Positions 1 to 46,281 of a DNA stretch of 46,281 bases are shown here, piece by piece. Numbering within the stretch: position 1 is the stretch's first letter; every line of letters starts with the position of its first letter. Origin of the DNA: Candidatus Poribacteria bacterium (GTDB taxonomy: Bacteria; Poribacteria; WGA-4E; WGA-3G); NCBI GenBank assembly GCA_022822275.1, contig JAJEBZ010000225.1, forward strand, positions 1-46,281, given 5' to 3'. A model generated the notes under the pieces. It ran no database searches. It had not been told where the DNA came from and was given only the letters and a program-made list of their open reading frames with translations. The position numbers were made by a program, and so were the translations under genes.

Positions 1-152
1 CGTCGAATAAAAACGCATAAATAAACACAGTTTTTGTAGAGAAAATTGACAACATCTCCTACAAGAAACCGTAAATCACTGGGGTTGAAAACATCTCCAC
101 ACAACAGTGTTTCTTGACAATTGAATGCCTCTGGCTAACCCTGAAATTGATC

Positions 153-181
153 TTGACAGTCTATGCTAATAATGTTATACT
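153..181 (+). promoter_or_regulatory. sigma70-type promoter for MNT/HEPN genes
   Basis: TTGACA at 153-158 and TATACT at 176-181 are separated by exactly 17 bases. The predicted start of transcription is about 20 bases before the ribosome binding site AAGGAG of the nucleotidyltransferase gene. Bases 1-152 hold no gene I can support. Confidence 0.7.
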
Positions 182-206
182 TCCATGTTTTTTAAGGAGT
201 ATCCTC

Positions 207-608
207 ATGATTACACAACAAGAAATACAAGCAACATGTGATGATATCGTGCAGGAATTTGATCCGTTGCAGATTATACTTTTTGGATCCTATGCTTATG
301 GGACACCCACAAAGAACTCTGATGTAGACTTACTTGTCGTTTTGCCAATACCAAAATCGGAGTTTCGCAACAAAGCTGTGGAAATACGCAAACGGATTCC
401 ATACCGCTTTAGAATGGATATTCTTGTTCGCTCACCAGAAGAAATCGCATATCGTGTCTCATATAACGATTGGTTTCTGCGCGAAATTGTTGAAAAAGGG
501 AAATTGCTTCATGGGAATGAAACACCTTATTACATTGATACTTCACAAAAAATGGGGAACTATGTTACCAAAGAGAAGGGAACCACAAACCCTTTGACAT
601 TGGAATAG
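207..608 (+). CDS. MNT-type nucleotidyltransferase (antitoxin-like)
   Basis: This is a minimal nucleotidyltransferase of the DNA polymerase beta superfamily, 133 residues. The signature GSYAYG is at residues 27-32, followed by the metal-binding acidic pair D39 and D41 (SDVDLLV) and the third acidic residue D71 (MDILV). In MNT-HEPN systems such proteins neutralise the HEPN RNase, in studied cases by AMPylating a tyrosine on it. The start at 207 is chosen because AAGGAG lies 7 bases upstream and the fold begins directly there; an upstream in-frame start at 114 would precede the promoter's -10 box. The C-terminal end (after GKLLHG) is unlike the family and reads into what looks like the start of the HEPN protein in the same frame. 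A plain nucleotidyltransferase without a toxin partner is the alternative. Confidence 0.85.
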   Translation: MITQQEIQATCDDIVQEFDPLQIILFGSYAYGTPTKNSDVDLLVVLPIPKSEFRNKAVEIRKRIPYRFRMDILVRSPEEIAYRVSYNDWFLREIVEKGKLLHGNETPYYIDTSQKMGNYVTKEKGTTNPLTLE

Positions 609-668
609 ATAGAAAAAGCAGAAAACGATTTTGCTGCTGTACAACAACTTCTACCAGCACAAGATCCG

Positions 669-962
669 TTGCATGATATAATATGTTTTCATCTCCAACA
701 GTGTATCGAAAAGCACCTGAAGGCATGGTTGCAAGAGGCAAATATCCCTTTTGCAAAAACACACGACCTTGAGGAATTGTTACATCTTATCGTTCCAACA
801 CTGCCAACGTGGAATGTATGGTTGGCTGATTTTAAGATAATCACCGCGTATGCAGCGGAATCACGTTACTCCGGTGATTCTGCTACCGCTGAGAATACTA
901 AACATGCACTGAAAATTTGTGAAGAAGTTAGAGGCACTATCCATGAACATCTGAATCCATAG
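669..962 (+). CDS. HEPN domain protein, N-terminus interrupted by TAG
   Basis: The translation matches HEPN proteins paired with MNT nucleotidyltransferases: DPLHDIICFHLQQCIEKHLK is the typical first helix and AAESRYSGD the usual loop. HEPN proteins of this class act as ribonuclease toxins or as binding partners of MNT. The recognisable domain starts before the first usable start codon (TTG 669): bases 609-668 encode IEKAENDFAAVQQLLPAQ in the same frame. Further upstream the frame reads NPLTLE, then TAG at 606-608 where homologues usually have a tryptophan codon (NPLTLEW). So either TGG has changed to TAG and the initiation codon was lost (at the ACA or ACC before AAC), or a TTG start gives a shortened protein. 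I see no ribosome binding site before 669. It is probably a decaying or truncated gene, less likely an MNT-HEPN readthrough fusion. Confidence 0.6.
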   Translation: MHDIICFHLQQCIEKHLKAWLQEANIPFAKTHDLEELLHLIVPTLPTWNVWLADFKIITAYAAESRYSGDSATAENTKHALKICEEVRGTIHEHLNP

Positions 963-988
963 ACTTCATTTCTGAGTTTTCGCTATAA

Positions 989-1708
989 ATGTTAAAAAAA
1001 AGACAATTATTTCTTCTGTTTACGTTACTAACTCTTTCAGTTACCCTGTTGCATGCAGCACCGTTAAAAACGCTCTCATTAGATTTCACGCGTGAGTTAA
1101 CCGAAAACGGAAAGATAGACAAAACAGAAGGAATACTCCATTACGATGCAAAAAATGCAAAAGTTGTCATTGAAGTTACAAAACCGCTAAAGCAGATCAT
1201 GGTAGCGAAGGAGAATATATTACAGATCTACTACCCAATAGAGAAACAGGCATTTCGTTTTATCTCAAAAGGGCCAGTACCGCTACCACTCGTTGAATCT
1301 ATCATACAAACAACACAAGCCGAATTCGGATTAACCGCATTAGGATATACCCTTGATAAGCATGAAATTGTAGATAAGGTCCTGTATACATATTGGAATC
1401 CACATGAAAAGGTGAAAGAACATCTTGGTATTGCTATCTTAGGTATGCGTGATGATAAACTCATCTCCGCGGAGGTAAAAAACCCAAAAGGGCAACTGAT
1501 TGCAAGGACACTCTATCAAAATCATCATAAAACAGGAACAAATTTTATTCCAATGAAAGTTACAGCAACCGTTTATGATGAAAAATCCAATATGATACGG
1601 TTTGAAAAGATAACCTATCGTAAACCACAAGTGAATTCAAAAACACAAAACCCTATGCTAAATTTCACCATTCCCATGTCTGTGGAGGTAAAAGAAATCA
1701 AATGGTAA
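989..1708 (+). CDS. LolA-like outer-membrane lipoprotein carrier
   Basis: A 239-residue protein with a signal peptide (positive MLKKRQ, a hydrophobic run to about residue 20, then LLHAAP). The body has the alternating beta-strand pattern of the LolA/LolB/RseB fold: a short repressive start (LSLDFTRELTENGKIDKTEG), then strands such as KNILQIYYP and AFRFISKG and a long C-terminal sheet. LolA-type proteins chaperone lipoproteins through the periplasm; the exact cargo here cannot be told. The stop overlaps the start of the next gene (ATGGTAA), so the two are translationally coupled. No clear ribosome binding site precedes the ATG, which lies 26 bases after the HEPN stop. Family assignment is by overall pattern, so the precise subfamily is uncertain. 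Confidence 0.6.
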   Translation: MLKKRQLFLLFTLLTLSVTLLHAAPLKTLSLDFTRELTENGKIDKTEGILHYDAKNAKVVIEVTKPLKQIMVAKENILQIYYPIEKQAFRFISKGPVPLPLVESIIQTTQAEFGLTALGYTLDKHEIVDKVLYTYWNPHEKVKEHLGIAILGMRDDKLISAEVKNPKGQLIARTLYQNHHKTGTNFIPMKVTATVYDEKSNMIRFEKITYRKPQVNSKTQNPMLNFTIPMSVEVKEIKW

Positions 1709-2142
1709 AATATACTCCTTTTCACCTATCTGTTTTATCCTGTATATGCTATCTGTTCTTTGTTTTAAATGTGATGCCAACTGTAGCAGATGAAAACGCT
1801 GATCTTGCGTTTATTCTTGACGCTAATCCGATCTCAACACCGAATCCCAATGAAGAAATTAACTTTAATCCCAAAGAGACATCAGAGCTGAAGTTTGCAG
1901 CTACTGGTTTGATTCGATTGTATCAAAAGTTTGTCTCCAGTCAAGATGGACCCTCATGTAATTTTACACCTACCTGCTCTCGATTCGGAATGGGATGTAT
2001 ACAGGAATACGGAGTATTACGTGGTATCCTTCTTGCCGCAGATAGACTACTCCGCTGTAACGGATCCCATTCACCACACTATCATTTAGACATAAGGACA
2101 AACAAGTACTCTGATCCAATTACAGATTATGCAAATGAATAA
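1702..2142 (+). CDS. yidD: YidD-family protein with an export-type leader
   Basis: Residues from about 58 to the end match the YidD (DUF37) family: GLIRLYQKFVSS, then the cysteine-rich core CNFTPTCSRFGMGC, and LLAADRLLRCN. Classical YidD is a 70-90 residue, inner-face membrane-associated factor that helps YidC insertion and is normally encoded with rnpA and yidC. This copy is 146 residues long because of an N-terminal extension of about 57 residues that begins with a hydrophobic stretch resembling a signal peptide (residues 8-30, ending near PTVADE). It overlaps the LolA-like gene by 7 bases and the following gene by 14 bases, so all three are co-translated. The domain call is strong; export of the domain is an inference from the leader. 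Confidence 0.88.
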   Translation: MVKYTPFHLSVLSCICYLFFVLNVMPTVADENADLAFILDANPISTPNPNEEINFNPKETSELKFAATGLIRLYQKFVSSQDGPSCNFTPTCSRFGMGCIQEYGVLRGILLAADRLLRCNGSHSPHYHLDIRTNKYSDPITDYANE

Positions 2143-3013
2143 GTTCTTCGGATTGTTTCTTCTCCTCCTAATCAATGCAGTTTTTCTGTGTGATTTAATC
2201 GCAGAGGAGTCGATTGATTACTACAGTCCTGAAAATACCCTCAAATTCGCTGATTACCTATTTGCACAGGGAGACTACCTACGGGCTGTTGGTGAATACC
2301 AACGATATATGTTTATACAACCAAAAGATAATGAGATGATTCGGTATAAAATAGCAGTTTGCTACCGTTTAGGTGGAAAAAATGAACATGCAATCCAGGC
2401 ATTTAGGAAGTTGTTAAATGAATCTTCAGACAGCAAAGCGGTAAGTGCTGCATGTTATCAGATTGGTGTTTCCTATTTTCTAATGCAACAGTATAGTGAA
2501 TCCGTCAGCTTTCTGGACACATCGTTACCACTTATGTCTGACGATCAATTCCGGATTGAATCCCAACAGCTCATTGGGCTATCATACCTGATGAATCGTG
2601 ATTGGAGTTCCGCCAAGAAAATCTTTAACGAACTGAAAGAAACGGATATTTTAGAAGCAAGACAAAAAGCAATTGTTTATAGCGAATATGCAAATAACGG
2701 GGCAAATCTTCCAAATCGCAGCCCAATTTTAGCTGGATTTCTATCTACAATTGTCCCTGGTGCAGGCAGATTGTATACGGGACGTTTTGGCGACGCGGTG
2801 ACATCTATTATCACAGTGGGTATAACAGGTTGGCAGGCTTACGATGGGTTCAGTAAAGATGGACTTTCGTCTGCAAAAGGTTGGACCCTTGGAACTTTGT
2901 GTGCTATTTTCTATGCTGGAAACATCTACGGGTCTGTCATTTCAGCAAAGGTATACAACCGCCATGTGGCAGATGAGTTTCTGACCACACTGTCAATTGA
3001 ATTTCCATATTGA
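2129..3013 (+). CDS. TPR protein with C-terminal membrane segment
   Basis: A 294-residue protein with an N-terminal signal sequence (MNKFFGLFLLLLINAVFLC), then TPR-like helical repeats from about residue 35 to 190 (for example YLFAQGDYLRAVGEYQRY and AIQAFRKLLNES). A second hydrophobic module from about residue 200 opens with SPILAGFLSTIVPGAGRLY and continues with GRFGDAVTSIITVGITG. That proline-glycine module is seen in membrane proteins of unknown role encoded next to yidD in other bacteria (from memory of the family). The start overlaps the yidD-like gene, with a second possible ATG at 2135. TPR units usually scaffold protein complexes; with a LolA-like and a YidD-like neighbour the unit probably works on envelope protein or lipoprotein traffic, which is an inference. 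Confidence 0.75.
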   Translation: MQMNKFFGLFLLLLINAVFLCDLIAEESIDYYSPENTLKFADYLFAQGDYLRAVGEYQRYMFIQPKDNEMIRYKIAVCYRLGGKNEHAIQAFRKLLNESSDSKAVSAACYQIGVSYFLMQQYSESVSFLDTSLPLMSDDQFRIESQQLIGLSYLMNRDWSSAKKIFNELKETDILEARQKAIVYSEYANNGANLPNRSPILAGFLSTIVPGAGRLYTGRFGDAVTSIITVGITGWQAYDGFSKDGLSSAKGWTLGTLCAIFYAGNIYGSVISAKVYNRHVADEFLTTLSIEFPY

Positions 3014-3127
3014 TTATGCTTAAATGTGAATAGGGATGTGCAAATCCAAGATCAAATTGTGCTAATCGTTGAATCCCGGTTTCCTTTGGCGGGTTTTATT
3101 ATAAAAAATATAATTAATGGGGCACTT

Positions 3128-3192
3128 TTGTAGCACAAACTGTTAGTTTGTGCTACAACATCCCTGGCCGGTTCGGTTTCCTAACCGAACCG
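3128..3192. repeat. two adjacent intergenic hairpins
   Basis: Bases 3128-3158 form a perfect 14-bp stem around GTT: the left arm contains GTAGCACAAACT and the right arm AGTTTGTGCTAC. Bases 3169-3192 form a 10-bp stem, CGGTTCGGTT/AACCGAACCG, with the loop TCCT. Relatives of the first occur at 3324-3346, 20177-20197 and 21971-22001; a relative of the second (GGTGCGGTT/AACCGCACC) is at 19882-19903. They are dispersed REP-like palindromes and may double as terminators for the gene ending at 3013. Confidence 0.75.
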
Positions 3193-3289
3193 AACAAATG
3201 TCCAATTAATTCTAAAGTCTACTATAAATACCACTGCTCAGTCAACGGACTATTGTAGGTCACGATTCGGAGATCGCTCCTACAGAAAT

Positions 3290-3411
3290 CTAATACCATT
3301 TCTAATAATAAATGCCCCTTTTCTGTAGCACAAACTGTTAGTTTGGGTTTCCATATTCCGTTTCATTCTAACAACCGGTAATGCGACAAAAATTAATAGA
3401 AATGGTATTAG
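3290..3411. repeat. short inverted-repeat element
   Basis: The arms at 3290-3308 and 3393-3411 are inverted copies matching at 18 of 19 bases (the right arm contains AGAAATGGTATTAG). Between them lies a degenerate copy of the GTAGCACAAACT hairpin (3324-3346) whose right half has decayed. The size and layout resemble a miniature inverted-repeat element. Just upstream, 3256-3283 holds another hairpin (TGTAGG/CCTACA). Apart from these elements I see nothing coding between 3014 and 3452. Confidence 0.55.
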
Positions 3412-3452
3412 AAGCACTGTTGGCATATTCCACGTTACCAACAATAGGAAAC

Positions 3453-4241
3453 CTATCTTGAAAGATTCCTCTTGAGTTGCCCCCACGTTGTTGATAACTT
3501 ATCCTGGGGTGTAACTGACAGAACAGCATCAATACCGTTGTTCATCAACTGCTGTATTTCTCGTTGAGAACGTGCAATGTTAGATACACGCACCTCGTCT
3601 AACCTACCATCAAGAAATGGAGTACCGCCTCGTCCAAGCCAAATTGCCTCTTCGCTTGCAATTATATCACCACCAAAATTATTCTCGTTATCAATTTCAC
3701 CGTTTATATAAAGTTTCGCGTTGCCAGATGCTGCATCATAAGTAGCAGCAATATGTATCCATTCAAGTAGGGATAAATCGGTTTCGGATGTTATATTCGC
3801 ACTACCCCAGGCATTCGTGGTAGTCGCCATCCTTAGTTCAGCCTTTAGATTGTTGCGTGGACCTACCTTATATGTGGCAGATTTTGTTACACCGACACCG
3901 CCAGCTGTCGGATCAGAGTTCAAATATACCCACATCTCAATAGTAAGTCCTTGCGCTAAATCAACCGTATCATTATCAGGAATTTCAACGAAATCACCTT
4001 GTGCGTTTCCACCAAAAATTAGTCCTTTGTTAATCTTACCCACACCCGACTCAGCACCCACAACTAAACCATCGTTTCCCTTGTCAGACAAGTCTGTGAC
4101 CATATCGTTACTAATATCTTCAAATGTATATAACAACACAGTATTGCTATCTTGAGCAAAAGCATGTATATTAATAACACTTGTAATGAGAACCAATAAT
4201 ATTAGTTGGTTTTTTAAAGTTGTTAAATCATACATGGACAT
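3453..4241 (-). CDS. secreted LamG-domain protein
   Basis: A concanavalin A-like (LamG/Laminin_G_3) protein. The chosen start (ATGTCCATG at 4241) has AAGGGG a few bases upstream; a farther in-frame ATG at 4262 lacks one. A signal peptide is followed by the domain: LLYTFEDISND, then GNDGLVVG, the strand pair FVEIPDNDTVDL and GLTIEMWVYL, WIHIAATYDA, AKLYINGE, and the closing strand GRLDEVRVSNIARS. Such domains bind glycans or proteins outside the cell. The tail LSVTPQDKLSTTWGQLK also closes the LamG protein at 24545-25351. The 210 bases separating it from the divergent gene at 4451 are very AT-rich and may hold both promoters. The substrate is unknown. Confidence 0.85.
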   Translation of the reverse strand: MSMYDLTTLKNQLILLVLITSVINIHAFAQDSNTVLLYTFEDISNDMVTDLSDKGNDGLVVGAESGVGKINKGLIFGGNAQGDFVEIPDNDTVDLAQGLTIEMWVYLNSDPTAGGVGVTKSATYKVGPRNNLKAELRMATTTNAWGSANITSETDLSLLEWIHIAATYDAASGNAKLYINGEIDNENNFGGDIIASEEAIWLGRGGTPFLDGRLDEVRVSNIARSQREIQQLMNNGIDAVLSVTPQDKLSTTWGQLKRNLSR

Positions 4242-4450
4242 GACCCCTTGATTGATATTCATTTATATTATTTTAGTTTTCTTAATATATCATAATTAGA
4301 AAAATTCTTATACAAAAAATGTATATTTCAAATTTAAAGCATAAAAATGAGTTTTCTATGAACAATTTTAGTCCTAATTTGCCTAATCTAATACAAATAG
4401 TTTTATTCAATCCTTAACATTTATCAGTAATGCAAAATAAGGAAAAGTCT

Positions 4451-6607
4451 ATGAACAATAAAAATAAAATACCGATTATCTCTATAGTAATGATACTCTC
4501 TGTAATGATAGTTCATAATCTAATGTTTGTTCATAATATTTGGACACAAGATACGCTCTCAGACAATGAAAAAAGGTTCGACTTAGATGGAAACGGGGAA
4601 CTTAGCACTTCAGAAAAAAACTTGATGGAAAGGATTGTAAGGATAGAAAATGATAGAGGGGAACAATTCAGTTCTCGTCAGATTCGTCAGCTAAGCAGTA
4701 TGCAGAGTAATCGCCCCCGTGGTGGCAGAACAGGCAGACCACGCGGATCCAGAACACCCACAGGACCACGTTTAAACCCAGAGCAGGTTTCATTTAGGGA
4801 CGGGACGGCTACAGTCCCCGACCGTGAAACCTTTAAGAAACTCTCTTACCAAGGTACTGATGTGCGTATAGATACTCAACTAACTGGTATTGAGTTTGTC
4901 AAAATACAGATAGAAAATATGCACACGGACAACCCACAACTCTATTTTATGAATACAAAGACGCATCGTTCTCATGGCAGTTTCATGCAGGCTGCTGGAT
5001 TGGCAAGAGGTCAAGGACAGATGCGGGGCGTTTTGAGTTACCGTCCACTGTTCACATCCCCAAATGGGGAACCTGGAGTATATACATTTGAGTTTAATCC
5101 AAATGACGCATTCCCGTATGAAGAAATAAAACGTGTTCATGATTTACTTGTGGCAAAAATGCCTATATTAGAAGGTCGCCTCGGTTATTGTCCGCTTTGG
5201 GGAGCAATTGATCTCTATAGACGCGAAAAGTCTTTATATGATGTAGCAGAATTCCCCGTGTATTTTGAAGACGATCTTTATGCTAATGTTGGATACCTTC
5301 CCTTAAATACTGGAGAATCATTTGGTCATTTACGAATATTAGAAGCAGATGAACGGCCAACTCCGCGCGACATCGTTATATGCAAGACATTGCCTAACGA
5401 AATGTCACGTGTTGCCGGCATTATTACAGGTGTTCGTCAAACACCGCTTTCACATGTCAACCTTCGTGCAATTCAGGACAAAGTACCAAACGCATTCATT
5501 ACAAATGCAACTGAGAACAACTTGATCGCACCACTGATAGGAAAATATGTCTATTACCAAGTCAACGCAGACGGTTTTGAAATTAGAGAGGCAACCCAAA
5601 AAGAGGTAAATGCACATTTCGCAGATTTACGTCCAGCAACAATTCAAAAACCTAAACGCAACCTATCCATAAAGAAGGTCTTGACATTAGATGAGATTAC
5701 TTTCACCAATTCCGATAGTTTTGGTGTCAAAACGGCAAACATTGCGACATTACGGACGTTTGGTTTTCCAGATGACACAGTACCTGATGGGGTTGGTGTT
5801 CCATTCTACTTTTATGACGAGTTTATGAAACACAATGGTTTTTATGAAAAGGTAAAAACCTTGCTCAATGATTCGGAATTCCAGAATTCACAGGACAATA
5901 AGGAAGCAGAACTCAAAAAGTTTCAAGACGAGATCAAAAAAGCAAAAATGCCTGCTTGGATGATAGCTGCCCTTTCTGATTTACACAATTCATTCCTAAA
6001 GGGAACCCCGCTCCGATGTCGTTCCAGTACAAATAACGAGGATTTACCAGGATTTAGTGGTGCAGGGTTATATGATTCCTTTACACACAATTCAGATGAA
6101 GGACATTTATCAAAATCCATAAAACAGGTTTATGCAAGTCTATGGAATTACCGTGCTTTTGATGCACGTGAGTTCTATCGCATAGACCATTTGACGACAG
6201 CGATGGGTGTACTAATTCATCCAAATTACGCTGGTGAATTGGCAAACGGCGTTGCAGTAACAGATGATGTTGTTTATCAGACAATTGGCAATTACTACCT
6301 TAATACACAGATTGGTGAAGACCTTGTAACTAACCCAAATGAACAGTCACGACCAGAAGAAATACTGTTGGATATCCGTGACGGTAATGCTTATAGGGTA
6401 GTTTCAATGTCAAATCAAACGAGTGATGGAAAACAGTTGCTAACAGGTAGTCATCTGCGTGAGCTGCATCTATATCTTGGTACTATTCATAATAGATTCA
6501 GACGGCTTTACGGTTCAAGTGGCGCGGGCTTTGCAATGGAAATTGAATACAAAGTGACTAAAAATGGCAATATAGCGATCAAGCAAGCACGTCCATGGGG
6601 GCAATAA
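4451..6607 (+). CDS. exported PEP/pyruvate-binding (dikinase-like) protein with EF-hand
   Basis: A 718-residue protein. The start at 4451 is preferred over 4430 because AAGGA lies 7 bases before it. Order: a hydrophobic signal or anchor (about residues 8-33), a single EF-hand loop (DLDGNGELSTSE), an Arg/Gly/Pro-rich linker, a novel-looking middle, a swivelling phosphohistidine-type motif TPLSHVNLRA with His335, then a C-terminal ATP-grasp half typical of PPDK_N (LRCRSSTNNEDLPGFSGAGL) ending IAIKQARPWG. Phosphohistidine-before-ATP-grasp is the order of glucan water dikinases, not of PEP synthase. It may phosphorylate a polysaccharide or be a non-catalytic relative. The puzzle is the leader, because ATP is not expected outside the cytoplasm. 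It is divergent from a LamG gene. Enzyme activity is an inference. Confidence 0.75.
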   Translation: MNNKNKIPIISIVMILSVMIVHNLMFVHNIWTQDTLSDNEKRFDLDGNGELSTSEKNLMERIVRIENDRGEQFSSRQIRQLSSMQSNRPRGGRTGRPRGSRTPTGPRLNPEQVSFRDGTATVPDRETFKKLSYQGTDVRIDTQLTGIEFVKIQIENMHTDNPQLYFMNTKTHRSHGSFMQAAGLARGQGQMRGVLSYRPLFTSPNGEPGVYTFEFNPNDAFPYEEIKRVHDLLVAKMPILEGRLGYCPLWGAIDLYRREKSLYDVAEFPVYFEDDLYANVGYLPLNTGESFGHLRILEADERPTPRDIVICKTLPNEMSRVAGIITGVRQTPLSHVNLRAIQDKVPNAFITNATENNLIAPLIGKYVYYQVNADGFEIREATQKEVNAHFADLRPATIQKPKRNLSIKKVLTLDEITFTNSDSFGVKTANIATLRTFGFPDDTVPDGVGVPFYFYDEFMKHNGFYEKVKTLLNDSEFQNSQDNKEAELKKFQDEIKKAKMPAWMIAALSDLHNSFLKGTPLRCRSSTNNEDLPGFSGAGLYDSFTHNSDEGHLSKSIKQVYASLWNYRAFDAREFYRIDHLTTAMGVLIHPNYAGELANGVAVTDDVVYQTIGNYYLNTQIGEDLVTNPNEQSRPEEILLDIRDGNAYRVVSMSNQTSDGKQLLTGSHLRELHLYLGTIHNRFRRLYGSSGAGFAMEIEYKVTKNGNIAIKQARPWGQ

Positions 6608-6641
6608 TCACGGTTATGCTGTTTCTAACATAAAGTTGAAC

Positions 6642-6670
6642 TTGAAAAAAAGCAGTAACCGTGTTATAAT
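6642..6670 (+). promoter_or_regulatory. sigma70-type promoter for the ECF sigma operon
   Basis: TTGAAA (6642-6647), a 17-base spacer, and a perfect TATAAT (6665-6670), about 104 bases before the sigma gene start. No obvious ECF-type autoregulatory site (AAC...CGT-like pair) was recognised in 6608-6773. Confidence 0.7.
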
Positions 6671-6773
6671 CCTGTTAAATTCATGCAGTAAAAAACAAAA
6701 AACGAAAATTAAATGAAGAAATAATAATTATAATTCAACTAAATCAATAACATCTGTGCAAGGTGGACTTTAT

Positions 6774-7331
6774 ATGATTCCAGATGATGTTTATGTGCAC
6801 AAAACAGTCGAAGGTGATGTTGAGGCGTTCAACGAATTAGTTAGCCGCCACCACACCAAAATATATGGGTTAGCATACCGAATGCTGGGCAATTCTGAGG
6901 ATGCAGAAGATGCCACGCAAGAAACTTTTTTAGAGGCTTACAAGTCAATAAAATCGTTTCGATTCCAATCGCAATTCGGAACCTGGCTCTACAGTATCGG
7001 ATTAAATACTTGTAATCAGTACATACGAAAAGCCAAGTCCCGCAATAGAATGCTGGAAGCGTACACCGAAGAAACAGCAACACGCGGCATGGCTGAAGAA
7101 CGGAATGTTCCAGAACGGGTGGTGATAAAGACTGAACAGAGTCAAGTGATTCAAGCTGCTATTGACCGCTTACCACCGAAACAACGTGAAGTCATAACGT
7201 TATATTATATGCAACATCTCAAATACAAAGAAATTGCCGAAGTCCTAAACATTTCCCTCGGCACCGTTGCCTCAAGGTTAAATAAAGCAACCCAAAACCT
7301 AAAAACAAAATTGGAAAAATACTATCTGTAA
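6774..7331 (+). CDS. ECF sigma factor (RpoE-like)
   Basis: RNA polymerase sigma-70 family factor of the extracytoplasmic type, 185 residues. Region 2 is clear (AFNELVSRHHTKIYGLAYRM, then EDAEDATQETFLEAY and FGTWLYSIGLNTC), as is region 4 (DRLPPKQREVITLYYMQHL, then the helix-turn-helix YKEIAEVLNISLGTVASRL). It directs polymerase to envelope or stress promoters when freed from its anti-sigma factor. AAGGTGG precedes the ATG at 6774, so I prefer it to an in-frame GTG at 6756. The next gene, 58 bases downstream, encodes the likely anti-sigma factor. Confidence 0.95.
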   Translation: MIPDDVYVHKTVEGDVEAFNELVSRHHTKIYGLAYRMLGNSEDAEDATQETFLEAYKSIKSFRFQSQFGTWLYSIGLNTCNQYIRKAKSRNRMLEAYTEETATRGMAEERNVPERVVIKTEQSQVIQAAIDRLPPKQREVITLYYMQHLKYKEIAEVLNISLGTVASRLNKATQNLKTKLEKYYL

Positions 7332-7389
7332 ACAATTTTGTGTGTAACATGTACATATTATTACCTTTATAAAAGCGAGGATTGTTAAA

Positions 7390-8070
7390 ATGAATTGTGA
7401 ACAGACTCGTAAAAACCTGGTTTTACATCGTCAAGGTAACATGTTAACTGGGACAGAACGGAAGAACTTTTTGCAACATCTGCGGGGCTGCAAGGCATGT
7501 CAAGTGGAATATGAAGGATTATTGCACACTGCTTCATTGCTCGGAAGTCTTGAAGCACCAGTACCGCCACCCGATTTACTTGGGAAAATTCAAAACCAAA
7601 TTCGGGAAGTTCATAAGCAATCGCAAACCGCCCTCTTTGCAAACCCAATCTCATGGCTATTACAGAAGTTCAAAATAGAACTTCCCCCACAGTTTGTGAA
7701 CAGCGTTGCATTGCTTTGCTACTTGGCTGCGTCTGTTTTTTTAGTGAAGATAGCATTTTTCACCGAAAAACCGACAGAAGATTACGTTTCACCAGCGTTT
7801 GAAGCGACACGTGCAAAATATGCCCGTGTTTCACCATCACCGTGGGGAACGTTAAAACATCAATACGCGAAAATAGATAGTCCGCAGCCATCAAACCTTC
7901 TAATAGAGAAAAGTATTAGCATGCCGAACCAATTCGTTGGTATTGAAACACCAGAGGTTTGGTATCCCCACGCAATTAATACTAACACCGAAACCATTGA
8001 TGCTCACATACCAAACATTACAAACCAGAAACTTACACTATTTTGGAGCGACATCAAAACGAATCTATAA
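7390..8070 (+). CDS. zinc-binding anti-sigma factor
   Basis: A 226-residue protein with an N-terminal zf-HC2 motif: C3 and then H30-x3-C34-x2-C37 (HLRGCKAC), the zinc-coordinating set of ZAS anti-sigma factors that clamp ECF sigma factors. One membrane segment follows at about residues 103-122 (NSVALLCYLAASVFLVKIAF), and roughly 100 residues lie beyond it, presumably outside the membrane as a sensor. No known domain was recognised in that part. Its place right after the sigma gene and before a strong terminator marks a two-gene operon. The sensed signal is unknown. Confidence 0.88.
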   Translation: MNCEQTRKNLVLHRQGNMLTGTERKNFLQHLRGCKACQVEYEGLLHTASLLGSLEAPVPPPDLLGKIQNQIREVHKQSQTALFANPISWLLQKFKIELPPQFVNSVALLCYLAASVFLVKIAFFTEKPTEDYVSPAFEATRAKYARVSPSPWGTLKHQYAKIDSPQPSNLLIEKSISMPNQFVGIETPEVWYPHAINTNTETIDAHIPNITNQKLTLFWSDIKTNL

Positions 8071-8144
8071 GGGGGAATATCTTTGTCATAACGTTCAAAT
8101 ATAAACACTCGGAAAAATCCTAATCACATTTGTTTAGCAAGTGT

Positions 8145-8175
8145 AAGAGGCACAATAAATTGTGCCTCTTTTTTA
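8145..8175 (+). terminator. intrinsic terminator after the sigma/anti-sigma operon
   Basis: AAGAGGCACAAT (8145-8156) pairs with ATTGTGCCTCTT (8159-8170) and is followed by a T-run to 8175. The remaining stretch to 8298 holds only a GAACCAGGATT-type repeat fragment near 8184. Confidence 0.88.
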
Positions 8176-8298
8176 TTTTGCCTGAACCAGGATTCTAAGG
8201 CAGGGGGCAATCCTATTGTCAGTTGTGAGATATATGTCGCTTCAGGTGATCACAGCAGAAACATTGAAAACCAAGGCTAACGTGCATAATACTTATAC

Positions 8299-8327
8299 TT
8301 GACTCTTATCAGGCGGTATGTTAGAAT
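8299..8327 (+). promoter_or_regulatory. sigma70-type promoter for the acyl-CoA ligase
   Basis: TTGACT (8299-8304), 17-base spacer, TAGAAT (8322-8327); the start codon follows 28 bases later, behind GGAGAT. Confidence 0.65.
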
Positions 8328-8355
8328 TCCTGCAAAATCTGCATGGAGATGATAT

Positions 8356-10131
8356 ATGACACTGATTACATTATTTGAACAAGCAGTTCAAGAATACGGG
8401 GACAAACCCGCATTAGCACATAAACCAAAAGATGGTACATATCAAGATATTACTTACACAGAATTTGGCGAATCTGTTGATGCTTTCAGCAAGGGATTGC
8501 GAACTTTAGGTGTAGAAAAAGGGGATAGAGTAGCTATTTTATCGGAGAATCGCCCTGAATGGGCAATATCGGACTTCGGCATTCTCAAAGCAGGAGCTGT
8601 CAATGTTCCAATGTTTTCAACACTCACTTCAGCACAAGTGGGTTTTATACTCAAAGATTCCGCTGCCAAAATTATCTGTGTCTCTACAAACGACCAGTTG
8701 ATGAAAGTAAACGCTATCACAGATGAATTACCATCTTTGGACAGGATTATAATATATAATGAGATGGAAGAAGAAATACCTGAGGGGGTAAGTCAGTTTG
8801 TTGATGTTTGTAAACTGGGTAAGGATTCTGACATCCAATTAGACAGTGTTTCTGATGAAGAAGAAATTGCAACTATAATCTATACTTCAGGAACTACTGG
8901 AAATCCTAAAGGTGTGATGTTAACACATGCAAATTTCATCTCTAACTACAACGCTGCCAAAACACTTGTTGATGTCAGTAAAACTGATATATTGTTATCA
9001 TTCTTGCCTTTATCCCATGTGTTTGAACGGCTTGGTGGACACTATGTACCCATATTCTCAGGGGCAAAGGTTGCTTATGCTGAGAGTACATTTACTGTCG
9101 CACAGAACATGCAAGAGGTCTCACCGACTGTGATGCTCAGCGTACCCCGCTTATATGAAACAATGCATGATCGAGTTTTGCGTGCTGTACAAGCAGGCTC
9201 ATCGCTGAAACAGAAGATATTTCATTGGGGAGTCTCAGTAGGTTCAAAAGCAAGTTCTGCAATCCAGCAAGGGAAAAAACCATCTGCAATATTACAATTG
9301 AAACAGAACATTGCAGATAAATTAGTATTTGCCAAATTGAAAACTGCAACAGGTGGGAATCTGCGATTTTTTATTTCAGGTGGTGCAGCACTACCCCAGT
9401 CTATTGCTGAGTTTTTTCATGCAGCAGGCATTTTGATTTTAGAAGGATACGGCCTAACAGAAACCTCACCGGTCATCAGTCTGAACTATCCAGAAAAATG
9501 GAAATTTGGGTCTGTCGGGACACCTATTCCTGGAATTGAAGTACAGATTGCTGAAGATGGTGAAATTCTAACTCGCGGTCCACATGTCATGAAAGGTTAT
9601 TTCAACAACGATTCCGCTACAGCAGAAGTAATTGATAGTGAGGGGTGGTTTCACACTGGAGACATAGGCATCATTGATGAAGATGGTTTTCTCAAAATTA
9701 CTGATAGGAAAAAGAATATCATTGTCCTGTCAAATGGTAAGAATGTTGCTCCCCAACCTATTGAAAGCCAACTGGTGCAAAGTCCGTATGTAAATCAGAT
9801 CATGCTGTTAGGCAATGAACGCAAAAACATCGCAGCACTCATCGTTCCAAATTTTGATGCACTTAAATCTTGGGCATCAGACAATGATGTAGACAGTAGT
9901 GACATATCTGATCTGCTAAAGAAACGAGAGGTAGAACAACTCATCCAGAAAGAGATACGGGAACGTCTATCAGATTTTGCTGATTTTGAACAGGTTAGAC
10001 GGTTTGCCCTGCTTGAAAGGGAATTCTCACAGGAAGAGGATGAGATGACACCTACATTGAAGTTGAAACGGAATGTTATCATAGAAAAATATGCTGATGT
10101 CATTCAGGAAATATATCCAGATGAATCGTAG
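8356..10131 (+). CDS. long-chain fatty-acid--CoA ligase (AMP-forming)
   Basis: A 591-residue member of the adenylate-forming (ANL) superfamily, of the length and style of FadD15-type long-chain acyl-CoA synthetases. The P-loop-like motif YTSGTTGNPKG is near residue 177, LEGYGLTETSP follows in the middle, and GWFHTGDIG with ITDRKKNIIVLSNGKNVAP marks the hinge and C-terminal domain. It activates fatty acids with ATP to acyl-AMP and then acyl-CoA, in the cytoplasm or at the inner membrane. It has its own promoter and appears monocistronic. The chain length used cannot be read from sequence. Confidence 0.93.
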   Translation: MTLITLFEQAVQEYGDKPALAHKPKDGTYQDITYTEFGESVDAFSKGLRTLGVEKGDRVAILSENRPEWAISDFGILKAGAVNVPMFSTLTSAQVGFILKDSAAKIICVSTNDQLMKVNAITDELPSLDRIIIYNEMEEEIPEGVSQFVDVCKLGKDSDIQLDSVSDEEEIATIIYTSGTTGNPKGVMLTHANFISNYNAAKTLVDVSKTDILLSFLPLSHVFERLGGHYVPIFSGAKVAYAESTFTVAQNMQEVSPTVMLSVPRLYETMHDRVLRAVQAGSSLKQKIFHWGVSVGSKASSAIQQGKKPSAILQLKQNIADKLVFAKLKTATGGNLRFFISGGAALPQSIAEFFHAAGILILEGYGLTETSPVISLNYPEKWKFGSVGTPIPGIEVQIAEDGEILTRGPHVMKGYFNNDSATAEVIDSEGWFHTGDIGIIDEDGFLKITDRKKNIIVLSNGKNVAPQPIESQLVQSPYVNQIMLLGNERKNIAALIVPNFDALKSWASDNDVDSSDISDLLKKREVEQLIQKEIRERLSDFADFEQVRRFALLEREFSQEEDEMTPTLKLKRNVIIEKYADVIQEIYPDES

Positions 10132-10167
10132 TTTTTGGACATGCTGTTCCTAAAGTTCGGATTAAGA

Positions 10168-11064
10168 CTATCGCGGTACAAGTACATTAAGACCATGTTT
10201 CACAATCTCAATTGAAGCAGGTGTTTCACACATCGGTTCCCCATCTGCATATAGCATAACAGGTGGGTCAGTTTGTATAGTGAGTTTACGCGTTTGATGT
10301 ATTTCCACGGCAGGATGTGAGACGTGTCCTCCCCAAAAAAGCGTTACCATCAACCTGAGTATTGTAAATGCTGGGAGGGCATGGATTATACAAACATCAA
10401 AAATGCCATCATCCATTTGAGCTGAAGGTACAATCTTAAATCCACCACCGTAACTTTTTGTATTTCCCGTTGCTGCAAGTAAAATCTTATCTTCATAAAT
10501 GCCAAAGTCACCTTCAATTCGAGCCTGTGGACATTTGTACTCTGATAGTGTGGCAATTGCAGCATAGAGGTAGGAAGCAGTTCCAGAAAATGGTGTCTCC
10601 CGTGATGCGGCTCTACGACTTACCTCTGTATCGTAACCACAAGTGGTGATTGTCGTAAAATAATGTTTACTGCCCTTTTCCGAATAAACTACACCCAAAT
10701 CAATAGCTTTCGTATTACCAGCGAGTAAGATTTGAATGGCATTGTGCGTCTTTTTAGGAATACCAATTGCAGTTGCTAAATCGTTGCCACGTCCGCATGG
10801 AATTATGCCTAAAGTAACATCAGGAAAAGTGGCAATACCGTTGACAACTTCGTGAAGTGTACCATCACCCCCACAGACAATCACGCGCTTAATTCCGGAT
10901 GAGACAGCCTGTTTTGCAAAACGCATTGCATCACCTGTACCTGTCGTCAGTTTTAGTTCACCAATTTGCTTTTCGGTTTTTAGTGTGGATTGTACCTGTT
11001 CTGCAACAGTTTTTGCCTTACCTTTACCAGAAATCGGGTTTGCTATGAGAATGTAATCTTCCAT
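10168..11064 (-). CDS. diacylglycerol kinase-family lipid kinase
   Basis: A 298-residue YegS/DagK-type lipid kinase. The nucleotide-binding motif GGDGT is at residues 65-69 (VIVCGGDGTLHEVVNG), followed by IIPCGRGNDLA at about 88-98, the family's P-x-G-T-x-N-D-like loop with Arg in place of Thr. The C-terminal half has the expected beta-sandwich (FDVCIIHALP, then VMLYADGEP). The family phosphorylates diacylglycerol or related lipids at the inner membrane. The gene converges on the acyl-CoA ligase gene with only 36 bases between stops. Bases 11065-11245 are AT-rich and show no gene. Confidence 0.92.
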   Translation of the reverse strand: MEDYILIANPISGKGKAKTVAEQVQSTLKTEKQIGELKLTTGTGDAMRFAKQAVSSGIKRVIVCGGDGTLHEVVNGIATFPDVTLGIIPCGRGNDLATAIGIPKKTHNAIQILLAGNTKAIDLGVVYSEKGSKHYFTTITTCGYDTEVSRRAASRETPFSGTASYLYAAIATLSEYKCPQARIEGDFGIYEDKILLAATGNTKSYGGGFKIVPSAQMDDGIFDVCIIHALPAFTILRLMVTLFWGGHVSHPAVEIHQTRKLTIQTDPPVMLYADGEPMCETPASIEIVKHGLNVLVPR

Positions 11065-11245
11065 AATTGAATTAGAATAATTAGAACAGTTTTTAGGTTT
11101 TTAGTGGGAAAAAAGAAAAAAAGGGTATCCTTCCAGAATACAGAAATTACATTTTTGATAGAATATTTACAATGGATTCTCTTTTTCACTTAGAGAATGT
11201 ATGTTATCAGAATTTCAATACCTCTGCAAGTAAAACAATTTTGAG

Positions 11246-11920
11246 ATGAAAAACAAATTATCCAAACATGAAAAAAAGGTTAGAAATAATGTTTATGGAT
11301 CATTGGCTTTGATGCTGATCTTACTCTTCACGGCTATTGGGATAGCGTTTTATATCTTGACAACTGATATACAACTTTCACGTCAAACAAAAAACAGTCT
11401 TTTTATAGCTATGATCGTATCTTTGCTCGGAACACTCTTGGTTACGAAATTTTGGGCTAATCCTGCTCTAATGGAATATATAGAAGAATTCAGGAACTCT
11501 AAACAACTCCAAAAAGATGCAAAAGTTATAAGTGGTAGAACACTTATGATTGGACTATGTCTTGCTGTCTTCATAATATTGGTAATCTTTTTTTGGTATT
11601 TCCGACACCATCTCCCTACAGAAAAAATACGAGATGCTGAAGGGAAGACAGTCAGGCAAGATAAACGCATAAACAATAAAGGTCAGCGTTTTTGGGATGA
11701 GGTACAGCAAGCAGCACTTGAAGCTGCGCTTTCTGAGTCGCCTGCTGATGGCAGTCTTTGGACAGGTCCGAAGGGGGCTGCGTGGGTATCTGAGACACTT
11801 CGGTTTCCTGTCAGTGATGTGTCAGGTTGGAACTATCTCAAGCGTCTCGGAAGGGCAGTCACATGTCGGTTTTCAGTGGATTTGCAAAATGGAAAAACAA
11901 TACGAATCGCGTTAATTTGA
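11246..11920 (+). CDS. membrane protein of unknown function
   Basis: I do not recognise this 224-residue protein. It has a positively charged N-terminus, three hydrophobic segments (about residues 18-40, 50-68 and 97-122: MIGLCLAVFIILVIFFWYF), then a soluble C-terminal domain of about 100 residues rich in Trp and Gly (SLWTGPKGAAWVSETL). The layout suggests a three-pass anchor with a cytoplasmic or periplasmic head. It stops 5 bases before the 3' end of the convergent subtilisin gene. No obvious ribosome binding site precedes the ATG. Confidence 0.65.
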   Translation: MKNKLSKHEKKVRNNVYGSLALMLILLFTAIGIAFYILTTDIQLSRQTKNSLFIAMIVSLLGTLLVTKFWANPALMEYIEEFRNSKQLQKDAKVISGRTLMIGLCLAVFIILVIFFWYFRHHLPTEKIRDAEGKTVRQDKRINNKGQRFWDEVQQAALEAALSESPADGSLWTGPKGAAWVSETLRFPVSDVSGWNYLKRLGRAVTCRFSVDLQNGKTIRIALI

Positions 11921-11925
11921 TATTA

Positions 11926-14900
11926 TTACCTTATTACTGAAATCTTCCCGACTTTTGTATGTGTGCCAAATTTCAATATATAAATATAAGTCCCAGATGC
12001 TATATCTCCGATACTACCATTTGTCAACCACCATACTTTCTTATTCCTATCAGAATCAGTAACATTCAATTTTTCAAGTAGTTCACCCTTAGATGTAAAT
12101 AGTTGGATTAGCGTGCCATCGGGTACATTGTCAAAGGAAACCGCACCTTTGTCTGATTGGTTCGGTCGTACTGGATTTGGATAGACACGTAACTGTGTTA
12201 GGTCAGAGAATTCAGTTTCAGTTATACTCTGTTGAAGTTCAACTTTACTAATTTCTGACCGAATGGGATTCTCGTCAATATCTGTGACATTAGATACTGC
12301 TATCTCATAAAGGTTGTTTGATTTTAATATCATATCTTGTAAATGATCAGTGTTATATGAAAGAAGTGCTCTTGTTCCCATCTTATCTCGTATTGCAGAC
12401 ATCGGTTTTACACCATGCAATTGATCTGTTTTTCTCAATAAATAACTCTGAACATTGCCAATAGATGAACTCATTTGTCTATCAAAGGTTACAATTATCC
12501 AATTTGGTGTTAAAAATGAAGCACTAATTACTTTTGGAGTTTCGAGAGGTGTAACTGAATCTGCTTTACTATGTGCTGTCTCAGTTCCAGTTTCTATCAT
12601 TGCAGTAACTGCATACCAATAGGTAGTTCCAGATTCCACTGTTCTATCTAAATACTTCTGAGATGTGATATTTTCAGCAATAACTTTAAACTTATCAGGA
12701 GTTGGTTCAACACCTTTTTCACCCGTAGCACGATATACATTATAGGCATTCAACATTTCAGATTCCTCGGTGGAATTCCATGTGACTTCAACGGCTTTTG
12801 CTGCTAATGGTTTAGCATTTACATTCCAAGGTGTAAGTTTTGATATAGAGTTTTTGCTAAATGCAAAGGCTGTTTCCAGTATACTCAGACCTTCGTCACC
12901 ATTGATATAGAGTTCCTGGAATCCATTATCGTTTACATCAGCTGCAAGTAGTGAAGGCGTATTTGCTACTTTTCTGTGGTACGCTGGCTCGAATCTTGTA
13001 CCATTCCATTTCAGTATATATAGATTTGGATAGGTGAGGAGAACAAGTTCGTTTACTTTATCACCATCAACGTCTGCAATAGCAATACTGTTTCCGCTCG
13101 TACTATAAGGGGCAATGGATTGTTCCCAGATAGGAAGGTACTGCCCTGAAGCATAAGCATAGACAACAAACTTCCATATAGGTGAAACTGATGGAACATC
13201 TGGTAGGGATACAGTGCCACCAATAACAAACTCAGATATACCATCACCAGTTAGGTCTCCCGAATCTATTAACGTTATATCTTCTATTGATGTTTGAGTT
13301 TGCCATTGTAGCCTATAACTGTCGTTTGAGATACTTGAATAAACAAACAATTCACCTTCACTATCGCCAAATACCATATCAGTGTTACCATCTATATTGA
13401 AATCATCAAGAGCAAAATTTCGTGAATAGACATTATTACCTTCTGTCTCATTTGGTAACGCTGCAATCCTGTCAAATTGGTTGTTCCCTCTATTCTCAAA
13501 AATAAGTATTCTGTCATTATTGTTGTCAATCCCGATTATCTCTTTATTACCATCACCGTCGAGATCAGCAATTTTTCCACTTGAAATGAACGGAGTCTCC
13601 CAAACTATCTGCTTAGGATACCCATTTGGAATAATACTTTCTATAAGAAAAGCGCGGCTTTTGTCTCTTGCCAGAATTTCCTGTAAACCGTCATTATCAA
13701 CATCTGCAACAGCCAATGGTGTGAATGAGTTTAAATCAATCTCCGATTTCAAAGGTTGAGAAGATGCACCTACCATTATGTTGTTGGATAGAGAATGTAC
13801 AAGTTGGTATTTTCCGGATACTGAACGTTCAAAAACAACCAAACTATGTTTTGAATCTGATGTCCCTGAATTTACACCAATTAAAGGAGTTCCTATTATT
13901 TCAAAAAAACCATCATTATCAAAGTCGACAGATATATTTGCGATATAGTGTGGGTCCATTCCAAGACCTGTTTCAGTGAAACTATGTGGTGAAATACTAC
14001 CGTTTTGCACATCAAATATATAATACTTTCCGTTGTTATCATCAATCGTCTGCAAACCAATGGTATTCTGAGCGGAGAAGAAGAACTGATATTGACCAAT
14101 CTCTAAACTGATTGAGAATATATGCTCTTTTCCCAGTGAACTTGACGCAATAGAAGTAAAAGGTGAATTATGACCACTCTTGCGATAATAAAGCGTACTA
14201 TTGGATACATCGTCCGTGGCGCAAGTGAATATAGAAACCGACTTATCACCATAGAGTGTCTCAATTGCAAATATGGAAGAAATTTGAGTCGGTGTGTTAT
14301 CAACTGTTAACACAACCTGATCTTGTGTTTGGCTACCATCCCTACCCGTTACAACAAGACGTATCGTGTACTCACCTTCAGATAGAGTTGAAGTATTCCA
14401 TACGGCTAATTGTTCATTAACTTTTTGCGAAGTGGTGTGATCAGTAATCGGCGTAAAGTTAGAAGGAACAGTTGAAATACCAAAAAGCAACTGCCAAGAT
14501 TCGAACTTATATCCGGTAGCAGTTCCGACAATCGTTATTAAGTTTGTACCACTGCTATTTGTTTCTGGTGAATGTATTCTTGCTTGTAAGACACTACTTG
14601 TCAACAAAGCGCGTAATGGATTCACAGTGCCAGAACCGACAAGGTTTGGATCAAGTTCAGTACTGTCTTTCTTCGGAATCACATCAGCTGTATTGATGAG
14701 TATTTGTCTGACTTCCTCATGTGTAAGTGAAGGGCGTTTTGAAAGCATTAAAGCTGCTACGCCTGAAACATGGGATGCTGCCATTGAAGTACCTGTTAAT
14801 GTTCTATAACCGTTGTTTATATGCGTACTGAGAATAGCATTTCCAGGTGCGCTGATGTCTACAGCAGCCCCGTAGTTTGATTTATAGAAACGTTCACCGT

Positions 14901-15966
14901 TTTGGTTGGAAGAAGCGACTGAAATTACCTTACGGAACCCCGCAGGAAATATACTATCCGATTCCCCTGAATTGCCTGCAGCACCAACTAACACAACACC
15001 TTGCCTATAAGCATAATTAATCGCATCTCTAATGACATAAGACTGTTGTTTGCTACCCCAACTCATATTGATGATACTTGCACCGTTATCCGCTGCATAT
15101 ACAATCGCAGCTGCGGAATCATCATCTTGCATTCGTGATCCACCGCCTAAAGAAAGTCCAGCGCGAACTGCCATTAGGCTGCAATTCCAAGCAACACCTG
15201 CAATCCCGATCCCGTTATCCGGCAAGGCACCAGCAATCCCAGCAACATGCGTACCATGTCCAGATGCATCAATGGGTTCATTATCACCTTCCGTAAAATC
15301 TCCTTCAGCTTGTAAGTTCGGTGCATCGGTAAAATCCCAACCGTGAACATCATCAATATAACCATTTTCGTCATCGTCTATGCCATTGTCAGGTATTTCA
15401 TTGGGATTGATCCATATCTTTGAAGCAAGGTCCTCGTGTCTGTAATCTATACCAGAATCAACGATTGCGATTATAATGTCGCGAGATCCCTTCTCAACAT
15501 TCCAGGCTTGTGGTAGCTGCATCAAAGGCAAATTCCACTGTTCAGAGAATTTTGGGTCGTTTGGAACAATTCCATCTGCTAATGTTGGACGCAGATAATT
15601 GTATTCAACCTCCTCAATCAAGTCGCTATCTTCTAATGCTGTTTTGAGTTTATGAAGGTTCGCAGTTAGGGAAAACCGTAATAGAAATGTCCGATGTAAT
15701 CTGAAATTGTGATTCTCCATTCCTTTAGAATTCGGTAGTATAGGTCTATATGAATCTACATTATGCTGACCAAATAGGATGCCAATAAGAGACTTAGATT
15801 CTAATTCTTCCAGTTCTGATAATGCTTCGGGCGTTAGACAGACTAATAACTCACCGGGAGTGATCTCAGGCGGTGTTGCATAGCCATAAATGGGAATTAG
15901 CAGGACTAACCAGATACTCAACTTAGACAATTGCGACAGTAATTGAGAGGATGTCCAAATTTTCAT
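11926..15966 (-). CDS. large secreted subtilisin-like (S8) protease with VCBS/FG-GAP repeats
   Basis: A 1346-residue exported protease. Order: signal peptide (1-30); propeptide (about 34-125, ITPGELLVCLTPEAL); S8 catalytic domain (about 140-440) with Asp170 (IVDSGID), His237 (GHGTHVAGIAG), oxyanion Asn332 (AAGNSG) and Ser394 (LTGTSMAASHV); an Ig-like stretch; seven FG-GAP/VCBS-like units (DFDNDGFFEI, DVDNDGLQEI, DLDGDGNKEI, DFNIDGNTDM, DLTGDGISEF, DVDGDKVNEL, DVNDNGFQEL); a fibronectin III-like domain; a segment like SbsA Ig domains (IIVTFDRQMSS); and an end domain from LRVYPNPVRP to VGKISVIR that resembles type IX secretion or FlgD-like tails. The catalytic triad is complete. It lies 6 bases downstream of the gene at 15973, so the two form an operon. 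Confidence 0.93.
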   Translation of the reverse strand: MKIWTSSQLLSQLSKLSIWLVLLIPIYGYATPPEITPGELLVCLTPEALSELEELESKSLIGILFGQHNVDSYRPILPNSKGMENHNFRLHRTFLLRFSLTANLHKLKTALEDSDLIEEVEYNYLRPTLADGIVPNDPKFSEQWNLPLMQLPQAWNVEKGSRDIIIAIVDSGIDYRHEDLASKIWINPNEIPDNGIDDDENGYIDDVHGWDFTDAPNLQAEGDFTEGDNEPIDASGHGTHVAGIAGALPDNGIGIAGVAWNCSLMAVRAGLSLGGGSRMQDDDSAAAIVYAADNGASIINMSWGSKQQSYVIRDAINYAYRQGVVLVGAAGNSGESDSIFPAGFRKVISVASSNQNGERFYKSNYGAAVDISAPGNAILSTHINNGYRTLTGTSMAASHVSGVAALMLSKRPSLTHEEVRQILINTADVIPKKDSTELDPNLVGSGTVNPLRALLTSSVLQARIHSPETNSSGTNLITIVGTATGYKFESWQLLFGISTVPSNFTPITDHTTSQKVNEQLAVWNTSTLSEGEYTIRLVVTGRDGSQTQDQVVLTVDNTPTQISSIFAIETLYGDKSVSIFTCATDDVSNSTLYYRKSGHNSPFTSIASSSLGKEHIFSISLEIGQYQFFFSAQNTIGLQTIDDNNGKYYIFDVQNGSISPHSFTETGLGMDPHYIANISVDFDNDGFFEIIGTPLIGVNSGTSDSKHSLVVFERSVSGKYQLVHSLSNNIMVGASSQPLKSEIDLNSFTPLAVADVDNDGLQEILARDKSRAFLIESIIPNGYPKQIVWETPFISSGKIADLDGDGNKEIIGIDNNNDRILIFENRGNNQFDRIAALPNETEGNNVYSRNFALDDFNIDGNTDMVFGDSEGELFVYSSISNDSYRLQWQTQTSIEDITLIDSGDLTGDGISEFVIGGTVSLPDVPSVSPIWKFVVYAYASGQYLPIWEQSIAPYSTSGNSIAIADVDGDKVNELVLLTYPNLYILKWNGTRFEPAYHRKVANTPSLLAADVNDNGFQELYINGDEGLSILETAFAFSKNSISKLTPWNVNAKPLAAKAVEVTWNSTEESEMLNAYNVYRATGEKGVEPTPDKFKVIAENITSQKYLDRTVESGTTYWYAVTAMIETGTETAHSKADSVTPLETPKVISASFLTPNWIIVTFDRQMSSSIGNVQSYLLRKTDQLHGVKPMSAIRDKMGTRALLSYNTDHLQDMILKSNNLYEIAVSNVTDIDENPIRSEISKVELQQSITETEFSDLTQLRVYPNPVRPNQSDKGAVSFDNVPDGTLIQLFTSKGELLEKLNVTDSDRNKKVWWLTNGSIGDIASGTYIYILKFGTHTKVGKISVIR

Positions 15967-15972
15967 ACGGCG

Positions 15973-16920
15973 TTATTCCGGTAATTCAAGTTCATCCTTG
16001 TCGCTTTCACCTAACAGGACATCGGTTATTCTTCCTGTTTTATCATCAATCACTGCTATGGCGAGATTACCCCATCCGTGATTATAGAAACTTACTGTCC
16101 AAGCAAACCCTTGAAACCACGCATACTCACGGACACTCTTATGACTATCTAATGCAGATTTGATACGCATATCTGATTTTGCAATGTGCAGGATTCTGTC
16201 TGCTTTTTTCGTTGGTCCTATCTTTGGCTTTACGATAGGAATTTGTCTCTCTTTACCAAATATTACATTTGAAGGTAGTGATTTCGGATTTCGCTTCGCC
16301 ATAGTCCGGAGTAAGGTTGCGTGTCGGAGATAAACATCCCGATGTTGTTCGTATGTTTTTAATCCATATTTTATAGGAATCTTATCATACTGTGTTGCAC
16401 ACATTTCAGCTGCCTCCGCTTCCAACCGAAGTACTTTTGCAAAATCCTTTTTCATTTCAGCGTGCTCTTGCAGTTCTTTGAAAAAGGTTGCGTAAATCCC
16501 AAATTCATAAAATCTGTCAGGATAGTGAGGTAACCAAACTGCTATGAATTTTGCGATCTTCTTACGTTCCTGTTTGAGTACTATTTCCGGTGTTTTTGAG
16601 TTTTTCCAAGCAGCTTTTGCTTTTTTGATGTGATATTCGCGTTGTTCTTGAATTTCCAGTGCTTCTATTTCTGCTCGTTCAACCCATTTTTTGTATCCGT
16701 GCTTTTTATAGTAATTTAGACTGATTTCGTTCATCGGTACTGAAATGAGATTGAGACATTCGGCTGCTGTTTCATGCCAAAGTGCAAGTCTTCCGTAATC
16801 GCCACTTTGTGTATATATCCTGATGAAGATGTTTGCATTTGCAGTACCTTCAAAGATTGCATCGCTCGGTGTGTTTGATATCAACAAGATAAAAAATAAT
16901 AGAAAGATATATGCTCGCAT
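15973..16920 (-). CDS. exported helical protein with PepSY-like tail
   Basis: A 315-residue protein with a signal peptide (MRAYIFLLFFILLISNTPSDA). Most of it is charged and helical (many Lys/Glu/Ala/Tyr, TPR-like spacing), and the last 70 or so residues, from ILHIAKSDMRIKSALDSH to WTVSFYNHGWGNLAIAVID and GRITDVLLGE, look like a PepSY-type fold. PepSY domains are known as inhibitory propeptide modules of secreted proteases. Sitting 6 bases before the subtilisin gene in the same operon, it may chaperone or inhibit that protease. I took ATG 16920; the preceding codon is GTG. The function is an inference. Confidence 0.6.
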   Translation of the reverse strand: MRAYIFLLFFILLISNTPSDAIFEGTANANIFIRIYTQSGDYGRLALWHETAAECLNLISVPMNEISLNYYKKHGYKKWVERAEIEALEIQEQREYHIKKAKAAWKNSKTPEIVLKQERKKIAKFIAVWLPHYPDRFYEFGIYATFFKELQEHAEMKKDFAKVLRLEAEAAEMCATQYDKIPIKYGLKTYEQHRDVYLRHATLLRTMAKRNPKSLPSNVIFGKERQIPIVKPKIGPTKKADRILHIAKSDMRIKSALDSHKSVREYAWFQGFAWTVSFYNHGWGNLAIAVIDDKTGRITDVLLGESDKDELELPE

Positions 16921-17073
16921 CACACCAGATATTCCTTTGTGTTGAGTCTAACTCAATTTCATCCCAGAACAAGCCGAGATGCTTATCGTCATTTTTGGAT
17001 CGTTACTGTCCATCAGAGTACTCACTAACTTTCCCCCATCCATAAATATTTGCAATTTAATTTGAAAAAATTG

Positions 17074-17103
17074 TTGCACAAAAAAGTAAAAAAATGATAG
17101 AAT
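17074..17103 (+). promoter_or_regulatory. sigma70-type promoter before a long leader
   Basis: TTGCAC (17074-17079), an 18-base A-rich spacer, TAGAAT (17098-17103). It would start an RNA about 305 bases ahead of the first start codon. Bases 16921-17073 hold nothing else I recognise. Confidence 0.6.
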
Positions 17104-17109
17104 ACCTCT

Positions 17110-17416
17110 AAGGTGTTGTAAATGCACGATCTGCGTGTGTTACACCGGGGCACGCAACCCCTTGTGGGGGCGCGCCGAAAGTGTCGTAAGCACGATCAGC
17201 GCGTAGCCATGCCATAATGTACCTATGACAGGGCTGGTTTTCATTTTAACACAGATATAGTTTTTATGCTATATAAAATGGAAGCCAGCGCGCCCAAAGG
17301 GAACAGTTGACAGCATGTTCTTATTTTCCTGCCAACATTTTCTCCTTTGGAACTGTCAAAAGCAGATATAACGATCTGAAAAATATATATCAGATCAAAG
17401 ATAAAAGGAGAGAATA
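17110..17416 (+). promoter_or_regulatory. structured 5' leader or small RNA candidate
   Basis: The leader is GC-rich at first and then strongly self-complementary. Visible pairings: GCGTG/CACGC around 17132-17154; CACGATCTGCGTG and CACGATCAGCGCG as near-direct repeats (about 17124 and 17193); a long hairpin 17233-17289 in which GCTGGTTTTCATTTTA faces TAAAATGGAAGCCAGC with G-U pairs only, plus inner ATATAG/CTATAT; CCAAAGG near 17294 facing CCTTTGG near 17344; and GATCTGA/TCAGATC at 17374-17397 just before the ribosome binding site. I cannot match it to a known riboswitch. Confidence 0.45.
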
Positions 17417-18538
17417 ATGTTTATGAATCCGTATCGTTTTAAAAAGTATATTGCCATTGTATTGGTTTGTTTTTTCATCTTTTCCATGTTTACCTTCAGC
17501 ACGCTCACAGATGCGAAACGGAAAAAGCGTGGTCCTACGGAATCGGGAGAGGTGAACACATGGTGGGACGATTTAACCGATTCCATGGATGTCAAAGAAA
17601 TCATTGAGGAAATATTAGAAAATATTGGCTTACTTCAAAAGGATAGAGCAGATCTTGAAGACGATAAACTTATGCAGAAGCGGCTTGCGAATCGAGCAGA
17701 TAGAAATGCCGGTATATGGGAAAAAGCAAAAAATAATTTCCTAACGCAGTATCAGAATTCCTATAATGCTTATATGGATGCAGTATCAGCTAAAAGTACA
17801 GCAGAGTATAACCTAACTATTGCGAAGGAAGATATAGCGGATGCAAATGAAAGACTTGATGCAATAGTTTATTATTCACAGAAATATCCCAGTAGCAGTT
17901 ATGGAGGCGAATGGGAGGATCAGATGAATAAAAAGAAGGAAGCCATGGCAAAGAGGGATGCTGCCGAAGCTGAAATTCCTATGCAACAAGGTATTATTGA
18001 TACTGAAAATGCACGTATGTCTATACTTCGGAAAGAGATCCTGCGGTGTCAAGGTATGGTTAATCACCATAAGGCGCGCGAAACATTTCATGAGAATGAG
18101 ATTGTGGAGATTGATAAAAAGATTGCTGCTATAGACGCACAAATAGCGGCAGAAAAAGCTGCAATCGAAAAGTTGGAAAAAGATTATGAGACCAAAGATG
18201 ATGATGAACGCGCAGAAGAAGGCGAACCGCAAGGGATCACCCATATCAGTTCGGATACGACGATTGATATGGGAGAAACTCATAAGTTTCAAGTCGTCAC
18301 GGATTCTGCCTACATGGATGTGACTTGGGTTCTTGAAAATCAAGACGGAACGGGACGTCCCAAGTTTTTGTCTTCGAATACTGGTGATGATAAAGCCAAT
18401 AAGGCACTCATGACCTACAGGTTTTCAGAAGAAAACGGAATCACCCCTTATACTAACTATATTCTTAGGGCTACAGTGACTCGACATTCAGACATGTCCA
18501 CCTATTCTATAACTTTTGAAATAAGAACTGGTCCCTAA
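17417..18538 (+). CDS. membrane-anchored coiled-coil protein with Ig/PKD-like end
   Basis: I do not recognise a family. The 373-residue product starts after a strong AAGGAGA. Residues 10-30 are a signal or anchor (IAIVLVCFFIFSMFTFS). Residues about 55-265 are a long, highly charged coiled coil (DRADLEDDKLMQKRLANRAD; IAAIDAQIAAEKAAIEKLEK). The last 100 residues, from GITHISSDTTIDMGETHKF to YSITFEIRTGP, read as a small beta-sandwich resembling PKD/Ig-like domains. It shares an operon with the gene at 18610 and is preceded by the structured leader. It may be a periplasmic stalk or scaffold, which is an inference. Confidence 0.6.
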   Translation: MFMNPYRFKKYIAIVLVCFFIFSMFTFSTLTDAKRKKRGPTESGEVNTWWDDLTDSMDVKEIIEEILENIGLLQKDRADLEDDKLMQKRLANRADRNAGIWEKAKNNFLTQYQNSYNAYMDAVSAKSTAEYNLTIAKEDIADANERLDAIVYYSQKYPSSSYGGEWEDQMNKKKEAMAKRDAAEAEIPMQQGIIDTENARMSILRKEILRCQGMVNHHKARETFHENEIVEIDKKIAAIDAQIAAEKAAIEKLEKDYETKDDDERAEEGEPQGITHISSDTTIDMGETHKFQVVTDSAYMDVTWVLENQDGTGRPKFLSSNTGDDKANKALMTYRFSEENGITPYTNYILRATVTRHSDMSTYSITFEIRTGP

Positions 18539-18553
18539 CGTTATAACACACCA

Positions 18554-18585
18554 GATACAGCAGGGGTTTTAATTCCTGCTGTATC
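18554..18585 (+). other. hairpin between the two coiled-coil genes
   Basis: A perfect 11-bp stem (GATACAGCAGG at 18554-18564, CCTGCTGTATC at 18575-18585) with a 10-base loop and no T-run. It lies between the stop at 18538 and the GAGGAG ribosome binding site of the next gene. It could stabilise the upstream message or attenuate expression of the downstream gene. Confidence 0.6.
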
Positions 18586-18609
18586 CGATAATTTAGAGGA
18601 GAACTGATC

Positions 18610-19680
18610 ATGAAAAAAGTATTTAGAATTGCAATAATCGTATGTGTGTTGGTCTGCGTCATTGCTGCAGGTGTGATTATAAATCAGCGTGATAGCACGC
18701 AAGGCGCAGCGGATGTTCCCAAGAGTCCCACAAAACCGATGGACGAATGGACACCTGAAGACTTTAAACAGGATATCATTAATTGGGAAAAAAGTAGGCC
18801 TGAACGCGAAAAACGTGCTTGGGAAAAAGTTAAGGCAAAAAGTGATAAAGAAACTGCTGCATTCCGAAAAAAACACGCTGAATTTATGAAACAATTGGCT
18901 GAAATGGAGAAGAATTCAGAAAAACGTTTAGAAGCATTTGGTAAATTATCTGCTGAAGAACAACTTGATGAAATGGAGCGTCATTTTGAGTCTCTGGATC
19001 CAGAGACTCAACGACTTATTAAAGAAGAGGAAGCCAAATATGGTTTAATGAGTATAGATGAGTTGCGCGCACAACATCAACAATACGAAGCGAAGGTTAA
19101 AAGGATGGATGAAAGATTTAGCAATTTTATAGAGAGGGTTCGTAACAAAGCCGCCGCGCGTCTCTATGAAGCAGAAGCAAAAGGTGCGATTCTGATTTAT
19201 GATGAAAACGGCAGACCGATAGGATTTGAAAAGGATGCTGATGGTAATCCTATTTTTATTCCCAAAGACAAGGATAAACAGGAATCCGATACATCACAGA
19301 ATGTAACTCCTCTGCAACAGGAGACTGTCCCTATTGCTCCACAACGAACCACGTCTCCCGCTCAAAAGGAACCTTCTTTATTAACATCTCAAGTGACAGA
19401 CTTATGGCTAAAAACTTTTGAAGAATATCCTGAAACGGTATTTGTGCCGATGCTGTCTCAAGAGGAATTTGATAAATACTTTCCCGATGAAGCGTCAAAA
19501 GAGTGGTTACAATCACGTCAAAAACGTATGCAAAACGAAGTCGTTTCAACGGTTCGTAAGATATTATCCTCAAAAGCATCACAAGAGGAAATCTCCATCG
19601 TGAAAGAAAGCATTGCACGCTTTTGGGATCGTGATTTCGCTAACGTTGTCATCAAGCAGTTGCAGCTTGACAGCAAGTAA
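18610..19680 (+). CDS. membrane-anchored charged helical protein
   Basis: A 356-residue protein with one N-terminal membrane anchor (residues 4-25, VFRIAIIVCVLVCVIAAGVI), a Lys/Glu-rich helical region (about 45-190, WEKSRPEREKRAWEKVKAK), a short beta-like insert (GAILIYDENGRPIGFEKDA), a Pro/Gln/Thr linker, and a C-terminal helical domain (about 265-356, LTSQVTDLWLKTFEEYPETV). No family was recognised. The ribosome binding site GAGGAG is well placed. It follows the coiled-coil gene by 71 bases and ends at a strong terminator, so the two form a unit. Its design is like that of the protein at 31957-32643. Confidence 0.62.
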   Translation: MKKVFRIAIIVCVLVCVIAAGVIINQRDSTQGAADVPKSPTKPMDEWTPEDFKQDIINWEKSRPEREKRAWEKVKAKSDKETAAFRKKHAEFMKQLAEMEKNSEKRLEAFGKLSAEEQLDEMERHFESLDPETQRLIKEEEAKYGLMSIDELRAQHQQYEAKVKRMDERFSNFIERVRNKAAARLYEAEAKGAILIYDENGRPIGFEKDADGNPIFIPKDKDKQESDTSQNVTPLQQETVPIAPQRTTSPAQKEPSLLTSQVTDLWLKTFEEYPETVFVPMLSQEEFDKYFPDEASKEWLQSRQKRMQNEVVSTVRKILSSKASQEEISIVKESIARFWDRDFANVVIKQLQLDSK

Positions 19681-19690
19681 GAACATTACA

Positions 19691-19723
19691 GGCAGGTAGC
19701 GTCTATCGTTACCTGCCTTTTTT
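19691..19723 (+). terminator. intrinsic terminator of the coiled-coil operon
   Basis: GGCAGGTAGCG (19691-19701) pairs with CGTTACCTGCC (19707-19717) with one G-U pair and a TCTAT loop, followed by six T's. Confidence 0.9.
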
Positions 19724-19829
19724 GTTTTGTAATGGAAGTGAGTCAAAGTAGGAGAGGAATACTTTACGTCTTTTCTGTTCACACCAGATATTCCTTATAT
19801 AACCTGAACTCGGTCCAGGTTTTTGTAGA

Positions 19830-20165
19830 GCAAACTGTATGAAGATTAATAAAATATTTCGGTAATTCCATAATCATATCCGGTGCGGTTAGGAAACCGC
19901 ACCATAAGCGTCAATTTAAGGAATTTTGATTTTGAATAATGCTCTTCAGTCCCGTAGGGACGATATGTAGATAACCATGACAGTGCTATAAACATAGCGT
20001 CCCTACGGGACTAAAGAGGTATACTCAAATGAAAAACCTTAAATTGACGTTTATGAGTATGTCAGAATACGCGTTTGGTATTCTGAATTGGTTAGGAAAC
20101 CGCACCTACCGGGCCTGGGAAAATAAATATTACCGAATTAATAAATTAATCTTCATTTAGTTTGC
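19830..20165. repeat. nested inverted-repeat (MITE-like) element
   Basis: The outer arms of about 37 bases (19830-19866 and 20129-20165) are inverted imperfect copies: the left contains GAAGATTAATAAA, the right AATAAATTAATCTTC. Inside are further nested pairs: ATAAGCGTCAATTTAAGG (19904-19921) against CCTTAAATTGACGTTTAT (20037-20054), and CTCTTCAGTCCCGTAGGGACG (19942-19962) against 19998-20018 at 20 of 21 bases. Local hairpins lie at 19882-19903 and 20063-20085. There is no coding capacity. A further palindrome, GCACAAACT/AGTTTGTGC (20177-20197), follows and touches the stop codon of the next gene. Confidence 0.72.
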
Positions 20166-20196
20166 GTTCCACAGATGCACAAACTAAAAGTTTGTG

Positions 20197-21201
20197 CTAC
20201 ATCGGTATTATAGCACTTATCCGCACGGATGCAGTAAACTTCTGTTGCGGCGGCAGGACAATCACGCCAGCAGGAATGCCTTTCTTCTCCAAATTGATTG
20301 CATCTGTTGGACATGTATACGGTTCAAAGCAGATGGCTTCTCTTTCTGGAGGGGTATAGACCACAAGCTCTCTAAATGATGCATCCGATTCCATCAACAT
20401 ACCGTATCCAATATCCTTATTCTCAATTAGACATCGACTTACACCACCTACTAACAGAACATCTGTAAATACATGGTCAAGTTTCAACTTTTCAAACGGT
20501 TGTCCATTTCGTAGGTCAAGTACGCCATTTACAGCATGACGTTCACCAGTTGGAACAAGAACATCGTCCAATTCCCAATATTTGTTTGCAGGTACTGTTA
20601 TCAATGCCTTGGACGCATCAGCTATTCCAGTTAGGTTGACATTAAAATAGGGATGAATTCCGAATCCTATAGGCATGTTGCCATTGCCTATGTTTTCTAT
20701 TTCTACAGACATAGTTAGGCTTGAATCTTTGAGTGTGTATGTAAACTTAATAACAAATGGAAAAGGATATTGACGAACCACATCAGGATAGTCTTGAGAA
20801 TTCAGAGAGCATACAAGGACAGCACCGTTTTCATCTGCTTCATGTTTTTCAACTTTATAGGGCCGGTTTAACAACAACCCGTGAATTGTCGTAGGGGAAT
20901 CTGGTGTTTTGTCGAATTGATAGGTTTTACCCTCAAATTCCCATTTGCCATCCCGAATTCGGTTTGGAAAAGGAAATAGGATTGGATTACCATAAGCAGT
21001 AGGACGTTGTTTTAGCGTCTCTAAATCAGGCGGTTCGTCTATAATGTTTAACCATGTGTTACCATCGGCAATTCTAAACGAGTAACAGTTATTTCCAAGT
21101 TCTGGGACGATCTTGGCAATTGCTTTTCCTTTTTGCTCTATGGAATAAATGTCATAGTCATGTGAATGGATTGCTTTGCTGGCTAAATAGAATGTTTGCA
21201 T
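20197..21201 (-). CDS. aldose 1-epimerase family protein
   Basis: A galactose mutarotase-like protein, about 334 residues from the start chosen here. The fold signatures are present: GNPILFPFPNRIRDGKWEFEG near the N-terminus, TIHGLLLNRPYKV (the catalytic-type His), IGFGIHPYFNV (second His) and the C-terminal CFEPYTCPTDAINL. The family interconverts alpha and beta anomers of hexoses. The frame is open further upstream to 21342, but the ATG at 21201 is preferred because the longer version would overlap the ThuA gene by more than 100 bases. It is 25 bases downstream of the ThuA gene, so they are probably co-transcribed. The sugar is unknown. Confidence 0.88.
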   Translation of the reverse strand: MQTFYLASKAIHSHDYDIYSIEQKGKAIAKIVPELGNNCYSFRIADGNTWLNIIDEPPDLETLKQRPTAYGNPILFPFPNRIRDGKWEFEGKTYQFDKTPDSPTTIHGLLLNRPYKVEKHEADENGAVLVCSLNSQDYPDVVRQYPFPFVIKFTYTLKDSSLTMSVEIENIGNGNMPIGFGIHPYFNVNLTGIADASKALITVPANKYWELDDVLVPTGERHAVNGVLDLRNGQPFEKLKLDHVFTDVLLVGGVSRCLIENKDIGYGMLMESDASFRELVVYTPPEREAICFEPYTCPTDAINLEKKGIPAGVIVLPPQQKFTASVRISAIIPM

Positions 21202-21226
21202 CACTGTTTTCTCTTTTTTTATTTTC

Positions 21227-21844
21227 TCAATGGTTATTTGCACACCATAGAATACCGCGCCGCAACACTTCATGAAACTTCGGATGAGAATAGGTTCTGT
21301 TATCGTGTCCACTCTGTAGGCAAAAAATACGTGAATTTCCATATTCTCGGGCCCACCCTATAACTTTCATACTATTCGGATGATCTACAGTGAGGAGTAT
21401 AGTGCTATCTTCACCAGCAGATTTCATCGTATAGGTTTCGTCAATCATTTCCCAATTAGATAGGTCTTTAGTGATAGGATGAGTAGGGTCTGTAACTTGT
21501 ACTTGAAGTGTCTGCTTGGGGAAGTAATCAAAGTCGCCACGTTCAGACATTCCACACATCTCAGAATATGCATCCCAATCTGGATATGCAAGAATTGCGT
21601 GATGTAAAATGACAATTCCTTGTCCACGAACAGTGAGATCCAGAATGGCTTTTTCTTGTGTTTTCGAAGGGTATGGTCGGTGGAAGTTGTAAAATACAAC
21701 GGTATCATAGTCTTGTTGCTTGGAATCGTCTACAAAGTCATCCATATCTTCACGAACAAATTTGATACCTTCCATACTATGAAAAATTGCGTCAAAATCT
21801 TTTTCTCGGAACCCATGTTCACCGGTTACAACTGCAATGTTCAT
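21227..21844 (-). CDS. ThuA-like domain protein
   Basis: A 205-residue protein of the ThuA (trehalose-utilisation) family, a glutamine amidotransferase-like fold: IAVVTGEHGFREKDFDAIF at the start, YDTVVFYNFHRP, GQGIVILHHAILAYPDWDAY with the His-His turn, DPTHPITKDL, and GHDNRTYSHPKFHEVL near the end. The family is linked to sugar metabolism or to unassigned glycan-processing roles. AGGTGGGAG lies 11 bases before the ATG. The next gene downstream is the aldose epimerase, which supports a sugar role. A precise reaction is not known for most members. Confidence 0.9.
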   Translation of the reverse strand: MNIAVVTGEHGFREKDFDAIFHSMEGIKFVREDMDDFVDDSKQQDYDTVVFYNFHRPYPSKTQEKAILDLTVRGQGIVILHHAILAYPDWDAYSEMCGMSERGDFDYFPKQTLQVQVTDPTHPITKDLSNWEMIDETYTMKSAGEDSTILLTVDHPNSMKVIGWAREYGNSRIFCLQSGHDNRTYSHPKFHEVLRRGILWCANNH

Positions 21845-21970
21845 ATATCTATGCTGCTCCCACCTAAATGAAATGACTATTTTGATATTTTAACCCAAGT
21901 TGCTACCTATAGGATTTTAGACCTGCGGACACCGTTTTTAATAGTATATAATACAATTTTTCGCAAGTTT

Positions 21971-22028
21971 TTGTAGCACAAACTGTTAGTTTGTGTTCTA
22001 AGATGCACAATCTAACAGATTGTGCTAC
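21971..22028. repeat. paired REP-like palindromes
   Basis: The first unit, 21971-22001, is a copy of the GTAGCACAAACT...AGTTTGTG hairpin with a damaged end. The second, GCACAATCT/AGATTGTGC (22005-22025), has a three-base loop and a different stem but the same layout. They lie 27 bases beyond the stop at 22056, possibly serving as a terminator for the operon on the minus strand. Confidence 0.65.
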
Positions 22029-22055
22029 ATTAGGTGGCAACTTAGGTTATTTTAA

Positions 22056-23228
22056 CTAATCAACAATTGCTTGATAGGTTAACACTCGAAATTGGGCATG
22101 AAAAGGATTTTCACCGATTAATTGCGTCATCAAAATTGCCACCAATTCCTCTACAGGATCAATCCAAAATGTCGTACTTGCTAAACCACCCCAACTAAAC
22201 GTGCCTAAAGAGCCGAGCGTGTTGGATTCAGCAACATCAGTGACCACTGCAAAGCCCAGGCCAAATCCGCATCCCGTTCTCCACAAAGGCTGCCAATCTT
22301 CGGATATATGGTTCATCGTCATCATTTCAACAGTCTTTCGTCCGAGTAACCTTTCTCCATTGTATTCACCCTTGTTCAACATCATTTGGCAGAAACGTAG
22401 GTAATCGGCAGCCGTTGACTGTAAACCAGCACCGCCAGCATGGAAGAAACTCAACGGACCACTTGACACAGGCGGGTTCGCAATCTCTTGTATACCTCCA
22501 TCTTCTGTCGGTTCATATACTGATGCATATCGATCCGCTTTATCCTCTGGTACTGAAAAATCTGTATCTACCATCTCTAACGGTTCAAAAATCCGTTTTC
22601 TCAGGAACTCAGCAAAAGGTATACCCGATACGACTTCAACAAGATATCCAAGTACGTCTGTAGACATTCCGTAATTCCATGCATCTCCTGGGTGATGTAA
22701 AAGTGGAATATCCGCAAGTTCATTCACCATATCTTCAAGGTCACCCTTGAAAAAGTTTGCATCTCTATACCGATCATTGATCGGATGCACCCAGTCCCCG
22801 CCATAAATAAGACCTGATGTATGTGTGAGGAGATGTTTGATGGTCATTTCTCGTTCTGTATCAACGATGGCATCCCCATGATTTGCATATACCTTCATAT
22901 CTTTGAATGCTGGAATGAACGCGGACACAGGGGAATTCAGTTGAAAGTGTCCTTCCTCATATAGCATCATGATTGCAACACTGGTAATCGGTTTCGTCAT
23001 TGAATAAATTCGGAAAATGGTATCAAAGTCAATCGGTTTTTCAGTTGCTACATCCTGCATACCGATTTTCTCAAAATGTACAAGTTTGCCAGCTCGGGCT
23101 ATCATCGTCAGTACACAAGGTATTTTTCCATCATCTACCCAACGTCGCATGATGGGAGCAATCCTATTTAACCGCGTTGCAGACATGCCTACCTCTTTAG
23201 GCTCTGCACGCGGTAGTCCGTAGTCCAT
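22056..23228 (-). CDS. beta-lactamase family serine hydrolase
   Basis: A 390-residue class C beta-lactamase/esterase/DD-peptidase-type protein. The nucleophile motif SMTK is at residues 76-79 (FRIYSMTKPITSV), the second motif region is WNYGMSTDVLGYLVEVVSG, and the third is near TFSWGGLASTTFWIDP. The family covers esterases, D-amino peptidases and beta-lactamases, so activity should not be read as antibiotic resistance. No signal peptide is visible, so it is probably cytoplasmic. AAGGAG precedes the ATG. It lies 38 bases after a paralogue (23267-24520) with which it shares most motifs. Confidence 0.92.
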   Translation of the reverse strand: MDYGLPRAEPKEVGMSATRLNRIAPIMRRWVDDGKIPCVLTMIARAGKLVHFEKIGMQDVATEKPIDFDTIFRIYSMTKPITSVAIMMLYEEGHFQLNSPVSAFIPAFKDMKVYANHGDAIVDTEREMTIKHLLTHTSGLIYGGDWVHPINDRYRDANFFKGDLEDMVNELADIPLLHHPGDAWNYGMSTDVLGYLVEVVSGIPFAEFLRKRIFEPLEMVDTDFSVPEDKADRYASVYEPTEDGGIQEIANPPVSSGPLSFFHAGGAGLQSTAADYLRFCQMMLNKGEYNGERLLGRKTVEMMTMNHISEDWQPLWRTGCGFGLGFAVVTDVAESNTLGSLGTFSWGGLASTTFWIDPVEELVAILMTQLIGENPFHAQFRVLTYQAIVD

Positions 23229-23266
23229 AGTGGTTTTTCTCCTTTTTCTTTCTGCAGTGAATATCG

Positions 23267-24520
23267 TTAGTTACTACTTGCTTCTGAATTTCTTATAGCC
23301 TGATATGCCAACTTTTCGAATTCTCCAGCAAACCCATATCGATTGTTGAGTAGTTGGGTCATTAGAATAGCAACAAGTTTTTCTTCTGGATCAATCCAAA
23401 ATACAGTGCTGGCAGCACCCGCCCAACTGTAAGTTCCTATAGACCTACCTTTATTGTTTTCACCAACCTTTGTTACCACATTGAACCCGAGTCCAAAAGC
23501 AGCGTTTTGTCTATATTGATGATGTGGATATCGCATCAGTTCCACTGTTTGCTTTGAAAGTATCCTTACGTCATCCAATTCACCATCGTTGAGCAGCATC
23601 TGACAAAAACGCAGATAATCTGCTGCGGTTGAGACGAGTCCGCCTCCACCCGATGGGAAAAAGCTGAGTTTGTCGTTAGCAAGCGGTGCATTTCCCACAA
23701 GACGCAAACCGCCTTCATCGTTTGGTCTATAGAGTGCTGCGTATCTATCCACCTTCTCTTTTGGAACAGAAAAACCGGTGTCTACCATACCAAGCGGTCC
23801 AAAGATGCGCTTTTGAAGGAACTCCTCAAACGGCATGTTGGATACCACTTCTACAAGGTATCCGAGAACATCTGTCGCAACGCCATAATTCCATCTTTCG
23901 CCAGGTTCGTGAACAAGTGGAATATCCCCCAACTTCTCCGCCATCTCTGCTAATGTGGATTCTGGTTTGAAAATCTTCAGTTCACCATATAGTTTTGATA
24001 TAGGATTGTTTCCCCATCCATAAGTCAAACCCGCTGTATGCGTTAGAAGATGCTTGATAGTCATTTTATTCTTTGCATCATGCGTTTCTGTCTGTTCCTT
24101 GTTGAAAACCTTCATGTCCTTAAAAGCAGGAATATAATTCTCAACAGGGTCGTCAAGTTGAAAATGTCCATCTTGATATAGGATCATTACAGCTACACTG
24201 GTAATCGGTTTTGACATTGAATAGATGCGAAATATGGTGTCAGCTTCGACCGGTTTCTGATTTTCAACATCACGCATCCCAATCGGATTAAAATGCACTA
24301 TATTTCCATCTTTTGCAATGACAGTCAAGAATCCGGGGAGTTGTCCTTTATCAACATATTCTTGCAATGCAGGTGCTATCTTATCAAGTGTCTCTGTGGA
24401 AAGACCTAAGTCCTCAGGTGCCGCCATCGGTAGACCTTGTTCATGAACTATTTTAGAATTTCCACACGCAAAAACCAGAATACCAATAATCAATAAATAA
24501 TAAATCTTCGGAATTTTCAA
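23267..24520 (-). CDS. lipoprotein serine hydrolase (beta-lactamase family)
   Basis: A 417-residue paralogue of the neighbouring hydrolase. It adds a lipoprotein signal: LLIIGILVFAC with the lipobox cysteine at residue 19. The nucleophile motif SMSK is at residues 101-104, the tyrosine region is WNYGVATDVLGYLVEVVSN, and the third motif region is TYSWAGAASTVFWIDP. It is probably membrane-anchored in the periplasm, unlike the leaderless sister protein. AAGGAGA precedes the start. The LamG gene begins the same unit 24 bases upstream. Confidence 0.92.
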   Translation of the reverse strand: MKIPKIYYLLIIGILVFACGNSKIVHEQGLPMAAPEDLGLSTETLDKIAPALQEYVDKGQLPGFLTVIAKDGNIVHFNPIGMRDVENQKPVEADTIFRIYSMSKPITSVAVMILYQDGHFQLDDPVENYIPAFKDMKVFNKEQTETHDAKNKMTIKHLLTHTAGLTYGWGNNPISKLYGELKIFKPESTLAEMAEKLGDIPLVHEPGERWNYGVATDVLGYLVEVVSNMPFEEFLQKRIFGPLGMVDTGFSVPKEKVDRYAALYRPNDEGGLRLVGNAPLANDKLSFFPSGGGGLVSTAADYLRFCQMLLNDGELDDVRILSKQTVELMRYPHHQYRQNAAFGLGFNVVTKVGENNKGRSIGTYSWAGAASTVFWIDPEEKLVAILMTQLLNNRYGFAGEFEKLAYQAIRNSEASSN

Positions 24521-24544
24521 ACCCTTCTCCTTATATGATTTTTT

Positions 24545-25351
24545 CTAATGAACCTGTTTGATGTATCCCCATCGTGTAGTAAGTTTGCTTTCAGGGTCAA
24601 CACTCAATATTTGAGCTAAACCAACTGCCATAGCTTCCTTTATTTCCTTTTCACTTCTTGCGATATTAGAAATCCGTATCTCTTCAATAATTCCAAACAA
24701 TCCGCCAGCATTTCCTATATTCGGTACACCTATGGTAATTGGATCGTTGCTTTGAAAAGTGTTAGTATTATCCTTTTCAGTTTCCAATACACCGTCAACG
24801 TATAAACGTCCTGTTTCCCCATCAAAAGTAAACGCGAGATAATGCCATACACTGTCTGTAATGATTGTAGTACCGTTCAGGTTAAATGCACAGTCTCCAT
24901 TTGCCCCAATCTGTCCATGCATTACTTCTTGATCAACATGCACCCAAATTCCATAGTTTCGATTATTACAACCTTGTTGCTGTTTACATATAATACCTTG
25001 CCATTTCCCAGCATGATTAGTTATTTTGACTAAGACTTCTATTGAAAAGGTCTCTAACTCCAATTTGCTGGTAGAATCAACAACGATATATCCACTGTCG
25101 TCCCCGGGGAATTGTATCCCTTCACCAAATTTTGCTTTGACCCTATTAAGGCTGCCGGTGAATTTTCCATCATGCCCATTACCGGAAGCGTCTCTAACAA
25201 CGGTACCGCTTCCCTCTTCAAAAAGCCAGACTGCCACAGTGTTTTCATCTACTACAGCATCTGTTGACATAACACTTGATATAAGAAAGACAGCAATAAC
25301 AAGCAGGCTAAATTGTGCTACATTGGTTATTTTTTTGTTAGTGTTGTCCAC
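24545..25351 (-). CDS. secreted LamG-domain protein
   Basis: A LamG/Laminin_G_3 protein of 268 residues. I chose the GTG start at 25351 because AAAGGAG lies 9 bases ahead; an ATG at 25384 lacks one and would place the ribosome binding site inside the gene. A signal peptide (FSLLVIAVFLISSVMSTDAV) is followed by VAVWLFEEGSGTVVRDASGN, GHDGKFTG, FSIEVLVKI, YLAFTFDGETGRLYVDG and EEIRISNIARS. The tail LSVDPESKLTTRWGYIK is shared with the LamG protein at 3453-4241. It is the first gene of the operon with the two serine hydrolases. The ligand is unknown. Confidence 0.88.
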   Translation of the reverse strand: MDNTNKKITNVAQFSLLVIAVFLISSVMSTDAVVDENTVAVWLFEEGSGTVVRDASGNGHDGKFTGSLNRVKAKFGEGIQFPGDDSGYIVVDSTSKLELETFSIEVLVKITNHAGKWQGIICKQQQGCNNRNYGIWVHVDQEVMHGQIGANGDCAFNLNGTTIITDSVWHYLAFTFDGETGRLYVDGVLETEKDNTNTFQSNDPITIGVPNIGNAGGLFGIIEEIRISNIARSEKEIKEAMAVGLAQILSVDPESKLTTRWGYIKQVH

Positions 25352-25456
25352 GGTCTTTTTCTCCTTTATTTTTGAAGAATTCAAATACTATTTACAATTT
25401 CATATCAGGTCTTTACTTCGGAAATGTCGCAGTCTAAACAGTACGCTTATTTTGTA

Positions 25457-25485
25457 ATGTTATCATATAGCATTATTTATGTCAA
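25457..25485 (-). promoter_or_regulatory. sigma70-type promoter for the LamG/hydrolase operon
   Basis: On the minus strand TTGACA (25485-25480), a 17-base spacer, then TAACAT (25462-25457). It sits about 105 bases before the GTG start. Confidence 0.55.
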
Positions 25486-25501
25486 TAGTGTATAAAATTT
25501 T

Positions 25502-25610
25502 GGGGTGTGTAAAGTTTTTGGCATGTGTCAGAATAGCGGATTACGCGGATTACGTCTGAATCACAGATGACACAAATTATGCGGAGGGTGCGCGTAATCC
25601 GCGATTCTGA
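25502..25610. repeat. dispersed 19-base repeat and palindrome
   Basis: GGGGTGTGTAAAGTTTTTG (25502-25520) is identical to the reverse complement of 33383-33401, with an 18-base match at 45299-45316. Next to it, 25529-25610 is a long hairpin whose arms begin CAGAATAGCGGATTACG and end CGTAATCCGCGATTCTG. The same hairpin type occurs at 33188-33339. Confidence 0.7.
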
Positions 25611-25644
25611 ACACACCGCGCGATTCAGACAAACCATGTGAAAA

Positions 25645-25857
25645 TTGCACGCATCTTGTTGGTTAAACTTGGCAAAACTATTGGAAATTAAATTTCAAAA
25701 AATCTTAAATTCCAGAACGACTAATTGCAAAAAGTTATGGGGTATCTCTTTCCATGATTATATTATCCGTAATGAAAATGCGTTACAATCTGTGCAAGAG
25801 TATATCCATAACAATGTTCGCAAATGGGAGTTAGAACATTTAGGTATTATTCCGTGA
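25645..25857 (+). pseudogene. C-terminal remnant of a REP-associated (IS200-like) transposase
   Basis: The last 45 or so residues, KKLWGISFHDYIIRNENAL, then VQEYIHNNVRKWELEHLG, match the C-terminus of Y1 transposases of the REP-associated type (RAYT), which normally have the pattern W-x-x-x-F/Y-x-D-x-I-I-R-N-E and Y-I-x-x-N-x-x-x-W. The N-terminal HUH half is missing, and the codons before KKLW have no recognisable similarity. The start is only a TTG without a ribosome binding site. RAYT enzymes are known to act on REP palindromes, and such palindromes lie immediately upstream. Confidence 0.7.
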
Positions 25858-25907
25858 CAATGGTCAGGCACAGAGACCCGACCCTACAATAATTTGAGGA
25901 AGGGCTA

Positions 25908-26585
25908 TCACTTCCGACCAACAAAATACACCGCAGATGCCAAAATATGCGAATGCGGATGCAACATCAACAACATATCCAGCAAAACCAAAGGAAACGT
26001 CAACCAACCCACAAAAAGCGAAACCGCCTTAGCGACCAACAAACTACCAAAAGAACAGACAAGGCCGACATACTCGCGAAAAACCCAATGGAGAGCAGCA
26101 GTAGGTCCCGCACATGCACCGCTCTCCATCTCCTCAAACTGAGAAAACAGCGCGACAAATCCGGTTGTCGTCCAACGTTGGTAGTCGTGAGGGGAAGCGT
26201 GATACCCTTGCAAAAACGGCACCGCCGCACACACATAACCACTCGGTTTCAGCACACGGTACATCTCAGCAACAACACGTTGTGGGTCGCGGACATGTTC
26301 CAACACCGCCTCAGAGATTACCGCGTCAAAAACGGAATCCGCAAATGGCAAAGCGTGACCATCACCGACAACATCTACCGCAGGTGTTGACTCAAGCTCA
26401 AGGTTTATTACATTCGGAGCGCGCCGATGCGTCCCAGAACCGAGATCTAAAATACGCGCATCAGGTCCCAGTTCACGTATCGTCCGTTTCACAGACCGAT
26501 TCCATCGTGGCGCGGGATAAGGACATCCCATAAGCGGAGATAGAAATCGGTTTTTTCGTAATTGCCGTTTAATCTGGTCTATCAT
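25908..26585 (-). CDS. class I SAM-dependent methyltransferase
   Basis: A 225-residue Methyltransf_11-type enzyme. Motif I is ARILDLGSGTHRRAP, followed by INLELE (acidic residue for the SAM ribose), VDVVGDGHALPFADSVFDAV, ISEAVLEHVRDPQRVVAEM and YRVLKPSGYVCAAVP. A hydrophobic C-terminal stretch (LFVGWLTFPLVLLDMLLML) may dock it to a membrane. Related proteins modify small molecules, sugars or lipids; the substrate is unknown. The start codon lies directly downstream of the terminator of the rpsU operon, so it needs its own promoter or readthrough. GC is visibly higher here than in the flanking repeats. Confidence 0.88.
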   Translation of the reverse strand: MIDQIKRQLRKNRFLSPLMGCPYPAPRWNRSVKRTIRELGPDARILDLGSGTHRRAPNVINLELESTPAVDVVGDGHALPFADSVFDAVISEAVLEHVRDPQRVVAEMYRVLKPSGYVCAAVPFLQGYHASPHDYQRWTTTGFVALFSQFEEMESGACAGPTAALHWVFREYVGLVCSFGSLLVAKAVSLFVGWLTFPLVLLDMLLMLHPHSHILASAVYFVGRK

Positions 26586-26596
26586 GATTAGGGTAC

Positions 26597-26625
26597 AAAA
26601 AAACGGGGTCAGACTGCTGACCCCG
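26597..26625 (-). terminator. intrinsic terminator of the rpsU operon
   Basis: CGGGGTCAG (26604-26612) pairs with CTGACCCCG (26617-26625). Read on the minus strand, the hairpin is followed by seven T's (26603-26597), ending the rpsU-dsRBD transcript just before the methyltransferase start. Confidence 0.88.
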
Positions 26626-26641
26626 CCATCACTTCTTTGTC

Positions 26642-27169
26642 TTATATGTGAGGAAACTCTATATTTGCTTCATCCGCTGCCTTCACCAAATCTCTCACGA
26701 TCCGCATCGTCAACTGTGCTAACTTCCGTGAGTATTCCGTATCGGAAACTGATCGGTATCGTGAAGGTTGCGCTGTGCTGAGACGCTCATTCGCCACCGT
26801 CAATGCGCTGGTAACAAGGGACAATGCAACCTCAATCGGTTCCTCAAAAGTCGGTATTTCAACTGTTTCTGTATCTTTGTCCGCTTGCGTGTCAATCTCA
26901 CCAGCTAACAACCGTTCCCGGTTTTCGTGGATCGTCTCAAGTATCTGTTTCGCGGCTAATTGATGCGCCCCTTTCTTTGCACCCGGTATCGGATCTGCTG
27001 TCTCGTGGACACGGTCTCCATATTGGACGGTAACCTTCCAGCTCGGTGCGTCTGGGGTGCCATGTTGCGTTTCTGAGAACTGTGGATGGCTTAAACCGCG
27101 TTCTTGGCAATACTGAATCAATAAACCCTTATAGTTTCCGTCAGGTTCCAAAACTTCCCCAACGTGCAT
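26642..27169 (-). CDS. stand-alone dsRNA-binding domain protein
   Basis: A 175-residue protein. Residues about 12-77 follow the double-stranded RNA binding motif: YKGLLIQYCQERGLSHPQF (helix 1), SWKVTVQYGDRVHET (beta strands), GAKKGAHQLAAKQILETI (helix 2 with the RNA-contacting KK-x-A-x-x-x-AA). In bacteria this domain normally forms the tail of RNase III, but no nuclease part is present here. The C-terminal half is helical (EVALSLVTSALTVANERL) with no known domain. It begins 21 bases after rpsU with a GGAGG ribosome binding site, so it is made with ribosomal protein S21. A role in rRNA, ribosome or mRNA handling is inferred. Confidence 0.82.
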   Translation of the reverse strand: MHVGEVLEPDGNYKGLLIQYCQERGLSHPQFSETQHGTPDAPSWKVTVQYGDRVHETADPIPGAKKGAHQLAAKQILETIHENRERLLAGEIDTQADKDTETVEIPTFEEPIEVALSLVTSALTVANERLSTAQPSRYRSVSDTEYSRKLAQLTMRIVRDLVKAADEANIEFPHI

Positions 27170-27190
27170 ATAATTCCTCCTGGAACCGCT

Positions 27191-27412
27191 TTACCTGCTG
27201 TGATCGTAGCGCGGTCGGTATTCTGTCGTGCGCGGCTTGACTTTCCGCTGACGTTTCAATTCAATTCGGCGACGCTTTTCGCTCGGTTTTTCATAGAAAC
27301 TACGCTTTTTTATCTCTGTGACAACACCCGCTTTGCCGCACGACTTTTTAAAACGGGCAAGTGCCCTATCAAAAGATTCTCCAGACTCTACTTTGATTTC
27401 AACTTGAACCAT
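27191..27412 (-). CDS. rpsU: 30S ribosomal protein S21
   Basis: The 73-residue product has the S21 signature: VQVEIKVESGESFDRALARF at the N-terminus, FKKSCGKAGVVTEIKKRSFY, then EKPSEKRRRIELKRQRKVKP. S21 joins the small-subunit platform near the anti-Shine-Dalgarno region and helps initiation. The start at 27412 has an excellent AGGAGG 8 bases upstream; longer in-frame versions are ruled out by that site and by S21 length. It has its own perfect promoter and leads the operon with the dsRNA-binding protein. Confidence 0.95.
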   Translation of the reverse strand: MVQVEIKVESGESFDRALARFKKSCGKAGVVTEIKKRSFYEKPSEKRRRIELKRQRKVKPRTTEYRPRYDHSR

Positions 27413-27443
27413 TTGACATCCCTCCTTAAGAAAATACTTTATT

Positions 27444-27472
27444 AGTATATCATATCCAAAGGCAAATGTCAA
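27444..27472 (-). promoter_or_regulatory. sigma70-type promoter of rpsU
   Basis: On the minus strand TTGACA (27472-27467), 17-base spacer, TATACT (27449-27444). It is a near-consensus site 31 bases before the rpsU start. Confidence 0.8.
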
Positions 27473-27505
27473 ATTTTTTGCAGCATGACATTGAGCAATT
27501 GTCTC

Positions 27506-27534
27506 TTGACATCTTATACGGCACAGGATAAAAT
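27506..27534 (+). promoter_or_regulatory. sigma70-type promoter of the HAD operon
   Basis: TTGACA (27506-27511), 17-base spacer, TAAAAT (27529-27534). It is divergent from the rpsU promoter, with the two -35 boxes 33 bases apart. Confidence 0.75.
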
Positions 27535-27581
27535 AAAGCAAGTTTTTAGCGGTAAATTTTATGGGTAAGATGGGAGAATTA

Positions 27582-28310
27582 ATGTTCAAAGCAATTACAT
27601 TTGATTATTGGCAAACGCTTTATGCGGATACACTTGAAAACTGGAAGCAACGACAAGTGATACGTATAGAAAATTGTCATAAGTATTTGGTTAACAGTGG
27701 TTATTCGTGCGAGACTTCGGCTGTATCAGAGGGTATGGATGCTGCTTATGAGGTTTCAATGAAGTGTTGGCATCAACATAAGGGTGTATCTGTGGAAAAG
27801 TGCATGGTAAAGTTTGCTGAAACGCTTGAGATTTCGCTGGAGGAGAAGGAAATTGCTTCTCTGATTGAATGTCTTGGCAAGGCTTTTTTAGCTTGTCCAC
27901 CTATCCTCATATCTCATATTAAGCCTGTTTTGTCAAGGCTGAGTGAGCGTTATACGCTTGGGATTATCTCAGATTCTGCGCTGACCCCCGGAAAATATGC
28001 ACGGCAACTGATGAAACGAGACGGTATTTTGCAGCACTTTTCGGCGTTCACGTTCTCTGATGAAACGGAGAGAACAAAACCTGAAGTTGTACAATTCTAT
28101 TCTACGTTGAAACAATTAGACGTTGAACCGAAGGTATCAGTACATATTGGGGATATTGTAAGGACAGATATTGTTGGAGCAAAAAATGCTGGTATGAAAG
28201 CAATTCGCTTTGCGGGGTTCAATAAAACTGAAACAGACGACACACTCAGTGATGCTGTGATTGATGACTATCGGCAGTTAGAAGATACACTCGCGGAACT
28301 ATCAAAATAA
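27582..28310 (+). CDS. HAD superfamily hydrolase
   Basis: A 242-residue haloacid-dehalogenase-type protein. Motif I is AITFDYWQTLY with nucleophile Asp8; motif II is LGIISDSALTPG; motif III/IV is TKPEVVQFYSTL followed by VHIGDIVRTDIVGAKNAGMK. The second acidic residue of the classical DxDxT motif is missing (D-Y-W-Q-T), as in dehalogenase-like members, so phosphatase activity should not be assumed. I chose ATG 27582 (GGGAG just upstream) over the in-frame ATG at 27561. It is first of three genes with short spacers (28 and 24 bases), followed by an epimerase and an aminotransferase. Confidence 0.88.
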   Translation: MFKAITFDYWQTLYADTLENWKQRQVIRIENCHKYLVNSGYSCETSAVSEGMDAAYEVSMKCWHQHKGVSVEKCMVKFAETLEISLEEKEIASLIECLGKAFLACPPILISHIKPVLSRLSERYTLGIISDSALTPGKYARQLMKRDGILQHFSAFTFSDETERTKPEVVQFYSTLKQLDVEPKVSVHIGDIVRTDIVGAKNAGMKAIRFAGFNKTETDDTLSDAVIDDYRQLEDTLAELSK

Positions 28311-28338
28311 CAGAAAGTTACAGAATGGAGGAAAATCG

Positions 28339-29244
28339 ATGAAAAAAGTATTGGTTACAGGTGGTACTGGATTTATCGGAAGTCGGGTCTGTGATGCCCT
28401 CCACGAAAAAGAGTATGCAGTGCATGTGGTGTCACGAGACCCCACACGGGCAAAAACGAAATTAGAGGATGCCAAAGAAATATATGCTTGGAATCCTGAA
28501 ACAGAACAGCTTCCATCAGAAGCGACATCTGATTTGCACGCTGTGATTCATTTGGCAGGTGAAACCATTGCTGGCCGGTGGAATGCCGAGAAAAAACGGA
28601 GGATACGGGACAGCCGAATTTTATCTACCCGAAACCTTGTTGCATCTTTTGATGTCAATGCGAAACCTGATGTACTTGTCTGTGCTTCAGCGATCGGTCT
28701 ATATGGGGACAGTGGGGATGACAGTTTTACGGAAGAAACACCTGCTGGTACTGATTACCTTGCGGAGGTCTGTGAGGAATGGGAAGCGGAAGCACAGAAA
28801 GCAAGTGAGTATGGCATTCGGGTAGTATCTATCCGTATTGGACTTGTTCTCGGTTTAGGGGGTGGCCTGTTGGATCAAGTTCTCCCTCCTTTCAAGATGG
28901 GGTTAGGGGGTAGACTCGGCAGTGGTAATCAGTGGATGTCGTGGATTCACATTGATGATGTTGTCGGGATTGTGATGCATGCATTGGAAAATGAAGAGAT
29001 TCATGGTGCGTTGAATGCGACCGCACCTACGCCTGTCAGGAACATAGAGTTTACAAAGACACTTGGTTCGGTTTTGCGAAAACCGACCATTTTTCCTGTA
29101 CCTCTGTTCGGTTTGAAGATAATGATGGGTGAATTTGCCAACTTTGTGGTGTTGAGCCAGAACGTTCTGCCAGAGAGGACAGAGGCAAGTGGGTATAAAT
29201 TTCAGTTTCCCACGCTTGAAGCCGCCTTAAAGAATCTATTGTAA
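28339..29244 (+). CDS. TIGR01777-family NAD-dependent epimerase-like protein
   Basis: A 301-residue SDR protein of the YfcH type. The nucleotide motif GGTGFIGS is at residues 8-15, followed by HAVIHLAGETIAGRW, the ILSTRNLV helix, the catalytic-type region SAIGLYGDSGDD, WEAEA, and WMSWIHIDDVVGI. The C-terminal VPLFGLKIMMGEFANFVVL and ASGYKFQFPTLEAAL form the DUF1731 tail. Conserved across bacteria, but the substrate is unknown. TGGAGG precedes the ATG. It shares an operon with the HAD hydrolase and the aminotransferase. Confidence 0.92.
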   Translation: MKKVLVTGGTGFIGSRVCDALHEKEYAVHVVSRDPTRAKTKLEDAKEIYAWNPETEQLPSEATSDLHAVIHLAGETIAGRWNAEKKRRIRDSRILSTRNLVASFDVNAKPDVLVCASAIGLYGDSGDDSFTEETPAGTDYLAEVCEEWEAEAQKASEYGIRVVSIRIGLVLGLGGGLLDQVLPPFKMGLGGRLGSGNQWMSWIHIDDVVGIVMHALENEEIHGALNATAPTPVRNIEFTKTLGSVLRKPTIFPVPLFGLKIMMGEFANFVVLSQNVLPERTEASGYKFQFPTLEAALKNLL

Positions 29245-29268
29245 GTCGGTAAAGTTCAACAATAAAAG

Positions 29269-30603
29269 ATGAAAATTCGCAACATAGTGCTTTCTGATTA
29301 TGGAAAAGCATCAAGTATTCCATCGCCAGTGAACCGAATGATGACAGAGTTTGCTGTCGGTTTTCGTGATGGCATAGATATTAACCTCGGGGTGGGGTAT
29401 GTCAACGAGGATACAATCCCACGCCAACAGATACAAGTTGCTTGCACTGCGGTACTTTCTAACCCACAGAAGTACCGCGCCTCCCTCAACTATGGTGGCG
29501 CACAAGGTTCCCCAAACCTAATTGAGTCCATTAGAAGATACCATGTAGACAATCGAATCGGTGGTATCACAGAAAAAACCTTTGAGAAAAAGGAAATTGT
29601 CATCGGTGCAAATGGTGCGACCAGCCTGTTAGAGAGCATTACGCATGTGCTACCTGCTGGTATTGTCGTTACTGCAGACCCGATGTATTATATCTACTGC
29701 AACGATCTTGAAAGGAAAGGATTCATAGTCGTTGCGATTCCTGAGGACGATGCGGGAATTCAAACCGATCTGTTACGCGCAAAATTAGACCAGATAGGAC
29801 GTGGTAAAGAGAATATCCAGTTTTTCTATGTTGTGACGGTCAACAATCCGAGTTGTGCTATCCTCTCTAATCACAGAAAAAGGGAACTTGTAAAGATTGT
29901 AACTGAACATTCTTATGAAGTTGGTAGAAAGATTCCGCTTGTATTTGATAACGCCTACCGTGAACTTGTGCATGACAGGACAGTTGAACCGATGGAGTCT
30001 GCATTATGCTATGATGAACTTGGGATTGTGTATGAAATAGGAACTTTGTCAAAGATTCTTGCCCCTGGATTGCGTATTGGTTACCTGATGGGACCTAAGG
30101 GGGCATTTGTTGATTCCATCATCCAACGAACAAGTGACATCGGTTTTAGCGCGCCGCTTATCAATCAAGAAATTGCAAGTTATCTGCTTGATAATGGCAT
30201 TGAGAAGCAAATTGAAAAGGTCAATATTGGCTATCAAGAGAAAGCGAAACAGGTCAGAACATGGATAGATGATTTACTGAGCGCGAACGTGCAAACGTGT
30301 AGTGGTGGCAGTGCGGGATTTTATTACTATTTGACATTCTCAAACATTGATACACATTCAGGTTCCGATTTTTTTAAGTACTTGACGCGAACTACTGGGA
30401 AGGATGATATAGATGGACCTTTGCATGATCCGTTGCCGAAAGTGATTTATATTCCCGGAGAATACTGTGTGCATCCACACGGTGAAATGGTTGATATTGG
30501 GAAACGACAGTTACGTATCTCTTACGGGTTTGAGGAACTACCGCAGATATATGATGCACTGAAACTGATGAGATTGGCGATTGCTTATTGTAAGGAGATT
30601 TAG
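29269..30603 (+). CDS. PLP-dependent aminotransferase (class I/II)
   Basis: A 444-residue fold-type I enzyme. LNYGGAQGSPNLIESI is the substrate-side motif, VIGANGATSLLESI the cofactor-phosphate region, TVNNPSCAIL the Asn of the NP motif, PLVFDNAYREL the Asp-x-x-Tyr that holds PLP, and IGTLSKILAPGLRIGYL the Schiff-base lysine region. The layout (long N-terminus, C-terminal LRISYGFEELPQI) is like the MocR/aminoadipate-type aminotransferases. It is the last of three genes in the operon. The amino acid substrate is unknown. Confidence 0.92.
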   Translation: MKIRNIVLSDYGKASSIPSPVNRMMTEFAVGFRDGIDINLGVGYVNEDTIPRQQIQVACTAVLSNPQKYRASLNYGGAQGSPNLIESIRRYHVDNRIGGITEKTFEKKEIVIGANGATSLLESITHVLPAGIVVTADPMYYIYCNDLERKGFIVVAIPEDDAGIQTDLLRAKLDQIGRGKENIQFFYVVTVNNPSCAILSNHRKRELVKIVTEHSYEVGRKIPLVFDNAYRELVHDRTVEPMESALCYDELGIVYEIGTLSKILAPGLRIGYLMGPKGAFVDSIIQRTSDIGFSAPLINQEIASYLLDNGIEKQIEKVNIGYQEKAKQVRTWIDDLLSANVQTCSGGSAGFYYYLTFSNIDTHSGSDFFKYLTRTTGKDDIDGPLHDPLPKVIYIPGEYCVHPHGEMVDIGKRQLRISYGFEELPQIYDALKLMRLAIAYCKEI

Positions 30604-30904
30604 ACATTCGGTTCAGACAATGCATAAGTAGAGCGTCTGTCATAAATCACTTGTTCGGGCGGGAGGATCCGCGCCTGTCTACAAGAACCTTTTCTATGTA
30701 GGGACGAGGTAACCTCGCCCGGACGATGAAGGTGCGATATTATGATTTATGAGAGATACTGTAATCTTTAGTAAACAAAACATGTTTCGATTCCATTGTT
30801 CACTTTACCGACAGGCAGCAGCGAAACAACCTAACTGCCGCGGCTGTGACTTGAAATAGGTTACATTATTTGTTAAAATTTGTCAAGGTGTGCTGTTCTG
30901 ATTG
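30604..30904. other. intergenic stretch with hairpins and no gene
   Basis: About 300 bases without a credible reading frame. It contains CGAGGT-A-ACCTCG near 30704-30716, a GGGCGGGAGGATCCGCGCC stretch near 30657-30676, and further GC-rich fragments common to the window's other repeats. A promoter-like pair on the minus strand is listed separately. Confidence 0.5.
30858..30886 (-). promoter_or_regulatory. orphan promoter-like site pointing left
   Basis: On the minus strand TTGACA (30886-30881), 17-base spacer, TAACCT (30863-30858). It lies beyond the terminator of the gene at 30985-31929 and has no gene in front of it, only the noncoding stretch 30604-30857. The surrounding TTACATTATTTG is also found in the promoter at 32768-32796. 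Confidence 0.4.
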
Positions 30905-30941
30905 AAAAAAAAAAAAAGCAGATATCCCTAAGGATACCTGC
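30905..30941 (-). terminator. intrinsic terminator after the secreted protein gene
   Basis: GCAGATATCC (30918-30927) pairs with GGATACCTGC (30932-30941) with one G-U pair. On the minus strand it is followed by 13 T's (30917-30905). Confidence 0.9.
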
Positions 30942-30984
30942 CTGTAAGTCTAATAACGAACTAGTCATGCGGGTAAGACGTTCA

Positions 30985-31929
30985 TCACTGTGTTTCTGAC
31001 TGTTCTACTTTAACGTTAAAGTTATGGGAGTATTCAATATTGTGGGAACGCTCATATACGGAGTTATCTGAAAGATTATAAATATATGCTGTAATCTTAA
31101 ATGTTCCTTCTTTGCCGGAGGGATTAAAATCGTACACGAGCGAAGACTTTGTCTTTTTGGGGCCTCCCGGTTCCTTGTGCACAATGTTACCCAATCCATC
31201 TTTTACGCTGGGAGGCTTCACATACCAATAGACTTTTTTATAAGGATTTGCTAGTACTACATGTGAGTTTAACTCAGTCGTTGGGCGTTTTACAGTATAT
31301 CCACCTATACCATTACTTGGTATATCGGGAAACGTAAATTCTTCTGTGTCACCATCTCCCCAACTCCCGCCGTTTACAATTCCCCATGGCAAACCTCCTT
31401 CACCGTAGGGTGTCCATTCTTTCTGCTTAATATTAATTTTACCACTACCACTTAAAATATAGCCTTTCTTTTGATCAGGCGAAGGGGATTGGTTAAAATA
31501 ATCTATACAAACAGCTTGAATAATAAGGTTGTTTACGGAACGCCACGTGGGAATGGGACCTAACGTACCTACACTCCCAAAATTTGCCCACTTAGTTTCA
31601 GCAGAAAGTTCATGACCGTGTATCTCTGCATCTACTTCTGCCTTCCATTTTCCAAAACCTTTCACTTGTGCTCTTGAAGCAACCACTACGTAGGGAGGGG
31701 GGTTCTCATGTTTCCATTCAGTTTGCACTATCGAGCCAGAGCGCCATTCTTCATGATGGTTTACATGGGTAATGGTTTTTTTCTTAAAATAGACATTATC
31801 TACTTCACTTAAATACAAGTGGGGTTTCACAACCCAAGTGAAACTTGGGGATGGAGGTGCTCCCATTCCGACGGTAGCAGATCCGAACCAGACCGTAAAT
31901 ATAACGAGTAATAAAATTTTACGTATCAT
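30985..31929 (-). CDS. secreted protein of unknown function
   Basis: A 314-residue protein with a signal peptide (MIRKILLLVIFTVWFGSATV, cleavage likely near GMGAPP). I recognise no domain. The mature part is beta-rich, high in Trp, Gly, Pro, His and Lys (FTWVVKPHLYLSEVD, YGEGGLPWGIVNGGSWGDG) and ends in what looks like an Ig-like strand set (LVYDFNPSGKEGTFKITAYI, then HNFNVKVEQ). AGAGGT precedes the ATG. It follows the anchored coiled-coil gene by 27 bases. A surface or periplasmic binding role is only a guess. Confidence 0.6.
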   Translation of the reverse strand: MIRKILLLVIFTVWFGSATVGMGAPPSPSFTWVVKPHLYLSEVDNVYFKKKTITHVNHHEEWRSGSIVQTEWKHENPPPYVVVASRAQVKGFGKWKAEVDAEIHGHELSAETKWANFGSVGTLGPIPTWRSVNNLIIQAVCIDYFNQSPSPDQKKGYILSGSGKINIKQKEWTPYGEGGLPWGIVNGGSWGDGDTEEFTFPDIPSNGIGGYTVKRPTTELNSHVVLANPYKKVYWYVKPPSVKDGLGNIVHKEPGGPKKTKSSLVYDFNPSGKEGTFKITAYIYNLSDNSVYERSHNIEYSHNFNVKVEQSETQ

Positions 31930-31956
31930 TGTAATACCTCTTATGATTGATAAATT

Positions 31957-32643
31957 TTAGCGTTCATTTAATTTCCTCTCAGCAGATTTTATCATCCTTT
32001 CTGTGAATTCATCTATTGTTTCCCCAGGTCTAAGCTCACCACTCCCCACTATCGTCATACCTCCTGTCGAAGTACGCTTCACGTGTGAAAGAGTTATTTC
32101 CCCTTTAGCAGGCGGGGGGAGCAAACCTTTTTTTCTCTGTTGATGTGCGATGATTTTATCTGCCAACATTTCAGGGAGTAATGAAAGATTTATTCCTACT
32201 GAGAATAAATGTGCGCGTTGTCTTTGAGTATACTGAGTTAAATCCAATCCTTTATTAAGTTCTTCATCCGAATTCATTTGAGAAATCTCTGTGGACATCT
32301 GTTGATATAGCTCATCCAATTCCGTTGAAGTTAGTGTAGAAAATGATTGATCTTCATAAGACTTATTAGATTGAACACCATCATTCCGCTGTGAATGTTC
32401 AACTGGAACATCCGTAATTTGCACATCGTCATTTGACATCGGTTGCACCTGTTCAGTATTTAGCACTTCCACCGATTGTTTCTGTGTTTCACGTTGTTTG
32501 TCCATCTTTGCTATTTTGTCCACGAATGCTTTTTCTTCTTCTTTCCATCGCGCAATATCTGCATATTGTTGATAGATCACATAAGAGAAAGCCCCGATAA
32601 GTAGGACGAGGACACCGAGTCCCCAATATAATTTGCGTGTCAT
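31957..32643 (-). CDS. membrane-anchored charged helical protein
   Basis: A 228-residue protein: N-terminal anchor (residues 5-25, LYWGLGVLVLLIGAFSYVIY), a charged helix (ARWKEEEKAFVDKIAKMD), a Gln/Asn/Asp-rich linker, a second helical part (ELDELYQQMSTEISQMNS), and a C-terminal end, RPGETIDEFTERMIKSAERK. No family was recognised. The order anchor, coiled coil, low-complexity linker, helical tail recalls the protein at 18610-19680. TAGGAG is the ribosome binding site. It is the first gene of a two-gene unit with the secreted protein, behind a consensus promoter. Confidence 0.6.
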   Translation of the reverse strand: MTRKLYWGLGVLVLLIGAFSYVIYQQYADIARWKEEEKAFVDKIAKMDKQRETQKQSVEVLNTEQVQPMSNDDVQITDVPVEHSQRNDGVQSNKSYEDQSFSTLTSTELDELYQQMSTEISQMNSDEELNKGLDLTQYTQRQRAHLFSVGINLSLLPEMLADKIIAHQQRKKGLLPPPAKGEITLSHVKRTSTGGMTIVGSGELRPGETIDEFTERMIKSAERKLNER

Positions 32644-32767
32644 GATTCTATACTCCTATAGGATTCGTTATACATTCTGCTATACTTGATCATGGTATAG
32701 CGTTCTTGTTGGTTCTCTTGGGTATACCATTTAAAAGGTTTGTGATCCCTTCTTAAGTCTTACAGTG

Positions 32768-32796
32768 ATTATAGGACAGTTTACATTATTTGTCAA
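32768..32796 (-). promoter_or_regulatory. sigma70-type promoter for the anchored/secreted pair
   Basis: On the minus strand TTGACA (32796-32791), 17-base spacer, TATAAT (32773-32768): a full consensus. The leader of about 120 bases contains ATGGTATA facing TATACCAT, a possible hairpin ahead of the ribosome binding site. Confidence 0.82.
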
Positions 32797-32929
32797 GTTA
32801 AATTTATTAAAGTCTATATGTCCCTACAAGATTATTTAGTCAGGGTTATTTAGTTATTGGTTTTTTGAGTAAATGCTATCACATGCGTTAGTCCTTCGGT
32901 TTGCTTATTTTTGAGACATTTATTTTTTT

Positions 32930-33186
32930 CAGAACCAGGATGGACAGGATTTATAGGTTGCCGTATTCTGTCTGAACCAGGATTTACAAATCAAGAAATC
33001 AACGATATGAATGTTATATAGCATTCCCCGGGTATGAATGCCTTTTAGCATTCCCCGGGATTACCAGATTTATAGGATTAGAGTTTGGGGCATTAGATTG
33101 CCATTCAAAAGTTGACATAAATGCTTAGCAAAAAACATTGATGCGGTAATTTTGGCAATCTGATAATCCTGTCTATCTTGGTTCTG
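32930..33186. repeat. 257-bp inverted-repeat element
   Basis: The 33-base arms at 32930-32962 (starts CAGAACCAGGATGGACAGG) and 33154-33186 (ends CCTGTCTATCTTGGTTCTG) are inverted copies at about 27 of 33 bases, several differences being G-U compatible. Inside are a second GAACCAGGATTTAC half-copy (about 32974), a direct repeat AGCATTCCCCGGG (33020-33032 and 33047-33059), and AAATCAACGATATGAATGTT (32996-33015), which recurs with three changes at 45339-45358. No coding capacity. Confidence 0.65.
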
Positions 33187-33187
33187 A

Positions 33188-33401
33188 CAGAATCGCGAAT
33201 TTCGCGGATTGCACGGGGGACGCGGCGAAGACCTCCGCATCTAATCGTATTGCTTAGAGAACACTTATCCGCTGCCGGACGATCTCAGTCCGGTATCTTA
33301 TCCGCGCACTCCGCGTAATCAGCGAAATCCGCGATTCTGCACACAAAGGAAATATGAATTCCTAAATTGACACTTATAGTGACAAAAACTTTACACACCC
33401 C
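33188..33401. repeat. palindrome with 19-base repeat
   Basis: The arms CAGAATCGCGAATTTCGCGG (33188 onward) and the inverted copy ending GCGATTCTG (33339) bound a 150-base hairpin-prone segment. CAAAAACTTTACACACCCC (33383-33401) is the exact reverse complement of 25502-25520. Confidence 0.65.
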
Positions 33402-33416
33402 AGACATTTATTGTAC

Positions 33417-33445
33417 TTGACATCTGATGTTAATAGTGTTATGAT
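33417..33445 (+). promoter_or_regulatory. sigma70-type promoter of def
   Basis: TTGACA (33417-33422), 17-base spacer, TATGAT (33440-33445), 48 bases before the def start codon. Confidence 0.75.
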
Positions 33446-33493
33446 ATTTAACGCATTTTGATTGATATGAGAATATGGAGAATTACTTAACGT

Positions 33494-34093
33494 ATGTCTA
33501 AAGGAAAAAGAAAACGCAAAAACAGACAGGCTGCTGACCAAGGTGTAGACGAAGTACCACACCTATCAAAAACTGCTCCTTTACAACTCCGTTATTATGG
33601 TGATCCGGTATTACGGAAAAGAGCCGAACCTGTTGAGGAAATAACTGAAGCAGAAATAAAACTCGCTGAAGAAATGCTTAGGACGCTCTATGCGACTGGT
33701 AATGGCATCGGACTCGCAGCAACACAGGTTGGTGTTCTAAAACGGTTTTTGATTGTTGACTTAGGTGATGATGAAAACGAAAAATTTGACCCGCTGATGT
33801 TGTTCAATCCTGAAATATTGAGTACTGAAGGGGAATCTGTCGTTGAGGAAGGGTGTTTGAGTATACCGGATATCCGCGCAGATGTGAAACGACCAGAGAA
33901 AATTAGTGTTAAAGCAATGATATTGAACGGAAAGTATATTGAGTTTGAAGCAACAGGTTTACTTTCACGTGTGCTGCAACACGAAATTGACCACCTCAAT
34001 GGCACACTTTTTATTGACAGGATTAGTGGAATAAAAAGACAACTCCTTAGGAGTGAACTGGAGCAAATCCAGAAAGCAGATCGTCCTTACTAA
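33494..34093 (+). CDS. def: peptide deformylase
   Basis: A 199-residue deformylase, which removes the formyl group from the initiator methionine of new proteins. All three motifs are intact: GIGLAATQVG (residues 71-80), EEGCLS (118-123, the metal Cys) and QHEIDH (162-167, metal His pair and catalytic Glu). A very basic N-terminal extension of about 28 residues (MSKGKRKRKNRQ) precedes the domain proper at LQLRYYGDPVLRK and may contact the ribosome (inference). It has its own promoter; larE and a small membrane gene follow in the same direction. Confidence 0.96.
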   Translation: MSKGKRKRKNRQAADQGVDEVPHLSKTAPLQLRYYGDPVLRKRAEPVEEITEAEIKLAEEMLRTLYATGNGIGLAATQVGVLKRFLIVDLGDDENEKFDPLMLFNPEILSTEGESVVEEGCLSIPDIRADVKRPEKISVKAMILNGKYIEFEATGLLSRVLQHEIDHLNGTLFIDRISGIKRQLLRSELEQIQKADRPY

Positions 34094-34152
34094 TAACTAC
34101 CATATTATTAATGTACTAAGGTATTGAACTGACAAAGATAGGATATGAATTG

Positions 34153-34986
34153 ATGTTACCTCTACTATTACAAACAAAAGTGAATAGGCTCTATGATTGT
34201 CTGCGTGGTTACGAAAAGGTGATTGTTGCATTTTCTGGTGGTGTTGATAGCACATTCCTTGCGGAGGCAGCCCAAAACGCATTAGGGGATAATGCCCTTG
34301 CGGTTACAGCAATTTCTGATTCCTATCCTATTCGTGAAATGAAGGCTGCACAGGATATTGCCAAACAGATCGGCATCCGATTTGAAACGGTTCACACAGA
34401 AGAGTTGGAATTGGAGGGATACGCAAGCAACCCGACCAATCGCTGTTTCTTTTGTAAGACAGAACTATTTGATAAATTAAATCCAATCGCAGAAAAATAT
34501 AACGTCGGAACAATCGTCTACGGAGCAATTCCTGATGATGTTGGTGACCATCGCCCCGGAATGGACGCGGCAAAACAGATGGGAATCAAAGCACCATTGA
34601 TTGACGTTGACCTGACGAAAACAGAGATACGTGAGATTTCAAAAGCGTGGGAACTTCCGACTTGGGATAAACCTGCTTTTGCCTGTCTATCCTCAAGGTT
34701 TCCTTACGGTATGCGTATCACGCGGGAATTATTGCGTCAGGTTGATGCTGCGGAACAGTTCCTTTACGATTTAGGTATTCGTCAGTTTCGTGTACGTCAC
34801 CATGGAGACCTTGCCCGGATTGAACTTGAAGCGGCGGAGATCGCACGCCTCCAACAGAAAGAGGATAGAAACAAAATCAACGCGCATTTTAAAACGCTTG
34901 GATACGCACACGTCACAATTGACTTACAAGGATACCGTTCTGGTAGTCTGAATGAAGGGATAAAGAAAATCATCACTGGAACATAA
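34153..34986 (+). CDS. larE: LarE-type ATP-dependent sulfur transferase
   Basis: A 277-residue PP-loop enzyme: SGGVDST at residues 28-34 binds ATP; NRCFFCKTELFDKL carries a Cys-x-x-Cys-like pair; PAFACLSSRFPYG at about 174-186 contains Cys178, the position of the sacrificial sulfur donor in studied LarE; YRSGSLNEG closes the protein. LarE adds sulfur to the pyridinium cofactor precursor of the lactate racemase nickel pincer cofactor. No larB or larC is visible here, so a partner must be elsewhere or the protein serves another pathway. A TTG directly before the ATG is not used in this call. Confidence 0.9.
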   Translation: MLPLLLQTKVNRLYDCLRGYEKVIVAFSGGVDSTFLAEAAQNALGDNALAVTAISDSYPIREMKAAQDIAKQIGIRFETVHTEELELEGYASNPTNRCFFCKTELFDKLNPIAEKYNVGTIVYGAIPDDVGDHRPGMDAAKQMGIKAPLIDVDLTKTEIREISKAWELPTWDKPAFACLSSRFPYGMRITRELLRQVDAAEQFLYDLGIRQFRVRHHGDLARIELEAAEIARLQQKEDRNKINAHFKTLGYAHVTIDLQGYRSGSLNEGIKKIITGT

Positions 34987-35006
34987 GGAAGTTGGAGGAA
35001 ACTGAG

Positions 35007-35351
35007 ATGGCTGATCTGTATGGTGTATTGGAACTCATTGCTGCTTATCCTGTACATATATTAACATTTGTAGGATGTATTCTGCTTCTTGTCCTTGTTT
35101 TGCCTAAACGGAAGAGACACCGTGAACACTTGTCAATTTCACCTGAATCTGCTGCGAAAAAGACTGCGTTCACACAGAGTGAAAAACATCTACTTGCGGA
35201 AAAAATTAACGAAAATAGGATGAGTAGTCTCAAGAAAAGTTCCACAGTTACTGAGAATTCCAATTTTATGATCTTTGGCACGCTCATTCTGATTGCCCTA
35301 ACGCTACTATTTATTGTCGGGATGATAATGTTGAAATTCCAAAAATACTAA
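35007..35351 (+). CDS. small membrane protein of unknown function
   Basis: A 114-residue product. ATG 35007 is chosen because GGAGG is 8 bases upstream. Two hydrophobic segments (about residues 15-32, VHILTFVGCILLLVLVL; and about 87-109, FMIFGTLILIALTLLFIVGM) flank a basic, Ser/Lys-rich middle. It lies 20 bases after larE, in the same direction. No family recognised. Confidence 0.55.
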   Translation: MADLYGVLELIAAYPVHILTFVGCILLLVLVLPKRKRHREHLSISPESAAKKTAFTQSEKHLLAEKINENRMSSLKKSSTVTENSNFMIFGTLILIALTLLFIVGMIMLKFQKY

Positions 35352-35394
35352 TCATTGAAATAGAAAGAAATATTGCCAAAGTAATAAATTTTAC

Positions 35395-36726
35395 ATGTCC
35401 AACCCACAAATCCAACCACTTATTGGCATAGAGACCTTCAATTGGAAGAAATGGGATGCCTGTACACATTGTGGTCTCTGCCTGCCTACCTGTCCCACCT
35501 ATAGAGAATTAGGCTTAGAAACGGATTCCCCGAGAGGAAGATTATATCTGATGGGGAGTGCGTTTAAGCCACAAGATGCCACACCATTAACCGAAGATTG
35601 GGCAGAATATATCTATCGGTGTTTGGATTGTCGCGCCTGTGAAACCGCCTGCCCTTCTGGTGTCCACTTCGGAGAACTGCTTGAACAGGCACGGGCAATC
35701 TACGAGCAAAACGCACACAGATCGAAAAGTCACCGATTTTGGAGCAATCTCGTTTTCAAGCAAATCCTACCACACAAAGAGAGATTAGACCTGATATTTG
35801 AATTAATGTGGGTTTACCAGAAACTTGGATTGCGATGGTTGGTGCAGAAAACAGGAATCCTGAAGTTGATGGGACAAATCGGTAAGATGGAATCATTACT
35901 TCCAACAATACCATCACCAAAACTAAAATACACTATCCGTGATATAACCCCCGCTGAAGGCGAAACCCGATACCGCGTCGGTTTTATTCCTGGGTGCATC
36001 ATGAATCAGGTGTTTACTGAGACGAACTTGGCGACAATTCGTGTGTTAGCGGCGAATGGGTGTGAAGTGGTTACGCCGCGTCAACAAACCTGTTGTGGCG
36101 CGCTACACTTGCATAATGGTGCACGCGATATTGCTGCTGACCTTGCAAAACAGAATATTGATGCGTTTGAGAACGAGAACTTGGATGCGATAATAATTAA
36201 CTCTGCTGGTTGTGGTGCGACACTCAAGGAGTATGAAGCACTGCTTGAAAACGATGCAGACTATGGAGAAAAAGCGGAAGGTTTTAGCCACAAAATGCGC
36301 GACATCAGCGAGTTCTTAGCGGAAATTGAGATAGTCCCGCCAAAAGGTGAAATTCCGCGCCGCGTTACTTATGATGAACCGTGCCATCTGCTACACGGAC
36401 AACGCGTAAAAACCCAACCTCGAAAAGTCTTGCAAGCGATACCAGGACTTGAGCTTATTGAGTTGACAGAATCCGAATGGTGTTGTGGTAGTGCAGGTAT
36501 CTATAATATCACGCAACCTGAACTCTCTCAGGAGATACTTGAACGGAAAATGGCACACATCGCTGAAACTGACGCTGATATTGTCGCAACAGGGAACCCT
36601 GGGTGTTTGCTCCAGATTCAACTCGGTATCCAAAAACATGGGTTGGATATGAAGGCGATGCATCCTGTGACACTCTTGGATTATGCTTATCGTGGAGTCG
36701 CACCAGATGATTGGGATGTCTTGTAA
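35395..36726 (+). CDS. glcF: glycolate oxidase iron-sulfur subunit
   Basis: A 443-residue Fe-S oxidoreductase. Two ferredoxin-like clusters: CTHCGLCLPTCPTYRELG with SPRGRLYLM, and CLDCRACETACPSGVHFGE. Two cysteine-rich CCG domains follow (PGCIMNQVF, QTCCGALHLHNG, then YDEPCHLLHGQ, SEWCCGSAGIYN and GNPGCLLQI). GlcF passes electrons from the FAD subunits of glycolate oxidase; no glcD or glcE is visible. A LutA-type or heterodisulfide-like role is the alternative. No clear ribosome binding site before the ATG. Confidence 0.9.
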   Translation: MSNPQIQPLIGIETFNWKKWDACTHCGLCLPTCPTYRELGLETDSPRGRLYLMGSAFKPQDATPLTEDWAEYIYRCLDCRACETACPSGVHFGELLEQARAIYEQNAHRSKSHRFWSNLVFKQILPHKERLDLIFELMWVYQKLGLRWLVQKTGILKLMGQIGKMESLLPTIPSPKLKYTIRDITPAEGETRYRVGFIPGCIMNQVFTETNLATIRVLAANGCEVVTPRQQTCCGALHLHNGARDIAADLAKQNIDAFENENLDAIIINSAGCGATLKEYEALLENDADYGEKAEGFSHKMRDISEFLAEIEIVPPKGEIPRRVTYDEPCHLLHGQRVKTQPRKVLQAIPGLELIELTESEWCCGSAGIYNITQPELSQEILERKMAHIAETDADIVATGNPGCLLQIQLGIQKHGLDMKAMHPVTLLDYAYRGVAPDDWDVL

Positions 36727-36732
36727 GTTTGG

Positions 36733-36761
36733 TTGAGCGTCCGCGAAACCTATGGTATTAT
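36733..36761 (+). promoter_or_regulatory. candidate promoter of dcd
   Basis: TTGAGC (36733-36738), 17-base spacer, TATTAT (36756-36761). A TATAAT immediately before the dcd start codon is too close to serve a normal -10 box. Weaker than the other promoters listed. Confidence 0.4.
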
Positions 36762-36830
36762 AGATAATCTTCTACACCTATGAGTTATAAAATACGTGAC
36801 ATTTTAACAAAACTATGGTAACATTATAAT

Positions 36831-37424
36831 ATGGTATTATCAAATGTTGATATAGAAAACTATATACGCACAGGAAAGATTAAGATTACACCTGAACCAG
36901 ATATAGAAACACAGTTTGGGAGTTGTTCCATTGATTTCAGATTGGGCAACACTTTTCGTGTTTTTGAACATAGCAAATATCCATATATTGATTTGAAGAA
37001 AAAGGTTGATGCTGATGATCTGATGCGGGAAGTTAGAGTGCCTGACGGGGAAGCGTTTACGATGCAACCGGGGGAGTTCGTCCTCGCTGCAACACACGAA
37101 AAACTGGAATTAGCAGATGACGTGATGGCACGGCTTGAGGGGCGGAGCAGCTTAGGTAGGCTGGGTATTATTGTTCATAGCACAGCAGGTCTGTTTGATC
37201 CCGGATGGGTCGGAAATGCTACTTTGGAACTCGGTAATCTCGGACGTATGCCAGTTCTGCTTTATCCGGGGATGCGAATTTGTGCTTTTACCTTTGAACA
37301 ACTTTCATCGCCATCAAGTAAACCGTACCGCTTGAAACCAGACAATAAATATGCTGGTCAAGATGGACCAGAAACAAGTCGCTTTGATGAAGACGTTGAG
37401 TTAAAGAAGAAGAACGAGGAATAA
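36831..37424 (+). CDS. dcd: dCTP deaminase
   Basis: A 197-residue trimeric-dUTPase-fold enzyme. The family motifs are clear: SCSIDFRLGNTFRVF near the N-terminus, EGRSSLGRLGIIVHSTAG (nucleotide and phosphate contacts) and FDPGWVGNATLELGN with the catalytic Glu; PYRLKPDNKYAGQDGP closes the active site. It deaminates dCTP to dUTP for thymidylate synthesis. A bifunctional deaminase/dUTPase form cannot be excluded. No good ribosome binding site is seen before the ATG. The 301 bases that follow contain the glnA promoter. Confidence 0.95.
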   Translation: MVLSNVDIENYIRTGKIKITPEPDIETQFGSCSIDFRLGNTFRVFEHSKYPYIDLKKKVDADDLMREVRVPDGEAFTMQPGEFVLAATHEKLELADDVMARLEGRSSLGRLGIIVHSTAGLFDPGWVGNATLELGNLGRMPVLLYPGMRICAFTFEQLSSPSSKPYRLKPDNKYAGQDGPETSRFDEDVELKKKNEE

Positions 37425-37610
37425 TTTTGCTGAAAATTTGGGCAATTCTATGCCTAATAATTTAGCAAGATCACAAGTGAATCTGTATCTGTTTATTAAA
37501 ATTCTTTGTTATTGACAGTGGTATAGATTGGCTATCCTATTTGCGTTTTACCCAACATTGTCTTTATTGAGTTGTGTTGAATTATCTGAATTGTGAGGAT
37601 GGTTTCAAAA

Positions 37611-37627
37611 TTGGCATAAACTTTGCA
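37611..37627 (+). promoter_or_regulatory. sigma54 (-24/-12) promoter of glnA
   Basis: TTGGCATAAACTTTGCA fits YTGGCAC-N5-TTGCW with the correct spacing: GG at 37613-37614 and GC at 37625-37626, 12 bases apart. It lies about 100 bases before glnA. I could not identify NtrC-type enhancer sites in 37425-37610, which is otherwise empty AT-rich DNA with a weak TTGACA at 37513. Confidence 0.72.
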
Positions 37628-37725
37628 CAATCATTGTTGGAATCTTATTTTAATTTTATATTATGCGTTAATTGATGACCTATTTACGAGTTAAATTTAT
37701 TCTATATTTTTAGGAGGAAATGTGA

Positions 37726-39141
37726 ATGACACCAAGTGAGGTGATTGCTCTTGCAAAAGAGAATAATATTAAGATAGTTGATCTGAAGTTCATGGACTTG
37801 CCAGGGATGTGGCAACACTTCTCCCTTATGGCTAATGAGTTGGACGAAGACCTGTTTGAAGGCGGCATCGGTTTTGATGGATCAAGTATCCGTGGATTCC
37901 AAGCCATTAACGAGAGTGATATGCTGCTATTCCCAGACCCCGCAACTGCGTTGGTTGATCCCGTCTGTCAAGTGCCGACTTTGAGTATTACATGTAATAT
38001 CAAAGACCCGATTACGTTGGAGAATTACACGCGTGATGTGCGGCATATTGCACAGAAGGCTGAGGCATACCTGCAATCCACTGGCATTGCGGACATCAGT
38101 TATTGGGGACCTGAAGCAGAATTCTATCTATTGAACGACATACGTTATGGACAGAACCAACACTCCGGTTTCTATTTTGTTGATTCGGTGGAGGGAAGTT
38201 GGAATTCGGGTCGGGAAGAAAATCCAAATCTCGGTTACAAACCGCGTTATAAAGAGGGGTATTTCCCCGTTCCACCGTCAGATACACTTCAAGACATCCG
38301 TTCTGAAATCTGCCTGAAATTGATTGAATCTGGTATTGATGTTGAAGTTCATCACCACGAGGTAGGTACTGCAGGACAAGGTGAAATAGACATCCGCTTT
38401 GATACTTTGACAACAGTTGGCGATAAGATTGCGTTGTATAAGTATATTATCAAAAATGTTGCGCGCTCCCATAATTTGGTGGCGACCTTTATGCCGAAAC
38501 CGCTATTCCAAGACAACGGTTCCGGTATGCACGTCCACCAAAGCTTATGGAAAGATGGAAAGAACGTATTTTTTGATCCGCAAGGTTATTCGCTTCTGAG
38601 TGAGACGGCACTTTATTATATCGGTGGTCTGCTTAAACATGCGCGGTCGTTGTGTGCGATAATTGCTCCGACAACAAACTCTTATAAGAGATTGGTACCG
38701 GGGTATGAAGCACCAGTCAACATTGCGTATTCACAGCGTAACCGTAGTGCTTGTGTCCGAATTCCTGTGTATTCTAAGAGCGAAAAAGCGAAACGTGTGG
38801 AATTCCGAACACCCGATCCGTCTTGTAACCCGTATCTTGCTTTCAGTGCATTACTTATGGCAGGTCTTGACGGCATTCAGAATAGGATTCATCCAGGGGA
38901 TCCGTTGGATAAAGACCTTTATGATCTTGAACCAGAGGAACTTGACGATATTGAATCCACGCCTGCATCTCTCGGCGATGCCATTGACGCGCTTGAGGAT
39001 GACCACGAGTATCTTCTCAAAGGTGATGTGTTTACGGAAGATGTCCTTGATGTTTGGATCGATTACAAACGTGAAAATGAGGTAGATGCAATTAATATGC
39101 GTCCGCATCCGTATGAATTCTTCCTCTATCACGATATTTAG
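37726..39141 (+). CDS. glnA: glutamine synthetase type I
   Basis: A 471-residue GSI enzyme that makes glutamine from glutamate, ammonia and ATP. Signatures: GFDGSSIRGFQAINESDM, YWGPEAEFYLL, HHHEVGTAGQGEIDIRF, FQDNGSGMHVHQSLWKDG (ATP-binding), NRSACVRIP and EFRTPDPSCNPYL. The LYDLEPEE stretch keeps the tyrosine that is adenylylated in the beta subtype (LYDLPPEE in enteric GS), so GlnE-type control is possible. AGGAGG is well placed before the start. Nitrogen control is suggested by the sigma54-type promoter and the following glnB. Confidence 0.97.
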   Translation: MTPSEVIALAKENNIKIVDLKFMDLPGMWQHFSLMANELDEDLFEGGIGFDGSSIRGFQAINESDMLLFPDPATALVDPVCQVPTLSITCNIKDPITLENYTRDVRHIAQKAEAYLQSTGIADISYWGPEAEFYLLNDIRYGQNQHSGFYFVDSVEGSWNSGREENPNLGYKPRYKEGYFPVPPSDTLQDIRSEICLKLIESGIDVEVHHHEVGTAGQGEIDIRFDTLTTVGDKIALYKYIIKNVARSHNLVATFMPKPLFQDNGSGMHVHQSLWKDGKNVFFDPQGYSLLSETALYYIGGLLKHARSLCAIIAPTTNSYKRLVPGYEAPVNIAYSQRNRSACVRIPVYSKSEKAKRVEFRTPDPSCNPYLAFSALLMAGLDGIQNRIHPGDPLDKDLYDLEPEELDDIESTPASLGDAIDALEDDHEYLLKGDVFTEDVLDVWIDYKRENEVDAINMRPHPYEFFLYHDI

Positions 39142-39161
39142 GACCTGTTTATTTTCGGTTA

Positions 39162-39737
<576 letters not shown>

Positions 39738-39772
39738 TCTGTATCTTTGTCTTATGTTTGAATAAATGGTTG

Positions 39773-39803
39773 GGACAGGTGTTTATGCCTGTCCTTTCTG
39801 TTT
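39773..39803 (+). terminator. intrinsic terminator after glnB
   Basis: GGACAGG (39773-39779) pairs with CCTGTCC (39788-39794), followed by TTTCTGTTT. Confidence 0.75.
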
Positions 39804-39893
39804 ATTAGGTGTTATGGTTTACGGTAGGTTGACCAATTTTGAGAGGTATCGGACAAAGGCAAAAAACTTTAAACACTCACATGTATTTTTTTC

Positions 39894-39922
39894 TTGACAT
39901 TAAAAAAAATACATGTTATTAT
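39894..39922 (+). promoter_or_regulatory. sigma70-type promoter of the ABC exporter operon
   Basis: TTGACA (39894-39899), 17-base spacer, TATTAT (39917-39922), about 90 bases before the ATPase gene. Confidence 0.75.
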
Positions 39923-40012
39923 TTTTAACGAGTTTTATCCTGAATAGGTAGTTGGTTAGATTCCTTTTCACCAACCATATCCCTATACAATATTATAAGA
40001 TAGTTATACGTA

Positions 40013-41008
40013 ATGATTGAAGTTAGAGAGCTTACAAAATCTTACGGACCAACACTTGCCGTTAATCAGGTTTCATTTGACGCACATGCTGGAGAAGTTG
40101 TCGGATTTATTGGTCCCAATGGCGCAGGCAAGACCACGACGATGCGTATCCTAACCTGCTATCTCACCGCAGATGCGGGAACTGCAACCGTTGCTGGATA
40201 TGATGTTGTTGAGAATGCCATTGACGTTAGGAAAAACGTAGGGTATCTTCCCGAAAGTGCGCCCCTCTATGCGGATATGGGTGTCGTGGATTACCTTAAG
40301 TTCATGACAGAAATCCGAGAGATTCCCAAAAGTCAGCGAAAAGAAAGATTACGAACAGTTGTTGATATATGTGGTCTTGAAGGTGTTATTCAAAAAGACA
40401 TCGGTGAACTTTCAAAAGGCTACCGACAACGTGTCGGCTTAGCGCAAAGCCTCATACACGACCCACCTATCCTGATTCTGGATGAACCTACATCTGGACT
40501 GGATCCAAGTCAAACAATTGAAATACGAAATTTGATTAAGGATATTGGCAGAGAGAAACTTGTCCTATTCAGTACGCACATTTTACCTGAAGTTGCTGCA
40601 ACGTGTGACCGAATCCTTATTATCAGTCAAGGGGAGATAGTCGCTAATGGCACGCATGATGAACTTATTAGTCGAATTCGCAGTGAAGACAAGTTGCATG
40701 TGACTATCCAAGGATCAGAAGAAGCCATTACGCCAAAACTTCAAGAATTGGATGGAATTACTAAGGTGAGTTGTGTGAGTTCGGACAATGGGATCGTCAA
40801 ATATGAGATAACGACATCACAAGAAGGTTATTATGCAGCGGGGGATGTCTACAACGTTGTTGTCAAGAATGAATGGGTTTTAGTTGAACTTCGTCAAGAA
40901 TCTGTAGATTTAGAGCAGGTATTCCTCCACTTTACAACTGGAGAAACAAGCAACATTACGCCAGCAAGGGAAGTCATGAGAGCAGAAGATGCCACAGAAG
41001 AGGAATGA
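40013..41008 (+). CDS. ABC exporter ATP-binding protein (GldA-like)
   Basis: A 331-residue ABC ATPase. Walker A is GPNGAGKTT (residues 34-42), the Q-loop region is GYLPESAPLY, the signature is LSKGYRQRVGLAQSL, Walker B is PILILDEPTSGLDP, and the switch His is in LVLFSTHILPEV. A C-terminal extension of about 100 residues resembles the regulatory tail of GldA/NatA-type ATPases. In Bacteroidetes GldA with GldF and GldG is required for gliding; here the set is conserved but the cell behaviour is unknown. It leads an operon of five genes. Confidence 0.93.
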   Translation: MIEVRELTKSYGPTLAVNQVSFDAHAGEVVGFIGPNGAGKTTTMRILTCYLTADAGTATVAGYDVVENAIDVRKNVGYLPESAPLYADMGVVDYLKFMTEIREIPKSQRKERLRTVVDICGLEGVIQKDIGELSKGYRQRVGLAQSLIHDPPILILDEPTSGLDPSQTIEIRNLIKDIGREKLVLFSTHILPEVAATCDRILIISQGEIVANGTHDELISRIRSEDKLHVTIQGSEEAITPKLQELDGITKVSCVSSDNGIVKYEITTSQEGYYAAGDVYNVVVKNEWVLVELRQESVDLEQVFLHFTTGETSNITPAREVMRAEDATEEE

Positions 41009-41056
41009 TTAGCGGATTACAAAAAATCACAAATATTACTACAAAAATAGATACGT

Positions 41057-41773
41057 ATGCAAAACATAAACGCTATATTCAAAAAAGAATTCAGAAGTTA
41101 TTTCAACTCAGCTATTGCTTATATTTTTATTACGTTTTTCCTTGGAATTACATCATGGTTATTCTTCCGAACGTTTTTCATCAGTGGTCAAGCAGAAATG
41201 CGGGGTTTCTTTGGTATTATGCCGTGGATATATCTCTTTTTTATACCCGCTGTTACGATGAAACTTTGGGCAGAAGAGAAGAAAATTGGCACTGCTGAAA
41301 TCTTGATGACATTACCGATTAGGGATTATGAGGTCGTTCTTGGGAAATTTCTTGCAAGTTTCGGGCTGCTGACTGTAACGGCTATCTTTTCTTTTGGCAT
41401 ACCCATTTCTGTTATGTATCTTGGCAACCCGGATGTTGGCACAATCGTCTGTGGTTATCTCGGACTGCTGTTGATGGGTGGGGCATATCTGGCAATAGGG
41501 TTGTTTGCTTCAACATTGACAGAAAACCAGATTGTCGCGTTCATTTTGGGAATTACAACTTGCTTTGTTTTGTTGATTATTGGAGAAGACATCGTACTCT
41601 TCAGTTCCCCCGACTGGTTATATCCCATCTTTAGTTATCTTGGTCTTGGTGCTCACTATAGCAGCATTCTACGGGGTGTAATAGATTCCCGCGATATTAT
41701 CTATTACCTTACCATTATTGGATTTTTTCTCTATTTAAGTACTCTGTCGGTTGAGAGTCGGAAGTGGCGTTAA
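41057..41773 (+). CDS. ABC-2 type permease (GldF-like)
   Basis: A 238-residue membrane protein with about six hydrophobic segments (IAYIFITFFLGITSWLFF; PWIYLFFIPAVTMKLW; FLASFGLLTVTAIFSFGIP; YLGLLLMGGAYLAIGLF; IVAFILGITTCFVLLIIG; YYLTIIGFFLYLSTLSV). The N-terminus NINAIFKKEFRSYFNSAIAY and the inner loop WAEEKKIGTAEILMTLP are typical of ABC-2 permeases linked to GldA. It follows the ATPase by 48 bases and precedes the GldG-like gene by 18. It would form the channel of the exporter. Confidence 0.9.
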   Translation: MQNINAIFKKEFRSYFNSAIAYIFITFFLGITSWLFFRTFFISGQAEMRGFFGIMPWIYLFFIPAVTMKLWAEEKKIGTAEILMTLPIRDYEVVLGKFLASFGLLTVTAIFSFGIPISVMYLGNPDVGTIVCGYLGLLLMGGAYLAIGLFASTLTENQIVAFILGITTCFVLLIIGEDIVLFSSPDWLYPIFSYLGLGAHYSSILRGVIDSRDIIYYLTIIGFFLYLSTLSVESRKWR

Positions 41774-41791
41774 GTAAGGAGGTAAACTGTT

Positions 41792-43441
41792 TTGGCTGAC
41801 AAAAGAATCAGATACGGTAGTAATACCCTTGCTTCTATAGTACTCATCTTCGGTATTTTGGTGCTGTTCAATTACCTATCTTCGCGTCGTTTTTTGCGTG
41901 GGGATCTCACCGAAGATAAACGTTATACTGTCTCAAAGGCGACCAAGAATGTTATCAAAAACCTTGATGATATAGTTACGATAACAGTTTACTTTTCCAA
42001 AGAACCCGCACAAGTCGCTCAAATTCTTCGTAATGTAAGAGATGTTTTAGACGAATATACTGCTTTTTCGCAAGCACTTAACATTGATTATGTCGATCCT
42101 GCCGATTTTGATGATACACAGAAACAAGAACTCCGTTTTAAGGGTATCCCTGAAGTGCAATTCAATGTTTATGAGAAGGACAAAGCGGCAATTGCGAATG
42201 TCTTTATGGCTATGGCTGTGGGATATGGCGGTAAAGAAGAGGTATTGCCAGTTGTGGAATCAACTGCAAATTTGGAATATGATTTAACCTCTGCAATCCT
42301 AAAGGTAACCACAAAGGAAACAAAAACAGTTGGATTCTTGACTGGACATGACGAGTATGATATCAACGCAGAAACACGAACAAACCAACAACTTCGTCAA
42401 TCATTAGATAAGAGTTTGCAAGGACAATATAACCTTACAAGTGTTGACCTTCATGCAGGTGATCCAGTTGACCCAACGGTAACAACGTTAGTTGTAGCTG
42501 GACCAAAACGTCCTTTGTCAGAACGAGAGAAATATGAGATTGACCAGTTTATTATGCGTGGCGGTAGAACGATATTCTTAGTTGACTCCATTACTATGCA
42601 ACCCAATACCCTTCAAGCAACACCGCTTGCTACCGGTTTGAATGATATGCTTGAACATTACGGTGTCAAGCTTGGGAACAATTTGGTGGCGGATCTCAGA
42701 TTTAATGACTCCGTTGCCTATCGCCAAGGTCCTTTTACAGTGAGCCAAAATTATCCCTACTTTGTCAAAGTAATCGGAGAAAATTTCTCAAAAGAGAATG
42801 CCATCACGAACCAATTGGAGGAACTGACCTTACCTTGGACGAGTTCATTAGAGGTTTTGGAGAAGGCAGATATTAAGTCTACAGAATTAGCAAAAACGAG
42901 CGAGTTTGCAAAGAGTTTTGAAGGGTATTATAATTTGAATCCAACCACCCCAATTCCACAGATCGATTTACAGACATATACGGTTGCAGCAGCTTTAGAA
43001 GGTAAATTCAAGAGTTTCTACGCAGAGAAAGAAATACCTACTGTAGAATCAGACACGCATGAGCATGAGGATGAGGATGATGAAAGTGAATCCACACCAA
43101 CAGAAGAACCAACGGAACGTACAACTATTACTGAAAGTACTGAGACGCAGATTATTGTTGTGGGAACAGCAGGTTTCTTGACACAGGTAAGCAGAAACAG
43201 CCTGACCTTTTTGTTAAACAGTATAGATTGGTTAACGCTTGGAGAAACTCTCATCGGTATCCGTTCACATACCATCACCGATAGACCCATCAAAAAAGAT
43301 ATTTCAAGTCTTGAAAAAAACTTCATTAAATACTTTTGTACTATTGGGATTCCGTTGTTAGTTGTGATTGTTGGATTGATACGACATCTCTTGAAAAGGA
43401 GGGTAAAACGGTTGGTTAGCACCTACGGTTCAACGTTCTAA
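41792..43441 (+). CDS. GldG-like ABC auxiliary protein
   Basis: A 549-residue protein with a TTG start, supported by AAGGAGG 9 bases upstream. It has an N-terminal membrane segment (LASIVLIFGILVLFNYL), a large extracytoplasmic ABC_transp_aux-type domain (DDIVTITVYFSKEPAQVAQ; VGFLTGHDEYDIN; IDQFIMRGGRTIFLVDS), an acidic low-complexity stretch (HEHEDEDDESES), and a C-terminal membrane segment (FCTIGIPLLVVIVGLIRHLL). This matches GldG of the gliding ABC complex. Its role is probably to couple the exporter to periplasmic or outer-membrane cargo. Confidence 0.88.
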   Translation: MADKRIRYGSNTLASIVLIFGILVLFNYLSSRRFLRGDLTEDKRYTVSKATKNVIKNLDDIVTITVYFSKEPAQVAQILRNVRDVLDEYTAFSQALNIDYVDPADFDDTQKQELRFKGIPEVQFNVYEKDKAAIANVFMAMAVGYGGKEEVLPVVESTANLEYDLTSAILKVTTKETKTVGFLTGHDEYDINAETRTNQQLRQSLDKSLQGQYNLTSVDLHAGDPVDPTVTTLVVAGPKRPLSEREKYEIDQFIMRGGRTIFLVDSITMQPNTLQATPLATGLNDMLEHYGVKLGNNLVADLRFNDSVAYRQGPFTVSQNYPYFVKVIGENFSKENAITNQLEELTLPWTSSLEVLEKADIKSTELAKTSEFAKSFEGYYNLNPTTPIPQIDLQTYTVAAALEGKFKSFYAEKEIPTVESDTHEHEDEDDESESTPTEEPTERTTITESTETQIIVVGTAGFLTQVSRNSLTFLLNSIDWLTLGETLIGIRSHTITDRPIKKDISSLEKNFIKYFCTIGIPLLVVIVGLIRHLLKRRVKRLVSTYGSTF

Positions 43442-43481
43442 ACCATGTTTTCCAGTTTGAACCTACTAACCGAATGTAGCA

Positions 43482-44456
43482 ATGAAAAAGAAACAACTCT
43501 TGATTTTAAGCGGCATCTTTGTTTTTCTGTTACTTGTTGTTCTAATTTTTGAAAATCCTTTTAGGAAAAGCGATCATCAAAAGAAGATTGAAACTGCAAC
43601 TAAGCTCTTTCCAAATTTCAAAAAGGATGAAGTTTCAAAAATTGAAATTATCGCAAAAGGGGAAACGACAATCCTTACAAAACAGGATGAGCAGTGGGTT
43701 GTCACGACTATGGAGGATTATCCTGCTGATAGCGAAAGCGTGAAAGCCCTGTTAGAAAAAGTTGAAGAATTTGATAATGTCAATAACGTGTCCAATAACC
43801 CTAAAAACCAAGCAGATTTCCAAGTGGATAGTAGTGGTGTTGAAACAAAATTGATAGGAGCAAACGATAAAGTGTTGGCTCATCTTTTTGTTGGGAAGAA
43901 CACCCCGGGCCATCTCAGTAGTTATGTGCGCGTTGCGGATTCCAACGATGTTTATACCGCTCGGGGGTATCTTCAAGGTACTTTTGACAAGAGCACAAGA
44001 ACATGGAAGGATCGACACATCTTCAACTTTAAAAAAGGTCTTGTAACACAGATTAACATCACTTCTGCAGACGAAAAGGTAGAGCTGCGGTTAGATGCTG
44101 AAAATAAGTGGCAAATGCACCAACCGATTGCTGCTGCAGTGAACCAAACCAAAGTTGACACCCTCCTCACGAATTTCAGTAAATTGCCAACAGATGATTT
44201 CGTGGAACCAAAAGAACTTTCTGAATACGGATTGACTTCTCCAATCTCAACGATCACTGCAGTTCTCAACGATGGAACAACCCCAACCTTGCATGTTGGC
44301 AAAGAGGAGGGGGGCAAACATTACGTGAAAAGCGTAGATAATAAACAAATTTTCATGTTATATAAATCAAATGTTGATGATTTAATAAAGAAATCTGATG
44401 ACCTGATGGAAAATGTGGCACCACCAGAATTGGAGGACCCCACTCCATCAGAATAA
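43482..44456 (+). CDS. DUF4340 protein
   Basis: A 324-residue protein anchored by one N-terminal helix (LLILSGIFVFLLLVVLIF). The rest is a repeated alpha/beta pattern typical of DUF4340: VSKIEIIAKGETTILTKQD, WVVTTMEDYPADSESVKAL, HLFVGKNTPGHLSSYVRV, then the related second half, KWQMHQPIAAAVNQTKV and LHVGKEEGGKHYVKS. DUF4340 genes commonly follow GldG-like genes; the function is unknown but a role in the exporter is likely. It has no clear ribosome binding site and sits 40 bases after the GldG-like gene. Confidence 0.85.
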   Translation: MKKKQLLILSGIFVFLLLVVLIFENPFRKSDHQKKIETATKLFPNFKKDEVSKIEIIAKGETTILTKQDEQWVVTTMEDYPADSESVKALLEKVEEFDNVNNVSNNPKNQADFQVDSSGVETKLIGANDKVLAHLFVGKNTPGHLSSYVRVADSNDVYTARGYLQGTFDKSTRTWKDRHIFNFKKGLVTQINITSADEKVELRLDAENKWQMHQPIAAAVNQTKVDTLLTNFSKLPTDDFVEPKELSEYGLTSPISTITAVLNDGTTPTLHVGKEEGGKHYVKSVDNKQIFMLYKSNVDDLIKKSDDLMENVAPPELEDPTPSE

Positions 44457-44506
44457 AAAATTCAAGGTGAGTTCTGGAATAACACCGAAACGAATAGGAG
44501 AAAAAA

Positions 44507-45280
44507 ATGAAACGATTTAGGTATTGTCTATTAGGACTCGCCTTAGTATGCGTGGCAGCACTAACAGCTTGCGATTCAAATGTCGCCTCGCAGATATTGA
44601 CTCCACCATTAAATGGTAGAACGATCCATGTTAATGGTAGTGGTACAGTTGTTGGAGATCCGGATATTGCATCGCTCAATATAGGTGTGTCTGTAGAAAG
44701 AAAAACCGTCAGTGAAGCACGTGAGGACGCTGCAAGTGCAATGACAGGCGTAATTGAGTCGCTAAAGGCAAACGACATTGCTGAAGATGATATTAGTACT
44801 GAGAATTTCAGTATCTATCCGCAATATGATTGGACAGAAGGGGGACGCATCCTACGTGGTTACAGAGTGAACAACACAGTCAGTGCGAAAGTACGCGTAT
44901 TGGATTCATTAAGCGATGTGATTGACGATGCTGCCTTAGCTGGCGGAGATAGTATCGTTGTAAATCCCATCCAATTTATGATTGAAGATACAACACCTTT
45001 ACAAGCTCAGGCTCGGAGTTTAGCGGTAAAAGATGCTGAAGCGAAAGCAAAGACCTTAGCTGAAGCAAGCGGCGTAACACTCGGAAAACCGATTACGATC
45101 ACAGAAAATACATATTACCAAAGTCCGCCAATCTATTATGACGAAGCAGAATCAGTTGCTGATGATGGTGGTGATCGCACTTCCACCCCTATTGTTCCAG
45201 GCGAGTTGACTGTTATTGTTAATGTCTCTATTGTGTATGAGATAGAACATATTGTTAATGTCTCTATTGTATTGAGATAG
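44507..45280 (+). CDS. SIMPL-domain lipoprotein
   Basis: A 257-residue protein with a lipoprotein signal (LALVCVAALTAC, acceptor Cys near residue 22). The SIMPL (DUF541) domain follows: TIHVNGSGTVVGDPDIASLN, VSVERKTVSEAREDAASAM, YPQYDWTEGGRILRGYRV, AEAKAKTLAEASGVTLGKP. The family includes BP26/OMP28; its role is unclear and may relate to oxidative or envelope stress. AGGAGA is the ribosome binding site. It closes the Gld-type operon, 50 bases after DUF4340. The C-terminal end carries a small in-frame duplication (45215-45282). Confidence 0.9.
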   Translation: MKRFRYCLLGLALVCVAALTACDSNVASQILTPPLNGRTIHVNGSGTVVGDPDIASLNIGVSVERKTVSEAREDAASAMTGVIESLKANDIAEDDISTENFSIYPQYDWTEGGRILRGYRVNNTVSAKVRVLDSLSDVIDDAALAGGDSIVVNPIQFMIEDTTPLQAQARSLAVKDAEAKAKTLAEASGVTLGKPITITENTYYQSPPIYYDEAESVADDGGDRTSTPIVPGELTVIVNVSIVYEIEHIVNVSIVLR

Positions 45281-45282
45281 AA
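45215..45282 (+). repeat. 36-base-period tandem duplication at the gene end
   Basis: ATTGTTAATGTCTCTATTGT begins both copies (45215 and 45251). Copy 1 reads IVNVSIVYEIE in frame; copy 2 has lost one base, changing YEIE to LR and the stop to TAG. Without the duplication the gene would have ended YEIE followed by TAA, as is usual for the family. Confidence 0.8.
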
Positions 45283-45298
45283 TAAAGTTACTATAGTT

Positions 45299-45395
45299 GG
45301 GTGTGTAAAGTTTTTGTCACCCTTTTGTCAGAATCACCAAATCAACGGTATGAAGGTTTCCGTTTAGGCATTCCCCGCCTACGGAAGAATGGTAA
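45299..45395. repeat. dispersed repeat cluster
   Basis: The GGGTGTGTAAAGTTTTTG repeat (45299-45316), the AAATCAACGGTATGAAGGTT unit (45339-45358) also found at 32996-33015, and a hairpin TTCCGTTTAGGC/GCCTACGGAA (45358-45386) lie in the gap before the TPR gene. Confidence 0.65.
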
Positions 45396-45445
45396 ATAAA
45401 TATTTAGAATTGGTATAACATGCCTAATATCAAAAGGAAGTATCA

Positions 45446-46281
45446 ATGAAGCATGATTTTTCGGATTATGACGAAGCTATCCGGCTCAATCCTGATGATG
45501 CTAACGCATACAACAATCGGGGACTTGCGAAGGGTCGGTTAGGACACCACGCTGATGCGATTGCGGATTATGACACTGCTATCCGGCTCAAACCTCATTA
45601 TGCCTTTGTATACCTCAATCGGGGAGTTGCGAAGGGTGCGTTAGGACAGCACGCTGATGCGATTGCGGACTATGACACTGCTATCCGGCTTGAACCTGAT
45701 TATGCCAGTGCATACAACAATCGGGGACATGTGAAGGGTCGGTTAGGACACCACGCTGATGCGATTGCGGACTATGACACTGCTATCCGGCTTGAACCTG
45801 ATAATACCCTTTATTACAAGAATCGGGGAGATGCGAAGTGTCAGTTAGGGCAATACGCTGATGCGATTGCGGATTATGACATCGTTATCCGGCTCAATCC
45901 TGATGGTGCCGGAGCATACCTCAATCGGGGAAATGCAAAGGGTGAGTTAGGACACCACGCTGCCGCGATTGCGGATTATGATACTGCTATCCGGCTCAAT
46001 CCTGATGGTGCCGGAGCATATCTCAATCGGGGAAATGCAAAGGGTGAGTTAGGACAACACGCTGATGCGATTGCGGACTATGACGAAGCTATCCGACTCA
46101 AACCTGATGATGCTGGAGCATACAACAATCGAGGAAATGTGAAGGGTGAGTTAGGACACCACGCTGATGCGATTTCAGATTATGACACTGCTATCCGGCT
46201 TAAACCTGATTTTGCCTGGGCATACTACAATCGGGGAAATGTGAAGTATCGGTTAGAACAATACGCTCCTGCGATTGCGGA
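45446..46281 (+). CDS. TPR array protein, incomplete at the window end
   Basis: The frame from ATG 45446 (AAGGAAG upstream) stays open to the window edge: 278 codons with eight 34-residue TPR units. The consensus unit is NRGNAKGELGHHADAIA followed by DYDTAIRLKPD. Each unit is 102 bases and the copies are nearly identical in DNA, units 5 and 6 most of all, so the array is recent or kept uniform by recombination. The product starts in the middle of a repeat without a signal peptide, so the true N-terminus may be missing or the gene may be a fragment. TPR arrays bind proteins. The 3' end is unknown. Confidence 0.85.
   Translation, partial: MKHDFSDYDEAIRLNPDDANAYNNRGLAKGRLGHHADAIADYDTAIRLKPHYAFVYLNRGVAKGALGQHADAIADYDTAIRLEPDYASAYNNRGHVKGRLGHHADAIADYDTAIRLEPDNTLYYKNRGDAKCQLGQYADAIADYDIVIRLNPDGAGAYLNRGNAKGELGHHAAAIADYDTAIRLNPDGAGAYLNRGNAKGELGQHADAIADYDEAIRLKPDDAGAYNNRGNVKGELGHHADAISDYDTAIRLKPDFAWAYYNRGNVKYRLEQYAPAIA

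What the first reader, a model, noticed from the sequence alone, without database searches (positions are those of the whole stretch)
4451..6607. Dikinase-like protein with a signal sequence and EF-hand
The order phosphohistidine-type motif (TPLSHVNLRA) then ATP-grasp half is that of glucan water dikinases, whose motif is also LSHV-x-x-RA. Yet the protein begins with a hydrophobic leader and a Ca-binding EF-hand, both extracytoplasmic features, where ATP should be absent. Either it faces the cytoplasm, or the fold has been reused for binding. It is divergent from a LamG gene, hinting at polysaccharide work.
Basis: partly seen in the sequence, partly recalled or inferred. Interest (0 to 1): 0.65.

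Follow-up and report, generated by a model that had tools for sequence, protein, structure and literature searches.

The report
Exported starch-dikinase-like enzyme family
This sponge-associated bacterium makes an exported protein whose complete active site matches a class of ATP-using phosphate-transfer enzymes normally found inside cells, and the same exported enzyme is conserved in at least five other bacterial phyla, so it probably attaches phosphate to something outside the cytoplasm.

Summary
The gene at 4451-6607 (718 aa) encodes a leader, one canonical EF-hand loop, an unassigned N-domain, a GWD-like phosphohistidine domain (QTPLSHVNLRA, His335) and a C-terminal PPDK-type ATP-grasp domain. 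I found 79 relatives in Poribacteria, Planctomycetota, Verrucomicrobiota, Bacteroidota, Gammaproteobacteria and Chloroflexota. His335, Lys427, Arg524, Ser543, Glu699, Gln712 and Arg714 are invariant in the 49-sequence alignment. They are also kept in nearly all far-diverged exported relatives. All 75 complete members have a hydrophobic leader, and 74 pass a simple signal rule. Six of ten Bacteroidota members carry a type IX secretion sorting tail above the curated cut-off, so the catalytic part is outside. The best reading is an active, exported, GWD-order dikinase (ATP + X-OH + H2O -> AMP + X-P + Pi) acting on an extracytoplasmic polymer. The ATP source and substrate are unknown. The LamG neighbour is weak evidence: LamG has 53 matches in this genome, and the divergent pair occurs only near the window's own lineage. 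No paper found describes this family. Leaderless relatives with the same domain order exist in Streptomyces at 26% identity. New variant of a known kind.

The parts
4451..6607 (+). exported dikinase-like protein, 718 aa (in-frame upstream ATG at 4430 possible)
4439..4443 (+). AAGGA, candidate ribosome-binding site for ATG 4451
   Evidence: sequence
4451..4546 (+). N-terminal leader (residues 1-32), K-rich n-region then hydrophobic helix; Sec signal peptide or N-in anchor
4580..4615 (+). canonical 12-residue EF-hand loop DLDGNGELSTSE (residues 44-55)
   Evidence: sequence; same module in a CotH protein of the same genome
4706..4771 (+). low-confidence Arg/Gly-rich linker (residues 86-107)
4772..5350 (+). 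N-terminal alpha/beta domain (residues 108-300), no Pfam or PDB match; invariant Lys151 and His175 in the close family; candidate acceptor-binding domain
5351..5626 (+). phosphohistidine (swivel) domain, GWD-like, QTPLSHVNLRA
5453..5455 (+). His335 codon, predicted phospho-acceptor, invariant
5687..6595 (+). ATP-grasp (PPDK_N) domain with Lys427, Arg524, Ser543, Glu697/Glu699, Gln712, Arg714
3453..4262 (-). divergent LamG/concanavalin-like lectin gene with leader; neighbour, link to function unproven

Best explanation
An exported dikinase of the glucan-water-dikinase type. The protein leaves the cytoplasm by a Sec leader and stays in the periplasm, on the surface or tethered. A calcium-binding EF-hand sits between the leader and the core. 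The ATP-grasp domain binds ATP and passes the beta-phosphate to His335 on the swivelling phosphohistidine domain, releasing AMP and Pi. The phosphohistidine then gives its phosphate to a hydroxyl on an acceptor held by the N-terminal domain, most likely an extracellular or cell-surface polymer (glycan first choice, protein second). Shown here: family, domain order, export signals, invariant active site, distribution. Inferred: catalysis outside the cytoplasm, use of extracytoplasmic ATP, and the acceptor.
For: PPDK_N matches 49/49 members and GWD1_pHisD 25/49. Active-site residues are invariant in 81 aligned homologues and the 49-row alignment, and K427, R524 and H335 are kept in every divergent exported relative read over those positions. 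The model's best PDB matches are rifampin phosphotransferase, PEP synthase and PPDK, whose equivalent residues (Lys22, Arg117, Thr136, His) are shown to work in RPH (PMC4844700). Leader in 74/75, calcium loop in 59/75; N-in charge bias 65/75. T9SS sorting domain TIGR04183 above cut-off in 6/10 Bacteroidota members and PF18962 above cut-off in a further one. Nearly always a single copy and present in two Poribacteria genera. RPH has an ATP Km of about 8 uM, so micromolar ATP could be enough for such a core.
Against: No known source of ATP in the periplasm or outside; no activity data. The leader test is a simple hydropathy/charge rule, not SignalP, and 47% of neighbouring ORFs over 300 aa also pass it. 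Only 10 of 39 Poribacteria leaders show a clear A-x-A|Q-like cleavage site, so the leader may be an uncleaved anchor. The N-domain has no recognisable carbohydrate-binding fold. No conserved operon partner. Leaderless relatives in Streptomyces sit beside an ATP-grasp ligase and an MFS exporter, which suggests a small-molecule acceptor there.
Confidence: 0.6

Rival explanations
1. Exported small-molecule phosphotransferase: same dikinase chemistry, but the acceptor is a diffusible metabolite or antibiotic, as in rifampin phosphotransferase.
For: Nearest solved relatives of the ATP-grasp domain are RPH; Streptomyces relatives lie in an operon-like run with an ATP-grasp ligase and an MFS transporter.
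Against: No RIF-binding domain; the N-domain is unrelated by sequence to known families; export and sorting tails suit surface or polymer work; no operon partner of that kind beside the exported members.
Confidence: 0.2
2. Exported pseudo-dikinase: the fold binds nucleotide or another ligand outside but no longer transfers phosphate.
For: ATP is scarce outside cells; calcium-binding and tail domains are typical of binding proteins.
Against: H335, K427, R524, S543, E699, Q712 and R714 invariant across six phyla, and H, K and R kept in every far relative read over them, which is not expected after loss of catalysis.
Confidence: 0.1
3. Inner-membrane protein whose catalytic part faces the cytoplasm.
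For: Poribacterial leaders often lack a clear cleavage site.
Against: N-in charge bias in 65 of 75; calcium loops after the leader; T9SS sorting tails in Bacteroidota, which act only outside the inner membrane.
Confidence: 0.05
4. Exported enzyme using a phosphate donor other than ATP, or scavenging extracellular nucleotides (ATP to AMP + 2 Pi).
For: Eases the ATP problem; sponges use extracellular ATP as a signal (PMC11883242).
Against: Nucleotide-site residues follow the ATP-using enzymes; no test of donor was possible.
Confidence: 0.05

Closest known systems
Alpha-glucan, water dikinase / phosphoglucan, water dikinase (GWD/PWD, EC 2.7.9.4/5)
   Same: pHis domain before a C-terminal PPDK_N ATP-grasp domain; LSHV-type His motif; GWD1_pHisD matched by half of the members.
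   Different: Exported, with EF-hand; about 718 aa; no CBM45 starch-binding modules; N-domain unrelated to any Pfam family; plant plastid enzymes act where ATP is plentiful.
PEP synthase / PPDK (TIGR01418, PF01326)
   Same: ATP-grasp domain and its key residues.
   Different: Reverse domain order; no PEP/pyruvate TIM-barrel; no PEP-utilizers-type His domain; scores far below equivalog cut-offs (73 vs 598 bits).
Rifampin phosphotransferase (RPH)
   Same: ATP-grasp plus swivel His, water-dikinase chemistry; best Foldseek match.
   Different: His domain C-terminal; has a RIF-binding domain; cytoplasmic.
CotH secretory-type kinases (PF08757)
   Same: An exported kinase; one CotH protein of this genome carries the same leader/EF-hand module.
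   Different: Unrelated protein-kinase-like fold, no phosphohistidine.

Membership tests
GWD/PWD glucan water dikinases | pHis domain N-terminal to C-terminal PPDK_N | tested here: met
GWD/PWD glucan water dikinases | Pfam GWD1_pHisD at curated cut-off (27 bits) | tested here: not met
   13.6 bits for the window protein; 25/49 members hit at E up to 0.1, best E 7e-5
GWD/PWD glucan water dikinases | Starch-binding module (CBM45/CBM20) N-terminal | tested here: not met
   no such Pfam hit among the families matched by members; N-domain without Pfam or PDB match
GWD/PWD glucan water dikinases | Phosphorylates glucan with ATP, forming AMP and Pi | not testable with these tools
   needs enzyme assay
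PEP synthase / PPDK | PPDK_N ATP-grasp | tested here: met
   E 1.6e-23, 84 bits vs cut-off 27
PEP synthase / PPDK | Central PEP-utilizers His domain and C-terminal PEP/pyruvate barrel | tested here: not met
   not among the families matched by the 49 members
Rifampin phosphotransferase | Equivalog score (NF041857, 999 bits) and RIF-binding domain | tested here: not met
   46 bits, ATP-grasp only
Dikinase superfamily (ATP-grasp + swivel His) | Catalytic His and ATP-phosphate-binding Lys/Arg/Thr(Ser)/Glu/Gln/Arg | tested here: met
   invariant; mapping to RPH Lys22/Arg117/Thr136 alignment and PMC4844700
Type IX secretion cargo (Bacteroidota members only) | C-terminal sorting domain TIGR04183/PF18962 | tested here: met
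   6/10 above TIGR04183 cut-off, two more below it, one of which passes PF18962

The most novel reading that the evidence does not exclude
A multi-phylum family of secreted water-dikinases that phosphorylates extracellular polymers with ATP outside the cytoplasm: a bacterial extracellular phosphorylation system unrelated to protein-kinase-fold secreted kinases.
Probability: 0.45. Interest if true: 0.82.

Novelty: new variant of a known kind. Interest (0 to 1): 0.6.

Why it matters
Phosphohistidine dikinases are textbook cytoplasmic or plastid enzymes because they spend ATP. A conserved exported branch with an intact active site, carrying outer-membrane secretion tails in one phylum, means either that ATP or another donor is usable outside these bacteria, or that a basic assumption about this fold is wrong. 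It gives a concrete protein on which bacterial extracellular phosphorylation, probably of surface glycans, can be tested.

Tried and rejected
LamG-polysaccharide link: LamG has 53 matches in the genome, and the divergent adjacent LamG (E below 1e-85) occurs only in six of the fetched relatives (L006, L007, L038, L057, L062, L069); three others have it two genes away and the rest have other LamG genes or none nearby; kept as weak. Conserved operon partner: none across phyla; a CotH gene lies near the tandem pair in one Saprospiraceae locus only. N-domain identity: no Pfam, no PDB sequence match, best Foldseek E 0.04 to ADF/cofilin-type folds with TM about 0.2, not meaningful. Misplaced PEP synthase: rejected, as the genome has two other PPDK_N proteins. 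Mobile element or phage origin: no close match in plasmids or phages. Literature: searches for secreted dikinase, PEP synthase with type IX secretion, bacterial GWD, and CotH in Poribacteria found no description; only open-licence papers were searched. The Streptomyces N-terminal region resembles the N-domain only at about chance level.

Full report
WHAT IS THERE. The gene lies at 4451-6607 on the plus strand (718 aa; an in-frame ATG at 4430 would add 7 aa). AAGGA at 4439-4443 is a candidate ribosome-binding site, and close orthologues begin at the equivalent of 4451. The order is: a Lys-rich then hydrophobic leader (1-32), a 12-residue EF-hand loop DLDGNGELSTSE (44-55), an Arg/Gly-rich linker, an unassigned alpha/beta domain (108-300), a phosphohistidine domain with QTPLSHVNLRA (His335), and a PPDK_N ATP-grasp domain (413-715). 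Pfam gives PPDK_N at E 1.6e-23 and GWD1_pHisD at a sub-threshold 0.051. Scanning 49 relatives gives PPDK_N in 49 and GWD1_pHisD in 25 (best 7e-5); PEP-utilizers is not among the families matched. The pHis-before-ATP-grasp order is that of GWD/PWD and the reverse of PEP synthase and PPDK.

FAMILY. The genome collection returned 79 loci (220 candidate relatives in all) from Poribacteria, Planctomycetota, Verrucomicrobiota, Bacteroidota (Saprospiraceae, Lewinella), SAR86/Pseudomonadales and Chloroflexota, at 49-91% identity. In the phylum of the window, 56 of 85 genomes match, nearly always once, and almost all in two genera. A quick tree puts all Poribacteria in one clade with full support. One Verrucomicrobiales genome has 13 matches.

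ACTIVE SITE. His335, Lys427, Arg524, Ser543, Glu699, Gln712 and Arg714 are invariant in the 49-row alignment. By the alignment they correspond to RPH Lys22, Arg117 and Thr136 and the PPDK-type E/Q/R motif. In RPH, Lys22, Arg117 and Thr136 position the ATP phosphates, Lys22Ala is dead, and the ATP Km is about 8 uM (PMC4844700). Much more divergent relatives keep His, Lys and Arg wherever the alignment covers them, while other parts (including Lys151, His175 and Arg339) vary; Glu699 becomes Gly in L127 and L128. AlphaFold2 on the family alignment gives pLDDT 84.9, and the best PDB matches are RPH, PEP synthase and PPDK.

EXPORT. Of 75 complete homologues, 74 pass a leader rule (hydrophobic 12-mer with an upstream Lys/Arg), and the remaining one has the hydrophobic stretch but no upstream positive; 59 carry a calcium loop of EF-hand or thrombospondin-3 type between leader and core. 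The rule is lax: 109 of 231 neighbouring long ORFs pass it. Flanking charges predict N-in for 65 of 75. The strongest evidence is independent of the leader: six of ten Bacteroidota members exceed the TIGR04183 cut-off for the type IX secretion sorting domain, and a seventh passes PF18962. Poribacterial leaders often lack an obvious cleavage site, so they may be anchors. The EF-hand module occurs once more in the window's genome, at the start of a CotH kinase protein next to DUF4956.

RELATIVES WITHOUT A LEADER. Two Streptomyces plasmid proteins, annotated only as PEP/pyruvate-binding domain-containing, have the same pHis-then-ATP-grasp order, no leader and 26% identity. They are encoded between an ATP-grasp ligase and an MFS transporter. 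Their N-terminal region is not recognisably the same domain. So the exported branch probably derives from, or shares an ancestor with, cytoplasmic enzymes, and a polysaccharide acceptor is not assured.

MECHANISM. Most likely: ATP binding by the ATP-grasp domain, beta-phosphate transfer to His335 with loss of the gamma-phosphate to water, and transfer to an acceptor hydroxyl on the N-domain side. The half-reactions are established for GWD (PMC7569903) and RPH (PMC4844700) and are inferred here. The ATP supply is unsolved; extracellular ATP signalling in sponges is known (PMC11883242), but many family members are not from sponges.

NEIGHBOURHOOD. Upstream divergent is a LamG protein. LamG has 53 matches in the genome, and this close LamG is adjacent in only six of the fetched relatives. 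Downstream are an ECF sigma-like gene and a putative anti-sigma gene; the sigma gene is conserved beside it only in the nearest relative, L062. No partner is conserved across phyla.

VERDICT. A real, widespread, apparently undescribed exported branch of the dikinase superfamily with an intact active site. It is not a member of GWD by curated criteria (pHis cut-off and starch-binding modules not met), but it probably works like one.

Noticed in passing
L086 1450-3354 (own genome, contig C287): A CotH kinase protein begins with the same leader/EF-hand module as the dikinase (35% over 62 aa, E 4.9e-7) and lies next to a DUF4956 gene.
   Followed up: partly
L138 3560-5572; L139 3527-5533: Leaderless Streptomyces relatives with pHis-ATP-grasp order sit between an ATP-grasp ligase and an MFS transporter; looks like an uncharacterised biosynthetic operon.
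   Followed up: partly
L116-L125 (G093, Verrucomicrobiales): One genome has 13 matches to this family, some 1000 aa long with extra domains.
   Followed up: partly
L127, L128: Neolewinella genomes also hold a second, 990-aa exported relative with motif MVSHVQLLAR and a PEP-utilizers-like His domain.
   Followed up: partly
L077 about 5073: The Neolewinella agarilytica copy has one in-frame TAA near the start of the core (genome search reads through it); pseudogene or sequencing error.
   Followed up: no
window 114-962: Adjacent small nucleotidyltransferase and HEPN-like ORFs, resembling an MNT/HEPN pair.
   Followed up: no
window 6756-8070: ECF sigma factor-like gene followed by a zinc-finger-like anti-sigma gene directly downstream of the dikinase.
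   Followed up: no
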